This document shows positions 1-64,000 of a DNA stretch of 64,000 nucleotides, one piece after another. The stretch comes from Paratractidigestivibacter faecalis. GTDB taxonomy: Bacteria; Actinomycetota; Coriobacteriia; Coriobacteriales; Atopobiaceae. The stretch's first letter is position 1; the number at the start of each line of letters is the position of its first letter. The notes under the pieces are model-generated. The model saw only the letters and a list, made by a program, of their open reading frames with translations. It searched no databases and was not told where the DNA came from. The DNA lies in assembly GCF_003416765.1 (NCBI RefSeq), contig NZ_QSNG01000001.1, positions 1,204,742 to 1,268,741 on the forward strand, written 5' to 3'. The translations under genes and the position numbers were made by a program.

Positions 1-1714
1 CGGACTGCTGCATGACATCGTGGAAGATGTGCGCAGCGGAGCCCAGGGCCAGGTGAGATGTTCCGTTGAGGCCCGCGTAGACAAGGACCTCGGGGTCATC
101 GGCGTTGGCAAAGCCGCACAGCGAGGCTACGTAATAGTAGCCCTCGTAGCCGTCCGAGCCGTCCTTTGCCTGCTCGCCCGTGCCGGTCTTGCCGGCAATG
201 TCATACCCCTCCACGGCGCCGTTCTTGCCGGTGCCGTCGGTCATGACGGCGCGCATGGCGTCGATCTCCTTCTCGCAGGCCTCGGCGGAGATGGCCTGGC
301 CGCCGCTGGGCCAGTCGACCTTCTCGCCGGCCTTGGCTATGAGGAAGTGGGGCGTGGTCAGCGTGCCCTGGTTGCCCACGGCCGCAAACGCGCGGATGAT
401 CTGGATCATGGGGATGGCCACGGACTGGCCGAAGGCCATGTAGCCGGCGGTTGTGCCGTCGTACTCGTCGTAGGACTTGACGATGCCCGCCGTCTCTCCC
501 GGGAAGTCGATGCCGGTCTTCTGGCCGATGCAGAACTTCTCCACGCCCTCCGCAAAGCGCTTGGGGCCTATGACCTCGTTGGCGAGAAGCGCCATGGCGG
601 GGTTGGAGGAGTGCTGCAGCATGTAGCGAACCGTCATGTCCTCGGCGTAGTCGCGGCCGTCGTCGTCCTGGACGTAGTTGTCGCCCAGGGTGTAGCGGGC
701 CGGCACGTTGTAGACGGTATCAGGCGTGTAGAGCCCGAGGTCGAAGCCGGTGGACGTGGTGATGACCTTGAAGACCGAGCCGGGCTCGTAGGACTGCGAG
801 ACGAGCTTGAGGTCGAGGGACGAGGAGTCAGTGAGGTTGGAGAAGTCCGGCAGCGGTGTGGAGCAGGCGGCGTAGATCTCGCCGGTCTTGGGGTCGCTCA
901 CCATGACCGAGCCAGACTCGGACTGGTAGGTCTCCACGCCCTCGGCGATGATCCTCTCGGCCTCCTCCTGGAGGTCGATGTCGATGGAGAGCATGATGTC
1001 CGTGCCGTCCTGGGCCTCGGTGACCTCGGACGTGCCGCCGGCGATGGGCGTGCCGCCCAGGCCGGTCTCCATGATCATCTGGCCGTCGGTGCCGGTCAGG
1101 ATGTCGTTGTAGTAGTACTCAAGGCCCGAGAGGCCCGTGCCCTCGCTGCCCACGAAGCCCAGGATCTGGGCGCCGGTGCTGCCGTAGGGGTAGACGCGCT
1201 TGGAGTCCTTGAGGTAGTAGATGCCCGCAAGGCCCTGGTCGGAGAGCTCTTGCTTGATCTTGTCGGCCACGTCCTGGTCCACCTGGCGCTTGATGTAGCG
1301 GAAGGTGGTGTCGGCGGTGAGGTCGCCCACATAGTCGGAGGCCACGCCGCCCAGGTTCTGGGCAAGGACCTGCGCCACGGCGGAGGCGTTCTCCACGACC
1401 TTGGGGTTTGCGTAGATGGTCTGGCACTCCACGCTCATGGCGAGGACCTTGCCGTTGCGGTCGTAGATGGTGCCGCGGCGGGCGGTTAGTGTGACCACGT
1501 TGGTGCGGCGGCTCTCGGCCTCGGAGGCAAGGCGCGGGCCATCCACCACCTGCAGCCAGAAGAGGCGCAGGGCGACGGCCGCGACGATGACGCAGAGAAG
1601 GCCCAGCAGCACCTTGCGGCAGGCGTCGAAGTCAGCGGGACCCTGCCCGCCAGGCCCACGGCGCCCGGCGCGGTACGTGACGCGAGGGGCCTCGTCGTAC
1701 GAGGCCCCCGGCAT
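1..1714 (-). CDS. ftsI: Class B penicillin-binding protein (FtsI/PBP2-type transpeptidase), 3' end cut by window
   Basis: Peptidoglycan DD-transpeptidase that cross-links septal wall at the outer membrane face. The frame is open from an ATG at 1714 to the window edge (571 codons seen). A cytoplasmic tail of about 30 residues is followed by one membrane segment (about 35-55) and a dimerisation-type region starting TARRGTIYDRNG. The penicillin-binding domain shows all three active-site motifs: SVFK (catalytic Ser313, Lys316), SSN (369-371) and KTG (509-511). The family is usually 550-650 residues, so little is missing. It is the fourth gene of a leftward mraZ-rsmH-ftsL-ftsI cluster, which favours FtsI over an elongation PBP2. 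The C-terminus, including any PASTA repeats, lies outside the window. Confidence 0.93.
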   Translation of the reverse strand, partial: MPGASYDEAPRVTYRAGRRGPGGQGPADFDACRKVLLGLLCVIVAAVALRLFWLQVVDGPRLASEAESRRTNVVTLTARRGTIYDRNGKVLAMSVECQTIYANPKVVENASAVAQVLAQNLGGVASDYVGDLTADTTFRYIKRQVDQDVADKIKQELSDQGLAGIYYLKDSKRVYPYGSTGAQILGFVGSEGTGLSGLEYYYNDILTGTDGQMIMETGLGGTPIAGGTSEVTEAQDGTDIMLSIDIDLQEEAERIIAEGVETYQSESGSVMVSDPKTGEIYAACSTPLPDFSNLTDSSSLDLKLVSQSYEPGSVFKVITTSTGFDLGLYTPDTVYNVPARYTLGDNYVQDDDGRDYAEDMTVRYMLQHSSNPAMALLANEVIGPKRFAEGVEKFCIGQKTGIDFPGETAGIVKSYDEYDGTTAGYMAFGQSVAIPMIQIIRAFAAVGNQGTLTTPHFLIAKAGEKVDWPSGGQAISAEACEKEIDAMRAVMTDGTGKNGAVEGYDIAGKTGTGEQAKDGSDGYEGYYYVASLCGFANADDPEVLVYAGLNGTSHLALGSAAHIFHDVMQQS

Positions 1715-1770
1715 CTGACGCCGCCCGCGGCGGCCCTGTCTGTCTCTAGTAGTTGACACGGGGAAAGAGT

Positions 1771-2286
1771 CTACGCCACGCCCTGGGCGGAGGCGTCCTC
1801 GGCCGCGGACTGCGCAGCATCCCCATCAGCCTGAGCGGCCTGCCCGTCGGAGGGGGCGGCATCGGCGGAGGCCGCGTCGGCGGCGCCGATGGTCACGGTC
1901 TCGGTGTCGGTGGAGAGGACCATGCCAAGGTTCTGGGTGGCGATGCGGCTGATGCGGGCGTTGGAGGAGAGCGCGGAGCGCTCGATCATGAGGCTGTCGT
2001 TGGTGGTCTTTGCCTCGCTTATCTGGGACTTGAGGGTGGCGTTTCCCTGGAGCGCCGCGACCGCGCCGGACGTGAGGGCGACGCGGCAGGCGCCAAGGGC
2101 GAAGAAGACCAGGGCGCAGGCGACTACCGCCTTGACGCGGGCGAGAAACTCCGGGGCCACGCCGCGGCGGGCGCGGGCGTCCAGCCCACCGCCGGAGACG
2201 ACCTCGAAGGAGGGGCGCTCCTGTGGGAGGGCGTATCCCCTCTCTATGTACTCCTCGTTTGCGACGGCCGAGCCCTGGTACCTCAT
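1771..2286 (-). CDS. ftsL: FtsL-like cell division protein
   Basis: Small bitopic division protein, expected to act with DivIC/FtsB and the adjacent transpeptidase at the septum. 171 residues from the ATG at 2286, chosen because AGGGA lies 7 bases upstream; an upstream in-frame start would add 14 residues with no such site. A basic, Tyr-rich N-tail precedes one strong hydrophobic segment (VVACALVFFALGACRVAL), then a heptad-like stretch (LKSQISEAKTTNDSLMIERS), as expected for a short extracytoplasmic coiled coil. The last 40 residues are low-complexity Ala/Asp/Gln. The assignment rests on topology, size and position between rsmH and the PBP; FtsL sequences are poorly conserved. Confidence 0.75.
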   Translation of the reverse strand: MRYQGSAVANEEYIERGYALPQERPSFEVVSGGGLDARARRGVAPEFLARVKAVVACALVFFALGACRVALTSGAVAALQGNATLKSQISEAKTTNDSLMIERSALSSNARISRIATQNLGMVLSTDTETVTIGAADAASADAAPSDGQAAQADGDAAQSAAEDASAQGVA

Positions 2287-2360
2287 TTGATATTCCCTGC
2301 TATCCGACGGACGCGTGGCCCGCTGCATGTGCGTTCAAAACGGTGTCAGGAAGCTGGGAG

Positions 2361-2412
2361 CTTGAGGGATAGTTGAGTGTTCCTCAAAGGTTGCTTGAGC
2401 GTTCCTTAAGGG
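2361..2412. promoter_or_regulatory. Helically phased TTGAG repeats upstream of ftsL
   Basis: In the 245-base gap between rsmH and ftsL, TTGAG occurs at 2362, 2373 and 2395, that is 11 and 22 bases apart (one and two helical turns). The last two sit in longer copies of TTGAGYGTTCC followed by TYAARGG. The gap is T-rich on the + strand and holds no gene. Such phasing suggests an operator or promoter array for ftsL-ftsI, but no regulator is identified. Confidence 0.35.
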
Positions 2413-2531
2413 TGCAGATTAACTAGGTTGAATGTTTCGGTGGTGCTGCGTTGTGGTGCGTTTGGGGTGCGTTGGTGGTGTGTGTTTGGTCTGTTTGCCG
2501 TGCTATGGAAGACGGCCTTTCGACCGGCATC

Positions 2532-3512
2532 CTAGAAATCTGACCCCGAGGGATCGAGCTTCACCGCAACCCTCGTGAGGGCGCTTCTCGACCTTGGGTT
2601 GGAAGCGACCTCCTCAGGGGTGGCGACAAGAGCCTTGCGCGTCTTGACTCTGACGATCGGCACGTTGCCGCAGACGCACACCGGAAGGTCCGGTGGGCAG
2701 GTGCAGCCCTGGGACAGCTCCGCGAAGACGTGCTTGACGATGCGGTCCTCGAGGGAGTGGTAGGCGATGACGCAGATCCTGCCACCCGGGTTGGCCCACC
2801 TGACGGCGGCCCTGAGGCCCCGGTCCAGCACCTCGAGCTCGTGGTTGACCTCGATGCGCAGGGCCTGGAACGTCTTTCTCGCCGGGTGCCCGCCACTTCT
2901 CCTCTTGGCAGCCGGGATGGCCGCCTTGATGACGTCGACGAGCTGGAGAGTGGTCTCGATGGGGGCCTTGGCCCTCGTCTCGCAGATCCTCCGGGCGATC
3001 TTGCCCGCAAAGCGCTCGTCGCCGTATACGCGGAGGATTCGGGTGAGGTCAGCTTCGTTGTAGGTGTTTACGACCTCTTGTGCGGTTAGGGTGTTGTTCC
3101 CCGAATCCATGCGCATGTCCAACGGGGCATCCTCGTGGTACGAGAAGCCCCTCTCTGGGATGTCAAGCTGGGGCGAAGAGACGCCCAGATCGAAGAGGAA
3201 GCAGTCCACGCCGGGGACCTCCGCCTCAACGAGCAGGCGGTCGAGGTCTCCGAAGTTGCCCTTGAGCGGAAGGAAGTCCGCCTCCGGCACCTCGCGCGAG
3301 AAGCGCTCGGTTGCCGCCGCAAGGGCCATGTCGTCCTGGTCGATGCCAATCGAGAGGCCGTTCGGGGCCACCCTCCTGGCGAGCTCCACGGAGTGTCCGG
3401 CCCCACCGAGGGTGCAGTCGCAGACCACCTCTCCCGGCTTTGGGTCGAGCTCTCTGAGGACCTCCTCGAGCATCACGGGTACGTGCCGATATTCGCCTGT
3501 CAAGGTGCTCAC
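2532..3512 (-). CDS. rsmH: 16S rRNA (cytosine(1402)-N(4))-methyltransferase RsmH
   Basis: SAM-dependent enzyme that N4-methylates C1402 in the ribosomal P site. 326 residues, normal for the family. The start HVPVMLEEVL and the SAM-binding CTLGGAGHS are textbook, as are FLFDLGVSSPQLD, RGFSYHEDAPLDMRMD and HPARKTFQALRIEVN. The start is a GTG with a purine-rich site (AGGAAGGG) in the 9-base gap after mraZ, so the two are co-transcribed and probably coupled. The C-terminal RSRSALTRVAVKL is the usual end. Confidence 0.97.
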   Translation of the reverse strand: MSTLTGEYRHVPVMLEEVLRELDPKPGEVVCDCTLGGAGHSVELARRVAPNGLSIGIDQDDMALAAATERFSREVPEADFLPLKGNFGDLDRLLVEAEVPGVDCFLFDLGVSSPQLDIPERGFSYHEDAPLDMRMDSGNNTLTAQEVVNTYNEADLTRILRVYGDERFAGKIARRICETRAKAPIETTLQLVDVIKAAIPAAKRRSGGHPARKTFQALRIEVNHELEVLDRGLRAAVRWANPGGRICVIAYHSLEDRIVKHVFAELSQGCTCPPDLPVCVCGNVPIVRVKTRKALVATPEEVASNPRSRSALTRVAVKLDPSGSDF

Positions 3513-3521
3513 CCGCCCTTC

Positions 3522-3977
3522 CTAGTCGTGGTACAGGAGCGACTCGAGGTCCATCTCGAAGTCGGCCTGCTGCCTGTTCCACTCCTCGGTGTTCCAGACC
3601 TCGAAGTGGTCGTCAGCACCCACGACCGTGACGTCAGCCACAAGGCCGAGCTTCTCGCGCGTGCCGGGCTTGACGTCGAGCTTGCCGAGCGCGACGCGTC
3701 CGGCGGAGTCGACGTCGATCTCCACGGCGCTGCCCATGAGGCCGCGCTTGAGCATGACGTCCTTGCGGTTGCGGGGGTCAAAGTGGTGGTCTCCGTACTC
3801 AAAGAGCCCGTCGACCCACGCCTTGAAGCCCTCGCGGGTGAAGCCGTTCACGCAGCCATCGAAGGGGACGAGCAGAATGGTCTTGTTGGTCTCGTCGACC
3901 AGCTGCTTGCGGAACACAGCGGGAAGCGTGACGCGGCCCTTGGCATCCACGGACATCGGATAAGCGCCAGTGAGCAT
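3522..3977 (-). CDS. mraZ: Transcriptional regulator / division cluster protein MraZ
   Basis: First gene of the division and cell-wall (dcw) cluster. MraZ is a DNA-binding AbrB/SpoVT-type protein that represses its own cluster in characterised bacteria. 151 residues, with the two expected repeats: GAYPMSVDAKGRVTLPAVF at the N-terminus and a second swapped-hairpin copy (GSAVEIDVDSAGRVALGK) near 80-100. The ATG at 3977 follows GAGGGGAGGGTGAC. It heads the leftward unit mraZ-rsmH-ftsL-ftsI. Confidence 0.96.
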   Translation of the reverse strand: MLTGAYPMSVDAKGRVTLPAVFRKQLVDETNKTILLVPFDGCVNGFTREGFKAWVDGLFEYGDHHFDPRNRKDVMLKRGLMGSAVEIDVDSAGRVALGKLDVKPGTREKLGLVADVTVVGADDHFEVWNTEEWNRQQADFEMDLESLLYHD

Positions 3978-4029
3978 GTCACCCTCCCCTCAGGACGTAT
4001 CTGGACGAGCCCCCGATTGGAGCGTGGAA

Positions 4030-4066
4030 TCACTATACGTCATTTGCCCCACTTCGCCACACCAAA
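4030..4066 (-). promoter_or_regulatory. Putative mraZ promoter with clustered TGG boxes
   Basis: On the minus strand a TATAGT hexamer (4037-4032) lies about 55 bases before the mraZ start. Immediately upstream is a run of TGG-containing boxes (TGGTG, TGGCG, then AAGTGGGG; 4064-4047). MraZ proteins bind tandem TGGGN-like boxes at their own promoters, so this is a reasonable autoregulatory site, though the boxes and spacing are not canonical and no good -35 is seen. Confidence 0.35.
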
Positions 4067-4257
4067 AAACACCTTGCGACACAGAAGGCGTCCTTTGGAC
4101 CGCAGAAGGGGGTCGGCTGGACTGAAGCGACCCAACATCTTGGGGAGCGAACGCCCGTTTGCACCAAAGCCGCGCACAAGGCGTTCACAAGTGCGCAGGC
4201 AATTGTGATGAACCCATGAATCCGCAGGTAGATACATGCGTTTGTCGCCGTTTTTAC

Positions 4258-4298
4258 GAGAAGCCCCTGGTCAGCCAAAGCGCAGCCAGGGGCTTCTC
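4258..4298. terminator. Hairpin in the xerD-mraZ gap
   Basis: Perfect 13-bp arms (GAGAAGCCCCTGG at 4258-4270 and its complement at 4286-4298) enclose a 15-base loop. It lies about 105 bases beyond the xerD stop, as expected for a terminator of the leftward xerD transcript, but there is no clear U-run on either side. No gene is seen in the rest of the 426-base gap 3978-4403. Confidence 0.5.
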
Positions 4299-4327
4299 TG
4301 AGGCGTCGCGCGGGCCCGTCCGGCCCG

Positions 4328-4400
4328 GTGGGGCGCCGTCCCACATGTGGTGTGGCAAGGTGTGGGGCGCCGTCCCACACCCAGTGGGGCGCCGCCCCAG
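4328..4400. repeat. Three imperfect copies of GTGGGGCGCCGTCCCACA
   Basis: Three near-palindromic copies of an 18-base unit start near 4328, 4361 and 4383, just after the xerD stop. The first two are almost identical; the third has CCGCCCC in place of CCGTCCC. Each unit can itself form a short GC hairpin. Possibly a local terminator array; it is too short and irregular for CRISPR. Confidence 0.5.
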
Positions 4401-4403
4401 AGG

Positions 4404-5306
4404 CTACTCGCCGAGGTGGGCGCGGGGGTGGGCCGCGAGGTAGACGCGGCGGATGTGGGAGCGGTCCAGGTGGGTGTAGAGCTGGGTGGTTGAGATGTCG
4501 GCGTGCCCCAGCAGCTCCTGCACGGCCCTGAGGTCCGCCCCGCCCTCTAGAAGATGCGTGGCAAAGCTGTGGCGCAGGGTGTGGGGGTGCAGCCCCTTGA
4601 TGCCCGCCACGCGGCCGTACTTCTCGCAGATGGCGTGCACGGACTGGCGAGAAAGGCGTCCGCCATGGACGTTGAGGAAGACCGCCGGCGTGGGCATGCG
4701 CCCCACGAGCGCCCCTCTCCCCTCCTCCAGGTAGGCCCGCAGGGACGCGGCGGCCGTCCCCAGGATGGGCACGAGCCGCTCCTTGCTGCCCTTGCCAAAG
4801 ACGCGCAGCAGCTCCTCGTCGAGCAGGACGGCGCGGCGGTCGAGGCCGCAGAGCTCGCTCGCGCGCAGGCCGCAGCCGTAGAGGACCTCCAGGACGGCCC
4901 GGTCGCGCAGACCTGCGGGCGTCTGGGGGAAGGGCTGGTCAAGCAGGGAGGCCGCCTGCTCGCGCGAGAGCACGTCCGGCAGGCGCGAGGGCTTGGCCGG
5001 CAGCGGCATGTCCGCCGTGGGGAGCTCGTCGCAGACGCCCTCCAGCACCATGAAGCGGTGGAAGCCCTTGATGGCCGAGGCCGCGCGCTCAAGCGAGGCG
5101 GGAGAGAGCCCCACCTCCGAGAGGGCCCCCAGGTGGCGCTCCACGTCGGCGCGCGTGACGTCGGTCGGCTCCACGATCTTCTCGCCCGCAAGCCAGTCCA
5201 GGTAGCGGGTCAGGTCGCGCCGGTAGGCGGCCACGGTGTTGGGGGAGCTCCCCCGCTCGACGGCGAGGCAGTCGAGGTACTCGCCGAGTGCGCCTGCAAG
5301 GTCCAT
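4404..5306 (-). CDS. xerD: Site-specific tyrosine recombinase, XerC/XerD type
   Basis: Cuts and rejoins DNA at dif to resolve chromosome dimers, normally as a XerC-XerD heterotetramer under FtsK control. 300 residues, standard length. The N-terminal SAM-like core-binding domain begins [22 protein letters not shown]. The catalytic domain carries the Arg of [24 protein letters not shown] (His242, Arg245), [10 protein letters not shown] and the nucleophile Tyr277 in LYTHL. It lies downstream of pyrG behind a strong terminator, so it probably has its own promoter. XerD is preferred over XerC on sequence feel and position; the pair cannot be separated with certainty here. Confidence 0.9.
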
Positions 5307-5347
5307 GCGGCCTTCCCTCCCCTGGTCCAGGCGGCTGATCGCCGCAC

Positions 5348-5385
5348 AAAAAAGGCCGGGCCCGGCAGAAAGCCAGGACCCGACC
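5348..5385 (-). terminator. Rho-independent terminator of pyrG
   Basis: On the minus strand a 10-bp GC-rich stem with two G-U pairs (5385-5376 with 5363-5354) is followed directly by six T (5353-5348). It sits 35 bases beyond the pyrG stop. Confidence 0.85.
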
Positions 5386-5419
5386 CAAACGTTACCTCAT
5401 TCCGGCGCTCCGGGAAGCC

Positions 5420-7117
<1,698 letters not shown>

Positions 7118-7274
7118 CTACGGGTCTTCATCCTAGCACCGCGCCGGGACGCCGGAACCCCTGTAATTTCCCGCTCATAAAGACGTAACGAAACGGCGAG
7201 AAGGGCGGCGCGCGGACGCGGTGCTTGGGCGAAGGGTGCCATTGGGGACGGGGCGAACGGCATGCCCGGGCGGC

Positions 7275-8609
7275 CTACGCCGGCAGGGCCATGATCTGGT
7301 CGAGCTCGGCGTCCAGCTCCGGCATGCGCTTGACGCGCGACTTGCGCACCAGGTGGCCGCGGGCGAGCACGTGGAGCGGCTCGCGCAGCGCCGAGAGGTC
7401 ATCCAGGGGGTTGCCGCGCGTGAGCAGCAGGTCCGCGTCCATGCCGGCCGCGACGGTGCCGCAGACGCCGCCGAGGCCCAGCAGGCCGGCGTTGACCTGC
7501 GTGGCCGTGTGGAGCGCGAAGGCGGGCGTCACGCCCACGTACTTGGAGAAGTACGCGAGCTCGCGCCACGTGTCGTACTGCGTGACGTAGGGGCAGGAGG
7601 AGTCGGTGCCCAGGCCCACGGGGATGCCCTCGTCCAGGGCCTGGCGGGCGCTCTCGATGATGCCCTCGCAGACGATGTCCCCGTTGACCTTCTGCACGTC
7701 GGTGGAGTGGGTCTTCTCGGGCGGAAGCTTGACGAAGGGCAGCGCCGGGGAGATCGTGCAGGTCACGGAGGCCGGCCTGCCGGCAAGCTGGGTCCCGGCC
7801 GAGCCGTGGTAGAGCCCCACGATCTCGGGCGTCATCTTGGCGCCGTGCTCGATGGTGTCCACGCCGGCGAGAAGCGCCTGGCGCACGCCCTCGGTGGACT
7901 CCACGTGCGCCATGACGGGGAGCCCCAGCCCGTGGGCCTGGGCACAGGCCGCACGGGCGACCTCGAGCGGCATGCGCACCACACCGGGCTCCCCGGGCTC
8001 GGTGGCGTCAAAGACGCCTCCGGTGATGAAGAGCTTGATGACGTCGGCCTTGCGGGCAAAGAGGTCGCGCACCATGGCCGCGGCCTCCTCGGGCGCGTTT
8101 GCCACCTGGGCAAAGAGCCCGGCGCCGTGCCCGCCGGGGACGGTGATGCCCGTGCCGGGGGCAACCAGGCGCGGTCCCTCCAGACGCCCGGACTCTATGG
8201 CATCGCGCACGGCAAGGTCGCCGAAGAGCGGGTCTCCCGCGCCGCGGACGGTGGTGACGCCGCTCGCAAGCTGCTGGCGGGCGCTTCCCGCGAGCACGCG
8301 CCGCACGATGGCGCGGCCGGGGGCGTTGTCCAGGCGGCGCATGAGGTCGCCGGCGTTGCCCGCCGAGACGGGCTTTCCAGACCCGCAGAGGTGGACGTGC
8401 ATGTTGACCAGGCCCGGCATGAGGTAGGCGCCGCCCATGTCCATCTCGCGGGCGCCCGAGGGAACCCGCGCGCAGGCGGCGGGCCCCACCCAGGAGATCT
8501 TGCTCCCCTCGGTGATGACGGCCATGCCGCGCTGCGGCTTCATGTGCTCACTGCCGTCCAGCAGCGTGACGTTCAGAAGTGCGTAGGACTCGTTGGCTCC
8601 CTTGGGCAT
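7275..8609 (-). CDS. Metal-dependent amidohydrolase (imidazolonepropionase/prolidase-like)
   Basis: 444-residue member of the amidohydrolase superfamily, cytoplasmic, with no signal peptide. A short beta-sandwich N-terminus leads to the metal-binding HVH in PGLVNMHVHLCG. Further expected ligands are the Lys of DVIKLFITGG, His in VMAHVES, His in TIEHGAK and Asp in GLGTDSS. These resemble imidazolonepropionase-related and Sgx9260/Xaa-Pro dipeptidase-like groups. The natural substrate cannot be read from sequence, and there are no histidine-degradation genes beside it. ATG at 8609 follows GGGGAGAAG. It stands as a single leftward gene. Confidence 0.85.
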   Translation of the reverse strand: MPKGANESYALLNVTLLDGSEHMKPQRGMAVITEGSKISWVGPAACARVPSGAREMDMGGAYLMPGLVNMHVHLCGSGKPVSAGNAGDLMRRLDNAPGRAIVRRVLAGSARQQLASGVTTVRGAGDPLFGDLAVRDAIESGRLEGPRLVAPGTGITVPGGHGAGLFAQVANAPEEAAAMVRDLFARKADVIKLFITGGVFDATEPGEPGVVRMPLEVARAACAQAHGLGLPVMAHVESTEGVRQALLAGVDTIEHGAKMTPEIVGLYHGSAGTQLAGRPASVTCTISPALPFVKLPPEKTHSTDVQKVNGDIVCEGIIESARQALDEGIPVGLGTDSSCPYVTQYDTWRELAYFSKYVGVTPAFALHTATQVNAGLLGLGGVCGTVAAGMDADLLLTRGNPLDDLSALREPLHVLARGHLVRKSRVKRMPELDAELDQIMALPA

Positions 8610-8726
8610 GCTCTTCTCCCCTGCTTCCTGGTCGCGTTGGCGTCTGCGCTGGGGAGAAACGATAGCACGGGGGCGCGGCCGTCCCCGGAGAGGCTCCGCG
8701 GGCGGCCGCGCCCTTCTCGCCTGCGG

Positions 8727-9254
8727 CTAGAGTCTGCGGAGAACCACCTCGGTGGTGGTTAGCCAGGCGAGGGCGCCGGCCTCGATGGCCGCGCGGTCGC
8801 CGGCGGCGTAGGGGTTGTCGCAGGCCACCCAGTCGCGCCAGGCCTCGTCGTTGCAGGAGAGGTCGCGGATGCGCTCGACGCGCACGTCGCCCTCCGCCGC
8901 GAAGAGGCGCTCCCAGCGCCCACGCGGCCAGAGGTACTCCAGCTGCTCGGGCGTCCAGGAGCAGGAAAGCTCCGGCGGAAGCGCGCCACCGAAGTCGGCG
9001 ACGTCGCAGCTCAGGCCCGAGATGGCCAGGTAGATGTGCGCGGCCAGAAACGCCGAGGTGAGGCCGCTGCCGCTGCCCAGGTCGAGCACGAGGGAGCCGG
9101 GCGCCAGGCCGCTGCCGTGCGCCGCGGCGTCGTCGAGGGTCTCCTCGCAGAGCTTGAGCGGGTTGGGGCCCATGATGAGCTCGTGCACGAGGGCGGAGTC
9201 GTAGCCGTTGGAGCGGCTGAGGGGGTTGGGACGGGTGGACATACCGTCTGGCAT
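8727..9254 (-). CDS. SAM-dependent methyltransferase with apparent internal deletion
   Basis: 175 residues from an ATG at 9254 preceded by AAGGAG at 7 bases. The N-terminus (NPLSRSNGYDSALVHELIMG) and motif I (VLDLGSGSGLTSAFLA) are typical of a class I methyltransferase subfamily, as is the C-terminus (LPPELSCSWTPEQLEYLWP then DNPYAAGDRAAIEAG). From memory of that subfamily, full-length members are about 250-260 residues. Here motif I runs straight into the late strand HIYLAISGLSCDVADF, so the acidic ribose-binding residue and motifs II-III appear to be missing. The frame is intact, so a product may be made, but activity is doubtful. An alternative is a degenerate but expressed variant. Confidence 0.7.
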   Translation of the reverse strand: MPDGMSTRPNPLSRSNGYDSALVHELIMGPNPLKLCEETLDDAAAHGSGLAPGSLVLDLGSGSGLTSAFLAAHIYLAISGLSCDVADFGGALPPELSCSWTPEQLEYLWPRGRWERLFAAEGDVRVERIRDLSCNDEAWRDWVACDNPYAAGDRAAIEAGALAWLTTTEVVLRRL

Positions 9255-9292
9255 AGTGATTCTCCTTGTTCTGCGATAGGTTTTTGCCACAA

Positions 9293-9317
9293 GAAAACCG
9301 GCCGCCTTGCGCGGCCG
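9293..9317 (-). terminator. Terminator between the FMN protein and the methyltransferase
   Basis: On the minus strand CGGCCGC arms (9317-9311 and 9305-9299) with a 5-base loop are followed by GTTTTCTT. It ends the upstream leftward transcript and also argues against any methyltransferase start earlier than 9254. Confidence 0.7.
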
Positions 9318-9426
9318 CCTCCGGGCTCTTCAGTTAGCGCGTGCGCCGGGCACGCTACCTATCGGACAAGGTTCAAAAAGACATCCCCTTGGATGGTCGG
9401 GCGACGAGGCCTCTCCCCGTCACGCT

Positions 9427-9454
9427 CTTCTCGCTGGCATACCACGGCGAGAAG
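9427..9454. repeat. Inverted pair of the GCGAGAAG motif
   Basis: CTTCTCGC at 9427-9434 and GGCGAGAAG at 9446-9454 form an 8-bp stem just downstream of the leftward gene that ends at 9490. It is one of several places where this window-wide 9-mer makes a hairpin at a gene end. There is no U-run. Confidence 0.6.
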
Positions 9455-9489
9455 TGCGGCGGAGTGGGGCCTTTTAGCCTTGCCCACGG

Positions 9490-10017
9490 CTAGGCCACGC
9501 CCTCGCCGCGGGAGGGGTCGGCGGCGCGGCGCTCGCGCATCAGGGCGCCGGACTCCTTGCCGGTCATGCGCTCCACGCGCAGGCGCAGGACGCGGGTCTT
9601 GCCAGCCCAGTGGGAGATCTCCTCTCGGCACTCCTCGGGGTGGCCGACGTTGAATGCCTCGCCCATGAACATGAGATCCTTCTCCTGCTCGGCAGGGTCG
9701 TCTACGACCTCGATGGCGCCGAAGCAGATGACGCTGCGGTAGCGTGTGGTGTAGTCTGCCGGGACAACCTCGTCGGCGTCGATGACGCAGAAGGAGGCGT
9801 TGGGGTTGGCCGCAATGAGCTCGTGCTTGTGGCCCTCCATGGCGCCGCGGAAGGTGACGACGCCGTCCCGGTAGGCGTAAGACATGGGCACGGCGTAGGG
9901 CCACTCGTCGGGCCCGCCCGCCAGCGCCAGCACGCCGGCGGTGCCGCGGCGGAGCACCTCCACGCACTCGTCCTCGGTCAGGGCCTGCGCGGCGCGGCGC
10001 ATCTTGTGGACGTTCAT
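9490..10017 (-). CDS. Pyridoxamine 5'-phosphate oxidase family (FMN-binding split barrel, NimA-like)
   Basis: 175 residues, resembling the flavin-binding split-barrel group that includes 5-nitroimidazole reductase NimA. Visible features are MRRAAQALTEDECVEVLRRG at the N-terminus, GVLALAGGPDEWPYAVPMSYAYRDGVVTFRGA (strands lining the flavin site), GHKHELIAANPNASFCVID and YRSVICFGAIEVVDD. A C-terminal region TRVLRLRVERMTGKESGA matches the usual end. A cytoplasmic flavin-dependent reductase or oxidase is likely; the substrate is unknown. Its ATG overlaps the stop of the small upstream membrane ORF by ATGA, so translation is probably coupled. Confidence 0.85.
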   Translation of the reverse strand: MNVHKMRRAAQALTEDECVEVLRRGTAGVLALAGGPDEWPYAVPMSYAYRDGVVTFRGAMEGHKHELIAANPNASFCVIDADEVVPADYTTRYRSVICFGAIEVVDDPAEQEKDLMFMGEAFNVGHPEECREEISHWAGKTRVLRLRVERMTGKESGALMRERRAADPSRGEGVA

Positions 10018-10316
10018 GGGGTCTCCTTGGGTCTCGTTGCCGGGAAGGCCACTATACCCCGCCGCGTGCTTCTCGCCTGCAGGGTGCCGTCAATCTGCAA
10101 GGTTACCAGGGTAAGATTTGGCCCCAAACACCGCAGATCGACGGCGCCCCAGGCGGCGGAGCGGAGGCCCGCCTGCCCGCGGATGCCCTCGCGGCGGGCG
10201 AACCACAGCGTGAGCACCACCAGCGAGAAGCCCAGCAGCACCAGCAGGGCCACGCACAGGCGGCGCCTCGCACAGGTCAGGGCGCCGGCGGGCGCGGCGG
10301 CGGTCTTCTCGCTCAC
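10014..10316 (-). CDS. Small single-span membrane protein, unknown function
   Basis: 100 residues from a GTG at 10316, chosen because AGGAG lies 6 bases upstream. There is one clear membrane segment (LCVALLVLLGFSLVVLTLWF, about 20-40) between an Ala-rich N-tail and a basic C-tail. It is not recognised as a known family. The stop overlaps the next ATG by 4 bases, which supports a real, co-translated gene, but the C-terminal third has the look of non-coding sequence and no outside support. Confidence 0.5.
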   Translation of the reverse strand: MSEKTAAAPAGALTCARRRLCVALLVLLGFSLVVLTLWFARREGIRGQAGLRSAAWGAVDLRCLGPNLTLVTLQIDGTLQARSTRRGIVAFPATRPKETP

Positions 10317-10393
10317 GTTCTTCTCCTCTGGGACTGGGCGGCGGCATATGGCCACCCATCCTGGCGCACCGCGGGAGGGGCGCGCCGGCGGCG

Positions 10394-11317
10394 CTACTGC
10401 TCCGCGATGAGGCGCTTGTCCACGAGCTCGCGCGGCTGCTTCCAGATCTTCCAGGAGAGCCAGGCGCAGCTGCCGGTGAACAGCAGGTCCAGCAGGACGT
10501 CCACGCCCACGGACGAGAGCCCACCGGCAACGGCCACGCTGACGACGGTCTTGGCGACGTCAAAGGCAAGCGAGGCGGTGACGATGACGAAGAATGGCAC
10601 AATCTTCTGGGGACGGTTGGAGCCCCAGATGCCCAGGCAGCCCACGAGCACGTTGGCGGCGGCGGTGAGAAGCCCCACCACGACGCCCGTCACGAGGTCG
10701 GAGCCCTCGAGGCCCAGGTCGCGCGCGAGGTCCGCGCCGGCGCTGCCGCCGGTCACCGCAAAGGCCGTCACAGCCAGGACCGCCACGACGACGCCCAGGA
10801 TGGCGCCCTTGACCAGGACGACCTCGGCCAGCAGGTGAAGCGTCCGCTGGCGACCGGTGCGCAGGAAGACCTCGCCCTTGACGCCGGCCTCGTGCTCCTC
10901 GGCCACCTTGTCGGCCAGCTGGGAGCACACGAGCACGTAGGTCACCGTACTGGCGAGTACCACGGGGTTGAAGAGCAGGAACATGCCCATGCCCCAGCCC
11001 CAGACGATGGCAACGAGCACCACGAGACCGACGAAGTAGCAGAGGAAGCGGTACGGCCCAACGCGCGAGGAGTCGTCGGCCGCGCGAAAGCCGAGCCACG
11101 CGGTGAGCAGGAGCAGGCCGGCCGCGGCGAGGATGATGCCGCCGTAGGTGAGGACGGTCCACATGCTCTCCTCAGCAAGCCCCAGCTGGTCTTGGTTGAG
11201 AAAGACCAGCACGGCGCCCACGACCACCTGGCCTCCCAGAAGGGCCATGATCGCCGAGACCACGCGCAGGGTGACCTGCGCGGGCGTCCGGGGTATGGAG
11301 GGCCTGACGTCTGCCAT
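10394..11317 (-). CDS. Multi-pass membrane protein, unknown function
   Basis: 307 residues with about seven predicted membrane segments (for example VVSAIMALLGGQVVVGAVLVFL, YGGIILAAAGLLLLTAWLGF, FLCYFVGLVVLVAIVWGWGMG, ILGVVVAVLAVTAFAV and LVTGVVVGLLTAAANVLVGCLGIW). One cytoplasmic loop is charged (SQLADKVAEEHEAGVKGEVFLRTGRQR). No signature motif is recognised; it may be a lineage-specific family. ATG at 11317 follows AAGGAGCC. Leftward, 77 bases before the small membrane protein. Confidence 0.75.
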   Translation of the reverse strand: MADVRPSIPRTPAQVTLRVVSAIMALLGGQVVVGAVLVFLNQDQLGLAEESMWTVLTYGGIILAAAGLLLLTAWLGFRAADDSSRVGPYRFLCYFVGLVVLVAIVWGWGMGMFLLFNPVVLASTVTYVLVCSQLADKVAEEHEAGVKGEVFLRTGRQRTLHLLAEVVLVKGAILGVVVAVLAVTAFAVTGGSAGADLARDLGLEGSDLVTGVVVGLLTAAANVLVGCLGIWGSNRPQKIVPFFVIVTASLAFDVAKTVVSVAVAGGLSSVGVDVLLDLLFTGSCAWLSWKIWKQPRELVDKRLIAEQ

Positions 11318-11401
11318 GTGGGGCTCCTTGGTCCTGCCCGCGCCGGGGCGGGCACTTCTCGCCTGAATCTACTCTGAACGAGTATACCCAGCGCCAGCGA
11401 T

Positions 11402-11471
11402 CCCGCCGTTTGCATGTGCTTTTGGACGCTGGGAGCGGCCCTAGCGACCAAATTCACATGCAAACAGCGGG
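11402..11471. repeat. Long intergenic hairpin (17-bp arms)
   Basis: CCCGCCGTTTGCATGTG at 11402-11418 pairs with 11455-11471 with one mismatch around a 36-base loop that contains a further TGG/CCA pairing. It lies between hisF and the membrane protein, followed by one GGCGAGAAG. It may act as a terminator for the his operon, but no U-run is present. Confidence 0.6.
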
Positions 11472-11510
11472 GCGACAGGCGGCGAGAAGGGCGCGACGGC
11501 CGAGGATGCC

Positions 11511-12278
11511 CTAGAAGTCCAGGCGGACGGGGATGCCCTGGCTGGCCATGTACTCCTTGACCTGGCGGATGCTGTAGGTGCCAAAGTGGAAGACGCTGGC
11601 GGCCAGGACGGCGTCGGCCTCGCCGTCGATGATGCCCTCGGCAAAGTGCTCCAGCGTGCCCACGCCGCCGGAGGCGATGACGGGGATGTCCACCGCACGG
11701 GCGACGGAGCGGGTGAGCGGGATGTCGAAGCCGTCCTTGGTGCCGTCGCGGTCCATGCTCGTGAGCAGGATCTCGCCGGCGCCGCGGCGGGCGGCCTCCT
11801 CGGCCCAGGCGACCGCGTCGATGCCGGTGGGGATGCGCCCGCCGGCCAGGTAGACCTCCCACTTGTCGGAGGTGCCCACCTGCTTTGCGTCGATGGCCAC
11901 GATGACCGCCTGGCTGCCGAAGGCCTCGGCGCAGGCGGTGATGACGCCCGGGTCCTTGACCGCGGCGGAGTTGATGGAGACCTTGTCCGCGCCGGCGGCG
12001 ATCATGGAGCGGCAGCCCGCCACGTCGCGGAAGCCGCCGCCCACCGTGTAGGGAATGCGCAGCTCACAGGCCGCGCGCGAGGCAAGCTCGATGGTGGTCC
12101 TGCGGTCGTCGGAGGTGGCGGTGATGTCCAGGAAGACCACCTCGTCCGCGCCCTCGCGGTCATAGCGGCTGGCCAGCTCGACCGGGTCGCCCGCGTCGCG
12201 CAGGTCCACGAAGTTGACGCCCTTGACCACGCGCCCGTCCTTGACGTCCAGGCATGGGATGACTCTCTTGGTAAGCAC
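11511..12278 (-). CDS. hisF: Imidazole glycerol phosphate synthase, cyclase subunit
   Basis: With HisH makes IGP and AICAR from PRFAR and glutamine. 255 residues, a complete (beta/alpha)8 barrel. The N-terminus [18 protein letters not shown] carries the catalytic Asp; [23 protein letters not shown] and [15 protein letters not shown] (second catalytic Asp) follow. The GTG start at 12278 has AAGGA upstream. It is the last visible gene of the his operon, 115 bases after hisA, with a long inverted repeat between them. Confidence 0.97.
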
Positions 12279-12298
12279 TTTGGATCCTTCCCCTCGAC

Positions 12299-12384
12299 CC
12301 GGTCGGCCAGGTTTCTCGCCAGGCGAGTCGCGCAGCGAGCGAACGTAGTGAGCGCCGAGCCGGGCGAGAAACCCGACCGACCGG
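12299..12384. repeat. Large inverted-repeat element in the hisA-hisF gap
   Basis: 22-base arms (12299-12320 and 12363-12384) match at 20 of 22 positions. The 42-base loop has its own dyad (GCGCAGCGAGCGAACG near 12333 and AGTGAGCG). Both arm ends contain TTTCTCGCC/GGCGAGAAA, one base off the window-wide 9-mer. It could be a REP-like unit or an internal attenuator that lowers hisF expression. Confidence 0.6.
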
Positions 12385-12393
12385 CGCCGCGGG

Positions 12394-13131
12394 CTAGGCC
12401 CTCGCCGACTTCAGCGCCTCTGCCAGCGAGAAGCTCCCCTCGTAGAGGGCGCGTCCGGTGATGGCGCCCTCGATGACGTCAGGCCCGGCAGCGGCAAGCG
12501 CGTGGACGTCGTCCAGCGTGGAGATACCGCCGGAGGCCACCACGGGAAAGCCGCACAGGGCGGCCAGGCTCCGGTAGGCGTCTACGTCGACGCCGGTCTG
12601 CATGCCGTCTCGGTTGATGTCGGTGAAGACCAGGTGGCGGTAGCCCAGGCCCGACAGGCGGCCCACGAGCTCGGAGAGCGAGACCCTCTCGCCCTCTCGC
12701 CAGCCGTTGACCTTGACCACGCCGTCCTTGGCGGCCACGTCCGCGACGAGAAGCTCGCCGAACTCGGCGGCCGCCCGCTCGGCGAAGGCTGGGTCGCGCA
12801 CGAGGGCCGTGCCAATGGCGATGCGACGGACGCCGAGGTCCACCAGGCGGCTCACGGCGGCCATGGAGCGCACGCCGCCGCCGCAGTCGACGCTCACGCC
12901 CGCCACCTGGCAGATGGCGCGGATGGCGGCCGCATTTGCCGCGCAGGCCTCCTCGTCCTCCTCGAAGGTCGCCGAGAGGTCCACCACGTGGATCCACTCC
13001 GCGCCGGCCGCGGCAAAGTCACGTGCCACGGAGGCCGGGTCGTCGGAGTAGACGTCCATCTTGGAGCGGTCTCCGCGCTGCAGGCGCACCACGCGACCGC
13101 CCACGAGGTCGATGGCGGGAAACAGGATCAT
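12394..13131 (-). CDS. hisA: ProFAR isomerase (HisA)
   Basis: Isomerises ProFAR to PRFAR in histidine synthesis. 245 residues. [18 protein letters not shown] holds the first catalytic Asp and the phosphate-binding loop; [35 protein letters not shown] (second catalytic Asp) and [13 protein letters not shown] follow. The single-substrate HisA fits the absence of trp-type signals here, although PriA-type dual HisA/TrpF activity of Actinomycetota cannot be ruled out. ATG overlaps the hisH stop as ATGA. Confidence 0.95.
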
Positions 13132-13802
13132 CTTCCACCCCCGCGCACGAGATCCACGTAGTTCCTGAGGATGGTCAGGCCCACCGCGGAGCTCTTCTCG
13201 GGGTGGAACTGCACGCCGTAGACGTTGTCGCGCCAGACGGCGGAGGCAAAGCTGCGCACGTAGTGGGTGCGACAGGTCACCACCAGGGGGTCAACGTCCT
13301 CGTCGAGCGCGTAGGAGTGCGTGAAGTAGGCGTTTGCGCCCTCGGGCACGCCGCGAAGAAGCGGGCAGACCCGGCCGTGGGGCGTGAGGTGCACCTGGTT
13401 CCAGCCCACGTGCGGCACCTTGAGGCGCCCGCGCAGGCGAGAGACGCTTCCCGGCAGCACACCCAGGCCGGCCGCCCAGCGCTCGGGATCGTCCGGCCCG
13501 TGCGGCGCGCCGTCGCAGCGCTCGTCCCCACGCTCGAAGAGGAGCTGCAGGCCCAGACAGATGCCCAGGAACGGCACGCCGCGGCCGATGGCGGAGAGGA
13601 TCGCCTCGTCCTGGCCGCTCTGGCGCAGGTAGGCCATGGCGTCCTCGAAGGCGCCCACACCCGGAAGCACCACGCCGGCGGCCTCGGCGATGCGGGCCGG
13701 GTCGTCGGTGACCTCGGCCTCGCCACCCACCTCGGCAAGCCCACGGGCCACCGAGAGGAGGTTTCCCTTGTGGTAGTCGACCACGACGATGGGCGCGCTC
13801 AC
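13128..13802 (-). CDS. hisH: Imidazole glycerol phosphate synthase, glutaminase subunit
   Basis: Class I glutamine amidotransferase that feeds ammonia to HisF. 224 residues. IVVVDYHKGNLLSVARGL opens the protein; the nucleophile Cys is in FLGICLGLQLLFERG and the His-Glu pair in VYGVQFHPEKSS. GTG start, overlapping the hisB stop by 4 bases; its own stop overlaps hisA by 4 bases. Confidence 0.96.
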   Translation of the reverse strand: MSAPIVVVDYHKGNLLSVARGLAEVGGEAEVTDDPARIAEAAGVVLPGVGAFEDAMAYLRQSGQDEAILSAIGRGVPFLGICLGLQLLFERGDERCDGAPHGPDDPERWAAGLGVLPGSVSRLRGRLKVPHVGWNQVHLTPHGRVCPLLRGVPEGANAYFTHSYALDEDVDPLVVTCRTHYVRSFASAVWRDNVYGVQFHPEKSSAVGLTILRNYVDLVRGGGR

Positions 13803-14392
13803 GAGAGGCTCCCCTTGGTGGAGGGGATGGCGCCAGCGGAGCGGAAGTCGGGCTCCACGGCCTCGCGCAGGGCGCGGGCGAAGGCCTTGAAGGTGGCCTC
13901 CAGGATGTGGTGGGCGTTCTCGCCGCAGACCAGGCGCAGGTGGAGCGTGATGCCGGCGTCTCGGGCGAGACCGGCAAAGAACTCGTGGCCGAGCTCGGTG
14001 TCGAAGCTGCCCACCTTGTCGGGGCCGATTGCCACGTCCCAGAAGAGCTCTCCCCTGCCGGAGATGTCCACGGCGGCCATGACCAGGGCCTCGTCGAGCG
14101 GCACCATGACCGAGCCGAAGCGGCGGATGCCGCGCTTGTCGCCCAGGGCCTCACGCAGGGCCTGGCCCATGACGATGCCGGTGTCCTCCACGGTGTGGTG
14201 GTCGTCGACGTAGGTGTCACCCTTGACGCGCAGCGTCAGGTCGATCATGGAGTGGCGCGCCAGGGCGCAGAGCATGTGGTCGAAGAACCCCACGCCCGTC
14301 TCCACGTCGGCGACTCCGGTGCCGTCGAGGTCTATGGAGAGCCCGATGTCAGTCTCTGCCGTCGCACGGACGACCTTTGCGGTGCGGGTCAT
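13799..14392 (-). CDS. hisB: Imidazoleglycerol-phosphate dehydratase
   Basis: Dehydrates IGP to imidazole acetol phosphate; metal-dependent. 197 residues, the monofunctional form with no histidinol-phosphatase domain. The paired metal motifs FFDHMLCALARHS and DDHHTVEDTGIVMGQAL are present, as are the second set FFAGLARDAGITLHL and ENAHHILEATFKAFARAL. ATG overlaps the hisC stop as ATGA. Confidence 0.97.
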   Translation of the reverse strand: MTRTAKVVRATAETDIGLSIDLDGTGVADVETGVGFFDHMLCALARHSMIDLTLRVKGDTYVDDHHTVEDTGIVMGQALREALGDKRGIRRFGSVMVPLDEALVMAAVDISGRGELFWDVAIGPDKVGSFDTELGHEFFAGLARDAGITLHLRLVCGENAHHILEATFKAFARALREAVEPDFRSAGAIPSTKGSLS

Positions 14393-15507
14393 GCTTCCTC
14401 CCTTGCCAGGATGGACAGGGCGTCCAGAAGTCGGTCGTTCTCCTCGCGGGTTCCCACGGTCAGGCGCAGGCAGTCGGCCAGGCCGGGCGCGTAGCTGAAG
14501 TCTCTCACAAGGATGGAGTACTCGTCGCGCAGGCGGGCGCGGACGCGGCTGGCGCCGGGCAGGCGAACCAGCAGGAAGTTGGCCGCGCTGGGCCAGACCT
14601 CCACGCCGGGGATTGCCACCAGCCCCGCGGCCAGGCGCTCGCGCTCGGACACCACGTCGGCCACCACGCCCACGAGCTCCCGACGACGCGAGACCGCCGC
14701 GGCGGCCACGGCCTGGGCCAGCACGTCCTCCGAGTAGATCTGGCGGATGGAGGCCAGGGCGCCTATGACGGCCGGGTCCGCCACCAGGTAGCCCGCGCGC
14801 AGGCCCGCCAGGCCAAAGGCCTTGGAGAGGGTGCGCAGGACCATCAGGCGGGGGCAGCCCGCCACCCAGGAGACCAGGCTCGCGTCCTCCCCCAGGTGGG
14901 ACGGGGTGCCGGCAAACTCCACGTAGGCCTCGTCCACCAGCACCAGCGCGTCGGTCTCGTCCAGCAGACGCCGCACCAGGGGCGGGTCCAGCAGGTTGCC
15001 GGTGGGGTTGTTGGGAGAGGTCAGGATGACCAGCGAGGCGCTTCTCGCCGCGTCCACCAGGGCGTCCGCGTCAACCTCGAAGGTCCTGGCGTCTCGCCAG
15101 ACCTCCACGCAGGGCGTCTCGCACATCTTGGCGAAGTTGGCGTACTCCGAGAAGTCCGGCGGGCAGGTGACCAGCGCGTGGCCCGACCCGCCAAAGGTGA
15201 AGAGCAGGTTGAAGAGCAGCTCGTCGCCGCCGTTGCCCACCATGACGTTGCCGCGCTCCACGCCGTGCCACGCGGCGAGAAGGTCGCGCAGGTCGTTGGC
15301 CATGGGGTCGGGGTAGCGGTTGAGGGCGCACGAGACCGCCGCGGCGCGCATGGCCTCGGTGACGGAGGCCGGCAGCGGGTGGGTGTTCTCGTTGGCGGAG
15401 AGGTTGATGCGGCAGGGCGTGAAGGCCGGGTCGTAGGGCTCGAAGCCCGCCAGGGCGGGCCTCACGCGGCCGGTCACGTCGAGCGGGCTGGCGTCGCGGT
15501 CGGCCAT
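14389..15507 (-). CDS. hisC: Histidinol-phosphate aminotransferase
   Basis: PLP enzyme transaminating imidazole acetol phosphate with glutamate. 372 residues from the ATG at 15507, two bases after the hisD stop. INLSANENTHPLP, NPTGNLL, LVDEAYVEF and the PLP lysine in RTLSKAFGLAGLRAGY are visible, with RDFSYAPGLADCLRLTVGT at the C-terminus. The two copies of the window-wide 9-mer inside this gene are in different reading frames; one uses the rare AGA arginine codon. Confidence 0.96.
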   Translation of the reverse strand: MADRDASPLDVTGRVRPALAGFEPYDPAFTPCRINLSANENTHPLPASVTEAMRAAAVSCALNRYPDPMANDLRDLLAAWHGVERGNVMVGNGGDELLFNLLFTFGGSGHALVTCPPDFSEYANFAKMCETPCVEVWRDARTFEVDADALVDAARSASLVILTSPNNPTGNLLDPPLVRRLLDETDALVLVDEAYVEFAGTPSHLGEDASLVSWVAGCPRLMVLRTLSKAFGLAGLRAGYLVADPAVIGALASIRQIYSEDVLAQAVAAAAVSRRRELVGVVADVVSERERLAAGLVAIPGVEVWPSAANFLLVRLPGASRVRARLRDEYSILVRDFSYAPGLADCLRLTVGTREENDRLLDALSILAREEA

Positions 15508-15509
15508 GG

Positions 15510-16916
15510 CTAGGCCTCCCTCGCATAGCCGGGCAGGTAGGGCACGCCGGGCACGTCCAGGTCGCGCGGCCAGGCCACGCGGTTGGCTCCCTCGCAGGCG
15601 GCCGCGGCGTCCTCGTAGCGCTTCTCGCCGGACTCGGCCAGGCGGCGGCGCATGCCGACGGAGAGGGCGTGGGCCCACAGGCCCTCGGCCTGGGCCATGG
15701 CCTGGACGGCCGGTGCGTCGGCCAGAAGTCCCTCGGGCGTGTAGCTGATCACGCTGGAGCGCTTCTGGAAGTCGTAGACGCCCAGCGGGTTGGAGAAGCG
15801 CGCGGTGCCGCCGGTGGGCAGCGTGTGGTTGGGGCCGGCCACGTAGTCTCCCAGGGGCTCGGAGCTCCAGGCGCCCACGAAGATGGCGCCGGCGTTGCGG
15901 ATCTTGCCCAGGAGACCCATGGCGTCCTCGCAGTGCAGCTCCAGGTGCTCGGGCGCCACCACGTTGACGGCCTCGGCGGCCGCGTCGAGCGTGTCGGCCA
16001 CCACGATGACGCCGCGGTTGTCCAGGCTCGCGCGGGTGACCTCCTCGCGCGGGGACTGGGCCACCAGGCGCTCGACGGCCGCAAGGACGCGGTCGGGCAG
16101 CGTGGCGTCGCAGGTCACCAGGTAGCAGCTGGCAAGCGGGTCGTGCTCGGCCTGGGCCATGAGGTCGGCGGCCACCACCACGGGGTCGGCGGTGGCGTCG
16201 GCCAGCACGCACACCTCGGAGGGGCCGGCCACCATGTCGATGCCCACGTCGCCCGAGACGTAGCGCTTGGCGGCCGCCACGTAGGCGTTGCCGGGGCCGA
16301 CGATCTTGTCGCACGCGGAGATGGACTCCGTGCCGTAGGCCACGGCGCCGATGGCCTGGGCGCCGCCGACGGCGTAGACCTCGTCGACGCCGGCCAGGGC
16401 AGCGGCGGCCAGGGTGTAGGCCGAGAGGGACCCGTCACGCTGGGGCGGGGTCACCATGACCACGCGCGGCACGCCGGCCACCTTGGCGGGAATGGTGTCC
16501 ATGAGCACGGTGGAGGGGTACTGGGCGCGGCCGCCGGGCACGTAGACGGCTGCGGAGGCCACCGGCGTCACCTGGACGCCCAGCAGCGTCCCGTCCGGGC
16601 GCGTGGTGAACCAGGACTCCTCGCGCTCCTTCTGGTGGAAGGCCAGGATCTGGTCGCGGGCGCGGGTGAGAGACTCCAGAAACTCCGGGTCAACCATGGA
16701 CGGGGCGGCCTTGACCAGCTCGTCCGGCACGCGGAAGCTCTCGGGGCAGGCGCCGTCAAAGCGCGTGCAGTACTCGCGCACCGCGGCGTCTCCGCGGTCG
16801 CGCACGTCGCGGACGATGTCCTCGGCGGCGTCCATGACCTCGCGCGGCAGTGCCCCGGAGCGGTTGAGGTCGGCCTGCGTGAGGGCGCGGCCGCCGGTGA
16901 GTTCTACCTTCCTCAT
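15510..16916 (-). CDS. hisD: Histidinol dehydrogenase
   Basis: Zinc enzyme carrying out the last two oxidations, histidinol to histidine. 468 residues from the ATG at 16916, which starts the conserved [17 protein letters not shown]; a longer in-frame extension overlaps hisZG and is rejected. [55 protein letters not shown] and [14 protein letters not shown] are all present. It begins two bases after the hisZG stop, so translation is likely coupled. Confidence 0.97.
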
Positions 16917-16918
16917 TG

Positions 16919-18610
16919 CTATGCCTCCTTGGTGGTGGCGCTGACCTCGGCGAGACGTGCCGCCAGGTCGCGGATTCTCTTGTCGCAGCGATAGGCCGCC
17001 GGGCCCGCGAAGAAGCGGGCGGTGCACTCCATGACGTCGTCGACGATGACGAGGTCGTTCTCGCGCAGGGTGGTTCCGGTGGCCGTGATGTCAACGATGC
17101 GGTCGGTCATGCCCACGATGGGGCCGAGCTCGATGTTGCCGTGGAGCGTGAGGATGTCCACCTGCTGGCCGATGCGGTCGTAGTACTGCTGGGTGATGCG
17201 GGGGTACTTGGTTGCCACGCGCACGGTGCCGCGCCAGCGGTAGTTGCGCTCCGCCTGGCCGGCGTTGGCCGCGGGCTCGGCCACGACGAAGCGGCAGCCG
17301 CCGTAGCGCAGGTCGACGAGCTGCAGCAGGTCGAGGCCGGCCTCGATGAGGGAGTCCTTGCCGCAGATGCCGCAGTCGGCGCCGCCGTGTCCCACGAAGG
17401 CAGGCGCGTCCTGGGCGCGCACGATGACGTACTCCACGTCGCCAGCCGAGATGATGAGCTTGCGGCCGGGGTCGGCGAGCTCCTCGGTGGGCAGGCCCAC
17501 CGCCTCGAGGACGCGCAGGGTGTCCTTGAACAGGGAGCCCTTGGGCACGGCGATGCGCAGCGGGCGGGAGGCCACGCGCACGCCCGGCGTCACCACGCCG
17601 GAGTCGCCGGGCTCGCCCAGGACCTCCTGGAGGCGCTCCAGCGAGACGGCAAAGCCGCAGGCGGCAAGGCCGGGGCGGCCGAGGTTTGCCAGGACGGCGT
17701 CGTAGCGGCCGCCGGAGGCCAGGCTCGCGGCGATGCCCTCCGAGTAGGCCTTGAAGATGATGCCGGTGTAGTAGTCGAAGGAGTTGATGATGGAGAAGTC
17801 AAAGCTCGCGCGGCCGTCGTCAAAGAGGTCACCGAGCTTGGCCACAAGCGCGCGGAGCTCCTGGCAGCCGCGCTCGGCCACGGGCACGTCGGCCTCGGCC
17901 AGCAGGGCGTCGATCTTGTCGATGACCTCGAGGCCGCCGTGCATGCGCGGGATTGCGTGCAGGGCGCGCACGGCGGAGGGCTTGAGCGTGGGGGTGGCGT
18001 CCACGAGCTCGTCGAGGGTGACGAGGTCGGAGTCGTGCACCAAGGCAAGGACCCTCTCGCGGAAGTCGGGCGAGGGGGCGCAATTGGCCAGCAGGGCCGT
18101 CAGGGGCGTGACCGAGCCAAAGACCACGCGCCAGGCGGGAACGCCCAGCTTGGCCAGGACCTCGGCGAGGAGGGCCACGACCTCGATCTCCGCCGCGGCG
18201 CCGTCGGTGCCCACCAGCTCCACGCCAAGCTGGGTGAACTGGCGGGGCTGGCCGCGCAGCGAGGGCTCCTCGCGCACGACGGGCGCCGCGTAGCGGAAGC
18301 GCGCCGGCAGGCTGCCGGCGTCCACGCGGCCGGCCACCAGGCGGGCGACGGGCAGCGTCAGGTCCGGACGCAGGACGAGCAGGGTCCCGTCCGTGTCAAA
18401 GAGCTGGAAGGGGGAGTCCTTGAGGCGGCCGCCGCGCTCCAGGGCGGCGCGGTCCTCCAGGAGCGGGGTCTCCACGGGCAGGTACCCATGGGCGCTGAAG
18501 CACTCGCGGACCTCGTTGGTGATTCTCTCCCTGGCAAGGGCCTCCTGCGGGAGGATGTCGCGGAAGCCGCGCGCGGTGCCTGCAATCACGTTCTTGTCCC
18601 TTCTCGCCAC
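16919..18610 (-). CDS. hisZG: Fused ATP phosphoribosyltransferase: HisZ regulatory domain + short-form HisG
   Basis: Catalyses and regulates the first step of histidine synthesis (ATP + PRPP to PR-ATP). 563 residues in one uninterrupted frame. Residues 1 to about 345 are HisZ, the class II HisRS-like regulator: GTARGFRDILPQEA, LRPDLTLPVARLVA, RYAAPVVREEP, FDYYTGIIFKAYSEG and ASGGRYD. Residues about 349-563 are a short-form HisG: RIAVPKGSLFKDTL, GGADCGICGKDSLIEAG, RVATKYPRITQQYY, GIVDITATGTTLREN-like VDITATGTTLREN. Short HisG normally needs separate HisZ for feedback by histidine, so the fusion fixes the subunits at 1:1. Start is GTG at 18610, and its first codons form the window-wide 9-mer, giving rare AGA and AGG arginine codons. 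First gene of the operon. Confidence 0.95.
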   Translation of the reverse strand: MARRDKNVIAGTARGFRDILPQEALARERITNEVRECFSAHGYLPVETPLLEDRAALERGGRLKDSPFQLFDTDGTLLVLRPDLTLPVARLVAGRVDAGSLPARFRYAAPVVREEPSLRGQPRQFTQLGVELVGTDGAAAEIEVVALLAEVLAKLGVPAWRVVFGSVTPLTALLANCAPSPDFRERVLALVHDSDLVTLDELVDATPTLKPSAVRALHAIPRMHGGLEVIDKIDALLAEADVPVAERGCQELRALVAKLGDLFDDGRASFDFSIINSFDYYTGIIFKAYSEGIAASLASGGRYDAVLANLGRPGLAACGFAVSLERLQEVLGEPGDSGVVTPGVRVASRPLRIAVPKGSLFKDTLRVLEAVGLPTEELADPGRKLIISAGDVEYVIVRAQDAPAFVGHGGADCGICGKDSLIEAGLDLLQLVDLRYGGCRFVVAEPAANAGQAERNYRWRGTVRVATKYPRITQQYYDRIGQQVDILTLHGNIELGPIVGMTDRIVDITATGTTLRENDLVIVDDVMECTARFFAGPAAYRCDKRIRDLAARLAEVSATTKEA

Positions 18611-18626
18611 GCCTGTCGCTGTGTGG

Positions 18627-18652
18627 TGTCACTTTAGCACGCTAAAGTGACA
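18627..18652. promoter_or_regulatory. Perfect palindromic operator candidate before hisZG
   Basis: Two perfect 12-bp arms, TGTCACTTTAGC and its complement, are separated by AC, 17 bases upstream of the hisZG GTG. It is the only such site in the his-murJ gap. A symmetrical site so close to the start suggests repression at the operon head. The TTTAG/CTAAA core is reminiscent of sites bound by TrpR/YerC-like repressors, which is inference from memory. It could also form a hairpin in the leader. Confidence 0.6.
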
Positions 18653-18712
18653 GGGAGTCACTGCTCACACACTCGTAACGTTGCGCCGCCGAGAAGGGCG
18701 CGGGCCGGCCCC

Positions 18713-20386
18713 CTAGCGACGGGCGAAGCGGCGGACCAGGCCGTTGATGAGCTTGGCCTCGGGCATGTTGAAGATGAAGGCCAGGCCGTAGGTGACCGCG
18801 ACGGCGGGCAGTCCGGCAAGCACGCAATAGAGCATGGAGAGCATGGTGTTGCCCGCGCAGTTGCCCATAAAGAAGGCGAGGACGCCCAGGACGATGAAGC
18901 CCACGATGCCGCCCGCAAGGCCCAGGAGGAGCGACTTCACAAAGGCGGCGATGACCTTGGAGAGGCCGAGCGGGCCCAGGTTCTTGCGCAGGCTGACGAA
19001 GACGACCACGTCAATGAGCAGGAAGAACACCGTGGACGAGAAGGCCACGAAGTTGAGGCCGAAGTACTGGGTGAAGACCAGCAGCATGACCACCTGCACC
19101 ACGGAGGCAATGACGCTAGCCAGGGCGTACAGGCCCATGCGGCGCATGGCCGAGACAACCTTCTGCAGGTACATGCAGATGGCGTAGAAGGGCAGCGTGA
19201 GCGCGTACGTACCCAGGTAGTCTGCCGTCATCTGGAGCGCCTCGGGATCGAACTTGCCGGCCGCCAGGATGGAGATGAGCGGCACGGAGAAGACCATCAG
19301 GAAGATCATGAACGGCACCATGAAGAAGAGAATCTGGCTCACGCCGGAGGTGAGGCCGCGCACGAAGGACCCGCGGTCCTCCTTGGCCCAGCTGTCGGAG
19401 AGCTCCGTGAACATGGCCGTGGTGATGGGCACCGTGAGGATGGCGTAGGGCAGGGTGTACCAGAGGCGCGCGTAGTAGGTGATGGAGGCGCCGGTGGCCA
19501 CCACGGAGAGCGAGGCGGAGGACTGCACCGAGGTGGTCACGAAGGAGGACGCCATCACGATGACGGACGGCACCCCGATCTTGAGCGTCTCCTTGAGCAG
19601 CGGGTCGTGCAGGTCTATGCGGAAGCGCAGGCGGATGCCGTGGCGGTACATCGACGGCATCTGGCAGACCACCTGGACCAGGACGCCCAGCGGGTTGCCC
19701 AGGGCAAGCAGCACGAGGGCCAGCTGGGGGTTGGAGTCGGCCAGGAAGGCGTAGGCAAAGAAGGAGGCCGTGGTCACGAAGTTGTTGAAGATGGGGGCCG
19801 CGGAGCTCCAGAAGTAGTCCCTCTCCGCGTTGAGCACGCCCGAGAAGATGGACGAGAGCGCATACAGGACGACCTCTATGACAAAGAACCTGAAGAAGTA
19901 GACCGAGAGGTCAAAGTCAAAGTCCGAGGTTGCCGAGAAGGACTGCGTGTAGACGAGCTGCGCGGCAAAGACGAAGCCCAGCACCGTCACCGCGCCCATC
20001 AGCACCAGGACGATGGAGACCAGGTTTGAGGTGTACTCGCTGGCCCCCTTGGTGCCGGCCTTCTCGCGCACGGACATGTAGACCGGCAGGAAGGCCGTGG
20101 TGAGCATGCCCGCCACCACGAGCTCGTAGAGCTGGTTGGGCAGGTTGTTGGCAATGGAGTAGCAGCTTGCCATGACCGTGACGCCGATGGCGTAGGCCTG
20201 GCCCCAGGTGCGGAAGAAGCCCGTGAGGCGGCTCACGATGACGAGCACGCTCATCAGGGCCGCGGAGCGGCCCACCTGGGCGGTCTTGGCCTCGGCGGAA
20301 TCCTCGGCGGGGACGACCTGCTGGGCGGCAGGCGCCTCCCCGGTCTTGGCCTCGCTGCCCCTCATGTGCCTGGGCTGGTAGCTCAC
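18713..20386 (-). CDS. murJ: Lipid II flippase MurJ (MviN family)
   Basis: Flips lipid-linked peptidoglycan precursor across the membrane. 557 residues from a GTG at 20386, chosen for AAGGAG at 7 bases. A hydrophilic N-tail of about 40 residues (rich in Ala, Glu and Lys) precedes roughly 14 membrane segments. Family features are MSVLVIVSRLTGFFRTW, ANNLPNQLYELVVAGMLTTAFLPVY and YYARLWYTLPYAILTVPITTAMFTELS. Read leftward towards hisZG, 102 bases away across the palindrome. Confidence 0.93.
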   Translation of the reverse strand: MSYQPRHMRGSEAKTGEAPAAQQVVPAEDSAEAKTAQVGRSAALMSVLVIVSRLTGFFRTWGQAYAIGVTVMASCYSIANNLPNQLYELVVAGMLTTAFLPVYMSVREKAGTKGASEYTSNLVSIVLVLMGAVTVLGFVFAAQLVYTQSFSATSDFDFDLSVYFFRFFVIEVVLYALSSIFSGVLNAERDYFWSSAAPIFNNFVTTASFFAYAFLADSNPQLALVLLALGNPLGVLVQVVCQMPSMYRHGIRLRFRIDLHDPLLKETLKIGVPSVIVMASSFVTTSVQSSASLSVVATGASITYYARLWYTLPYAILTVPITTAMFTELSDSWAKEDRGSFVRGLTSGVSQILFFMVPFMIFLMVFSVPLISILAAGKFDPEALQMTADYLGTYALTLPFYAICMYLQKVVSAMRRMGLYALASVIASVVQVVMLLVFTQYFGLNFVAFSSTVFFLLIDVVVFVSLRKNLGPLGLSKVIAAFVKSLLLGLAGGIVGFIVLGVLAFFMGNCAGNTMLSMLYCVLAGLPAVAVTYGLAFIFNMPEAKLINGLVRRFARR

Positions 20387-20543
20387 CTCTGCGCTCCTTC
20401 TTCTGACGAAACAACACAAGGGGCGATTGTCTCACCGTCGCGGGGAGCGGGACCTGCCACGGGTCAAAGCGCCGCCAAAGAACACAACGACAAGGGCCGG
20501 ACGCAAGGAGCGGCAGGGGGCACCACGGGCGAGAAGCGCCCGC

Positions 20544-21035
20544 CTACTGGGTGATGTCGGCCAGCGTGGCCCCCAGGAAGGCGACGAGCTCCGACGGATC
20601 GAGGCGCAACGAGAGGCCGCGGCGCCCGCCGGAGATGCCGATGGCGTCATAGAGCTGGGCCGTCTCGTCGATGATCGTCGGGAAGGCCTTCTTCATGCCC
20701 ACCGGGGTGCACCCGCCACGGACGTAGCCCGTCACGGCCTCGAGGTCCTTGATGGGCATCAGCGAGAGGGACTTCTCGCCAGCGGCCGCGGCGGCCTTCT
20801 TGAGGTCAACCTCGCAGGCGACGGGGATGCAGCAGACCACGTGGTCCCCGCCCGGGGCCACGCAGACGAGCGTCTTGAAGGAGGAGTCCGGGTCCTCCCC
20901 CAGCTGCTCGGCTATGCGCACGCCCACGCCGCGGGAGACGTCGGTCTCCTCGAACTCCTGGACCCCGTAGCCAATGCCCGCCCGGTCAAGCTCCCGCATG
21001 GCATTGGTCTTCTGCACCTTCTCGCGCTTTGACAT
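20544..21035 (-). CDS. ybaK: Cys-tRNA(Pro)/Cys-tRNA(Cys) deacylase, YbaK/EbsC family
   Basis: Trans-editing enzyme that hydrolyses mischarged Cys-tRNA(Pro). 163 residues, a single YbaK/aaRS-associated domain. KTLVCVAPGGDHVVCCIPVACEVDLKKAA, the active-site lysine region, and LEAVTGYVRGGCTPVGMKKAFPTIID with GISGGRRGLSLRLDPSEL are characteristic. It starts 3 bases after the uvrA stop, so it is probably read from the uvrA promoter and may be co-induced by DNA damage. Confidence 0.93.
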   Translation of the reverse strand: MSKREKVQKTNAMRELDRAGIGYGVQEFEETDVSRGVGVRIAEQLGEDPDSSFKTLVCVAPGGDHVVCCIPVACEVDLKKAAAAAGEKSLSLMPIKDLEAVTGYVRGGCTPVGMKKAFPTIIDETAQLYDAIGISGGRRGLSLRLDPSELVAFLGATLADITQ

Positions 21036-21038
21036 GCC

Positions 21039-23915
21039 CTACTCCCCCTTTGCGGCCTGGCGGGCGCGGTCGCGCTCGAGGATGGGGGCGAGGAAGCGGC
21101 CGGTGTGGCTCTCGGGCACCTTGGCCACCTGCTCGGGGGTGCCGTAGGCGACCACGGTGCCACCGCCGTTACCGCCCTCGGGACCCATGTCCAGGATGCG
21201 GTCGGCCATCTTGATGACGTCCAGGTTGTGCTCGATGACAAGCACCGTGTTGCCGGCGTCAACCAGGCGCTCCAGCACCTCGACGAGCTGGCGGACGTCC
21301 TCGAAGTGAAGGCCCGTGGTCGGCTCGTCCAGGATGTAGAAGGTCTTGCCCGTCTGCTGGCGGTGGAGCTCCTTGGCCAGCTTCACGCGCTGCGCCTCTC
21401 CGCCGGAGAGGGTGGTTGCGGGCTGGCCCAGGTGGATGTAGCCCAGGCCCACGTCGTGCAGGGTCTGCAGCTTGTTCTTGATCTTGGGGATGTTGGTGAA
21501 GAAGGCCAAAGCCTCGCTCACCGTCATGTCCAGCACGTCGGAGATGGTCTTGCCGTGGTAGGTGACCTCGAGCGTCTCCCTGTTGTAGCGCTTGCCGTGG
21601 CAGACCTCGCAGGGGACGTAGACGTCTGGCAGGAAGTTCATCTCAATCTTGATCTGGCCGTCTCCCTTGCAGGCCTCGCAGCGGCCGCCCGGCACGTTGA
21701 ACGAGAAACGCCCGGGGCCGTAGCCGCGCACGCGGCTCTCCGGCACGGAGGCAAAGAGCGCCCGCAGGTCGTCCCACAGGCCGATGTAGGTGGCCGGGTT
21801 TGAGCGCGGCGTGCGGCCGATGGGAGACTGGTCGATGTCGATGACCTTGTCGATGAGCTCCACGCCTTCGAGCCTCTTGTACGGGCCCACGGGGCGCTTG
21901 GAGCGGTGGACGGCATTGGTGAGCGCCGGGGCCAGGGTGTCTGTCACCAGCGAGCTCTTGCCGCTGCCGGAGACGCCCGTGACCACGGTGAGCGTGCCCA
22001 ACTCCACCTTGGCGGTGACGCCCTTGAGGTTGTTGGCCGAGGCCCCCACCACCTTGATGGCGCCGCGCCGCGGGTTGCGGCGCTTTGCCGGCAGCTCTAT
22101 CTGGCGCAGCCCGGTGAGGTAGGCGCCCGTGACGGAGTCCGGGTTGGCGGCGATCTCTTCCGGCGTGCCGGCGGCCACCACATGCCCGCCCAGCTCGCCC
22201 GCGCCCGGGCCCATGTCTATGACGTAGTCCGCCGCGCGGATGGTGTCCTCGTCGTGCTCGACCACGATGACGGTGTTGCCCTGGTCCCTCAGGCTCTTGA
22301 GGGTGGCGATGAGGCGGTCGTTGTCGCGCTGGTGCAGGCCGATGGAGGGCTCGTCCAGGATGTAGAGCACACCCATGAGGCCGGCGCCGATCTGCGTGGC
22401 CAGGCGGATGCGCTGCGCCTCTCCGCCGGAGAGGGTGGCCGCGGCGCGGGACAGCGTGAGGTAGTCGAGGCCCACGTTGACCAGGAAGCGCAGGCGCGCG
22501 CGGATCTCCTTGACGATGGGCCCGGCAATGACCAGCTGGCGCTCCTCGAGCCTGAGCTGGTCAAAGAACTCCAGGCTCTCCCTGCAGGAGAGCTCGCAGA
22601 CGTCCCAGATGCTCTTGTCGCCAACGGTGACGGCCAGAATCTCCGGCTTCAGGCGGGCGCCGTCGCACGTGGTGCAGGGCACCTCGCGGATGTACTTCTC
22701 CAAGTGGGTGCGCATGGTCTCCGACGTGGTCTCCTGGTACTTGTCGAAGAGAATCTTGCGCACGCCCGAGAACGTGGTGAGCCAGCTGGTGTCGCGCCCG
22801 TCGCGCGTGTGGTAGTCAACGCGGATCTTCTTGTCTCCCAGACCGCCGAGAAGGACGTCCTGCGCCTTCTTGGGCAGCTCCGACCAGGGCGTCTGGTCGG
22901 AGACGCCGATGTGGCGGCACACGGCCGAGAGGATCTGCGGGTAGTAGTTGGAGTTGCCGAAGAGGCTCCCGAAGACGCCGCCAGCCACGGAGAGGGACGG
23001 GTCCTCGATGAGGGCCTCCGCGTCCACGATCTTGCGGAGACCCAGGCCGTCGCAGTCCGGGCAGGCGCCGTAGGGGGCGTTGAACGAGAAGTCGCGCGGC
23101 TGGAGGTCATCCATGGAGTGGCCGTGCTCGGGGCAGGCGAGCGCCAGAGAGTACTGGAGCAGCTCTCCTGGAATGCCCTCGGGGTCCTGGCGGTCCGGCA
23201 GGAGCCAGAAGCCCACCTTGCCCTGCGCGAGCTTGGTTGCCTGCTCCACGGCCTCCGCGATGCGCCCGAGGGAGTTCTCGCGGATGACGATGCGGTCCAC
23301 CACCACCTCGACGGTGTGCTTGAGCTTCTTCTCGAGCTTGATCTCATCGTCGAGCTCGCGCACCTCGCCGTCCACGCGGACGCGCGAGAAGCCCTCGTGC
23401 CGCAGGTCGTCGAAGAGCTTTGCGTACTCGCCCTTGCGGCCCAGTACCACCGGAGCGAGGACCAGCGCACGCCTGCCCTGGGCGTGCGCCAGGACCTTGT
23501 CGGCCACCTGGTCGGTGGTCTGGCGCTCGATGACGCGGCCGCACTCCGGGCAGTGCGGGGTGCCCACGCGCGCGTACAGCAGGCGCAGGTAGTCGTAGAT
23601 CTCCGTCACGGTGCCCACCGTGGAGCGGGGGTTTCTGGACGTGGTCTTCTGGTCAATGGAGACTGCCGGGGAGAGGCCGTCGATGGAGTCCAGGTCCGGC
23701 TTGTCCATCTGCCCGAGGAACTGGCGGGCGTAACTGGAGAGGCTCTCCACGTAGCGGCGCTGCCCCTCGGCGTAGATGGTGTCGAAGGCCAGGCTCGACT
23801 TGCCCGAGCCCGAAAGGCCCGTGATGACGACGAGCTTGTCCCTCGGGATGTCCACGTCCACGTTGGCGAGGTTGTGCTCCCTCGCGCCACGAATGGTGAT
23901 TGCCTCCTGGGCCAT
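21039..23915 (-). CDS. uvrA: Excinuclease ABC subunit A
   Basis: Damage-recognition ATPase of nucleotide excision repair. 958 residues from the ATG at 23915 (GGGGGAGAG upstream). Two ABC ATPase halves: Walker [10 protein letters not shown] near the N-terminus and GVSGSGKSS in the second half, each with an [10 protein letters not shown] signature. Zinc-binding CPECG, CPDC and the [27 protein letters not shown] insertion are present. Preceded by an SOS-like box and followed directly by ybaK. Confidence 0.99.
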
Positions 23916-23952
23916 GCGTCTCTCCCCCAGCGTTGCTCCTATTGGTCGGAAC

Positions 23953-23983
23953 AGTCTAGCATGAAACACCAAACACTTGTACT
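23953..23983 (-). promoter_or_regulatory. uvrA promoter with LexA/SOS-like box
   Basis: On the minus strand AGTACAAGTGTTTG (23983-23970) agrees with the Gram-positive SOS consensus CGAACRNRYGTTYG at 12 of 14 positions. A TAGACT -10 candidate (23958-23953) follows so that the box covers the -35 region. A second such box precedes uvrB, which raises confidence. Confidence 0.55.
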
Positions 23984-23988
23984 AAACA

Positions 23989-24019
23989 GCCGTCCCGCGG
24001 ACAAAAGCCACGGGACGGC
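23989..24019 (-). terminator. Terminator of the metallo-hydrolase operon
   Basis: Perfect 9-bp arms GCCGTCCCG/CGGGACGGC (23989-23997, 24011-24019) with a 13-base loop, followed on the minus strand by TGTTTAG. About 40 bases beyond the stop at 24060. Confidence 0.7.
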
Positions 24020-24059
24020 CAACGCAGCTATGGGTCACGGTGCGGGCGGGCGCGAGCCG

Positions 24060-25169
24060 TCACGCAAGCCAGTAGCGGTTCACGCCGGCGTCGTCCTTCT
24101 CGCGGCGTATGCGGCCGCAGCACACCAGGTGGTCCAGGTGCGCCACACTCTCGCTCACGAGGAACCACCGCGTGAGGGCCGGGACCTTCTCCCAGGTCTC
24201 GAAGGGCGCGTGCCAGCCCAGGGAGGGCACCAGCTCGCGGCCCGTGGAGCCGGGACGCTCCCCCACGGCGGCCAGGGCGCGCTCGCTCCTGCGCTCGTGG
24301 TGCGCCACGTTGCCCAGGCACCGCTCGGCGAGCACCCCCTCCTGGACGCCGTGGCCCAGGAAGGCGTGCTCCACGCCCATGTCGGCCACGCGTCGCAGCG
24401 TGGAGAGCTGGTCTCCCAGGGCGTCGTCGGAGCCGCCCCAGAAGCAGATGCAGGTGGAACAGGCGTAGAGGACCACGTCGCCCGTGAAGGCCAGGCCGCG
24501 CTCGGGCAGCCACAGGGCGGTCTGCCCCGGCATGTGGCCCGGCACCGGCACCGTCTTGAACTCCCAGCGGCCGCAGCGCACCACGTCGCCGGCGGCCAGC
24601 ACCCGACAGGGCACCTCGTCGCGCTCGAAGTCCGTGACGTGGGCCCAGATGGAGTTGGCCATCTCCTCGGCCTCGGCGGCGCCGACGCCCTCCCCCACCA
24701 GGCGCTCCGCCATGTAGTCGCAGTACGTCGGCGTGGAGAAGCGCCTCATGTCGGCAAGCGTGGCGCGGGAGAGCGTCACCCTCACGCCGGCCTCCGCGAG
24801 CTCGCGCGCCTGGCCGGAGTGGTCGATGTGCGCGTGCGTGCAGAAGAGCGTGGCGTGGGCGGGGTCCACCCCCAGGCGCACGAGGGCGCGCATGAGGCGG
24901 GTGTCGTTGTAGTCGTCGGGGGTGCCGGTGTCCACGATGAGCGTCTCTGCCCCGTCGCGCACCACGAAGACGTTGACGGAGGGCAGGAAGGTCTGGCTCA
25001 TGAGCAGCTCGACGCGCCAGACCTCGGGCTCGTCGAAGACGCGCGCGCAGGCAAATCCGTCGGAGTCCAGCGCGAACGCTCGGGCGTCGCTCACGACGCC
25101 CGAGATGCGCTCCTCGCGGGACTCCGCGGCCATGGCCGTCTGGCCGCCCTGGCCAGCCGCGCTAGTCAA
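24060..25169 (-). CDS. Metallo-beta-lactamase-fold hydrolase with C-terminal winged helix
   Basis: Zinc hydrolase of the LACTB2/glyoxalase II-like group. 369 residues from a TTG at 25169 (GAAGG 7-8 bases upstream; an ATG at 25133 is the alternative). The metal motif THAHIDHSG, the Asp of AFTGDVVLYA and the His of HAFLGHG are present, with PVPGHMPGQTALW between. The C-terminal 90 residues (AHHERRSERALAAV to VAHLDHLVCCGRIRREKDDAG) look like the small helical/winged-helix tail of LACTB2-type proteins. Substrate unknown. It overlaps the upstream YhcH gene by 8 bases. Confidence 0.85.
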   Translation of the reverse strand: MTSAAGQGGQTAMAAESREERISGVVSDARAFALDSDGFACARVFDEPEVWRVELLMSQTFLPSVNVFVVRDGAETLIVDTGTPDDYNDTRLMRALVRLGVDPAHATLFCTHAHIDHSGQARELAEAGVRVTLSRATLADMRRFSTPTYCDYMAERLVGEGVGAAEAEEMANSIWAHVTDFERDEVPCRVLAAGDVVRCGRWEFKTVPVPGHMPGQTALWLPERGLAFTGDVVLYACSTCICFWGGSDDALGDQLSTLRRVADMGVEHAFLGHGVQEGVLAERCLGNVAHHERRSERALAAVGERPGSTGRELVPSLGWHAPFETWEKVPALTRWFLVSESVAHLDHLVCCGRIRREKDDAGVNRYWLA

Positions 25170-25620
25170 CGAGCACCTTCACGCAGATCTTCTTGAGCGC
25201 GGCGGGCTCGTCCACGCAGCAACCGGGCTTGTGGGCGTCCTCGGGCGGCGTGACCACGATGTCGCCCTCGTGCAGGGTGACCCAGGCCTCGCGGGCGGGG
25301 TTGGCGTACAGGCCGAAGTCATCGGCCTCGTTGAAGTCGCAGACGGGCTCGACCTCGTCGATGGGGGCCACGGCCAGGCGCTCGACGCCGCTGATGACGT
25401 AGTGGATGTCGGCGTAGCGACGGTGGGCCTCGTAGTTCTTCTCGCCCGCGGGGACGGTGGTGAACTCCATGACGTTGGCAAAGACCTCGTCGCCCATGAT
25501 GTCGTGGCGGCCGCACTCGATGGCGGACATGTCGGTGGCGGCAAGCCACGCGAGCGCCCTCTGGAAGCGCTCGGAGGAGATGTCGTTGTGGGACGCGTTC
25601 TTGATGGACGAGAAGAGCAT
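25162..25620 (-). CDS. YhcH/YjgK/YiaL family protein
   Basis: 152-residue cupin-like protein of the family that includes the beta subunit of evolved beta-galactosidase and proteins linked to sialic-acid and sugar use. YEAHRRYADIHYVISGVERLAVAPID and the GDIVVTPPEDAHKPG segment carry the expected His and Glu residues. Usually an accessory sugar epimerase or mutarotase-like function is suggested; the role here is open. ATG at 25620 follows AAGGAGG. First gene of a two-gene leftward unit. Confidence 0.88.
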   Translation of the reverse strand: MLFSSIKNASHNDISSERFQRALAWLAATDMSAIECGRHDIMGDEVFANVMEFTTVPAGEKNYEAHRRYADIHYVISGVERLAVAPIDEVEPVCDFNEADDFGLYANPAREAWVTLHEGDIVVTPPEDAHKPGCCVDEPAALKKICVKVLVD

Positions 25621-25726
25621 GCGTGCCTCCTTGTGGTCAGTTACGGCGCAAGGCGCCCAGTTGCTCCCTACTATACGCTCCCGCGGGAGGCACTTCTCGC
25701 TTCTCGCCCGCGCAGCACGACGGCTG

Positions 25727-25768
25727 TGCTATAAGTGAGCCGAGGTTAACTTAAACCATGGCTAACTT
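25727..25768 (+). promoter_or_regulatory. Extended -10 promoter and operator-like repeats for the ABC exporter
   Basis: TGCTATAAG (25727-25735) is a good extended -10. Just downstream, GTTAACTT (25745) and GCTAACTT (25761) are spaced 16 bases apart in an AT-rich patch before the ribosome site GGGAGGAG (25771). Repeats at the transcript start suggest a repressor site, but no regulator gene is adjacent. Confidence 0.45.
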
Positions 25769-25785
25769 TTGGGAGGAGACAGGTC

Positions 25786-26499
25786 ATGAGGGGACCGGAG
25801 CCCTATCTGGTGGTTGACGGGCTGATGAAGCACTACGGCGACGGCGAGGCGCGCGTCCAGGTGCTCGACGGCATAACCACCAAGATCATGCGCGGGGAGG
25901 TGTGCGTCATGCTGGGCCCGTCCGGCTCGGGCAAGTCCACCTTCCTGAACCTCATCGGCGGCCTGGAGGACGCCGACGGCGGCCACGTCAGCGTGGGCGG
26001 CTGCGAGCTCACGGCCCTCGGGGCGCGCGAGCTGGGCGAGTACCGCCGCCGCGAGCTGGGGTTTGTCTTCCAGTTCTACAACCTCGTGCCCGACCTCACC
26101 ATCCGCGAGAACATCGAGGTCACGGCGCACCTCTCGAGCGATCCTCTGCCCATGGAGGACCTGCTGCGGTCCCTGGGCCTGTGGGAGCACCGCGACAAGT
26201 TCCCCCGGCAGGTCTCCGGCGGCCAGCAGCAGCGCTGCGCCATAGGACGCGCGCTGGTCAAGAACCCCGGGCTCATCCTGTGCGACGAGCCCACCGGCGC
26301 CCTCGACTACAAGACCTCCAAGGAGGTCCTCGAGCTCATGGAGCACGTCAACCGCGAGTACGGCTGCACCATCGTCATGGTGACGCACAACGCCGCCATT
26401 GCCGGAATGGCCGACCGTGTGCTGCGCCTACGCGACGGCAGGCTCGTGGAGGACCAGGTCAACGAGGCGCCGGTCAGCGCCGCCGAGCTGGATTGGTAG
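25786..26499 (+). CDS. ABC transporter ATP-binding protein (MacB/LolD-like)
   Basis: 237 residues. Walker A GPSGSGKST (about 45-53), Q-loop FVFQFYNLVP, signature VSGGQQQRCAIGRAL (about 143), Walker B LILCDEPTGALD (about 163) and the switch His in MVTHNAAI are all intact. The FNL/TGALD features put it in the MacB/LolD/FtsE group that drives FtsX-like permeases. It is followed 7 bases later by such a permease, so the pair is an exporter or mechanotransmitter of unknown substrate. Confidence 0.95.
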   Translation: MRGPEPYLVVDGLMKHYGDGEARVQVLDGITTKIMRGEVCVMLGPSGSGKSTFLNLIGGLEDADGGHVSVGGCELTALGARELGEYRRRELGFVFQFYNLVPDLTIRENIEVTAHLSSDPLPMEDLLRSLGLWEHRDKFPRQVSGGQQQRCAIGRALVKNPGLILCDEPTGALDYKTSKEVLELMEHVNREYGCTIVMVTHNAAIAGMADRVLRLRDGRLVEDQVNEAPVSAAELDW

Positions 26500-26506
26500 G
26501 CGCCCC

Positions 26507-29125
26507 ATGACCCCGCTAGCCAGGCGGCTCCCCCGCGAGCTGCGAAAGGACATAGGCAAGTACCTCGGCATCTTCCTGCTCATGTGCGGCTGCGTGGCCT
26601 TGACCTCGGGCTTTCTGCTGGCCGCGCACTCCATCGACGTCATCATGGACGGCATGCGTGACGAGTACGCCATTGAGGACGGCCGCGTGACCACCAGCTT
26701 CAGGGCCACCGACGTCCAGCTCGACGCCATGCGCCGGGCGGCCGAGGGCGCGGGCGGCGTCGACGTCTACGAGAACTTCTCCATTGACGCGCGCTTTCGC
26801 CACGCGCAGGGAGACGACGGGACCAGCCGCACGCTGCGCACCTACGTCCACCGCACGCAGGTGGACCTCGCCGCCTACTGCGAGGGACGCGAGCCGGCCG
26901 CCGACGACGAGGTGGCCGTCGACCGCGTCTTTGCAGCCAACAACGGCCTCTCCTTGGGCGACGAGGTCCTTCTCTGCGGGCGCGCCTACTGCGTGACGGG
27001 CATCCTCACCCTGCCCGACAGCCAGGCCCTCTTTGCCAGCAACTCCGACTTCACGGTCAACACGCTCACCTACGGCGTGGCCGAGGTCACGCCCGGGGGC
27101 TTTGCCGCCCTGGAGGCCGCCGGGGGCGCCCCGGCCTACACGTACTCCTTCTGCTTTGCGGACCGAGGCCTCACCGTGGCCCAGCGCACCGACGCCGAGA
27201 AGGACATGGTCAGCGCCCTCACCGACGCCGACGCGCGCGTCGACGAGCTCATAGACGCCGACTCCAACCAGGGCATTGGCTACGCGGCCGACGACGTCTC
27301 CGGCGACTCGGCCATGTGGACCACGCTCCTGGACATCATCATCGTCATCATGGCCTTCGTCTTCGTGGTGCTGACCAACGCCACCATCGAGGAGGAGAGC
27401 GCCGTCATAGGAACGCTCATGGCGAGCGGCTACCGCCGCCGGGAGCTGGTCCTGCACTACCTGGCGCTTCCCGCCGCGGTGGGGCTTCTCGCCGCCGGGC
27501 TGGGCACCGCGCTGGGCGTGGTGCTCTTCACCAGCCCCATGCGCGACCTCTACTACGGCAGCTACAGCCTGCCGCCCTTCCACGTGAGCTGGGACTGGAG
27601 CATCTTCGTCAAGACGGCCGTGGTCCCCTCCGCGCTTCTCGTCGGCATCACGCTGCTGGCGCTGCTTCACAAGACGAGAAGGACTCCCCTGCAGTTCCTT
27701 CGCCACGAGGCGTCCGGCAAGTCCGGCACCAGGCGCGGCGTGAGGCTCCCCGAGCGCCTAGGGTTTGTCGCCCGCTTCCGCCTGCGCGTCTTCCTGCGCA
27801 ACCTGGGCAACTTTGCCACGCTCTTCGTGGGCATCGGCTTTGCCTCGCTGCTGCTCCTCTTCAGCCTGGCCATCCTCCCCACCATGACCCACTACGCCGA
27901 CAACCTCGAGAGCAGCCTGGTGGCCCGCCACCAGTACGTGCTCAAGGCGCCGCTGGAGCTCGAGGGCACCAGCGACCAGCGCGCCCAGTGGGCCGCCGTC
28001 GAGCGCCTGCAGGCCGTGGACGGCGCCGTCCCCTCACGCGCACAGGACGCGGCCGACGGGCTTGAGGACGCGCTCGCCTCGCTGGCGGCCGTCCCCGGCA
28101 TGGACGCCGTGGCGGCCGTCCAGGACGCGCGGGCAGAGCTCTCCGCGCGCCTGGGCGAGGTGGCGGACGCCCTGGGATGCACCCGCGACAAGGTGGTCGA
28201 CCTTCTCGACGAGGCATCAAGGGTTGACGCGGACGACGAGGACGCGCACCCCGTGAACACCACGGACAACGGCGCCGAGGCAATCTCGCAGGCCGAGAAG
28301 TACGCCGTCTACACGCTGCAGTACGACCGCGGCGAGGGCAACGGCGAGGAGACCGTCAGCGTCTACGGCGTCTCGCCCGACTCCCGCTACTGGAAGGGGC
28401 CGCCTGTTGGCGGCGGGCGCGTGGTCTTTGGCGGCGGCCTGGTGGACAAGTTCGGCTTTGCCGCGGGCGACTCCGCGAGCCTCTACGACAAGTACGAGGA
28501 CAGGGTCCACGAGCTCGTCTTTGACGGGACCACCTGGGGCTCAAAGTCCGACATGAACCTCTACATGAGCCTCGACGACTTCAACGGGCTCTTTGGCAAC
28601 GCCGACGGCTACTTCAACGCCTACGTCAGCGACGAGGAGCTGCGGCTTGACTCGCTCTTCTTTGCGAGCGAGACCACGCCTGACGATATGCGCGCCATCG
28701 GCGACCAGTTCACGGGCATGATGGACGACATGATCGGCATGCTGGTGGGGCTCTCTGTCTTTATCTACCTGCTCTTCATCTACCTGCTCACCAAGGCGGT
28801 CATCGACAGGAGCGCGCGCTCCATCAGCTACATGAAGGTCTTTGGCTACCGTGACGCAGAGATCTCCAGGCTCTACGTGCGCTCTATCACGCTGTGCGTG
28901 GCGGCGTCGCTGGTGCTGTGTCTGCCGCTGATCATTGGCAGCCTGACGGCCATCTTCCGCGCGATGCTGATCAGCTACAACGGAAACATCGAGATCTTCG
29001 TGCCGTGGTCGGCCATGGCCGAGACCCTCGTCGCGGGCTTCGTGACCTACCTTGCGGTGGCGGCGTTGCACACGCGCTCCATCCGGCGGGTGCCCCTCTC
29101 CGAGGCGCTGAAGGTCCAGGAGTAG
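26507..29125 (+). CDS. FtsX-like ABC transporter permease
   Basis: 872 residues from the ATG at 26507. There is one N-terminal membrane segment (about 17-42), a large extracytoplasmic domain (about 43-268), a first FtsX block with three segments (about 272-388), a further segment near 433-458, a second extracytoplasmic domain, and a last FtsX block (about 742-854). EEESAVIGTLMASGYRRREL and ISYMKVFGYRDAEISRLYVRS are the coupling-helix motifs that contact the ATPase. The long periplasm-facing loops and duplicated FtsX domains resemble antimicrobial-peptide or lipoprotein-type exporters of Gram-positives. The substrate is unknown. Confidence 0.92.
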   Translation: MTPLARRLPRELRKDIGKYLGIFLLMCGCVALTSGFLLAAHSIDVIMDGMRDEYAIEDGRVTTSFRATDVQLDAMRRAAEGAGGVDVYENFSIDARFRHAQGDDGTSRTLRTYVHRTQVDLAAYCEGREPAADDEVAVDRVFAANNGLSLGDEVLLCGRAYCVTGILTLPDSQALFASNSDFTVNTLTYGVAEVTPGGFAALEAAGGAPAYTYSFCFADRGLTVAQRTDAEKDMVSALTDADARVDELIDADSNQGIGYAADDVSGDSAMWTTLLDIIIVIMAFVFVVLTNATIEEESAVIGTLMASGYRRRELVLHYLALPAAVGLLAAGLGTALGVVLFTSPMRDLYYGSYSLPPFHVSWDWSIFVKTAVVPSALLVGITLLALLHKTRRTPLQFLRHEASGKSGTRRGVRLPERLGFVARFRLRVFLRNLGNFATLFVGIGFASLLLLFSLAILPTMTHYADNLESSLVARHQYVLKAPLELEGTSDQRAQWAAVERLQAVDGAVPSRAQDAADGLEDALASLAAVPGMDAVAAVQDARAELSARLGEVADALGCTRDKVVDLLDEASRVDADDEDAHPVNTTDNGAEAISQAEKYAVYTLQYDRGEGNGEETVSVYGVSPDSRYWKGPPVGGGRVVFGGGLVDKFGFAAGDSASLYDKYEDRVHELVFDGTTWGSKSDMNLYMSLDDFNGLFGNADGYFNAYVSDEELRLDSLFFASETTPDDMRAIGDQFTGMMDDMIGMLVGLSVFIYLLFIYLLTKAVIDRSARSISYMKVFGYRDAEISRLYVRSITLCVAASLVLCLPLIIGSLTAIFRAMLISYNGNIEIFVPWSAMAETLVAGFVTYLAVAALHTRSIRRVPLSEALKVQE

Positions 29126-29165
29126 GCGGGGCCAGGCGCGGCGGAAGCGGGGCACAGGCTCCATC

Positions 29166-29194
29166 GGGGCGGTCCAGGCGGGCCGTCCCTTTTT
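29166..29194 (+). terminator. Rho-independent terminator of the ABC exporter
   Basis: GGGGCGGTC (29166-29174) pairs with GGCCGTCCC (29181-29189) with two G-U pairs, a 6-base loop and then five T. 40 bases after the permease stop. Confidence 0.75.
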
Positions 29195-29236
29195 GTGGCC
29201 CTATACTTCAGGGGACCAGCTACGATGAGGAGGAGC

Positions 29237-29311
29237 ATGAGCGGCCAGACTGTCCCGGAGATTGAGTTCAGGACCTACGACCATCTGCCCGAGGAGGCCA
29301 GCCAGCGATGA
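29237..29311 (+). CDS. 24-codon ORF, probable remnant of a GNAT acetyltransferase
   Basis: A short reading frame with a strong ribosome site (AGGAGGAG) overlaps the yaiI start as ATGA. Its sequence includes EIEFRTYDHLPEEA, which resembles the first strand and helix of some GNAT acetyltransferases. The rest of such a gene is absent. It may now serve only as a leader that couples ribosomes to yaiI. A TATACT hexamer at 29202-29207 could be its -10. Confidence 0.45.
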   Translation: MSGQTVPEIEFRTYDHLPEEASQR

Positions 29312-29790
29312 CCCTCTTCATCGACGCCGACGCCTGCCCCGTCACGGCTGACGCGCTCGCGGTGGCCCGCCGTGCGGGCGTGGCGGTGGTCATTGCGGGA
29401 AACACCACGCAGAACCTGGAGCGGCACGTCAGGCCGGGAGACCCGCGCGACGCCGCGCATGCCAGGCGCGGCTTCTGGGTTGACACGCTGGCCGTGAGCA
29501 CCGGCGCCGACTCGGCGGACTTTGCCATCGTGGAGTCCCTGCAGCCGGGAGACGTCGTGGTCACGCAGGACATCGGCCTGGCCGCAATGGTCCTCGGGCG
29601 CGGCGCCCGGGCCATTGGTGTGAGGGGACGCGTCTACAGCACCGCCACCATAGACTCTGACCTGTTCATCCGTGCCGAGGAGAAGAAGGTGCGCCGGGCA
29701 GGAGGGCGCACTAAGGGCCCCTCCGCCTTCACCGACCGCGACCGCAAACGCTTCGTGGAGAACCTCGAGGGCCTTCTGGGCATCTGGTAG
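29308..29790 (+). CDS. yaiI: YaiI/YqxD family protein (UPF0178, PIN-like NYN fold)
   Basis: 160 residues, full length for the family. LFIDADACPVT at the N-terminus, DSADFAIVESLQPGDVVVTQDIGLAAMVL and RKKGGPSAFT-like GGRTKGPSAFTDRDRKRF are the diagnostic segments, with acidic residues typical of PIN-like nucleases. Activity is not established for the family. Translation is probably coupled to the 24-codon ORF ahead of it. Confidence 0.93.
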   Translation: MTLFIDADACPVTADALAVARRAGVAVVIAGNTTQNLERHVRPGDPRDAAHARRGFWVDTLAVSTGADSADFAIVESLQPGDVVVTQDIGLAAMVLGRGARAIGVRGRVYSTATIDSDLFIRAEEKKVRRAGGRTKGPSAFTDRDRKRFVENLEGLLGIW

Positions 29791-29810
29791 GGTTCGCGGC
29801 GGATTCGCCG

Positions 29811-29842
29811 CCCCTCCCGCCCCCAAATCCGGTCGGGAGGGG
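29811..29842. terminator. GC hairpin after yaiI
   Basis: CCCCTCCCG (29811-29819) pairs perfectly with 29834-29842 around a 14-base loop, 20 bases after the yaiI stop. No U-run follows; it abuts the four-unit repeat element. Confidence 0.5.
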
Positions 29843-29850
29843 CGTCGCCC

Positions 29851-30073
29851 TGCGCAGAAGTCCCCTTCGTGCGAGTGTTTTCCAAAAGTTTGTGCAGAAG
29901 TCCCCTTCGTGTGAGCCTGTTTTTGCCCCTTTTGGCGTTTTTGGCCTTCCGCCGATCACAAAAGCCCAGTTGGCAAATTCCAGATACTCGGCCAGGCCCC
30001 GAAATGGGCTCACACGAAGGGGACTTCTGCACGCTGGAATCGAAATCACTCACACGAAGGGGACTTCTGCGCA
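29851..30073. repeat. Four-unit repeat element, copy 1 (two direct then two inverted units, 40-bp spacing)
   Basis: The 335-base gap between yaiI and a GNAT gene is filled by this element. Units of about 25 bases start TGYGCAGAAGT and end CCTTCGTGYGAG. Two lie in direct order at 29851 and 29891; two lie inverted at 30009-30032 and 30049-30073. Both pairs are spaced exactly 40 bases. The units are nearly identical while the 15-17-base spacers differ, so the units rather than the whole arm are conserved. The 93-base centre is unique. No coding sequence is seen. A related copy is at 49651-49914. Confidence 0.85.
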
Positions 30074-30125
30074 AGGAAAGACTCTCGGGCAGCCAATGAC
30101 CCCGCCCGAGCTCTCGCCGACCCCC

Positions 30126-30671
30126 CTAAAGCTCCAGCCGCATGAGTACGACCTCCTGCCAGCCGGACGTCCGGGAGCGGAAAGCCAGCGGGTTGCGCCC
30201 AAACTCCACGAAGCCCAGGCTCCGGTAGAGACCGATGGCGCTCGCGTTGTCCGCGACGACCTCGAGCTCCGCCTGGACGTAGCCCATCTGCCTGGCGCAC
30301 TCGAGGCAGGCCTCCATCAGCGCACGGCCAATGCCGCGGCCCCAATACGCGCACAGGATGGAGATCCCCAGCTCGCAGCGGTGCCTGTTCTTGAAGCGCC
30401 GTCCGATGGGGTCCACGCTCGCCGTGCCCACGATCTTGCCGCCAACCACGGCACAGACCTCGACGCACCGCGGGCTCTCCGCGCGTCCGGCAAGCTCGTC
30501 CGCAAACCGTCCCTCGTCAAGCGAGTTCTCGTCCGGGTAGCTCAGCAGGTAGTCGGTCTCCGCGTGCGTGACCTGGAAGACGTCAAAGCACTCGCGGGCA
30601 TCCGACGCCTCGGCACTCCTGAGCAGGCACGCGTTGCCGTCCTTGAGGACGACGTCCCTCCGGTACCTCAT
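30126..30671 (-). CDS. GNAT family N-acetyltransferase
   Basis: 181 residues from the ATG at 30671 (GGGAGGGCC upstream). The acetyl-CoA motif is ELGISILCAYWGRGIGRALMEACLECAR, with strand 5 and the following helix in AELEVVADNASAIGLYRSLGFVEFGRNPLAF. The N-terminal half (LRSAEASDARECFDVFQVTHAETDYLLSYPDE) resembles GNATs of the RimJ/RimL-like or YjcK types. Substrate unknown. Divergent from the next GNAT gene with 116 bases between. Confidence 0.9.
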   Translation of the reverse strand: MRYRRDVVLKDGNACLLRSAEASDARECFDVFQVTHAETDYLLSYPDENSLDEGRFADELAGRAESPRCVEVCAVVGGKIVGTASVDPIGRRFKNRHRCELGISILCAYWGRGIGRALMEACLECARQMGYVQAELEVVADNASAIGLYRSLGFVEFGRNPLAFRSRTSGWQEVVLMRLEL

Positions 30672-30787
30672 GGCCCTCCCCTTCCTCGCGCAACCCCCTC
30701 GCGCAATCGTGGGTATTTGCCGCCAGGCGCATGCCCTTGGCGGTTTGGGTTCATAATAGGCCAGCAAAACCGAGGGCAGGAGGCACC

Positions 30788-31393
30788 ATGGCACAGGACG
30801 AATCGCAGGGCACGGGTCAGGAGAGCGTCCGCGAGCCGAGACTCGCCGACTGTGACATGCGCCCCGCCACCGTCGATGACGTGCCCGCCATCGTCGCCAC
30901 GCTCGAGGCCGGCCGCTCCCTTCTGGCCGCCGACGGCATCGACCAGTGGCAGAACGGCACCGGCCCCGACGTAGACCTCGTGACCGAGGACGTCGCGCGC
31001 GGCTGGGGCCGCGTCTTCCTCGTTGACGGGCAGGTGGCGGCCACCGCGGCACTCATAGATGAGCCCGAGCCCAACTATGCGCGCATGCTCGAGGGCGCGT
31101 GGCGGGTACTCGAGGGCGAAGCCGCGCCCGCCGGCGCCTCCTCGGCCTACGCGACCATCCACCGCGTGGCCGTGGCCCCCGCCTTCCGCGGCATGCATGT
31201 GGCACAGCGCTTCTACGCACGGCTCATAGAGGAGGCGCGCGCCCGCGGCTTCGCGGAGATTCGCGCGGACACCCATGCCGACAACGTCCGCATGCAGCAC
31301 GTCATTGCCAGCACCGGCTTCACGCGGGCGGGAACCGTCTGCATGGACGGCAACGAGGCCGACCAGCGCTGGGCCTATCAGCTCTTTCTGTAG
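30788..31393 (+). CDS. GNAT family N-acetyltransferase
   Basis: 201 residues from the ATG at 30788 (AGGAGG upstream). MRPATVDDVPAIVATLEAGRSLL, then GIDQWQNGTGPDVDLVTEDV, the acetyl-CoA site IHRVAVAPAFRGMHVAQRFYARLIEEA and the C-terminal TGFTRAGTVCMDG are seen. It resembles the GNATs whose N-terminus reads GIDQWQxGYP. Substrate unknown. Its stop lies directly on the broken edge of the next gene. Confidence 0.88.
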   Translation: MAQDESQGTGQESVREPRLADCDMRPATVDDVPAIVATLEAGRSLLAADGIDQWQNGTGPDVDLVTEDVARGWGRVFLVDGQVAATAALIDEPEPNYARMLEGAWRVLEGEAAPAGASSAYATIHRVAVAPAFRGMHVAQRFYARLIEEARARGFAEIRADTHADNVRMQHVIASTGFTRAGTVCMDGNEADQRWAYQLFL

Positions 31394-32369
31394 CAGCCGC
31401 CCCGGCGAGGAGCCCGAGGCCGAGCTCGTGGCCATCGCCGACGCCTTCGAGGGCGCCCGCGCGACCGCCGAGGCCGCCGGTGTGCCGTTCTACACCGACC
31501 CGACCCAGATGATGGACGAGGTCAAGCCCGAGGGCGTCATCATCGCCACCCCCAACGGCCTGCACCTCTCCGTTGCCCGCGAGGCCGTCAAGCGCGGCAT
31601 CGTGCCCCTGGTCGAGAAGCCCATTTCCGACAACCTCGAGGACGCCCAGGCCTTTGCCGCCGAGGCCGAGGATGCCGGCGTGCCCGTGCTCGTGGGCCAG
31701 CACCGTCGCCACAACCCCTTCGTCCAGAAGGCCAAGCAGATCATCGAGGGCGGCGAGCTGGGCAAGCTCACCGTCAGCTCCTTCCACTACATGATCTACA
31801 AGAACGACGAGTACTTCGACGTGGAGTGGCGCCGCAAGAAGGGCGCCGGCCCCATCCTGGTCAACCTCGTCCACGACGTGGACCTTCTCCGCTACCTGCT
31901 GGGCGAGCCCATCGCCGTCCAAGGCATGCAGTCCAGCGCGGCCCGCGGCTTTGAGACCGAGGACTCCGCCGTCGTCAACGTGCGCTTCGCCGACGGCTCC
32001 CTGGCGTCCATGACCATCTCCGACGCCACCGCCTCCCCCTGGAACTGGGAGGCCACCGCTCGCGAGGACCCGCAGTACCGCCCGTTTGACGCCGACGCCT
32101 ACTTCATCGGCGGCACCAAGGGGGCCCTGTCCCTGCCGCGCCTGCACCAGGTGAGCTACGACGGCGCCTCCAGCTGGCATAAGCCCCTCAAGCTGGACGT
32201 CCCCGCCGTTGACCCGGCCCTGCCCCACAAGATGCAGCTCAAGCACTTCGTGCGCGTCGTCCGCCGCGAGGAGGAGCCCGTGGTGACCCCCGCCGACAAC
32301 GTCAAGACCCTGCGCACCCTGAACGCCATCAAGCAGGCCGCCGAGACCGGCGAGCTCGTGGAGCTGTAA
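31394..32369 (+). pseudogene. Gfo/Idh/MocA family oxidoreductase lacking its N-terminus
   Basis: From about 31407 the frame encodes a good dehydrogenase (AELVAIADAFEGARATAEAAGV, GVIIATPNGLHLSVAREAVKRGIVPLVEKPISD, then the C-terminal beta-sheet domain with HYMIYKNDEYFDVEWRRKKGAGPILVNLVHDVDLLRYLLG). The first strand and GxGxxG dinucleotide loop, about 25-30 residues, are missing. The GNAT stop stands where they should be, and there is no plausible start or ribosome site. This is best read as a deletion that fused the flank of the GNAT gene to the middle of the dehydrogenase. An internal GTG could start a crippled product. Confidence 0.75.
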
Positions 32370-32397
32370 AGAAGCCAGATGCACTCGCACGACCAAC

Positions 32398-32432
32398 GAC
32401 GCCCTTCTCGCCAGCACGGCGAGAAGGGCGTT
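32398..32432. terminator. Bidirectional hairpin built from the 9-mer motif
   Basis: GCCCTTCTCGCC (32401-32412) and GGCGAGAAGGGC (32418-32429) pair perfectly around AGCAC, extended by two or three more pairs, then GTTATTT on the + strand. It ends the truncated dehydrogenase transcript and is the clearest case of the window-wide 9-mer used as terminator arms. Confidence 0.8.
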
Positions 32433-32482
32433 ATTTGCGGCGGCGGGTTCTTCTCACCTGTCCTCGCCGTCCCCCGCCCCCC

Positions 32483-32554
32483 GCCGTTCCTTTCCTGAAT
32501 CGACGTTTGGCACCCATTTGAGAGACCCAGATGTCGATTTAGGAAAGGAACGGC
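32483..32554. repeat. Long intergenic hairpin (22-bp arms)
   Basis: 32483-32504 pairs with 32533-32554 with a single mismatch (arm starts GCCGTTCCTTTCCT) around a 28-base loop. It lies upstream of the HAD gene, and the motif GGCGAGAAG follows at 32560. Its role may be terminator, processing site or mobile repeat. Confidence 0.7.
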
Positions 32555-32619
32555 AAATCGGCGAGAAGGGCAGCCGCCGACGGCTGCGCTACAATGGCCA
32601 CCACAGCGAGGAGGCAGCC

Positions 32620-33225
32620 ATGGCATCCAGGAGAAACGTCGTCTTTGACATGGGAAACGTGCTCATGACCTTTGACGGGCACGAGTTCTCGCGGGCATTC
32701 ACCAGCAGCAAGGAGGACGCGCAGGCGCTCTATGAGGGAACCTTCGGGCGCGTGGAGTGGTCGCTGCTTGACTCGGGCGCCATCGACCACCAGACCATGC
32801 TGCGCGTGGCCCTAGCGCACACGCCCGAGCGGCTGCACGCATGTGTCCGCGAGTGCCTGGCCCACTGGCCCGAGCACTCGCGCGTCATCGAGCCCACCAA
32901 CGAGCTGGCGCGCCATCTGCACGAGGCCGGCTGGGGCGTCTACGTGCTCTCCAACGCCTCGGACCGCATCGAGGAGCAGCTCAGCCACGCGCCCGTCTTC
33001 GGCGTCCTCGACGGCATCGTGGTCTCCGGCCGCGAGCGCCTCATGAAGCCCGGCACCACCATCTTCCAGCTGCTCTGCAGACGCTACGGGCTCGACCCCG
33101 CCACATGCGTCTTCGTGGACGACAACCCCGACAACTGCGAGGCCACGCGCGTGGCCGGCATGACGGCATTCCACTACACCGGGGACGTCGAGGCGCTGGA
33201 GGAGTGCCTGAAAGCACTCGGGTAG
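32620..33225 (+). CDS. HAD-superfamily phosphatase, YihX-like
   Basis: 201 residues. Motif I is VVFDMGNVLM, with Asp-x-Gly-Asn-Val as in YihX-type sugar-phosphate phosphatases. Motif II is YVLSNAS, motif III the Lys of RLMKPGTTIFQ, and motif IV VFVDDNPDNCEAT. The small four-helix cap lies at about 15-80. Likely acts on a small phosphorylated metabolite such as glucose-1-phosphate. The ATG at 32620 follows GAGGAGGC; TACAAT at 32590-32595 may be the -10. Confidence 0.9.
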   Translation: MASRRNVVFDMGNVLMTFDGHEFSRAFTSSKEDAQALYEGTFGRVEWSLLDSGAIDHQTMLRVALAHTPERLHACVRECLAHWPEHSRVIEPTNELARHLHEAGWGVYVLSNASDRIEEQLSHAPVFGVLDGIVVSGRERLMKPGTTIFQLLCRRYGLDPATCVFVDDNPDNCEATRVAGMTAFHYTGDVEALEECLKALG

Positions 33226-33390
33226 AAGTCTCCCGTCACGTATTCCTCATCATCGAGTCTGCTACATGCAGCTATGTCTACGACACGGGATCCATGCCGT
33301 GATCAGTCGACCGCTACCTAGATGAAAACCCTGCCCCCTACGACACCTCGATATAGCGCCTGGCTTCCAACCACGTCTCCTCACACCAAA

Positions 33391-33405
33391 CGCGCCCCTC
33401 TCGCC
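33391..33405. repeat. Left arm of a hairpin split by the insertion sequence
   Basis: CGCGCCCCTCTCGCC here is the exact complement of 34861-34875. With the IS removed the two arms would flank a 6-base AGCAAC loop, a 15-bp perfect terminator-type hairpin one base different from the 9-mer motif (GGCGAGAGG). The 186 bases from 33226 to the IS show no gene. Confidence 0.8.
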
Positions 33406-33449
33406 AGCAACTGAACTGCACCCCAAAACTTGGACGGCTTAAATAAGAA

Positions 33450-34361
33450 CTACGCCGCAAGGGACTGTCTCCGGAACTCCTCCGGGGTCAGTCCCTTCAG
33501 TTTAACCTGGCGCCTCCTCGTGTTCCAATGGACCACGAAGTCGTCGAGGTCCGCCTTGAAGGACTCGAAGTCCGGCCACGTCCTTCCACGGAAGAACTCG
33601 TCCTTGATGTGGCCGAACACCTGCTCCGTCGCGCCGTTGTCGATGCAGTTGCCCTTCCGGGACATGCTCTGCACCACGCCGGCCTCCTCCAACCGCCTGC
33701 ACCAACCGGCCTGCTGGTACTGCCAGCCCATGTCCGAGTGCAGGATCGGCCTGGAGCCCTTGGGCTTCTTGGACACGAGCTGGTCGAGCAGCTCGTGCTG
33801 CTGAGCCATGTTGGGGTGCAGCGACGTGGACCAGGCGACGATCTCCTTGCTGCCGAAGTCGTAGACCGGCGCGAAGTAGGCCTTGCCCCAGGGCTGCTTG
33901 AACTCGGTGACGTCGGTGCCCATCTTTTCCCACGGCCCGTCGGCGGCGAAGTCCCTGCCGATGACGTTCTCGAAGGTCTTTCCGACCTTGCCCCTGTACG
34001 AGTTGTACCTGTGGTAGTCGGTCTCGCGGCGGATCCCGCAGCTGATGCCCATCTCGCGCATCATCTTCAGCGTCGTCTTGTAGGCTATGCGCACGCCCTG
34101 CTCGGCGCGCAGGCACATGGCGATCTGCCTGTGGCCGCACCCGTTGGCGGTGCGCGAGAATATCTCGGCGGCGGCCTCCCAGAGCTCGGGCCTGGTGGGA
34201 GCCTTCGGGTGCGACAGCGCGTAGTAGTAGCTGGACCGGGCCATGCCGGCGCACTCCAGCAGGCGCCCCAGCCCGTGCCCCTCTTCGCGCAGGACCCTCA
34301 CGGCCTCGACCTTCGCCCTGGTCAGAGCCCGTCCCTCTCGACCAGGGCACGCAATTTTTTT
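33450..34361 (-). CDS. IS3 family transposase OrfB (catalytic, made by -1 frameshift)
   Basis: Read from the A7 slippery site (minus strand, 34361-34355) in the -1 frame. It has an HTH_21-type region (RVLREEGHGLGRLLECAGMARSSYYYAL) and the retroviral-integrase (rve) core: first Asp in MGTDVTEFKQPWG, second in LHSDMGWQYQQ, Glu in NGATEQVFGHIKDEFF. The end VKLKGLTPEEFRRQSL is typical. The complete DDE triad and intact frame indicate an active element. Confidence 0.92.
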   Translation of the reverse strand, partial: KKIACPGREGRALTRAKVEAVRVLREEGHGLGRLLECAGMARSSYYYALSHPKAPTRPELWEAAAEIFSRTANGCGHRQIAMCLRAEQGVRIAYKTTLKMMREMGISCGIRRETDYHRYNSYRGKVGKTFENVIGRDFAADGPWEKMGTDVTEFKQPWGKAYFAPVYDFGSKEIVAWSTSLHPNMAQQHELLDQLVSKKPKGSRPILHSDMGWQYQQAGWCRRLEEAGVVQSMSRKGNCIDNGATEQVFGHIKDEFFRGRTWPDFESFKADLDDFVVHWNTRRRQVKLKGLTPEEFRRQSLAA

Positions 34362-34813
34362 AGGTAGGCCACCTCGGTCTCGAGCCTTCGGCAGCGCTCC
34401 TCGAGCTCCTCCTCGCGGGTCCGCGGCCTCGCCTTGGAACCGCTCGGCCGGCCCTTGGGCCTCGGGCGCAGGGCCTCCGCGCCGCCCCGGCGGTATAGCG
34501 CGCACCACTTCTTGAGCGGCGACATCGACATTATGCCGAACGCCGCCATCGCCTCGGCCTTCGTCATGCCGCCGTCGACCACGGCGGAGGCTGCGGCGAC
34601 CTTCTGCTCGTATGCGTACCTGGCCTGCTTGCCGTCCATGGATAGCAGCACCCCGCTTCCGAACGACCGGTATACGCAGAGCCATTGTCTCACGGTTCCG
34701 CGCGGGACCGACAGCGCCTTCGCCGCAGACTTGTAGCCGTTGCCTCGCTCGAAGAGCCCGATCGCCGCCTTCCTGGCCTCGATGTCGTGCTTCACCCTCA
34801 AGTCGACACGCAT
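34322..34813 (-). CDS. IS3 family transposase OrfA
   Basis: 163 residues from the ATG at 34813 (GGGAGGC upstream). Two helix-turn-helix-like segments (AAIGLFERGNGYKSAAKALSVPRGTVRQWL and KAEAMAAFGIMSMSPLKKWCALYRRGG) precede a leucine-zipper-like end (REEELEERCRRLETEVAYLKKLRAL). It binds the IS ends. The A7 run near its 3' end allows a -1 shift into orfB. Confidence 0.92.
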   Translation of the reverse strand: MRVDLRVKHDIEARKAAIGLFERGNGYKSAAKALSVPRGTVRQWLCVYRSFGSGVLLSMDGKQARYAYEQKVAAASAVVDGGMTKAEAMAAFGIMSMSPLKKWCALYRRGGAEALRPRPKGRPSGSKARPRTREEELEERCRRLETEVAYLKKLRALVERDGL

Positions 34814-34860
34814 AAAAAGCCTCCCATTTCTCGTGTCCAAGAAATGGGAGGCAGTTCAAC

Positions 34861-34875
34861 GGCGAGAGGGGCGCG
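34861..34875. repeat. Right arm of the hairpin split by the insertion sequence
   Basis: GGCGAGAGGGGCGCG, exact complement of 33391-33405 on the other side of the IS. It lies 72 bases downstream of the leftward aroG-type gene and probably served as its terminator before the insertion. Confidence 0.8.
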
Positions 34876-34947
34876 TCTTCGTTACGTCATCGAACCCGTC
34901 CCAAGTCTGCGCAAAAAGGAACACGTCCCCAATTTGCGGGGGCGGGG

Positions 34948-35976
34948 CTAGATGCGGTCGGCGATCTGGCGGATGAGGGCCTCGGTCTTGTCCCAGCCAA
35001 GGCAGGCGTCGGTGATGGACTTGCCGTAGACGCCGCCATCCACGGACTGGTTGCCGTCCTCAAGGTAGGACTCCACCATGAAGCCCTTGACCATGCCGGC
35101 GATGTCCTGGTTGCGGCGGCAGGAGTCCAGGACCTCCTTGCAGATGCGGGTCTGCTCGAGCGGGCGCTTGCCGGAGTTGTCGTGGTTGCAGTCCACCACC
35201 ACAGAGGGGTTCTCGAAGGTCTCGCTCGTGTAGCGGCTGGCCAGGCGCTCCAGGTGCTCGTAGTGGTAGTTGGGGTAGTTGCGGCCGTCCAGGCCGATGT
35301 AGCCGCGCAGCACGGCGTGGGCCAGCGGGTTGCCCTCGGTGGAGACCTCCCAGTTGCGGAAGATGAAGGACTGCTTGGCCTGGGCCGCGTAGATGGAGTT
35401 CATCATCACGGTGGTGGAGCCGGCGGTGGGGTTCTTCATGCCCACGGGCACGGAGATGCCGCTGGCCACCAGGCGGTGCTCCTGGTTCTCAACCGAGCGG
35501 GCGCCCACGGCCACGTAGGAGAGAAGGTCAACCAGGTACTGGTAGTTGGAGGGGTAGAGCATCTCGTCGGCCGTGAAGAAGCCCGTCTCCTCAATGACGC
35601 GCAGATGCATGTGGCGGATGGCCTTCACGCCCTCCAGCAGGTCATCGGGGGCCTCGGGGTCCGGGTTGTGGAGAAGGCCCTTGTAGCCGGTGCCCTTGGT
35701 GCGCGGCTTGTTGGTGTAGACGCGCGGGATGACGACGAGCTTGTCCCTGACCTCGTCGGCCACGCCGGCCAGGTGGTTCATGTAGTCCAGCACGGAGTCC
35801 TCGCGGTCCGCGGAGCACGGGCCGATGATGAGCACGCGGCGCTTGTCCTCGCCGCGGAAGATGTCGGCCACCTCCTGGTCAAAGGCAACCTTCTTCTGGG
35901 CCATCTCGGCCGAGAGGGGCATCTCCTCGCGGATCTCCGCGGGAATGGGAAGCTTGCGCTTGAAGTTCATTGCCAT
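34948..35976 (-). CDS. aroG: 3-deoxy-7-phosphoheptulonate (DAHP) synthase, type I
   Basis: First step of the shikimate pathway, joining PEP and erythrose-4-phosphate. 342 residues from the ATG at 35976 (GGGAGAACC upstream). IIGPCSADRED, RVYTNKPRTKGTGYKGLLHNP, GARSVENQEHRLVASGISVPVGMKNPTAG, DCNHDNSGK and MVKGFMVESYLEDGNQ are the PEP- and metal-binding motifs of the AroFGH class. Which aromatic amino acid feeds back cannot be told. Divergent from the dipeptidase gene. Confidence 0.96.
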   Translation of the reverse strand: MAMNFKRKLPIPAEIREEMPLSAEMAQKKVAFDQEVADIFRGEDKRRVLIIGPCSADREDSVLDYMNHLAGVADEVRDKLVVIPRVYTNKPRTKGTGYKGLLHNPDPEAPDDLLEGVKAIRHMHLRVIEETGFFTADEMLYPSNYQYLVDLLSYVAVGARSVENQEHRLVASGISVPVGMKNPTAGSTTVMMNSIYAAQAKQSFIFRNWEVSTEGNPLAHAVLRGYIGLDGRNYPNYHYEHLERLASRYTSETFENPSVVVDCNHDNSGKRPLEQTRICKEVLDSCRRNQDIAGMVKGFMVESYLEDGNQSVDGGVYGKSITDACLGWDKTEALIRQIADRI

Positions 35977-36138
35977 GTGGTTCTCCCTGTTCAGGTTGTT
36001 GCTCGTTGCATTATCGTGGCCGCGTCGCACCCGCGCAACCGCGTGCGGCTAACATGTAACCGTCCATCAACTCGCGTCGGCCCAGCTGGCGAGAAGCGCG
36101 CCTCTCGCCTCTTGCTGCCGACGCAGAAGGGAGGGCAC

Positions 36139-37614
36139 ATGCCCTGCACCACCATTCTCGTGGGCAAGAAGGCGAGCTTCGACGGCTCCACCATCGTGGC
36201 CCGCAACGAGGACTCCTCCAACGGCGAGTTCTGCCCCAAGCGCTTCGTCTCAGTGGACCCCGCGGGAAAGACCAGCTACACCAGCGTGATCAGTCACCTC
36301 ACCGTGCCCCTGCCGCAAGGAGGCGTGCGCTACACGGCCATGCCCAACGCAGACCTCAAGGAGGGCCTGTGGGAGGAGGCCGGCTTCAACGCCCGCAACG
36401 TGGGCATGAGCGCCACCGAGACCCTGACCACCAATGAGCGCGTCCTGGCGGCAGACCCGCTGGTGCGCTATGACGCCGCGACCGGCACGCCCGGCGGCAT
36501 CGGCGAGGAGGACATGGTCACGCTGGTCCTGCCCTACGCCACCAGCGCCCGCGACGGCGTGCTGCGCCTGGGCGCCCTGCTGGAGCGCTACGGCACCTAC
36601 GAGATGAACGGCATCGCCTTCAGCGACGTGGACGAGATCTGGTGGCTGGAGACCGTGGGCGGCCACCACTGGATCGCCCGCCGCGTGCCGGACGACTGCT
36701 ACGTCACCATGCCCAACCAGCTGGGCATTGACTCCTTCGACCTCGACGACGCGTACGGCGAGAAGCGCGAGCACCTGTGCTCGCCCGACCTGCGCGAGTG
36801 GGTTGCCGCAAACCACCTGGACCTCTCTCTTGATGGTCAGCTCAACCCGCGCGACGCCTTTGGCAGCCACTCCGACTCCGACCACGTCTACAACACGCCG
36901 CGCGCCTGGGCCATCCAGCGCTTCCTCAGCCCCACGGCCGGCCCCTGGGACCGTGCCCTTCCCGCCGAGGACTTTGGCCCGGAGTGCGACCGCCTTGCCT
37001 GGTACCGCCGCCCCGAGCGCAAGGTGACCATCGAGGACGTCAAGTACGCGCTCTCACTCTGCTACCAGGGCACCCCGTACGACCCCTACGGCCACGACCC
37101 GGCGGGGCGCCCCGGCCGCTACCGCCCCATCGGCATCAACCGCAACAGCCAGCTGGCCGTGCTGCAGCTGCGCCCCTACGAGCCGGAGGCCACCCGCGCG
37201 CTGCAGTGGGTGAGCCTGGGCTCCAACGCCTACAACGCCCTGGTGCCCCTCTATGCCAACGTGGGCCGCACGCCCGCCTACCTGGAGGACACCACCGCCC
37301 GCGTGACCAGCGAGAACTTCTACTGGGCAAACCGCATCATCGGCGCCCTGGCCGATGGCGCCCGCACCGGATGCGTGCCGCACGTGGAGCGCTACCAAGA
37401 GGCCCTGCCCGCGGCGACGTTTGCCCTGGTCCGCGCCTGCGACGAGCGCGTCCGTGAGGATGCCGTGGCAGGTGATGACGTCTGCGGCGAGCTCGAGGCC
37501 GCAAACGACGCCATCGCCGACGAGTGCCGCCGCCAGACCGAGGCGCTCCTGGACCACGTGCTCTACGAGGCCTCCATGGGCATGGGCAACGCCTTCTGCC
37601 GCTCCGACGGCTAG
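36139..37614 (+). CDS. pepD: C69 family dipeptidase
   Basis: 491 residues from the ATG at 36139 (GGGAGGG upstream). Ntn-hydrolase with Cys3 as the expected N-terminal nucleophile (PCTTILVGKKASFDGSTIVARNEDS), so autoprocessing removes only the first two residues. WWLETVGGHHWIARRVPDD, GIDSFDLDDAYGEKR and GINRNSQLAVLQLRP are family features. Cytoplasmic, with broad dipeptide specificity in lactobacilli. The 162-base divergent gap with aroG holds one GGCGAGAAG (36088) and no obvious operator. Confidence 0.95.
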   Translation: MPCTTILVGKKASFDGSTIVARNEDSSNGEFCPKRFVSVDPAGKTSYTSVISHLTVPLPQGGVRYTAMPNADLKEGLWEEAGFNARNVGMSATETLTTNERVLAADPLVRYDAATGTPGGIGEEDMVTLVLPYATSARDGVLRLGALLERYGTYEMNGIAFSDVDEIWWLETVGGHHWIARRVPDDCYVTMPNQLGIDSFDLDDAYGEKREHLCSPDLREWVAANHLDLSLDGQLNPRDAFGSHSDSDHVYNTPRAWAIQRFLSPTAGPWDRALPAEDFGPECDRLAWYRRPERKVTIEDVKYALSLCYQGTPYDPYGHDPAGRPGRYRPIGINRNSQLAVLQLRPYEPEATRALQWVSLGSNAYNALVPLYANVGRTPAYLEDTTARVTSENFYWANRIIGALADGARTGCVPHVERYQEALPAATFALVRACDERVREDAVAGDDVCGELEAANDAIADECRRQTEALLDHVLYEASMGMGNAFCRSDG

Positions 37615-37642
37615 TCGCAGGGAGAAGCCCGCTGACGCAGAC

Positions 37643-37672
37643 GGGGCGCGCCTCCAGGTGGAGACGCGCCCC
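37643..37672. terminator. Bidirectional terminator between dipeptidase and PTS IIB
   Basis: GGGGCGCGCCTCC (37643-37655) pairs with 37660-37672 with one mismatch and a 4-base loop, followed by GCTCTTGTC. It lies between two convergent genes. Confidence 0.7.
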
Positions 37673-37713
37673 GCTCTTGTCTAGAGAGGCGTCGCAACGC
37701 CCCGTGTGGCCGC

Positions 37714-37995
37714 CTAGGCGCCCAGAATCTCCAGCAGGCGCTTGAACTCGGCGTCCGCGTTCATGCCGGTGAGAAACGCCACGCCGTTGACGGCGGGAAC
37801 GTCCGTGGCGTACTCGGTGCCCATGACGTCAACGTAGGCGTCGGCGTCGGCGAGGGCGCCCTCGAGCTCGGAGAGCTCAACGGCCACCACCTGGGCGTCC
37901 ACGGAGGCCTGCTCCAGCATCTTGGTGAGCCTTGCCGCCACCATCTCGGAGGTAGCCACTCCAGACCCGCATGCCACAACAACCTTTGACGCCAT
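37714..37995 (-). CDS. Lone PTS IIB component, galactitol-type
   Basis: 93 residues from the ATG at 37995 (GGGAGGCGG upstream). VVVACGSGVATSEMVAARL is the phosphate loop, with the phospho-Cys expected at residue 9; KRLLEILGA ends the Rossmann-like fold. It resembles GatB-type IIB proteins, but no IIA, IIC or sugar enzyme is next to it. It may serve a distant IIC or act as a regulatory phosphocarrier. Confidence 0.88.
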   Translation of the reverse strand: MASKVVVACGSGVATSEMVAARLTKMLEQASVDAQVVAVELSELEGALADADAYVDVMGTEYATDVPAVNGVAFLTGMNADAEFKRLLEILGA

Positions 37996-38065
37996 ATTCC
38001 GCCTCCCGAAGAGCCCCTTCAAAAATCACAGCCTTTTAAGTTTACCCAAAAACATGACAGGGACG

Positions 38066-39328
38066 TTACGCGTCATCCGTTGCGCCCGAGGTCCCCGCAA
38101 CCTGGGTGGCGTCTGCTCCCACAGCGCCCTCCGCCCTGGCCCGAGCGCGGGCCAGAAGGGCCGTGCCCTCCGACTGCAGAGCGGCCAGGGACTCTGGCAG
38201 GGCGACCTCGGGAAGCGTGACCTCGGGCAGGCTCACCTCCGGCACAAAGGCCCGCAGCAGCAGCGACACCGCGCGCGTGAGGTAGCGCCGCTCCTCGGGG
38301 TCGGTGGCGGCCAGCGAGTCGAGCATGGCCGGCAGCGTGGTCTGCAGGTTTCCCGCCATGCTGGCAAAGGTGTCCTCCCCGCTTGCGTACAGCACCGAGA
38401 AGAGCGTGTTCACAAAGCCCTCGCGCTCCTCCACCGTCATGCTGGAGATCCACTGGTTGAGCGTCTCGTCCAGGGCGGCCGCCCCTCGCGCGATGCCCTT
38501 GACCCGCACGAAGTCGCACCCCTCCACCACCCAGGAGAACGGGTCGTGCTGGAGGATGCCCACCGTGGAGGAGTCCACCACCGAGTACTCCTCCTGCTGC
38601 TCGAAGAGCATGCCTATGAGCGACGAGCGCGGCACCGTCTTGGATACCAAGCGCGCACGCTCCCTCCAGGAGCTTGCCGCCAGGGACTCCGCCGTGAACC
38701 CGGGCCCATCGTGCGAGAAGACCCTCTCGAGCCGGCCGGCCACCTCGGGGCTGCACGTGGAGGCAACGTACGCGGCGAGGTTTCCGCCCTTGGAGTGGCC
38801 GCCCACGTAGATGCGCCCCGATATGGTGGGCGCCACGCGCTCGAGGTAGGCCCTGGCGCTAACCTGCGAGGGGACGTCCCTCTCGAAGGCCATGTTGAAG
38901 TCTTCCTTCCAACCCACCAGCGTGTTGTCGGTCCCGCGGAAGGAGACGTAGGCGTCGCCGCCCGGCAGCCGCAGCGTGCAGGCGGAGAACTGCTTCTCTC
39001 GCGCGGCGTCCAGGTCCTCCACGTAGCAGGAGAGGCGGATTCCCCTCATGCGGGGGCTTGCCGCAACGCACGCCAGCAGGCGAGAGAGGCCCGCCGGGCC
39101 CCAGAGGCCCCCGGTCATGCCCTCCAGCCACTCCGCGCGGAAGAGGTCGCGCAGGTCCATGCCCTCCTCGGTGCGGGCCGCCTCGGCCTCGGCAGGCAGC
39201 TGGAAGTACGAGAGGCACGCAAGGACGAGGCTGTCCACGTCACCCAGCGGGCGCTGGTCGAAGGTCTCGAACTCGTGCGTCAGGTAGCCGAAGACGTTCC
39301 TCTCGCGTCCGTCGGTCTCTCTTGCCAT
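38066..39328 (-). CDS. DUF2974/Mbeg1-like alpha/beta hydrolase (lipase-like)
   Basis: 420 residues. The nucleophile elbow is IYVGGHSKGGNLAAYVAS with Ser in GHSKG, and YVSFRGTDNTLVGWKEDFNMAF provides the oxyanion-side motif; FSHDGPGFTAESL probably carries the acid. The N-terminus (NVFGYLTHEFETFDQRPLGDVDSLVLACLSYFQLP) is typical of this lipase-like family of Firmicutes and Coriobacteriia. The C-terminal 60 residues repeat VSLPEVTLPEVALPE and then become Ala-rich. No signal peptide. Substrate unknown. Confidence 0.87.
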   Translation of the reverse strand: MARETDGRERNVFGYLTHEFETFDQRPLGDVDSLVLACLSYFQLPAEAEAARTEEGMDLRDLFRAEWLEGMTGGLWGPAGLSRLLACVAASPRMRGIRLSCYVEDLDAAREKQFSACTLRLPGGDAYVSFRGTDNTLVGWKEDFNMAFERDVPSQVSARAYLERVAPTISGRIYVGGHSKGGNLAAYVASTCSPEVAGRLERVFSHDGPGFTAESLAASSWRERARLVSKTVPRSSLIGMLFEQQEEYSVVDSSTVGILQHDPFSWVVEGCDFVRVKGIARGAAALDETLNQWISSMTVEEREGFVNTLFSVLYASGEDTFASMAGNLQTTLPAMLDSLAATDPEERRYLTRAVSLLLRAFVPEVSLPEVTLPEVALPESLAALQSEGTALLARARARAEGAVGADATQVAGTSGATDDA

Positions 39329-39379
39329 AGGACTCCCCTTTCCCCTTGCGCTTCCTCGTGTGTGGCGCGGGCCTCGGAC

Positions 39380-41614
39380 CTAGTGCTTGCCGCGGTAGCG
39401 CCTCCTGGTGGCGTGCGCGCTACCCTTGCGGGCTCCGGCCTTGAGGCGCTCCATGACCTCGGCGGCGCTCCCACCCTCAAAGCGGCTCTTGAGCTCTACC
39501 AGCTGGTCTCTCAGGGCGGCCGCCCGCTCGAAGTCCATGTCCGCCGAGGCGCGGGCCATCTCGTCCTCGAGGGACGCCATGACCTGCGCCAGCTCCTCCG
39601 GCCCGAGGTCGGCCAGCTCGTCTGCCACCGACTCCGCCGTGGAGTGGTCCGCGGGGGCGCCCTGCTCCTCGGCCCCCTCGCCGGAGGCGGTGTAGAACGC
39701 GTGGTCCTTGCGCTTGCGCTTGCCCACGTTCTCGTCGGCCTCCTGGATGAAGCCGGAGATGTCAGCTATGGACTTGCACACCGTCTTGGGCACGATGCCA
39801 TGCTCCGCGTTGTAGGCCTCCTGGATGGCGCGGCGGCGGCGCGTCTCGTCGATAGCCTCGCGCATGGAGTCCGTGATGACGTCCGCGTACATGATGACCT
39901 GGCCCTGGGCGTTTCTCGCCGCGCGGCCCATGGTCTGGATGAGCGACCTCCTGTTACGCAGGAAGCCCTCCTTGTCGGCGTCCAGGATGGCCACGAGGCT
40001 CACCTCGGGGATGTCCAGGCCCTCGCGCAGGAGGTTGATGCCCACCAGGACGTCGATCTTTCCCTGGCGCAGGTCCCTGATGATGTCAACGCGGTCAAGC
40101 GTGGCGGTGTCGGAGTGCATGTAGTTGACGCGGATGCCCTCGTCCAGCAGGTGGTCGGTGAGGTCCTCGGCCATGTGCTTGGTGAGGGTGGTCACCAGCA
40201 CGCGCTCCTTCCTGGCCACGCGCTCCTTGATCTCTGCCAGCAGGTCGTCTATCTGGCCGCGCACCGGGCGTACCTCTATGTTGGGGTCCAGAAGGCCCGT
40301 GGGGCGGATGATCTGCTCCACCTGGCGTTGGGTGACGGACTCCTCGTAGTCTCCCGGCGTGGCGGAGACGTAGATGAACTGCGGGATGCGCGCCTCGAAC
40401 TCGTCAAAGCGCAGCGGGCGGTTGTCCAGCGCGGAGGGCAGGCGGAAGCCGTGGTCGATCAGGGTGATCTTGCGCGAGCGGTCTCCCTCGTGCATGCCGC
40501 GGATCTGGGGCACCGTGACGTGGGACTCGTCGATGATGCAGAGCATGTCCTTGGGGAAGTAGTCGATGAGCGTGTAGGGCGGCTCGCCGGGGGCGCGGCC
40601 GTCGAGGTGGCGCGAGTAGTTCTCGATGCCGTTGCAGAAGCCCATGGTCTCGAGCATCTCGAGGTCGTAGCTCGTGCGCTGCGCGAGGCGCTGGGCCTCC
40701 AGGAGCATGTCGCTTGCCTTGAGCTCCGCCACGCGGCCCTCCAGCTCCTCGCTGATGGTCTTGAGGGCGTGGTTGACCTTGGGCCGCTCCGTCACGTAGT
40801 GGGACGCCGGCCAGATGGGGATGGCGTCGAACTCTCGGACGATCTCTCCCGTGGTGTTGTCCACCTCGGCGATGAGCTCAACCTCGTCGCCGAAGAAGCT
40901 GATGCGCAGGGGGTTCTCGGCATAGGGAGGGAAGACGTCCACGGTGTCTCCACGCACGCGGAAGGTGCCGCGCACCAGGTCATAGTCATTGCGGTCGTAC
41001 TGGATGTCTATGAGCTCGCGGATGAGGTCGTCCCGCTCCAGAGGGACCTCCTTGTCCACGTTGGGCGCCAGGCCCGCGTAGTCCTGGGGGCTGCCGATGC
41101 CGTAGATGCAGGAAACCGACGCCACCACGATGACGTCGCGGCGCGAGAGCAGCGAGCTCGTGGCCTGGTGGCGGAGCTTCTCCACCTCCTCGTTGATGGA
41201 GGAGTCCTTCTCTATGTAGGTGTCTGTCTGCGGGACGTAGGCCTCCGGCTGGTAGTAGTCGTAGTACGAGACGAAGTAGACCACCGCGTTGTTGGGGAAG
41301 AACTCCTTCATCTCGCTTGCCACCTGGGCCGCGAGCGTCTTGTTGGGCTCCATGATGAGCGTGGGGCGATTGAGCGCCTCTATGGTCTTTGCCATGGTGA
41401 AGGTCTTGCCCGAGCCGGTGACGCCCATGAGCGTCTGGTAGCGCAGGCCCTCCTCCACGCCCTCGGCGAGCCTCTCTATGGCCTGGGGCTGGTCACCGGC
41501 GGGCTCGTACGGGGAGACCACGCGCAGGCGCTCCCCCTCGTGCTCCACGCCAAACCGGCGCAGCTCGGCGCCAAACCGCTCCTTGCCCGGTCCCGCATAC
41601 TCGGCAGCCCCCAT
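39380..41614 (-). CDS. uvrB: Excinuclease ABC subunit B
   Basis: Helicase-like subunit that loads from UvrA onto damage and recruits UvrC. 744 residues, slightly longer than usual because of a basic C-tail after the UVR domain. Walker [13 protein letters not shown], the damage-binding hairpin [30 protein letters not shown], helicase motifs [15 protein letters not shown] and [12 protein letters not shown], and the C-terminal UVR motif ([20 protein letters not shown]) are present. The ATG at 41614 follows GGGGAGGACGC. An SOS-like box lies upstream. Confidence 0.98.
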
Positions 41615-41641
41615 TGCGTCCTCCCCTCAGCCGGTGTCCAG

Positions 41642-41680
41642 AGTGTACCCCATTTGCCCAAATTAAGAAACATCTGTTCT
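41642..41680 (-). promoter_or_regulatory. uvrB promoter with LexA/SOS-like box
   Basis: On the minus strand AGAACAGATGTTTC (41680-41667) matches CGAACRNRYGTTYG at 12 of 14 positions, including the GAAC and GTTT half-sites. TACACT (41647-41642) is a possible -10, placing the box over the -35 region. Confidence 0.6.
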
Positions 41681-41701
41681 GGTTTTTACCTCAACGAGCA
41701 T

Positions 41702-43006
41702 CTACTTGTTCCAAAGCTTGGAGACGCCCACTGCGTAGAGAGGGACATTGCTCATCCAGTCCTGTTCGCGATACCCCGAGAGGGAAAACCTCACGGCGCT
41801 TACCCCGGGATTTCTTTCCTTGAACGACCGAAGGCTCTTGGCCTGCAAGTTCTCTTCCGCTTTGACCTCGATGGCAAAGACATTCCCATCCTTCTGGGTG
41901 AGGAAGTCAACCTCCCCACGAGAGTTCACTGCAGACCAGTAGTACGGTCGCATTCTGCAATCGGCAATGAGCTGCTGGCAGACATACTGCTCGGTCAAGG
42001 CACCTTTGAACTCGGTAAAGACGACATCTCCCTCAATGACGCTCGACGGTGTGAGACCACTCATGGCCCCAAGGAGGCCGACGTCCGAGAGAAACACCTT
42101 GAACGCCCTTCGGTCGTCATAGGCAGAAAGCGGGATGCCGGGCTTGGTCACTCGGGAGACCCTGTGAATGAGGCCGGCCTGCGACAGCCAGGCAAGCACC
42201 TCCTCATAGTCCTTGGCGCGTGCCCCCTCCCTGACCCTGCCAAAGACAAACTTCTTGTTCTCGTGCGAGAGGTGCGCTGGAATGGAGTCCCACAGGTCGT
42301 GCATCTTGGGAAGTAGCCTGACGGGAACGTGCTTGCCAAAGTCACGCTCGTAATCAACGAGTATCTGGAGCTGCAAGCGTCGCGCTTCGCCGAGGTCGCC
42401 CGTCTGGGCGAACTCCTCCACGACGGCAGGCATGCCACCGACAACGCAGTAGTTCTTGAGGGCCGCCCTCGCCCTCTCACCAAACGCGTTGACGCTGACC
42501 GGATCACCATCATCCAGGAATTCCCGGAGCATCTTGTCTCCCGTCGCGTCCAGATACTCCCTAAAGCTCAGAGGGTGAAGGTCCAGCGAGTCCACTTTTC
42601 CCACCGGATAGCCAGTGCCCTCCGTGGCGGATACCCCCAGCAGCGAACCAGCAGCGGCGACGGCGAGCTCCGGCAGCTCCTCGCAAAAGTACTTGAGCGC
42701 GGTAATCGCCCTCGGGCAGGCCTGCACCTCGTCAAGGACGAGCAGCGTTGAGCCGACCTTCACCCGAACGCCCGTAAGAAGGGAGAGGCCGGCAACGATC
42801 CTCTCCATGTCGTACCCAGACTCGAACAGGGCACGCGCCGCATCGTTGTTATCCAGGCTCACGTAGGCCATGTCGTCAAACTGCGTCCTTCCGAACTCCT
42901 TGAGGAGCCAGGTCTTTCCCACCTGGCGGGCGCCGTTGAGGATGAGGGGCTTGCGACGACGGGATTCCTTCCACCTCATGAGCTCAGCCATAAGGTACCT
43001 GTCCAT
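41702..43006 (-). CDS. AAA+ ATPase with C-terminal DUF4143 domain
   Basis: 434 residues from the ATG at 43006 (GGAGGCCC upstream). The N-terminal ATPase has Walker A LNGARQVGKTWLLKEFG and Walker B TLLVLDEVQACPRAITALK; GSLLGVS is sensor-like. The C-terminal DUF4143 part ends in a restriction-like nuclease fold region (NSRGEVDFLTQKDGNVFAIEVKAEENLQAKSLRSF, with the E-V-D and E-V-K residues). Base composition is lower in GC than the neighbours and the upstream region is AT-rich, suggesting transfer. The function of this widespread family is not established. Confidence 0.9.
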   Translation of the reverse strand: MDRYLMAELMRWKESRRRKPLILNGARQVGKTWLLKEFGRTQFDDMAYVSLDNNDAARALFESGYDMERIVAGLSLLTGVRVKVGSTLLVLDEVQACPRAITALKYFCEELPELAVAAAGSLLGVSATEGTGYPVGKVDSLDLHPLSFREYLDATGDKMLREFLDDGDPVSVNAFGERARAALKNYCVVGGMPAVVEEFAQTGDLGEARRLQLQILVDYERDFGKHVPVRLLPKMHDLWDSIPAHLSHENKKFVFGRVREGARAKDYEEVLAWLSQAGLIHRVSRVTKPGIPLSAYDDRRAFKVFLSDVGLLGAMSGLTPSSVIEGDVVFTEFKGALTEQYVCQQLIADCRMRPYYWSAVNSRGEVDFLTQKDGNVFAIEVKAEENLQAKSLRSFKERNPGVSAVRFSLSGYREQDWMSNVPLYAVGVSKLWNK

Positions 43007-43229
43007 ACGGGCCTCCAAATAACGCTCCGAGATCAAACTCAGCCTGATTTTTGTTATTTTAGACAGAAAGTCGAACGTCTTTTTGTTTGAAATCACACTT
43101 TTCAGGCGGAGTTTGTATGCATCGCCGCTTCTTGCCATATCGCGCCATGCCATTGACCCCGTCCCCAATGGCACGGGCAGACAGCGGCGGGCTAGAATCA
43201 AATCCACAGGCGCCTTGGGGAGGAGAGAC

Positions 43230-45542
43230 GTGGAGAAGAACGCTCAGAACAGCACGGCCGGCAAGAGGTCGTCCAGGCCCATGATCGTGGGCGGCGTGGC
43301 CGCCATCGCGGTGGGCAGCGCCCTCCTGTGGGCCTCCGAGACGGGCGGGAACCTCCCCGGCGCCGTCGAGTGGGGCGTCTGGGGCGCGGGCATCGCCATG
43401 ATCTGCGTGGGCTCCATCCGTAACCGCAAGGAGCTCAAGGCTGCGGCGGCTTCCGCCGGGCAGGCATCCGCTGCCGCCGGCGCGCCGCGGGCCGGCGCCT
43501 CCCAAGCGGCGGAAAAGCACGGCACGGGCAGCGTCGAGGCCCTGGTCCAGAGGAGCGACGACGTGGTCGCCTCCCTGCGGGACCTGGTCTCACACGGGCA
43601 GACCTCAGCCGACTACGGCATGCTTCCGGCGCTGCTGGTGCGAAGCGGCCTCATGGAGTGGGAGGGCGCCCCGCGCTTCTCCGCAAACCGCCTGCGCCGC
43701 AACCGCCGCTGGTGGATGTCGTGCGACGTGGACGAGCTCACCGAGGACGGCTATGACCGCCTCATCGCCCTGGAGGGTGCCCTCAACCTGGCCGCGGACC
43801 TCGCCGAGGGCGCCTGCCCGGACGCGCCGGACGACCAGGGACGCATCGAGGCCCTCTTCCGCGACCTGGCGAGCCTCTCTCCCCTGCCGGCGCCGGAGGG
43901 CAGGACCTTCCCCGCCGGTGAGAAGGGCGGCGAGTGGGCGGCGCGCCTGGCGCTCTCGGAGTGGCTCGAGAACCTGCCCGCGCCCTTCCGCGTGGTCTCC
44001 GCCTTCCAGCTCAACCTCGGTGAGGGTCTGGCGTGCGTCGACGTCGCCGTTCCCAGCCCCTCCTGCCTGGCCCTCGTGGCACCTGACGACAAGGCCCGCC
44101 AGGCGGCGGAGGCGCGCCGCTACGACTGGCGCCTTGCGCTCCTGGTGGCGCGCGGGGCCTTCGCAGCCTCGTCGCGCATCCAGCGCGTGGGAGTGAACTG
44201 CGTGAGCCATGGCGCGCGCGAGACGCTCCTCTCGCTGCTCGTCGGCCAAGGGGAGTTGGACGGCCTCCTGGCCGGCGCGGCGGCTGCGGACGCAGAGCCC
44301 GTCCCCGCGCGGAACTGCCGCCTGGACGTTGCGGGGGACGGCCGGATGCTGCCCGTCGACGCCCTGCTGGCTCGCTCCGACAGCCGTCTCAACCCGGCCT
44401 GTCGCTGGGACGCCGTCGAGCTCGACGCCTCGGACGCGCCCCGGGCCGTTCGCGAGGCCTGCGGCGCCGCCCGCGTCTCCGATCTGGGCATCAACGAGAA
44501 CGCCCGCCGCGTGAGCGTCTGGAACCGGCTGGTGGGCACCCTCGGCTCCACGACCTCGGACGCCGTGACCCGCCTCATGTCCGCCCGCGACGCCACGGAG
44601 GACCCGACGGTGCGCGAGGCCTGCTCCCGCACGTGCCAGGCGCTCGTGGACGGCACCGTGGACGCCTCCGACCACCAGGCGCTGGCCCTTGTCTTCGCGC
44701 TGGGAAGCCCGCTCGACCAGGCCCAGCGGCAGGCGCTCGACCTTGCCGGCGAGGACGCCGGCCCCGCGGACCTCGAGCGCGCCCTGGGGCTTCTTGACGC
44801 GGCCCTCGTGCCCCTGGCCCAGGCGGGCGCCTACGCGGACGGCCCCACACGTGCCTGCCGCTACTTCAACTCGGCCGCCGAGCGCGTGCGCTTCAACCGC
44901 ACGGTGGCAGACGGCCGCGACGTGGTCCTGGTGCCAGACGCCTACTACGCCGCGCACTCGCTTGCCGCCCGCGTGCTCACGCAGCTGGGCCGCGCCGAGG
45001 AGGCACAGGTCCACGCCGACGAGCTCGTCCGCATCGCCCCGGTCACACCGGACGCGGCGCTCTCGCGCGTGCGGGTCCTGGAGGCTCAGGAGCGCATCTT
45101 CGAGTGCGTGGACGTCCTGGTAGACGCGCTGGGCTACGCCGCCACCGCGCGCGAGATGTCGATCTGCCTGTACCGCCTGGCCTACATGGAGTGGCGCCTA
45201 GGCAGGAACCGCCTCGCCGTGGCCTGCTACGAGCGCTCCATGCGCCTGCACGGCGAGATCGCCGCCCAGGCCAGGGAGGAGCTCGACGAGCTCCTGGGCA
45301 GCGAGCCGGGCCTTTCTCGCCTTGACCCGGAGGAGTGCGCGCGCGAGCTCTCGGCCGCGGGCATCCCGCTGGGGGACGCCGACGGCGCCCGGCGCGCCAT
45401 GGAGGAGGCCGCGGCCGCCTGCGTGGACGCGCGCCTCATGGGAATCTCCCGCGCATACCTGGCCGTGGCCCTCGAGGTTGACCGCGACGACGCCCTGCTG
45501 GGGGTCTACCGATCGCTCGCGTCCGTGAGCCCGGAGGGGTAG
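43230..45542 (+). CDS. Large membrane-anchored protein with C-terminal TPR-like repeats
   Basis: 770 residues from a GTG at 43230 (GGGGAGGAGAG upstream). Two closely spaced hydrophobic segments (PMIVGGVAAIAVGSALLWA and VEWGVWGAGIAMICVGSI) anchor the N-terminus. An Ala-rich linker and a long mixed domain follow, with WWMSCDVDELTEDGYDRLIALEGALNLAADLAEG as a notable stretch. The last 200 residues read as TPR-like helix pairs (YYAAHSLAARVLTQLGRAEEAQVHADEL, MSICLYRLAYMEWRLGRNRLAVACYERS). Not recognised as a named family; probably a lineage-specific assembly or scaffold protein. Its 3' end overlaps the convergent transglycosylase by 37 bases. Confidence 0.8.
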   Translation: MEKNAQNSTAGKRSSRPMIVGGVAAIAVGSALLWASETGGNLPGAVEWGVWGAGIAMICVGSIRNRKELKAAAASAGQASAAAGAPRAGASQAAEKHGTGSVEALVQRSDDVVASLRDLVSHGQTSADYGMLPALLVRSGLMEWEGAPRFSANRLRRNRRWWMSCDVDELTEDGYDRLIALEGALNLAADLAEGACPDAPDDQGRIEALFRDLASLSPLPAPEGRTFPAGEKGGEWAARLALSEWLENLPAPFRVVSAFQLNLGEGLACVDVAVPSPSCLALVAPDDKARQAAEARRYDWRLALLVARGAFAASSRIQRVGVNCVSHGARETLLSLLVGQGELDGLLAGAAAADAEPVPARNCRLDVAGDGRMLPVDALLARSDSRLNPACRWDAVELDASDAPRAVREACGAARVSDLGINENARRVSVWNRLVGTLGSTTSDAVTRLMSARDATEDPTVREACSRTCQALVDGTVDASDHQALALVFALGSPLDQAQRQALDLAGEDAGPADLERALGLLDAALVPLAQAGAYADGPTRACRYFNSAAERVRFNRTVADGRDVVLVPDAYYAAHSLAARVLTQLGRAEEAQVHADELVRIAPVTPDAALSRVRVLEAQERIFECVDVLVDALGYAATAREMSICLYRLAYMEWRLGRNRLAVACYERSMRLHGEIAAQAREELDELLGSEPGLSRLDPEECARELSAAGIPLGDADGARRAMEEAAAACVDARLMGISRAYLAVALEVDRDDALLGVYRSLASVSPEG

Positions 45543-46120
45543 CTCCTCTGGTAGCCCTCGTAGGCCAGGGTCACCTTCTGCAGGTAGGCGCGGGTCTCCG
45601 CGAAGGCTATGTCGTCCGGGATGACGCCGCCCTCGTCGAGCCAGCCCTGCACGGTGCCTATGCCCGCGTTGTAGGCCGCCACTATCTCCTCCGTGGACGA
45701 GAGGCGCCCCTGCAGGTAGCCCAGGTACGCGCAGCCGAACTCGATGTTGGTGCTGGGGTCCGTGAGGTTGCTCGCGTCCCAGGCGCCCCCGTCGACGAGC
45801 CCCATCTCCACCAGGCTCCTCGCGGTGTCGGGCATGACCTGCATGAGGCCGATGGCGCCCGCTGAGGAGGTGGCCGTGGGGTTCCAGGAGCTCTCGCACT
45901 TGATGACCGCGCACACCAGGTCCGGGTCGACGCCATGCCTGGCGGCGGAGGCCTCTATGGCGGCGACGTCGCTCACCGGGTAGAGGAGCTGCCGCCCCAG
46001 CGTGGTGGGAGCGGCGTCAAGTGCCCCGCAGAGTCCCAGCGTGCCCGCCAGCGCCAGCAGGGGCAGGAGGCGGTACCAGCGAAGAAACCGTCCCTCTCGG
46101 CGAGCCCTGCGCCTAGCCAC
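45506..46120 (-). CDS. Lytic transglycosylase (SLT domain)
   Basis: Cleaves peptidoglycan to 1,6-anhydro-muropeptides. 204 residues from a GTG at 46120. A basic start (ARRRARREGRFLRWY) and a hydrophobic segment (LLPLLALAGTLGLCGAL) form an uncleaved anchor or signal peptide. The SLT domain has the catalytic Glu in VIKCESSWNPTATSSAGAIGLMQVMP, then NIEFGCAYLGYLQ and EIVAAYNAGIGTVQGW. It overlaps coaE by 8 bases and the convergent TPR gene by 37 bases. Confidence 0.92.
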   Translation of the reverse strand: MARRRARREGRFLRWYRLLPLLALAGTLGLCGALDAAPTTLGRQLLYPVSDVAAIEASAARHGVDPDLVCAVIKCESSWNPTATSSAGAIGLMQVMPDTARSLVEMGLVDGGAWDASNLTDPSTNIEFGCAYLGYLQGRLSSTEEIVAAYNAGIGTVQGWLDEGGVIPDDIAFAETRAYLQKVTLAYEGYQRSYPSGLTDASDR

Positions 46121-46739
46121 GCGCTTCTCCCCAGCCGGAGGACTCCCGCTCGGCCCACCAGGCGCCGAGCGCCGTGGCAAGCCGCTCCGGCGCGCCGGAG
46201 TTGTCCAGCACCGTGTCCGCGTGGGCGCGCAGGTACTCCTCGGTGGGCTGGTTGGCCACGCGCCGGTCAAAGTCCGCGCCGTCCATGCCGCGCCCGATGG
46301 CGCGCTCGCGGCGCACCTCGACGGGGCACGTCACGCAGACGACCTCGTCGGCCAGGTCCAGCATGTCCTCCACGCGGTCCAGCAGCGGCACCTCCACGAC
46401 GCAGACGGCGGGCGCGGTGAGGCAGCAGCCCTCCCCCTCCAGCGTCCGCACCAGCATGCGCTTGATGTGCGGCATCTCGATCTTCTCCAGAAGGGCGCAG
46501 GCCTCGGAGTCGGCAAAGGCGCGACCGGCCAGAAGGCCGCGGTCGAGCTCGCCGGTCTGCGGGTCAAGGAGGTCGTCGCCAAAGGCGTCGGCAATCTCGG
46601 GCAGGCAGTCGCTTCCCGGCTCCAGGACGGCACGGGACACCTGGTCGAGGTCTATGCGCCAGGCGCCGCGGCGCTCGAGCTCGCGGGCCACGCTGGACTT
46701 TCCGGAGGCTATTCCCCCGGCGAGAAATACGGTGTACAA
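46113..46739 (-). CDS. coaE: Dephospho-CoA kinase
   Basis: Last step of CoA synthesis. 208 residues from a TTG at 46739, supported by AGGGAG at 5 bases and by the normal family length. P-loop FLAGGIASGKSSVARELERRG, DLDQVSRAVLEPGS, VVEVPLLDRVEDMLDLADEVVCV and the Arg-rich lid RRERAIGRGMDGADFDRRVANQP are present. Followed by the transglycosylase with an 8-base overlap. Confidence 0.94.
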   Translation of the reverse strand: MYTVFLAGGIASGKSSVARELERRGAWRIDLDQVSRAVLEPGSDCLPEIADAFGDDLLDPQTGELDRGLLAGRAFADSEACALLEKIEMPHIKRMLVRTLEGEGCCLTAPAVCVVEVPLLDRVEDMLDLADEVVCVTCPVEVRRERAIGRGMDGADFDRRVANQPTEEYLRAHADTVLDNSGAPERLATALGAWWAERESSGWGEARG

Positions 46740-46797
46740 GATGACTCCCTGGGTTCCCTGGGTGCGAGTGAGTTGCGGTTTGGGAGACCCTATCTTC

Positions 46798-47436
46798 TCA
46801 CATGCGGTCGGGGCGGACCCGCCCGCCATCAACCGTCCACAGCACCGGGGCGGGCAGCGCGGCGGCCTCCGCCTCGGAGTGAGTCACCCAGAAGACGGTC
46901 TTTCCGGCCAGGCGCGGCAGGAGCCAGGCCATGGTGGCCCGGGAGCTCCCCTCGTCGAGCCCGCGCAGAGGCTCGTCGAGAAACACAACGTCAGAGGTGG
47001 AAAGCGCCGCCCGCAGCAGGCTCACGCGGCGACGCTGGCCACCGGAGAGCTCGCCCGCGCGGGCAGACTCCAGGCCGGCCATGCCCACCGCGACCAGGGC
47101 GCGGCGCGTCTCGTCCAGCAGCCGTGCCCGCTCGGGGCCGCCCACGCGCCCGTGGGGCAGGCGCACGTTGGCGGAGACGGTAAGGGAGTCCAACAGCCTG
47201 TCCTCCTGGAAGGCCGCCGCAAGCCGGGCGCCCTCGGGCCGCCTGACGCCGCCTGAGGCGGGCTCGACGAGGCCCATGAGCAGGCGCAGCAGCGTGGTCT
47301 TGCCTGCACCCGAGGCACCGCGCACCACGTGGACGCGGCCTTTGGCAAAGTCGGCGCTGACGTGCGAGAGGACGTCCTTCTCGCCCAGGCGGACGGTGAC
47401 GTCTGCCAGGGAGTATGCGGGTGCGCTCGCGCTCAC
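46798..47436 (-). CDS. ABC transporter ATP-binding protein (SsuB/TauB-like)
   Basis: 212 residues from a GTG at 47436 (GGGAGG upstream). Walker A GASGAGKTTLLRLLMG, Q-loop FQEDRLLDSLTVSANVRL, signature LSGGQRRRVSLLRAAL, Walker B VVFLDEPLRGLD and WVTHSEAEA. The QEDRLL motif is typical of the nitrate/sulfonate/taurine/thiamine-precursor class of importers. It overlaps the permease stop by 4 bases and powers it. Confidence 0.93.
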   Translation of the reverse strand: MSASAPAYSLADVTVRLGEKDVLSHVSADFAKGRVHVVRGASGAGKTTLLRLLMGLVEPASGGVRRPEGARLAAAFQEDRLLDSLTVSANVRLPHGRVGGPERARLLDETRRALVAVGMAGLESARAGELSGGQRRRVSLLRAALSTSDVVFLDEPLRGLDEGSSRATMAWLLPRLAGKTVFWVTHSEAEAAALPAPVLWTVDGGRVRPDRM

Positions 47437-48221
47437 GGGCGGGCCTCCCAACGGGCCTGCGCCCAGTCCAGAAGGCGCCCGAGCAGGGCCTCGAGCCCCA
47501 CGGAGAGGGCGACGACGACGACCGTCCACGCAAGGAGGCCGGGCACGTCAAGGTAGACCTTGGCGTCGTAGAGGTGGATGCCTATGGAGGGCGCCGGCAG
47601 GCCGATGACCTCGGCCGCAACGCCACTCTTCCAAGAGAGGCCCATGGCCAGCGAGAGGCCCGCGCGCAGGTAGGGGGCCACCTGCGCGGCGTAGATGGTG
47701 CAGGCGCGCGCCCAGCCGCGGACGCCAAAGACGTCGGCCATCTCGAGCAGGGCGGGGTCGGTCTGCCGCACGCCCGCGAGCACGTTGGTGTACAGGATCG
47801 GAAAGGCCATCAGGAACGAGACCGCCACCGAGAGCCGGCGCGACGGCACCCACATGAGCAGCAGCACCACGAAGGAGGCCACGGGGGCCGCCTTGACGGC
47901 GCCAACCAACGGGGCGAGAAGCCCCTCCACCACGCGGGACCTACTCGCCCACGCGGCAAGGGCCACTCCGGCCGCGACCGCCAGGCCAAAGCCGGCGGCG
48001 ACGCGCCCCAGCGAGAGGCCCACGGAGACCCAGAAGTCCCCCTGGCAGACGAGCTCCGCCAGCCGGCACGCCACCTCGGCGGGGCCCACCAGCACTATGC
48101 GCGAGCCCACCGCCATGCTCGCCAGCTGCCAGGCGGCGAACCAGAAGGCGGCCACGGCGAGGCGGCGGAGCCACGGGCGGACGCCCTTCTCGCCTGATGT
48201 GTCCTTTGCGGCGCCGGCCAA
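47433..48221 (-). CDS. ABC transporter permease (SsuC/TauC-like)
   Basis: 262 residues from a TTG at 48221 (AGGGG upstream). About six membrane segments. The coupling motif is EMADVFGVRGWARACTIYAAQVAPYLRAGLSLAMGLSWKSGVAAEVIG, shared with nitrate, sulfonate and HMP importers. It is 9 bases after the binding-protein gene in the order binding protein, permease, ATPase. Confidence 0.92.
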   Translation of the reverse strand: MAGAAKDTSGEKGVRPWLRRLAVAAFWFAAWQLASMAVGSRIVLVGPAEVACRLAELVCQGDFWVSVGLSLGRVAAGFGLAVAAGVALAAWASRSRVVEGLLAPLVGAVKAAPVASFVVLLLMWVPSRRLSVAVSFLMAFPILYTNVLAGVRQTDPALLEMADVFGVRGWARACTIYAAQVAPYLRAGLSLAMGLSWKSGVAAEVIGLPAPSIGIHLYDAKVYLDVPGLLAWTVVVVALSVGLEALLGRLLDWAQARWEARP

Positions 48222-48230
48222 CGCGGGCCC

Positions 48231-49268
48231 CTAGGCGCCGTAGTAGAAGTCGTCGCCGGGAAGGGAGCCGCCCACGGCCTGGGCGTTCTGGCCGAAGAGG
48301 ATCTCGAGGTAGCCGGAGAGCTGGTCCTTCATGTCCTGGCCGGCAACGAAGGTGATGTTGCAGGCCGGCAGGGCCTTTGCCGCCACGGCCTCGGGCACGA
48401 TGTCGTAGCCGGCCACCAGCTTGGCGGCCTCGTCCACGTTGCCGTTGACGTACTCAACGGACTCGCGGTAGTGGCTCAGGAAGGCGTCAACGGCCTCGGG
48501 GTGAGCGTCGGCGAACTCGGAGCGCGCCACGGCCACGCCGGTGATGAGGCGGGCCTTCTGGCCGGCGGCCTCGCAGGCGGACTCCCACTCGCGGTTGAGG
48601 TCCAGGGCCACGCGGATCTTGTCGTTCTTGGCCTGGGCCGTGGTCACGAAGGGCTGGGGCAGCATGGCCACGGCGTCCGCGCCCTCGGCCAGGGCGGCCA
48701 CGCACTCGGCGTGCTCGCTCTTCCACTCGATGGTGACGTCGGAGTCGGGGTCAAGGCCCGCCTGGCGCAGCACGTACTCCAGCGCGTACTGGGGCGTGGC
48801 GCCCTTGCCGGCGGAGTAGATGGTGCGTCCGCGCAGGTCGGAGACGGTCTTGACCTCGTCTCCCAGCTCGCAGACGTAGAGCACGCCCAGCGTGTTGACG
48901 GCGATGACGTGCACGCCGCCCTCGGTCTTGTTGTAGAGCACGCTCGCGAGGTTTGCCGGCACGGCGGCCACGTCCACCTCGGACTTTGCAATGAGCGGGG
49001 TGACCTCGTCGGCGGAGGCCAGGATCTGGAACGACCAGTCCTCGTCGGCCAGGTTGCCGGCGTCGGCCTCGCCCATGAAGCGCACCAGGCCCATGGCCGT
49101 CGGGCCCTTGAGGGCGGCGGTGCGGACGGCGACGGGCTCCGCGGCTGTGGCGGCGTCGCCCTGCGCGGGAGCGGCGTCATCCTGGGCGGGCGCGGAGCCG
49201 CAGCCGGCAAGGCCGATCGCAGTGCCGCCCAGGGCCGCTGCCTGCAGGAACTCTCTTCTATTCAGCAT
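48231..49268 (-). CDS. ABC transporter substrate-binding lipoprotein (SsuA/THI5-like)
   Basis: 345 residues from the ATG at 49268. The N-terminus has a Tat motif and lipobox (NRREFLQAAALGGTAIGLAGC, Cys23), so export folded and then lipid anchoring is expected. The body is NMT1/THI5-like: TAALKGPTAMGLVRFM, EVDVAAVPANLASVLYNKT, VSDLRGRTIYSAGKGATPQYALEYVLRQAG and DAVAMLPQPFVTTA. Ligand could be a sulfonate, a thiamine precursor or similar; not decidable here. First gene of the importer operon. Confidence 0.92.
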   Translation of the reverse strand: MLNRREFLQAAALGGTAIGLAGCGSAPAQDDAAPAQGDAATAAEPVAVRTAALKGPTAMGLVRFMGEADAGNLADEDWSFQILASADEVTPLIAKSEVDVAAVPANLASVLYNKTEGGVHVIAVNTLGVLYVCELGDEVKTVSDLRGRTIYSAGKGATPQYALEYVLRQAGLDPDSDVTIEWKSEHAECVAALAEGADAVAMLPQPFVTTAQAKNDKIRVALDLNREWESACEAAGQKARLITGVAVARSEFADAHPEAVDAFLSHYRESVEYVNGNVDEAAKLVAGYDIVPEAVAAKALPACNITFVAGQDMKDQLSGYLEILFGQNAQAVGGSLPGDDFYYGA

Positions 49269-49372
49269 GTGATGCTTCCTTCCCTTTTTGCGTTGCGCAC
49301 CAAGGTTGGCAAGCGCCGGGCCCTTTGTCAAATGCGCCGCGGCGGCGACCGGTGGCATCGGGCGGCGCCAGG

Positions 49373-49585
49373 CTAGCTTGGCAGCCCCTCCACCAGGACG
49401 AAGGCCGTGATGGCGCCCAGCGCGAGCTCGTCGGCCGGCCCCACCTCGCGGCGTACACCGGGCTCCAGCCGCACGCGCTCGCCGCCCGCCGGGGTGAGCC
49501 AGCTGCCGTTGGTGGACCCCAGGTCCATGGCCCACCAGGCGTCCTCGTCGCGCCACGTGCACCCCCTCTCGTTGGCTCCAGTCAC
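49373..49585 (-). pseudogene. C-terminal fragment of an FHA domain
   Basis: About 70 codons: DAWWAMDLGSTNGSWLTPAGGERVRLEPGVRREVGPADELALGAITAF in pieces matches the second half of an FHA phosphothreonine-binding domain (the LGSTNGSWL loop is diagnostic). The first half, with the GRxxxN and SRxHA residues, is absent, and upstream sequence is non-coding. Probably a remnant. Confidence 0.65.
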
Positions 49586-49650
49586 GTAAGGATACTATGC
49601 CACCAACCTGGTCCCGATGGCCACGGAGCGGCCCATCCGGGACGGCGCGC

Positions 49651-49914
49651 TGCGCAGAACGCGCCTTGGTGTGAGGATTTTTCCTAGCCCTGTGCAGAAG
49701 TGGCTTTCGTGCGAGCCCGATTCCGGTACTTTCCAAGGGCATCATTATTTTAATGTATATCATCTACGCTTAGCCGCAGGTAGACGAGGCGGCAACAATC
49801 CCGTTTTGCATATAGCCAGTGGCCGGCAGGCGCAGACTCCAAAAGGGCACTCACACCAAGGTCACTTCTGCACAATCTTTTCCGGAACGCTCACACCAAG
49901 GCCACTTCTGCGCG
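49651..49914. repeat. Four-unit repeat element, copy 2
   Basis: Same layout as 29851-30073: direct units at 49651 and 49691, inverted units at 49850-49873 and 49890-49914, both pairs exactly 40 bases apart. Units begin TGYGCAGAA and end in TTSGTGYGAG, but the centre of the unit is TGRCC/GCGCC rather than TCCCC. The 134-base middle includes an AT-rich stretch (near 49745-49765). It occupies part of the 770-base gene-free gap 49586-50355. Confidence 0.8.
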
Positions 49915-49980
49915 CGGATTGCAACCGAGAGCGCCCTGTCTGCCGATCGCGGCCCTACAACTTAGCCAGAAAGGGCCACG

Positions 49981-50018
49981 GCGGCGGCCGACCCGGGAAG
50001 AGGAGGGTCGGTCGCCGC
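49981..50018. terminator. GC hairpin with GGGAAGAGGA loop
   Basis: GCGGCGGCCGACCC (49981-49994) pairs with 50005-50018 with one mismatch around a 10-base loop. The loop resembles that of the two GH3 terminators (GGGAAGAGTT), so this may be a further copy of the same terminator type without its gene. Confidence 0.5.
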
Positions 50019-50135
50019 CGCGTCGCATTACATGGTAGGGGGTCTGCCGCAGGCCGCAACCTCGGTAAAGCAGAGTTTCACCCAGACGTAACCGCAGGAA
50101 CACATAGCCGTATGGGACTTTATCCCTTTACTCTA

Positions 50136-50235
50136 GTATGTACGTAATTGCAGCATTGATACCTCGCCTGAAAGGTAAGCGACCTGCGGTTTTGCCGTCT
50201 GTCGTCTAATATCAATTTCGCAATTGCGTACATAC
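50136..50235. repeat. AT-rich imperfect inverted repeat, MITE-like
   Basis: 26-base arms, 50136-50161 and 50210-50235, match at about 22 positions (arm starts GTATGTACG and ends ATTGATA) around a 48-base centre. The composition is strikingly AT-rich for this chromosome. No coding sequence. It may be the ends of a small non-autonomous element, or a dyad operator. Confidence 0.55.
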
Positions 50236-50270
50236 CGAGGTCAAGAATACCTAGGATACCGGCCCCGACG

Positions 50271-50307
50271 AGAAACGCCGGCCCCGGGGAAGAGTTCGGG
50301 GCCGGCG
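50271..50307 (-). terminator. Terminator of GH3 gene 1
   Basis: Perfect 11-bp arms CGCCGGCCCCG (50276-50286) and complement (50297-50307), loop of 10, then GTTTCTCG on the minus strand. Sequence from about 50271 to 50318 is identical to that around 55084-55115 after the second GH3 gene. Confidence 0.8.
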
Positions 50308-50355
50308 CGTGGTGCCGGGCGTGCGGGGCTGGGCGGCAGGGCCGCCAGGCGAGGA

Positions 50356-52827
50356 CTACGCCACGGGCTTGGTGAGCGGGGCGACCTTGTAGGTCTTCAC
50401 GCGCTCGTCGTCGATGACGCCACTCCAGTTGAGGCCGTATGCGAAGTCGTAGGTGTTGCCCTCGGCGTCCACGTAGCAGTCCATGTCGCGGGAGGCGTCC
50501 TCGAGCTGGGTCTCGACGGCCACCATGTCCTTGGGCATCTGCATGGGCAGGAGTCCCGAAGGCTCGTCCTGGCCGGCGACGATACGACAGGCCGCCTCAG
50601 TGGAGCCGGACATGGAGACCAGGATGGCGTCGACCTCGGACTCGAACTCGTGCACGCACATGGGCTGCGTGATGTCGAGAATGACGACACAGGGCTTGCC
50701 GGCCTCCTTGGCCAGGGCCGCCGCCTCGAGGATCTGGTCGAGCTGACCCTCGTTAGTGATCTGGGAGGTCTTGCCAAAGTAGCTGCGGTTCTCGATGGCG
50801 ACGCCCTTGGCGGTCTCGTGGTCTGCCCAGCAGCTGCCGTCAGCGGGGTCGCCGGCAAGGGAAGCCTTGCGCACGACGTCGGCGTCGGCCGTGTAGGGGC
50901 GGTACTGCACGGACAGCGGCACGTAGTCGCCGGCCTCGGTGCGCGCGGCGCGCGGGGAGGCGTTGTTGGGGGCGGCGGCGCAGACAAGAACCAGGTCGCA
51001 GTCGGCGATGTCGGCCGCGGTCAGGCGGGTGAGGTCGGCCTCGGCGGGCGTGGCGTTGCCCTTGTCGTCGGCGGGGCCGGTCAGGGCGTCGGCCAGCGTG
51101 TCGGTCACCACGTCGAAGTACTTCTCGAGCGTGCCCTTGGAGAGCGGCAGCCCGCAGGTGGCCGCGGAGTCCTTCCAGGGAGCGGTGTCCATTGTGCCGG
51201 CCTTGCGGGAGGCGGCGACAAAGCGCATGGGCACGTAGGCCTTGGGCTTGTCGGAGCCGGCCGCCTTCTTGATGACGCCACCGGCGTTCTTGAGCATGAC
51301 GATGCCCTTGACCTGGGCGTCCAGGGCGGCGGCGGCCACCCCGTCGTTGCCCTTGTCAATGTCGGACTTGGCCGCGTCGGGGTCGACGTAGGGGTCCTCG
51401 AAGATGCCCGTGTTGAAGTAGCCCAGCAGCAGGCGCTTTGCGGAGGCGCGGAAGTTCTCGGTGGCCTTCTCCTCGCCGAGCTCGGCCTTCATGTCCTCGA
51501 AGGCGGAGACCAGCAGGGTGGGGTCGTTGCAGCCGCCCATCTGGTCGACGCCGACCGAGACGGCCTTGGAAGCGCGCTTGGCGGGCGTCCAGTCGCCGCC
51601 CTCGACGCCCCAGCAGCGGTAGGACTTGGCGCCGTCGGGCTGGACGTCGTTCAGGACGGCCCAGTCGGTGCAGGCGGAGCCGGCAAAGCCGAACTTCTCG
51701 CGCAGGAGCTCCTGGACCTTGTACTTGGAGAAGCCCGAGCCCACGAGCTCGCCGTACTTCATGTCCTCGTCGTAGGCAATGGTGTAGGAGGTCATGATGG
51801 CCGCGGCGCTGCCCGTCTTGCCGTCGAGCTTGAAGGCGCCGTCCACGAAGGGGATCATGCAGGCCTCAAAGCCGTCGGACGGGTAGACGGCGTACTTGCC
51901 GCCCTCGGTGTGGGCCTCGCGACCGCCCTCGCCCGGCCCCTCGGCCGGCCAGTGCTTGACCATGGAGACCAGCGAGCCGGTGCCCCAGCCCTGGTCCTCG
52001 CCCTTCTCGTCGACGGTGGACTGCAGGCCGTCGACGAGTGCGCGGGTCATGTCGCGGGACAGCGCCGGGTCCTCGCCGAAGGTGCCGCTAAAGCGCTGCC
52101 AGCGCGGGTCGGTGGCGACGTCCACCTGGGGCCCGAGGAACGTGGTGACGCCCATCTCGCGCATCTCGCGAGCGATGCCGGCGCCGGTCTGCTTGGCCAC
52201 GGCGGGGTCGAAGGTCGCCGCAAGGGCCAGGTTGCCCGGCCAGTCGGTGCAGTTCTTGCCGTTGCGCGGGTCAGACGAGAAGTTCACGGGAATCTTGTTG
52301 CCGGACGCCTCAACGTAGGCCTGCATGAGGTTTGACCAGGTTGCCTGGCGATACGCGGCGTAGCCGGAAGCGGCGTTCAGGACGGCGCGGACGTTACCGT
52401 CAAGGAACTCCTTCTGGACGTCGGTCACGGAGTTGTCGTCCTCGAGCGTGAACACGTGCGCGGAGAAGCACATGAGGCCCGCGATCTGCTCGATCGTGAG
52501 GCGGCCGGCCAGGTCGTCGGCGCGCTCCTCGGCGGTGAGACGCCAGTCCTCGTAGGGGACGAGCTCGCCCGTGCCCTCGAAGTCCTTGAACGCGTAGCCA
52601 TCCTTCTCGATGAGCTTGAGGCCGGAGTCCGGAGAGTAGCTCAGCTGCTTGCCGTCGCCGTTATCGACGATGGTGTAGCCGTTGCCGGAGTCGGTCTCCT
52701 TGTAGCCGGAGCCCTTGGCGGCGCCGTCGGTGCCGTCGGCCGCATTGCAGCCCGCCAGGCCCAGAAGGCCCGCGGCGAGCGCGCCCCCTGCGACGAAGCC
52801 CCTTCTGGTGACGCTCTTCCCAGTCAT
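50356..52827 (-). CDS. GH3 family glycoside hydrolase, Tat-exported lipoprotein (module 1)
   Basis: 823 residues. The signal VTRRGFVAGGALAAGLLGLAGC gives a twin-arginine motif and a lipobox (Cys27). A short segment with a degenerate EF-hand-like loop (FKDFEGTGELVPYEDWR) leads to the GH3 TIM barrel, with ADDLAGRLTIEQIAGLM, the KHW of SMVKHWPAEG, and the likely nucleophile Asp388 in CTDWAVL. The C-terminal GH3_C sandwich contains KGIVMLKNAGGVIKK. A fibronectin-like end is not obvious. Probable extracellular beta-glycosidase; substrate unknown. It lies downstream of an RR-HK pair read in the same direction. Confidence 0.9.
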   Translation of the reverse strand: MTGKSVTRRGFVAGGALAAGLLGLAGCNAADGTDGAAKGSGYKETDSGNGYTIVDNGDGKQLSYSPDSGLKLIEKDGYAFKDFEGTGELVPYEDWRLTAEERADDLAGRLTIEQIAGLMCFSAHVFTLEDDNSVTDVQKEFLDGNVRAVLNAASGYAAYRQATWSNLMQAYVEASGNKIPVNFSSDPRNGKNCTDWPGNLALAATFDPAVAKQTGAGIAREMREMGVTTFLGPQVDVATDPRWQRFSGTFGEDPALSRDMTRALVDGLQSTVDEKGEDQGWGTGSLVSMVKHWPAEGPGEGGREAHTEGGKYAVYPSDGFEACMIPFVDGAFKLDGKTGSAAAIMTSYTIAYDEDMKYGELVGSGFSKYKVQELLREKFGFAGSACTDWAVLNDVQPDGAKSYRCWGVEGGDWTPAKRASKAVSVGVDQMGGCNDPTLLVSAFEDMKAELGEEKATENFRASAKRLLLGYFNTGIFEDPYVDPDAAKSDIDKGNDGVAAAALDAQVKGIVMLKNAGGVIKKAAGSDKPKAYVPMRFVAASRKAGTMDTAPWKDSAATCGLPLSKGTLEKYFDVVTDTLADALTGPADDKGNATPAEADLTRLTAADIADCDLVLVCAAAPNNASPRAARTEAGDYVPLSVQYRPYTADADVVRKASLAGDPADGSCWADHETAKGVAIENRSYFGKTSQITNEGQLDQILEAAALAKEAGKPCVVILDITQPMCVHEFESEVDAILVSMSGSTEAACRIVAGQDEPSGLLPMQMPKDMVAVETQLEDASRDMDCYVDAEGNTYDFAYGLNWSGVIDDERVKTYKVAPLTKPVA

Positions 52828-52913
52828 GCTTGACCCCTTTCACCATGGGTTTTTGTGGGTGTATCCCCTTGGCTGGCATCCTACGGGAGCAAAGGCTGCC
52901 GCCGCCATGGCGC

Positions 52914-52961
52914 TTTCACGGTCTGCGGGCTGGGTTTCACGGATTGCGGGAGGGTTGCGGG
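52914..52961 (-). promoter_or_regulatory. Phased CCGTGAAA repeats and shared motif upstream of GH3 gene 1
   Basis: On the minus strand CCGTGAAA occurs twice with starts 21 bases apart (plus-strand TTTCACGG at 52914 and 52935), the spacing of LytTR/AgrA direct-repeat sites. Next to it lies CCCGCAAC, six bases, GCAATC (52961-52942), a motif also found upstream of the second GH3 gene. It is a candidate target of the adjacent response regulator. Confidence 0.45.
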
Positions 52962-53004
52962 GCCGGCGCCGCTCGCCGCCCGGAAGCCGCCGCTCGGCGC
53001 AGGG

Positions 53005-54300
53005 CTACTCAAACGGCAGCAGCACCGTCAGCGAGAAGCGCCCGTCGGCGGGCTCCAGGGTCAGGTTGCCGCCGTGGCGCCGCGCGATGTCGCGGATGCT
53101 GCGCAGGCCGAAGCCGTGGTAGTCGGGGTCATCCTTGGACGTCACCGGCAGGCCGTCCTCCCCCAGCGTCACCTGTCCCATGCAGGAGTTCTCCACGCAG
53201 AGAAACGCCAGGCCGCCGCGCGACCACGCGCGCACGGAGACCACCCGGGCCTCCCACGAGGGGACCTTCTCGGCAGCCTCTATGGCGTTGTCCAGGGCGT
53301 TTCCCAAAAGGGTGTAGAGGTCGACCACGCCCAGACCGGCCAGGCAGCCGCCATCCACCATGCACGAGAAGTCGATGCCGCGGCTCCAGCAGCGGGTGCT
53401 CTTCTCGGTGAGGATGGCGTCCACGGCCGGATCTCCCGAGTGCACGGAGGCGTCGTAGGCCTCGATGGAGTGCTCGAGCTCGGCCAGGCACCTCTCGCGG
53501 AGCTCGCCGCCCTCCATCTGGCGCAGGGCCGCTATCTGGTGCTTGAGGTCGTGGAACTTGACGTTGACTACCTCGACGCTCTCCTGCCCCTCGCGCTGCT
53601 GGCGCTCACGCAGGCGGAAGAGGCGCCGCTCGAGGTCGCGCTCGCGCTCCATCGAGGAAATCTGGAAGGCGCCGAACTGCACCATGAGCAGCAGCACGTA
53701 GCACATGACGCTGCACACGGCGTAGGGGCCGGTCTGCAGGCCGTCCACGCGCACCCAGGTAGAGAGCACGTTGACCACGAGGTGCGTGATCAGCACGAAG
53801 ACCAGCAGAAAGGCGTTGTTGACGTCGGGCTGGCGGTCCTTTCCGTAGCGGGCCGAGAGGACCAGGAGCACGGCGAGAAGCACCAGCGCGCAGCAGCACC
53901 CACAGGCGATCTTGCCGGAAACCACGTCGAGCTGCGGCAGACCGGGAAAGTAACTCCTTGCGTTTCTTATGACGAAGAGGATGCCCTCAACCGAGTAGCC
54001 GGCCGCGCCGTAGAACAGGGCCGTCTGCAGGGGCACGTCAAAGAGGGCCCAGATCACGGCGACCGAGGCGGCAAAGATGAGGGTCGCCCGCGGGGAGACG
54101 AGCCACGTGCCGACGACGGGCACGACCAGCAGGTGCGAGTTGAAGAGTGCCACGTAGACCGGGATGGCCACGGCGGCCCTGGCCAAAAAGCGCGGGCGAC
54201 GGGGCAGGTTGGGCAGGCAGAACGTGAGCTCGGAGGCAAGCAGCACGGTGGTGAAGCACACCAGGGTGGCCCAGACCTCGTGGAGAAGCGCGGCGTCCAT
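53005..54300 (-). CDS. AgrC-like GHKL sensor histidine kinase (module 1)
   Basis: 431 residues. Six or so membrane segments in residues 1-215 form the sensor. A coiled linker (SSMERERDLERRLFRLRERQQREG) leads to the phosphoacceptor His in VKFHDLKHQIAAL. The GHKL ATPase has the N-box LLGNALDNAIEAAEKV and G-box GFGLRSIRDIARRHGG. It starts 2 bases after the response-regulator stop. The ligand is unknown; no AgrD/AgrB-like peptide genes are nearby, so it may sense a sugar product or other small molecule. Confidence 0.92.
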   Translation of the reverse strand: MDAALLHEVWATLVCFTTVLLASELTFCLPNLPRRPRFLARAAVAIPVYVALFNSHLLVVPVVGTWLVSPRATLIFAASVAVIWALFDVPLQTALFYGAAGYSVEGILFVIRNARSYFPGLPQLDVVSGKIACGCCCALVLLAVLLVLSARYGKDRQPDVNNAFLLVFVLITHLVVNVLSTWVRVDGLQTGPYAVCSVMCYVLLLMVQFGAFQISSMERERDLERRLFRLRERQQREGQESVEVVNVKFHDLKHQIAALRQMEGGELRERCLAELEHSIEAYDASVHSGDPAVDAILTEKSTRCWSRGIDFSCMVDGGCLAGLGVVDLYTLLGNALDNAIEAAEKVPSWEARVVSVRAWSRGGLAFLCVENSCMGQVTLGEDGLPVTSKDDPDYHGFGLRSIRDIARRHGGNLTLEPADGRFSLTVLLPFE

Positions 54301-54301
54301 G

Positions 54302-55006
54302 CTACCTCCCCATGGAGCGCGTGAGGGCGTCCACGAAGTCGCGCGACTTGCCGCGACTCATCTTGAGGCTCTCCTCCCCCATGCGCACGTACTCGCCGGA
54401 AAGGCCGGTCACGTGGTCGAGGTTCACCAGGTAGCAGGCGTTGCAGGCGGCAAAGCCCCGGGGGCCCAGCTCGGCCGTTGCGGCCTTCATGGTGCCCCAG
54501 ATCTCGATGGGGCCGCGCGCGGTGTGGTAGGTCAGCTTGTGGCCGCGCACCTCGACGTAGAGGATGTCCGCGGCGTCCATGCGCACGAAGCCGTCCCTGG
54601 TCTCAAGGGTGACCAGGTCGCGGCGGCGGGAGCGCACGGCCTCGAGCACCCGTTTGAACTTGAAGGCAAAGACCGGGTACTCCACCGGCTTGACGACGAA
54701 GTCGAAGGCGCCGACCTCGTAGCCGCGGATGGCGTACTGTGCCATGTTGGTCACGAAAACGATCTGTGCGCCGACGCCGCGGCGGCGCAGCTCGTGGGCG
54801 GCGTCCATGCCGTCCACCTGGGCCATCTCTATGTCCAGAAGGATGACGTCATGGCAGCTGGCGGCAGCCGCGTCCAGAAGCTCCGAGCCGTCCGCGTACT
54901 CATGGACGCAGACGCGCTCGCCCTCCTGCGCGCAGAAGCGCCGGACCATCTGCCCCAGCTCGGCGCGCACGTCCTCCTCGTCGTCGACGATGGCAACGTC
55001 AAGCAT
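54302..55006 (-). CDS. LytTR family response regulator (module 1)
   Basis: 234 residues. Receiver domain with DDEED acidic pocket, phospho-Asp58 in VILLDIEM, Thr-like switch VTNMAQYAIRGYEVGAFDFVVKP with the conserved Lys. The C-terminal LytTR DNA-binding domain (about 135-230) has ILYVEVRGHKLTYHTARG and FAACNACYLVNLDHVTGL. It heads the leftward chain RR-HK-GH3. Confidence 0.94.
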   Translation of the reverse strand: MLDVAIVDDEEDVRAELGQMVRRFCAQEGERVCVHEYADGSELLDAAAASCHDVILLDIEMAQVDGMDAAHELRRRGVGAQIVFVTNMAQYAIRGYEVGAFDFVVKPVEYPVFAFKFKRVLEAVRSRRRDLVTLETRDGFVRMDAADILYVEVRGHKLTYHTARGPIEIWGTMKAATAELGPRGFAACNACYLVNLDHVTGLSGEYVRMGEESLKMSRGKSRDFVDALTRSMGR

Positions 55007-55078
55007 CGCGACCCCCTTTCGACACGCACAGGATACGCGAAGGTGGCCGCAGACGGCAGGGGCTTCTCGGCAGACACA

Positions 55079-55115
55079 AGAAACGCCGGCCCCGGGGAAG
55101 AGTTCGGGGCCGGCG
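55079..55115 (-). terminator. Terminator of GH3 gene 2
   Basis: Perfect 11-bp arms (55084-55094, 55105-55115) with a 10-base loop and GTTTCTTG after it on the minus strand. Identical to the terminator of GH3 gene 1 over about 47 bases. One GGCGAGAAG lies between it and the stop (55141). Confidence 0.8.
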
Positions 55116-55153
55116 CGTGGTGCCGGGAGTGCTAGACTGGGGCGAGAAGGCCG

Positions 55154-57685
55154 TTACTTGTCGGCCTTGACCTCGGCCTCTGGCTTGGTCAGCGGGGCGG
55201 CCTTGTAGGTCTTGGTGCGCTCGTCATCGATGACGCCGCTCCAGTTGAGGCCGAAGCAGAAGTCGTAGGTGTTGCCGTCGGCGTCGGTGTAGCAGTCCAT
55301 GTCGCGCGGGACGTCCTCGAGTTGGGCCTCGACGGTGTCCATGTCCTTGGGCATCTGGAACTGCAGCAGGCCGGAGGGCTCGACCTCACCGGTGATGATG
55401 CGGGCGTAGCTGTCGGCCGGGATGTTGAAGCCGGAGCCGGAAGGACCGGCGTCGCCCGCCCAGCCCATGAGGATGACGTCGGCGTAGGGCTCGATCTCGG
55501 AGAAGATCATCGGGTGGTCGGCGTCGACAATGAGGATCAGCTTGGCATCGGCCGGCAGCTTGGCCTTGGTGTCGATGACCAGGTCGAGGTCGCTCTCGTT
55601 GGTAGCGTGCGTGGACTTGCCGTAGTAGCTGCGGTTCTCCATGGCAACGCCGGACTCGGTGCCGTGCTCCGCCCAAGTCTTGCCATCGGCGGGGTCGCCG
55701 GCAAGGGAGACCTGGCGCACGTTGGGGCCATCTGCAGTGTACGGACGGTACTGCAGGGAGATGGGCACGTAGGTGATGGTGTCGCCAGCCTGGGCGCCAA
55801 AGATGCCCGTCGCGCCCTCGACGCCGTCGTAGGCGTCCTGCGGGTTCTTGACCTTGATGATGGCGTACTTGACGTCGGCGAGGTCCTCGGCAGTGGCGCG
55901 GGCGATGTCGCCCTCCTGGTACTGGGCCTCGGTCTCGCCCTCAAGCGGAACGCCAGAGGGGTCGCCCACGGTGTCGGTCACGACATCAAAGTGCTCGGCC
56001 GCGACCTGGGCGTCGAAGCAGGAGGCGATGCTGGCCGGCGTGGTGCCCGTGAAGCCGGAGGAGCTGGGCGTGAAGACCTGCGGGATGTAGACCTTGGGCT
56101 TGTCGGAGATGCCGCCCTTGGCGATGACGTTGCCCGCGTTCTTCAGCATGATGACGCACTTGTCGTTGCACTCGGAGGCGAACTTGGCGGCCGCGTCGCT
56201 GGTGAAGATCGCCTTGGCCGTGTCACGGCTGGAGAACGGCTGGTCGAAGAGCTGGGTGTGGACCATCAGCTTGAAGATGCGTCGGGCGGACTCGCGCACG
56301 CGCTCCAGGGCGGCGTCCTCGCCCATGTCCTTCTTCATGTCCTCGTAGACGGGATAGCCGACCTCGTCGGGCTCGAAACCGCCGCCGTACTGGTCGATGG
56401 AGCCGTCGACCATCATGCGGTAGCGCTCCTGCTCCGTCATGTTCTCGGTGCCGCGGCCGGAGGTGATGATGCCCCAGTCGGTGGTGTACATGCCATCCCA
56501 GCCGGCGTTGCGCAGGATGGAGAGCTGGATCTTGTTGAGGCCGCCGCCCACGCGCTCGCCATACTCGGCGTCCTCGGAGAACGGGATGCCGTAGTTGGGC
56601 ATCACGGCCGCCATCTGCTCGGTCTTGGAGTCGAGCTTCATGCCGCCGTCAAGGAACGGGATGAGGTGAGCCTGGTAGTTGTCGCCGGGGAAGACATCGA
56701 ACTTGCCGGTGTCGCCGTGGTCGTTGCGGCCACCCTCGATGGCGCCGGCGCCCACGAAGTGCTTGAGCATGGTGGCAACGGAGTCCTTGCCCCAGCCCTG
56801 GTCGTCGGTGGCGTCGTCGTCGCCCCAGGTGGACTGCATGCCGCCGGCGAAGGCGCGGGCGAAGTCGCGGGCAAGGGCCGGGTCCTCGGTCTCGGCGCCG
56901 TTCAGGCGGGCGACCGTCGGGTCGGTGTAGAGGTCGATCTGGGGACCAAGCTCGCAGCGGACGCCAATGGAGCTCCAGGCGCGTCCGATCCACATGCCCG
57001 CCTTGCGCCAGAGGTCCTTGTCCATGGCGGGGGCCAGGCCGACGGTGGAGGGAATGCCCAGCGTGGCGTACGGGTCAACGGAGCAGATGTACGGGATGCC
57101 GTGCGGGCGCTGCTCGCACTTGGTCTGGATGTTGTTGATCCAGGCGATGACGGTGGCGTAGGAGTCGCCATCGCCGCCCAGGCGAGAAACGCCTGCGCAG
57201 GAGCCCTTGTCAAGCAGGCTCGTGTCGTTGGCGTCGACCTTGGAACCGGGCCTATCCGCGACGCCCTGGACGCCGCCGTGCCACATGAGCTGGATGCACT
57301 CCTCGCCGGTGAGCTGGCTCGCGAGGTCCGCGGCGCGGTCGTCGGCGCTCTGGCGCCAGTCCTCAAAGAGGCTAAGCTTGCCGTCGCCGTCCATGTCGCG
57401 GAAGGCGTAGCCGTCAACCTGGATGATGCGGGCCTCGTCGGCGACGCCCAGCGTGGCGCCTCCGTCGTTGTTGGTCACGCGCGTCCAGCCGTCGCGGACC
57501 TCCTCGCTGGACCACTTGGCCTCGGTGCCCTCCTTGTCGGGCTCGATGGGATACTTGTCGGCGGCGGGAGCGGCAAGCGGGTCGGCAGCTCCGGTGGCGG
57601 CGCCATTGGCGCTGCAGCCGGCAAGGCCCACCAGTCCCGCGGTCAGCGCGGAACCTGCGATGAATCCCCTGCGTGAGACGTTCAT
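55154..57685 (-). CDS. GH3 family glycoside hydrolase, Tat-exported lipoprotein (module 2)
   Basis: 843 residues from the ATG at 57685 (GGAAGGGAAGAG upstream). The signal MNVSRRGFIAGSALTAG has the twin arginine, with lipobox Cys24. An intact EF-hand-like loop (FRDMDGDGKLSLFEDWR) precedes the GH3 barrel, with the KHF of TMLKHFVGAGAIEGG and the likely nucleophile Asp403 in YTTDWGIITSG. The GH3_C sandwich has CVIMLKNAGNVIAKGG, and the ends of both GH3 proteins (DRDMDCYTDADGNTYDFCFGLNWSGV here) are closely alike. Divergent from an RR-HK pair. Extracellular glycosidase of unknown substrate. Confidence 0.9.
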   Translation of the reverse strand: MNVSRRGFIAGSALTAGLVGLAGCSANGAATGAADPLAAPAADKYPIEPDKEGTEAKWSSEEVRDGWTRVTNNDGGATLGVADEARIIQVDGYAFRDMDGDGKLSLFEDWRQSADDRAADLASQLTGEECIQLMWHGGVQGVADRPGSKVDANDTSLLDKGSCAGVSRLGGDGDSYATVIAWINNIQTKCEQRPHGIPYICSVDPYATLGIPSTVGLAPAMDKDLWRKAGMWIGRAWSSIGVRCELGPQIDLYTDPTVARLNGAETEDPALARDFARAFAGGMQSTWGDDDATDDQGWGKDSVATMLKHFVGAGAIEGGRNDHGDTGKFDVFPGDNYQAHLIPFLDGGMKLDSKTEQMAAVMPNYGIPFSEDAEYGERVGGGLNKIQLSILRNAGWDGMYTTDWGIITSGRGTENMTEQERYRMMVDGSIDQYGGGFEPDEVGYPVYEDMKKDMGEDAALERVRESARRIFKLMVHTQLFDQPFSSRDTAKAIFTSDAAAKFASECNDKCVIMLKNAGNVIAKGGISDKPKVYIPQVFTPSSSGFTGTTPASIASCFDAQVAAEHFDVVTDTVGDPSGVPLEGETEAQYQEGDIARATAEDLADVKYAIIKVKNPQDAYDGVEGATGIFGAQAGDTITYVPISLQYRPYTADGPNVRQVSLAGDPADGKTWAEHGTESGVAMENRSYYGKSTHATNESDLDLVIDTKAKLPADAKLILIVDADHPMIFSEIEPYADVILMGWAGDAGPSGSGFNIPADSYARIITGEVEPSGLLQFQMPKDMDTVEAQLEDVPRDMDCYTDADGNTYDFCFGLNWSGVIDDERTKTYKAAPLTKPEAEVKADK

Positions 57686-57746
57686 GAGCTCTTCCCTTCC
57701 TCGTTGTTCCAACCCGGCGGGATGCCGGGCCTCTTCTTGGCGCCAA

Positions 57747-57804
57747 GATTGCCGCGGCGTTGCGGGACGGAGAAAATCCTGTCGCGAATCGCTACTCTCG
57801 CGAC
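57747..57804. promoter_or_regulatory. Shared GH3 motif and palindrome upstream of GH3 gene 2
   Basis: GATTGC, six bases, GTTGCGGG (57747-57766) repeats the motif found before GH3 gene 1 with the same internal spacing. Beside it, GTCGCGA (57781-57787) and TCGCGAC (57798-57804) form a 7-bp inverted repeat. Either could be the binding site of the divergent response regulator. Confidence 0.4.
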
Positions 57805-57809
57805 CCGAA

Positions 57810-57840
57810 CGTACTTCTCGCCAGACGGGCGAGAAGTACG
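57810..57840. repeat. 13-bp perfect hairpin made of two 9-mer motifs in a divergent promoter region
   Basis: CGTACTTCTCGCC (57810-57822) and its exact complement (57828-57840) enclose AGACG. Unlike most such pairs it is between two divergent starts, where a terminator is not expected, so an operator or a general DNA signal is more likely. Confidence 0.7.
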
Positions 57841-57860
57841 GCCGCGAGCGGCAACGGATG

Positions 57861-57890
57861 TTGGAACAGGGGCCCTGACCTCGCTATCAT
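57861..57890 (+). promoter_or_regulatory. Promoter of the module 2 regulator
   Basis: TTGGAA (57861-57866) and TATCAT (57885-57890) are spaced 18 bases, 34 bases before the GTG of the response regulator. Confidence 0.5.
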
Positions 57891-57923
57891 TTGGGTTGGC
57901 ACGCAGGGGAAGAGGGAGGACGC

Positions 57924-58634
57924 GTGACTAGCCTTCTGATTGTGGAGGACGAGAGGGACGCCGCCGAGGCGCTTCTCGCCCTCGTGCGGCGCTACGAGGC
58001 CGCGCGAAACGTGACGTTTGACGTGGACGTGGTAGGCGCCGCGTTCGAGCTCCTGGACGCGTCGCGCACCTACGACATCTGCCTTCTGGACATCCAGCTG
58101 CCGGGCATCAACGGCATGGAGGCGGCCGAGCTGCTGCGCTCGCAGCACCGCGTGACCAGCATCATCTTTGTGACGGACCTGGCGCAGTACGCCGTGCGCG
58201 GCTACGAGGTGGACGCCCTGGGCTTTCTGGTGAAGCCCGCCACCTTCGCGGGCCTCTCAATGAACCTTGACCGCGCCATGCGCGAGGTGGCCCAGGGGAC
58301 TAACCGCACGCTCACGGTGCCCACCGGCGACGGCTTCAGGTCGGTCCCGCTCTCGCAGGTCACCCACATAGAGGTGCGCAACCACGACCTCGTCTACCAC
58401 ACCGTGGACGGGGAGGCCCTGCGTGCGCGCGGATCTCTGGCCCAGGTGGAGCGCGAGCTGGCGGACGCCCCGATGGTGCGCGTCTCTCGCTATTGCCTGG
58501 CAAACATGGCGCTCATCACCGGCGTGGCCGGAGACGAGGTCACCGTGGCGGGCGGCACGGCGCTCCACATCACGCGCGGCCACAAGAAGGAGATCGAGCT
58601 CGCCCTGGCCCGCTACCTGGGAGGCCGGAGATGA
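57924..58634 (+). CDS. LytTR family response regulator (module 2)
   Basis: 236 residues from a GTG at 57924 (GGGAGG upstream). Receiver with EDERD pocket, phospho-Asp56 in ICLLDIQLPG, VTDLAQYAVRGYEVDALGFLVKP; LytTR domain with VTHIEVRNHDLVYHTVDG and VSRYCLANMALITGV. It is about as similar to the module 1 regulator as paralogues usually are. Stop overlaps the kinase start as ATGA. Confidence 0.94.
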   Translation: MTSLLIVEDERDAAEALLALVRRYEAARNVTFDVDVVGAAFELLDASRTYDICLLDIQLPGINGMEAAELLRSQHRVTSIIFVTDLAQYAVRGYEVDALGFLVKPATFAGLSMNLDRAMREVAQGTNRTLTVPTGDGFRSVPLSQVTHIEVRNHDLVYHTVDGEALRARGSLAQVERELADAPMVRVSRYCLANMALITGVAGDEVTVAGGTALHITRGHKKEIELALARYLGGRR

Positions 58635-59935
58635 TGGGCCCGAACGCGTTTCGCTTCGCGCTGTCCATGATGCTGCAGCTGGCGGCCTGCGCCGTGCCCC
58701 TATGCGCCCACCTTGAGCGACGCGGCGACACGGCCGTGCGAGGCCTTCTGGCCGTCGGCGTGTTCCTGGCAGGCGAGCTCTTGCAGGAGCCCCTGCGCCA
58801 GAGCGTGCTGGGATCGAATCTGCCCATCCTCATGCTGACCTTCGGTATCACGCTCTTCTCCACGTGCGTGGCGGTGCTGCTGGTGTGGCGGATCTCGTTC
58901 TGGCAGTCGCTTTTCTGCGCCACGGCGGCCTACATAGGCCAGAACCTCATGAGCGGAACGGCCAACCTCATTGAGTCGATTGTGGAGCTGGGCCTGTTCC
59001 CAGGCCACCCCTGGCCGACGAACCTCCTCATTGCCGCGGCCATTGTCTACCCGTTCTACCTGCTGCTCTTTGTGCGGCAGATTCGCCGGCACAACCTGGC
59101 CGACATCAGCGAGCCACAGATCGTCCTGGTGGCGCTGGCCGTGGTGGCCACGGTCATCGGGCTTGACGTGGTGGTCAAGAGCCTGGGCGTGCGCGTCTTC
59201 GGGCTTGAGACCTACCTCATGGCGCGCCTGGCCCACGGCGTGCTGTGCGCCTTCACGCTCTACGCCGAGCAGAAGATCCTGGCGGCGCGCCAGCTTGCCA
59301 CCGAACGCGAGGTGGAGCGGCGCATGGCGGCCGAGCGCGAGCGCCAGTACCAGCTCAGCCGCAAGAACATCGACGCCATCAACGTGAAGTGCCACGACAT
59401 CAAGCACCAGATCCGCTCTCTGGCGGACGGTGGGCGCGTGGCCAACGGGCGGGCGCTGGAGGACCTGGCGGCAGAGATCGCCATCTACGACTCCACGGTC
59501 AAGACCGGAAACCCGGCCCTGGACGTCATCCTCACCGAGAAGGGCCTGGTCTGCTCAGGCGAGAAGATTACGCTGTCCGTCATTGCGGACGGCCGTGCGC
59601 TGGAGTGCCTGGAGCCGCAGGAGATCTACTCGCTCTTTGGAAACGCGCTGGACAACGCCATAGAGGCGGTGCGCGGAATCGGGGAGCCGGAGCGGCGCCT
59701 GGTCTCGCTCAACGTGCGGCGCTCCGGCACCATGTGCGTCATCAACGTCGAGAACAGCTGCGACGTGGCGCCCGCCTTCAGGGACGGCCTGCCCGTCACC
59801 ACCAAGGCTGACGCCGGCAACCACGGCTTTGGGACGCGCAGCATGAGGGGCATCGTCGAGCGGCACGGCGGGGTCCTCACGATGGGGTGCGAGGACGGAA
59901 TCTTCCACGTGGACGCCCTGCTACCGGTGGCGTGA
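58631..59935 (+). CDS. AgrC-like GHKL sensor histidine kinase (module 2)
   Basis: 434 residues from the ATG at 58631. Membrane sensor domain in residues 1-220; a coiled linker (LATEREVERRMAAERERQYQLS); phosphoacceptor His in VKCHDIKHQIRSL; N-box LFGNALDNAIEAVRGI; G-box HGFGTRSMRGIVERHGG. The kinase half resembles module 1 closely (TGNPALDVILTEKGLVCSGEKI here against SGDPAVDAILTEKSTRCWSRGI), while the membrane halves differ, so the two may sense different signals. Confidence 0.92.
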   Translation: MMGPNAFRFALSMMLQLAACAVPLCAHLERRGDTAVRGLLAVGVFLAGELLQEPLRQSVLGSNLPILMLTFGITLFSTCVAVLLVWRISFWQSLFCATAAYIGQNLMSGTANLIESIVELGLFPGHPWPTNLLIAAAIVYPFYLLLFVRQIRRHNLADISEPQIVLVALAVVATVIGLDVVVKSLGVRVFGLETYLMARLAHGVLCAFTLYAEQKILAARQLATEREVERRMAAERERQYQLSRKNIDAINVKCHDIKHQIRSLADGGRVANGRALEDLAAEIAIYDSTVKTGNPALDVILTEKGLVCSGEKITLSVIADGRALECLEPQEIYSLFGNALDNAIEAVRGIGEPERRLVSLNVRRSGTMCVINVENSCDVAPAFRDGLPVTTKADAGNHGFGTRSMRGIVERHGGVLTMGCEDGIFHVDALLPVA

Positions 59936-60054
59936 GGCGAGAAGGCCTTCAATGTTGTCCACCGAGGGACCCCGCCCCTTCTCAAAGGGAGTTGAACGAA
60001 GCCCTTTGAGAAGGGGCGGGGTCCCTCGGCTACGCTTTGCACGGCCTTCTCGCC
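59936..60054. repeat. Nested inverted repeats with 28-bp perfect arms
   Basis: Outer arms GGCGAGAAGGCC (59936-59947) and its complement (60043-60054) enclose inner arms of 28 perfect base pairs (59962-59989, 60002-60029; arm starts CCGAGGGACCCCGCC) with a 12-base loop. The structure begins immediately after the kinase stop. Sequence like its loop and inner arm recurs at 60182-60202 with one mismatch. No gene is seen in the 307-base gap 59936-60242. Confidence 0.85.
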
Positions 60055-60242
60055 GTCCCCGGCTGCAGGGGCTGGATGCCTACTAAATTTTGTCGGCGGA
60101 GGTACTCCCGCCTGCGCGGGCAGGCGCGCAGGGGCAGCCACGTAAACGAAGGCGCGCGCCCTCGCCTTCCGTCGCAAGGGGTTCGTTCAACTCCCCTTGA
60201 GACGGAACGGCGAGGCCGCGCGCCGGTCAGGTCCGCAGGCCC

Positions 60243-61328
60243 CTACGCGCCCAGCTCGTCCGGGTTGGCGGAGACCAGGATCTTGACCTGCTTCTTCTTC
60301 TCGGGACCGGTCAGGGTCTCGAAGCCCTCGGAGACGATGTCGTCCAGGGCCACCTTCTTGGTGATGAAGCCGTTGGCAGGAATCTTGCCCTCGTCCATGA
60401 GACGGATGACGTCGTCGAAGTCGTTGCCGCAGTAGCAGATGGAGCCCACGATCTTCTTCTCGGGAATGACCAGCGCGTTGAGGTCGAAGCTCACGCCCTT
60501 CTCCCAGATGGAGGTCACCACCACGGTGCCGCCGGCGTGCACGGCCGCAACCTCCTGGTCAAAGCAGGCCTGCGCGCCCGTGCACTCAAACGCGATGTCG
60601 GCGCCATAGCCGTCGGTCAGGCGCATGATCTCTGCCACGACGTCGCACTCGGACGGGTCGAGAACCGCGTCGGCACCGGAGTTCTTGGCGTATTCCTGGC
60701 GCACGGACTTGCGCTGGATGACGAAGACCTTGCTCGCGCCCATGGCCTTCAGGCTCTCGATGGTGGCCAGGCCGATGGTGCCGGCACCGGAGACGACGGC
60801 CGTCATACCGGGCTTGAAGTCGCCAGCCTCGAGGGAGTGGTAGCCCACGGAGATGGGCTCCACGAGCGCGGCCTTGTCGTACGGCAGCGTGTCGGGAATC
60901 TTGTGGACGAACTTGTGGCGGAAGGCGGTGTACTCGGCAAAGCCACCGCCCTTGCCGGCCAGGCCGTGGAAGCCGAGGTTCTGGCAGAGGTTGGGCTTGC
61001 CGGCCTTGCAGGACGGGCAGGTGTCGTCGCAGACGATGGGCTCGACGACCACGCGGTCGCCGGGCTTGACGTTAGTGACGTTGGGCCCGACCTCGACGAC
61101 CTCGCCGGAGAACTCGTGGCCCATGATGACGGGCGCGGCCTCGCCGGTGACCGGGTGCGGGTCACCCACGGGGATGAAGATCGGGCCCATGAGGTACTCG
61201 TGCAGGTCGGAGCCGCAGATGCCGCACCAGTGCAGCTTGACCTTGACGTCGTAGTCCTCGTCGATCTGGCACTCCGGGACGTCCTCGACGCGGATGTCCC
61301 CCGCCTTGTACCAACGTGCAGCCTTCAT
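60243..61328 (-). CDS. Zinc-dependent alcohol dehydrogenase, (R,R)-butanediol dehydrogenase-like
   Basis: 361 residues from the ATG at 61328. MDR-family fold: catalytic zinc Cys in LHWCGICGSDLHEYL and the GHEFSGEVVEVG signature, structural zinc cluster CDDTCPSCKAGKPNLC, then the Rossmann motif VVSGAGTIGLATIESLKAMGA. The insertion GPIFIPVGDPHPVTGEAAPVIMGHE is typical of 2,3-butanediol dehydrogenases, making acetoin/butanediol or a related polyol the likely substrate. ATG follows GAGAGG. Leftward and alone, divergent from the M20 peptidase. Confidence 0.92.
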   Translation of the reverse strand: MKAARWYKAGDIRVEDVPECQIDEDYDVKVKLHWCGICGSDLHEYLMGPIFIPVGDPHPVTGEAAPVIMGHEFSGEVVEVGPNVTNVKPGDRVVVEPIVCDDTCPSCKAGKPNLCQNLGFHGLAGKGGGFAEYTAFRHKFVHKIPDTLPYDKAALVEPISVGYHSLEAGDFKPGMTAVVSGAGTIGLATIESLKAMGASKVFVIQRKSVRQEYAKNSGADAVLDPSECDVVAEIMRLTDGYGADIAFECTGAQACFDQEVAAVHAGGTVVVTSIWEKGVSFDLNALVIPEKKIVGSICYCGNDFDDVIRLMDEGKIPANGFITKKVALDDIVSEGFETLTGPEKKKQVKILVSANPDELGA

Positions 61329-61438
61329 AGAAAACCTCTCTCGTTGGATTGTCGTGGCGCCCCCGCGCCACCCAAGCCGACATCTTAGTCCTTTGTGCAA
61401 CGAGCGGCGAGAAGGTCGTCGGCGGGGCAATTCGGACC

Positions 61439-61461
61439 TACAATGTGTTTGGTATCCAAAC
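61439..61461 (+). promoter_or_regulatory. Promoter and small palindrome before the M20 peptidase
   Basis: TACAAT (61439-61444) is a -10 candidate. Directly after it GTTTGG and CCAAAC are separated by TAT (61447-61461), an operator-like dyad near the transcript start. No -35 is evident. Confidence 0.4.
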
Positions 61462-61480
61462 TAGTTGTGAGGTGTGACGC

Positions 61481-62665
61481 ATGGACACAGCCTGGAACCT
61501 GGCGCAAGACCTGGTGCGCATTGACAGCTCTGACCCCGGCACGTACGAGGGACGAATTGAGCATTACATAAAGTCGCTGGTGGAGGCACGTATCGCCAAG
61601 ATGCCTGCGGAGCTGGCCGCGGCCGTCCGCGTGGAGGAGCTCGAGGCGCTGCCCGACCGACGCAACCTCATGGTCACCGTTCCCGGCATCTCCGACGAGC
61701 CGCGCCTGGTCTACATCTGCCACATGGACACCGTCACCCTAGGCGAGGGCTGGAGCGAGGGCATCAGCCCCCTCGGCGCCCAGGTCATCGGCGACGACCT
61801 CTACGGCCGCGGCTCCTGCGACATGAAGGGCGGCCTGGCCTGCGCCCTCTCCGCGCTCTTCTCGCTGCTTGGACGCGTTGCCAGGGAGAAGCGCCTTCCC
61901 CGGCGCGGGTTCGGCCTCGTCTGCTCGGTGGACGAGGAGGACTTCATGCGCGGCGTGGAGGCGGCCATCAGGGCCGGCTGGGTGGGCTCCGACGAGTGGG
62001 TGCTGGACACCGAGCCCACCGACGGGCAGATTCAGGTGGCCCACAAGGGTCGCACCTGGTTCGAGGTCACCATGACCGGCGTCACCGCCCACGCGAGCCA
62101 GCCCTGGAAGGGCGCCGACGCCGTGGCGGCCATGGCCGAGTGCGTGAGCTGCATCCGCCACGCCATCCAGGCCACGCCCGCCCATGAGGAGCTGGGCCGT
62201 TCGACCGTCACGTTTGGCCAGATCCAGGGCGGCTACCGTCCCTACGTTGTGCCTGACGAGTGCCGCGTCTGGATTGACATGCGCCTGGTTCCACCCACCA
62301 CCACCGAGGCGGCCACGCGCATGGTGGAGAAGGCCATTGCCTCGGCCGAGTCCGAGGTCCCCGGATGCCACGGCTCCTACGTCATCACCGGCGACCGCCC
62401 GGCCATAGAGCGCGACCCCGGCTCCGGCCTGCTCGCCGCGCTGCGCGGCGCCTGCGAGGCCTGCAACACCCCCGCCGAGGTGGGCTTCTTCACCGGATAC
62501 ACCGACACCGCCGTCATCGCGGGCACCTGTGCCAACCACAACTGCATGAGCTACGGCCCGGGCTCCCTGGCCCTGGCCCACAAGCCCGACGAGCACGTGC
62601 CCCACGCCGACATCGAGCGCGTCGAGCGCGTCCTGACCGCGCTTCTTGACCGCGAGCTCTGGTAA
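61481..62665 (+). CDS. M20 family metallopeptidase (ArgE/DapE/CPG2-like)
   Basis: 394 residues. Metal site in YICHMDTVTLGEGW (His, Asp), YGRGSCDMKGGLACAL, and the catalytic Glu pair in SVDEEDFM. The dimerisation lid begins QVAHKGRTWFEVTMTGVTAHASQPWKGADAV, and the final ligand His is in LALAHKPDEHVPHADI. Cytoplasmic deacylase or dipeptidase; ArgE, DapE and carboxypeptidase cannot be told apart here. It stands as a single gene; GGGG/CCCC (62676-62695) after the stop may be a weak terminator. Confidence 0.92.
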   Translation: MDTAWNLAQDLVRIDSSDPGTYEGRIEHYIKSLVEARIAKMPAELAAAVRVEELEALPDRRNLMVTVPGISDEPRLVYICHMDTVTLGEGWSEGISPLGAQVIGDDLYGRGSCDMKGGLACALSALFSLLGRVAREKRLPRRGFGLVCSVDEEDFMRGVEAAIRAGWVGSDEWVLDTEPTDGQIQVAHKGRTWFEVTMTGVTAHASQPWKGADAVAAMAECVSCIRHAIQATPAHEELGRSTVTFGQIQGGYRPYVVPDECRVWIDMRLVPPTTTEAATRMVEKAIASAESEVPGCHGSYVITGDRPAIERDPGSGLLAALRGACEACNTPAEVGFFTGYTDTAVIAGTCANHNCMSYGPGSLALAHKPDEHVPHADIERVERVLTALLDRELW

Positions 62666-62757
62666 CGGGGGGTTAAGGGGCAACTTCGGTCCCCAAATTG
62701 GCTCGCCTCGTCAGCAATATGAACTGCACCCCAAAACTTGGACGGCTTAAATAAGAA

Positions 62758-63669
62758 CTACGCCGCAAGGGACTGTCTCCGGAACTCCTCCGGGGTCAGT
62801 CCCTTCAGTTTAACCTGGCGCCTCCTCGTGTTCCAATGGACCACGAAGTCGTCGAGGTCCGCCTTGAAGGACTCGAAGTCCGGCCACGTCCTTCCACGGA
62901 AGAACTCGTCCTTGATGTGGCCGAACACCTGCTCCGTCGCGCCGTTGTCGATGCAGTTGCCCTTCCGGGACATGCTCTGCACCACGCCGGCCTCCTCCAA
63001 CCGCCTGCACCAACCGGCCTGCTGGTACTGCCAGCCCATGTCCGAGTGCAGGATCGGCCTGGAGCCCTTGGGCTTCTTGGACACGAGCTGGTCGAGCAGC
63101 TCGTGCTGCTGAGCCATGTTGGGGTGCAGCGACGTGGACCAGGCGACGATCTCCTTGCTGCCGAAGTCGTAGACCGGCGCGAAGTAGGCCTTGCCCCAGG
63201 GCTGCTTGAACTCGGTGACGTCGGTGCCCATCTTTTCCCACGGCCCGTCGGCGGCGAAGTCCCTGCCGATGACGTTCTCGAAGGTCTTTCCGACCTTGCC
63301 CCTGTACGAGTTGTACCTGTGGTAGTCGGTCTCGCGGCGGATCCCGCAGCTGATGCCCATCTCGCGCATCATCTTCAGCGTCGTCTTGTAGGCTATGCGC
63401 ACGCCCTGCTCGGCGCGCAGGCACATGGCGATCTGCCTGTGGCCGCACCCGTTGGCGGTGCGCGAGAATATCTCGGCGGCGGCCTCCCAGAGCTCGGGCC
63501 TGGTGGGAGCCTTCGGGTGCGACAGCGCGTAGTAGTAGCTGGACCGGGCCATGCCGGCGCACTCCAGCAGGCGCCCCAGCCCGTGCCCCTCTTCGCGCAG
63601 GACCCTCACGGCCTCGACCTTCGCCCTGGTCAGAGCCCGTCCCTCTCGACCAGGGCACGCAATTTTTTT
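62758..63669 (-). CDS. IS3 family transposase OrfB, second copy
   Basis: Read in the -1 frame from the A7 run (63669-63663 on the minus strand). Sequence appears identical to the OrfB at 33450-34361, with the same intact DDE residues. Confidence 0.92.
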   Translation of the reverse strand, partial: KKIACPGREGRALTRAKVEAVRVLREEGHGLGRLLECAGMARSSYYYALSHPKAPTRPELWEAAAEIFSRTANGCGHRQIAMCLRAEQGVRIAYKTTLKMMREMGISCGIRRETDYHRYNSYRGKVGKTFENVIGRDFAADGPWEKMGTDVTEFKQPWGKAYFAPVYDFGSKEIVAWSTSLHPNMAQQHELLDQLVSKKPKGSRPILHSDMGWQYQQAGWCRRLEEAGVVQSMSRKGNCIDNGATEQVFGHIKDEFFRGRTWPDFESFKADLDDFVVHWNTRRRQVKLKGLTPEEFRRQSLAA

Positions 63670-64000
63670 AGGTAGGCCACCTCGGTCTCGAGCCTTCGGC
63701 AGCGCTCCTCGAGCTCCTCCTCGCGGGTCCGCGGCCTCGCCTTGGAACCGCTCGGCCGGCCCTTGGGCCTCGGGCGCAGGGCCTCCGCGCCGCCCCGGCG
63801 GTATAGCGCGCACCACTTCTTGAGCGGCGACATCGACATTATGCCGAACGCCGCCATCGCCTCGGCCTTCGTCATGCCGCCGTCGACCACGGCGGAGGCT
63901 GCGGCGACCTTCTGCTCGTATGTGTACCTGGCCTGCTTGCCGTCCATGGATAGCAGCACCCCGCTTCCGAACGACCGGTATACGCAGAGCCATTGTCTCA
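63630..64000 (-). CDS. IS3 family transposase OrfA, second copy, N-terminus outside window
   Basis: C-terminal three quarters of OrfA as in copy 1; one residue differs (Tyr-Thr-Tyr against Tyr-Ala-Tyr). The start, expected near 64121, is beyond the window. Confidence 0.9.
   Translation of the reverse strand, partial: RQWLCVYRSFGSGVLLSMDGKQARYTYEQKVAAASAVVDGGMTKAEAMAAFGIMSMSPLKKWCALYRRGGAEALRPRPKGRPSGSKARPRTREEELEERCRRLETEVAYLKKLRALVERDGL

Follow-up and report, generated by a model that had tools for sequence, protein, structure and literature searches.

When a gut bacterium carries a pair of an AgrC-type kinase and an AgrA-type regulator, the pair is usually taken for a peptide quorum sensor. 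In the window analysed here, a stretch of 64,000 nucleotides from Paratractidigestivibacter faecalis, two such pairs lie next to genes for secreted glycosidases of the GH3 family, which is able to release sugars and aglycones from plant and host glycosides. What, then, is a pair of this kind doing beside a surface glycosidase?

Organization of the two modules

Open reading frames and Pfam profiles recovered, at matching coordinates, the six genes described in the earlier note, namely two GH3 genes each accompanied by a LytTR regulator and a GHKL kinase. The layouts it had proposed are also exact. Module 1 runs from 55006 to 50356 on the minus strand in the order RR1-HK1-GH3-1, and in module 2 the GH3-2 gene (57685 to 55154) diverges from RR2-HK2 (57924 to 59935). 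RR1 (54302-55006, minus strand) is composed of a receiver domain (PF00072), in which the phospho-Asp is conserved, and a LytTR DNA-binding domain (PF04397). It is followed by HK1 (53005-54300, minus strand), an AgrC-type GHKL kinase (PF14501) with the H-box KFHDLKHQI. RR2 (57924-58634, plus strand) has the same receiver and LytTR domains (PF00072 and PF04397), and HK2 (58631-59935, plus strand) is again an AgrC-type GHKL kinase (PF14501), with the H-box KCHDIKHQIR.

The N-terminal catalytic domain PF00933 is present both in GH3-1 (823 residues; 50356-52827, minus strand; E=3.5e-31) and in GH3-2 (843 residues; 55154-57685, minus strand; E=3.3e-13), while the C-terminal GH3 domain PF01915 scores above the Pfam cut-off in the former and below it in the latter. 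Both N-termini, read directly and with no predictor, display a twin-arginine motif ahead of a lipobox (TRRGF...LAGC in GH3-1, SRRGF...LAGC in GH3-2), and the two enzymes are therefore predicted to be surface lipoproteins. The nucleophile D388, within a TDW motif, is invariant across the six paralogues of this lipoprotein subfamily in the genome. By catalytic-domain sequence, the closest solved relatives of GH3-1 in the PDB are the beta-glucosidase 9ul7 and SN243. We refer to the lipoprotein enzymes as GH3a and to those of reversed order, with the C-terminal domain first, as GH3r. GH3r proteins begin with an N-terminal membrane helix or a Tat-like signal and, judged by eye and by hydropathy, possess a C-terminal membrane segment; none is found in the two modules of the window.

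None of the genes predicted around the modules was recognised as encoding a sugar transporter, and in this respect the modules differ from a Gram-positive polysaccharide utilisation locus, where a sugar transporter accompanies enzyme and regulator. The transporter closest to them in the window (46798-49268) is, to judge from its binding protein, an ABC system of the sulfonate type. No plasmid match was found.

Recurrence of the linkage

Profile searches of the source genome revealed nine LytTR domains and eight kinases with a strong GHKL (PF14501) match. One LytTR regulator without a strong GHKL neighbour was set aside, and eight LytTR/GHKL pairs were counted. All eight flank secreted GH3 genes, which exceeds what chance would give, and such modules take in 10 of the genome's 14 GH3 genes. 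In addition to the two pairs of the window, with GH3-1 and GH3-2, three pairs belong to a second cluster (L010, L011) with four GH3a genes and one reversed-order GH3 gene, two (L015) accompany reversed GH3s, and one (L014) accompanies a double reversed GH3 of 2314 residues. Modules are also arranged in tandem clusters, and the eight pairs are partly paralogous and thus do not represent eight independent events.

The best protein relatives come from Olsenella, Thermophilibacter and Tractidigestivibacter, which places the organism in the Atopobiaceae and bears out, at class level, the Coriobacteriia named in the earlier note. The survey of other genomes suggested in the earlier note did reveal repeated GH3-RR-HK linkage, in Atopobiaceae relatives as well as in Clostridia. 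In seven other Atopobiaceae genomes, a biased sample since six of them were picked for holding GH3a, 22 of the 24 AgrC-type kinases (GHKL score of at least 60 bits) lie beside a GH3 gene; the majority of the pairs in this tally, however, played no part in that choice. By coordinates, 21 of them have a GH3 catalytic domain no more than 4.3 kb away, and the 22nd abuts a GH3 gene cut by a contig end (L131). The two unlinked kinases (L129, L130) share the H-box RHDYHNH, of the classical AgrC type, and have the lowest scores.

Clostridia show the same layout, for example [GH3r-HK-RR | GH3a-GH3r] in L030, L034 and L138. Five Clostridial genomes were selected because they contain a locus of this type. 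They hold 32 strong GHKL kinases, of which 22 have a GH3 gene no more than 5 kb away, one of the 22 belonging to an ordinary agr locus with AgrB. The AgrB-bearing Clostridium locus L137 was judged to be a regular agr system, to which the GH3 gene in its vicinity is unrelated. As a control, the order of one of these five was sampled evenly, and none of the 14 strong kinases, from five further genomes, had a GH3 neighbour. Thus, GH3 linkage is not general to kinases of this class but is characteristic of certain genomes and kinase lineages. Most GH3-linked kinases carry the H-box HD(I/L)(K/R)HQ and not the classical RHD type, but RHEVKNQ (L014, L128), RHDLLNH (L049), RHDMQAH (L065) and RHELKNN (L056) are also represented. 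Since several H-box types and kinase lineages are linked to GH3 genes, the association probably arose more than once.

The earlier note knew of no characterised example. This statement holds for functional work, as no characterised LytTR-GH3 circuit was found in the literature searched, most subscription papers lying outside its reach, but the linkage itself had already been noticed. In Butyrivibrio proteoclasticus B316, three LytTR response regulators are each located near a secreted GH3 with a C-terminal membrane helix, and a single sentence of the accessible text of Kelly et al. (2010; PMC2914790) ascribes a common function to these sets. The association is the same as here and the enzymes are GH3r-like. 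However, that report concerns polysaccharide utilisation loci of one Lachnospiraceae genome, and its accessible text neither names the kinase class nor deals with binding sites or a survey of the family, whereas we describe stand-alone modules of Atopobiaceae that contain GH3a as well as GH3r. GH3-linked Agr-type modules are thus real, recurrent and largely uncharacterised.

Many Atopobiaceae modules, although not those of the window, also include a small lipoprotein of about 155 residues without any Pfam match. It is modelled as a barrel of eight strands, similar to lipoproteins of the lipocalin-like and protease-inhibitor kinds (Foldseek 4gzv, E=1.8e-4; VIA Z 8-9, with several families tied).

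Inheritance of the enzymes and possible nature of the signal

Congruence between the components of the modules was analysed on distance matrices of 17-18 modules, not on full trees. Kinase and regulator co-vary closely (r 0.83-0.90, p of 0.001 or less by within-genome permutation). Both also track GH3r (r 0.65-0.84, p 0.0004-0.0012), and modules 6 and 7 of the source genome each match one module of genome G122 in both comparisons. In contrast, their congruence with the neighbouring GH3a was no better than that of shuffled pairings within genomes over 18 modules (p 0.22-0.32). For the 12 GH3a-only modules, the corresponding p values were 0.09-0.24. Because kinase and regulator lineages track GH3r and not GH3a, GH3a is, as far as these sequence distances tell, an exchangeable slot, while the tethered GH3r is inherited together with the sensor. 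Enzymes orthologous to the module-1 GH3, 71-74% identical to it, adjoin kinases that share no more than about 21% identity with HK1 in the membrane half, and at five loci (L017, L018, L019, L021, L024) the examined flanks of such orthologues hold no RR or HK at all.

These data bear on the proposal of the earlier note that each kinase detects what its own GH3 releases, be it a sugar or an aglycone. Enzyme and sensor adjoin and both work at the outer face, and the tracking of membrane-tethered GH3r by the kinase and regulator lineages (p about 0.001) would fit such a loop. However, GH3r is missing from the two modules of the window, the lineages of kinase and GH3a are intermingled, and the module-1 enzyme has orthologues without a kinase or regulator in their examined flanks. 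We consider a self-sensing loop unlikely in general, and it is not supported for the GH3a enzymes of the window.

As noticed earlier, the membrane halves of the kinases differ and their cores are alike: HK1 and HK2 are 13% identical in the membrane half and 44% identical in the kinase half, and membrane-half identity ranges from 13 to 29% among the kinase paralogues of the genome. The AlphaFold2 model of HK2 (mean pLDDT 85.6) displays seven membrane helices connected by short loops, with no extracytoplasmic domain. A predicted sensor of this shape, in modules without a recognised sugar transporter, might serve inducible protection and not nutrition: the kinase would sense a membrane-active glycoside, for instance a saponin-like one, that the GH3 would de-glycosylate, and some fungal GH3s do detoxify saponins. 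Eight paralogous modules per genome would nevertheless require many different compounds, which makes this explanation quite improbable.

The best structural match of the HK2 cytoplasmic half (residues 195-434 in the matches) is AgrC, the closest PDB entry being 6e52 (Z 16.2, rmsd 7.3 over 225 residues), although many kinases score nearly as high. The modules resemble Agr quorum-sensing pairs in combining a LytTR regulator with a GHKL kinase whose input half is purely membrane-embedded, and in the 21-bp spacing of the direct repeats found in module 1 and in a subset of other regions. An AgrC-like core, together with membrane halves that vary as specificity would predict, is what would be expected of kinases reading linear or foreign peptides in the absence of AgrB, the GH3s being ordinary density-regulated exo-enzymes. 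Yet AgrB (PF04647), which the earlier note had described as lacking, is absent from the whole genome and from all eight Atopobiaceae genomes, the source genome and its seven relatives; the compared intergenic regions contain no conserved short gene besides that of the small lipoprotein; and the modules depart from AgrC/AgrA pairs in their HD(I/L)(K/R)HQ box as well as in their glycosidase neighbours. We therefore give peptide sensing little credence.

Enzyme and sensor evolving together, the pattern found for GH3r and not for GH3a, is also what would be seen if a membrane-tethered GH3r, perhaps together with the small barrel lipoprotein, acted as a co-receptor reporting its substrate to the AgrC-like kinase. 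We regard such a role as very unlikely.

Regulatory DNA and the proposed circuit

The DNA sites of LytTR regulators are direct repeats separated by about two helical turns, with the consensus [TA][AC][CA]GTTN[AG][TG]. Repeats with a spacing of 21 (at least 11 of 12 matches) were found in 5 of 31 regulator-GH3 regions, when dinucleotide shuffles predicted 0.04 such regions (0 of 200) and other spacings gave a mean of 0.125. In one set covering several species, the half-sites ACGTTYRCCGGCG and ACCGTTTRCCGGCG are conserved at a distance of 21 bp, and a third one, CCGTTTGGCGG, lies beyond them. Module 1 is among the five: its repeat CCGCAATCCGTGAAA / CCGCAGACCGTGAAA (52914-52949, minus strand; spacing 21 bp, 13/15 identical), a probable RR1 site, lies in the HK1-GH3-1 gap and precedes the start of GH3-1 by about 90 bp. 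Its presence in this gap suggests that GH3-1 probably has its own regulated promoter, though it lies behind HK1 on the same strand. RNA structure was also considered for this gap, and no excess stability was observed (z 0.89). Most individual regulator-GH3 regions, including that of module 2, lack a clear 21-bp repeat: the divergent GH3-2/RR2 promoter region (57686-57923) holds only a long palindrome, CGTACTTCTCGCC..GGCGAGAAGTACG, at 57810-57840. No strong repeat was detected in the stretches examined near the GH3a orthologues devoid of a local RR/HK, at the five loci listed above.

That an ancestral RR-HK-GH3 block was duplicated and has stayed linked although its regulator has no functional control over the adjacent gene, as the paralogy of the genome's own pairs and their tandem clusters might suggest, is highly improbable given the conserved repeats before enzyme genes, the maintenance of linkage despite GH3a swaps and the several kinase lineages involved. 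Because the linkage is repeated and LytTR-type repeats precede GH3 genes, regulation of the GH3s by the neighbouring regulators is likely.

We favour, as the probable explanation of what the genomes contain, that each pair is a dedicated AgrC/AgrA-type transcriptional switch for its surface glycosidase or glycosidases. In such a switch, the seven-helix kinase, which has no outer domain, would sense, at the membrane, a small molecule that is probably amphipathic; a guess based solely on topology points to glycosides, aglycones or other membrane-partitioning plant or host compounds as the likeliest ligand class. The conserved residues and the family of the proteins suggest that the kinase would then phosphorylate its LytTR regulator. 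The regulator would bind the 21-bp-spaced repeats by the GH3 gene, in the subset of regions that have them, and presumably turn transcription on, and the GH3 lipoprotein, judging from its family, would remove terminal sugars outside the cell. Modules have multiplied by duplication, and GH3a can be swapped while kinase and regulator stay paired, so that the circuit would amount to a control cassette that can be reused for surface GH3 enzymes.

There is a precedent, BtsS/BtsR, for the sensing of small metabolites by a domain embedded in the membrane: BtsS, a LytS-type kinase that has seven membrane helices and a LytTR partner, reportedly binds pyruvate (accessible text of PMC10653868). The likeness lies in a seven-helix kinase and a LytTR regulator controlling a metabolic gene; the BtsS/BtsR system differs by its LytS-type kinase and by its target, a pyruvate transporter, with no glycosidase.

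In Atopobiaceae and some Clostridia, most AgrC/AgrA-type pairs thus appear to be dedicated to surface GH3 glycosidases. If this is true, many 'Agr-like' annotations in gut genomes would designate an enzyme-control circuit, the inducers of which would be straightforward to seek because each regulator adjoins its likely target.

The small lipoprotein beside GH3a

The lipoprotein GH3 genes (GH3a) of Atopobiaceae have as a recurrent neighbour a family of small lipoproteins of about 155 aa without a Pfam match, whose fold is predicted to resemble a lipocalin-like barrel. Their genes lie at L011:2406-2879 and L011:5361-5846, in the genome of the window, and further at loci L017, L022, L043, L069, L117, L120 and L122-L124. 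The family also adjoins GH3a at loci devoid of the regulator/kinase pair.

A double GH3 gene and a split one

At another locus of this genome (L014:2365-9309), one 2314-aa reading frame contains two GH3 units of reversed domain order and an internal membrane helix; the adjoining kinase has a differing H-box, RHEVKNQ. In a relative (G104), one GH3a adjoining a regulator/kinase pair is broken across several frames (L121:9168-11562) and is probably a pseudogene.

Surroundings of module 2

Between the divergent GH3-2 and RR2 genes lies a near-perfect palindrome, CGTACTTCTCGCC..GGCGAGAAGTACG (window 57810-57840), a possible operator. It is not accompanied by a T-run. The window also carries two highly similar two-gene IS3-type elements (33450-34639 and 62758-63947, one located past module 2) with the integrase core PF00665/PF13333 plus an HTH protein in the second copy.

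Possible LytTR-GH3 linkage in Bacteroidota

Weak LytTR matches (L037:9473-9956 and L047:4001-4429; Tangfeifania, Draconibacterium) were observed immediately upstream of related GH3 genes, on the same strand. This adjacency could represent a distinct case of LytTR-GH3 linkage.
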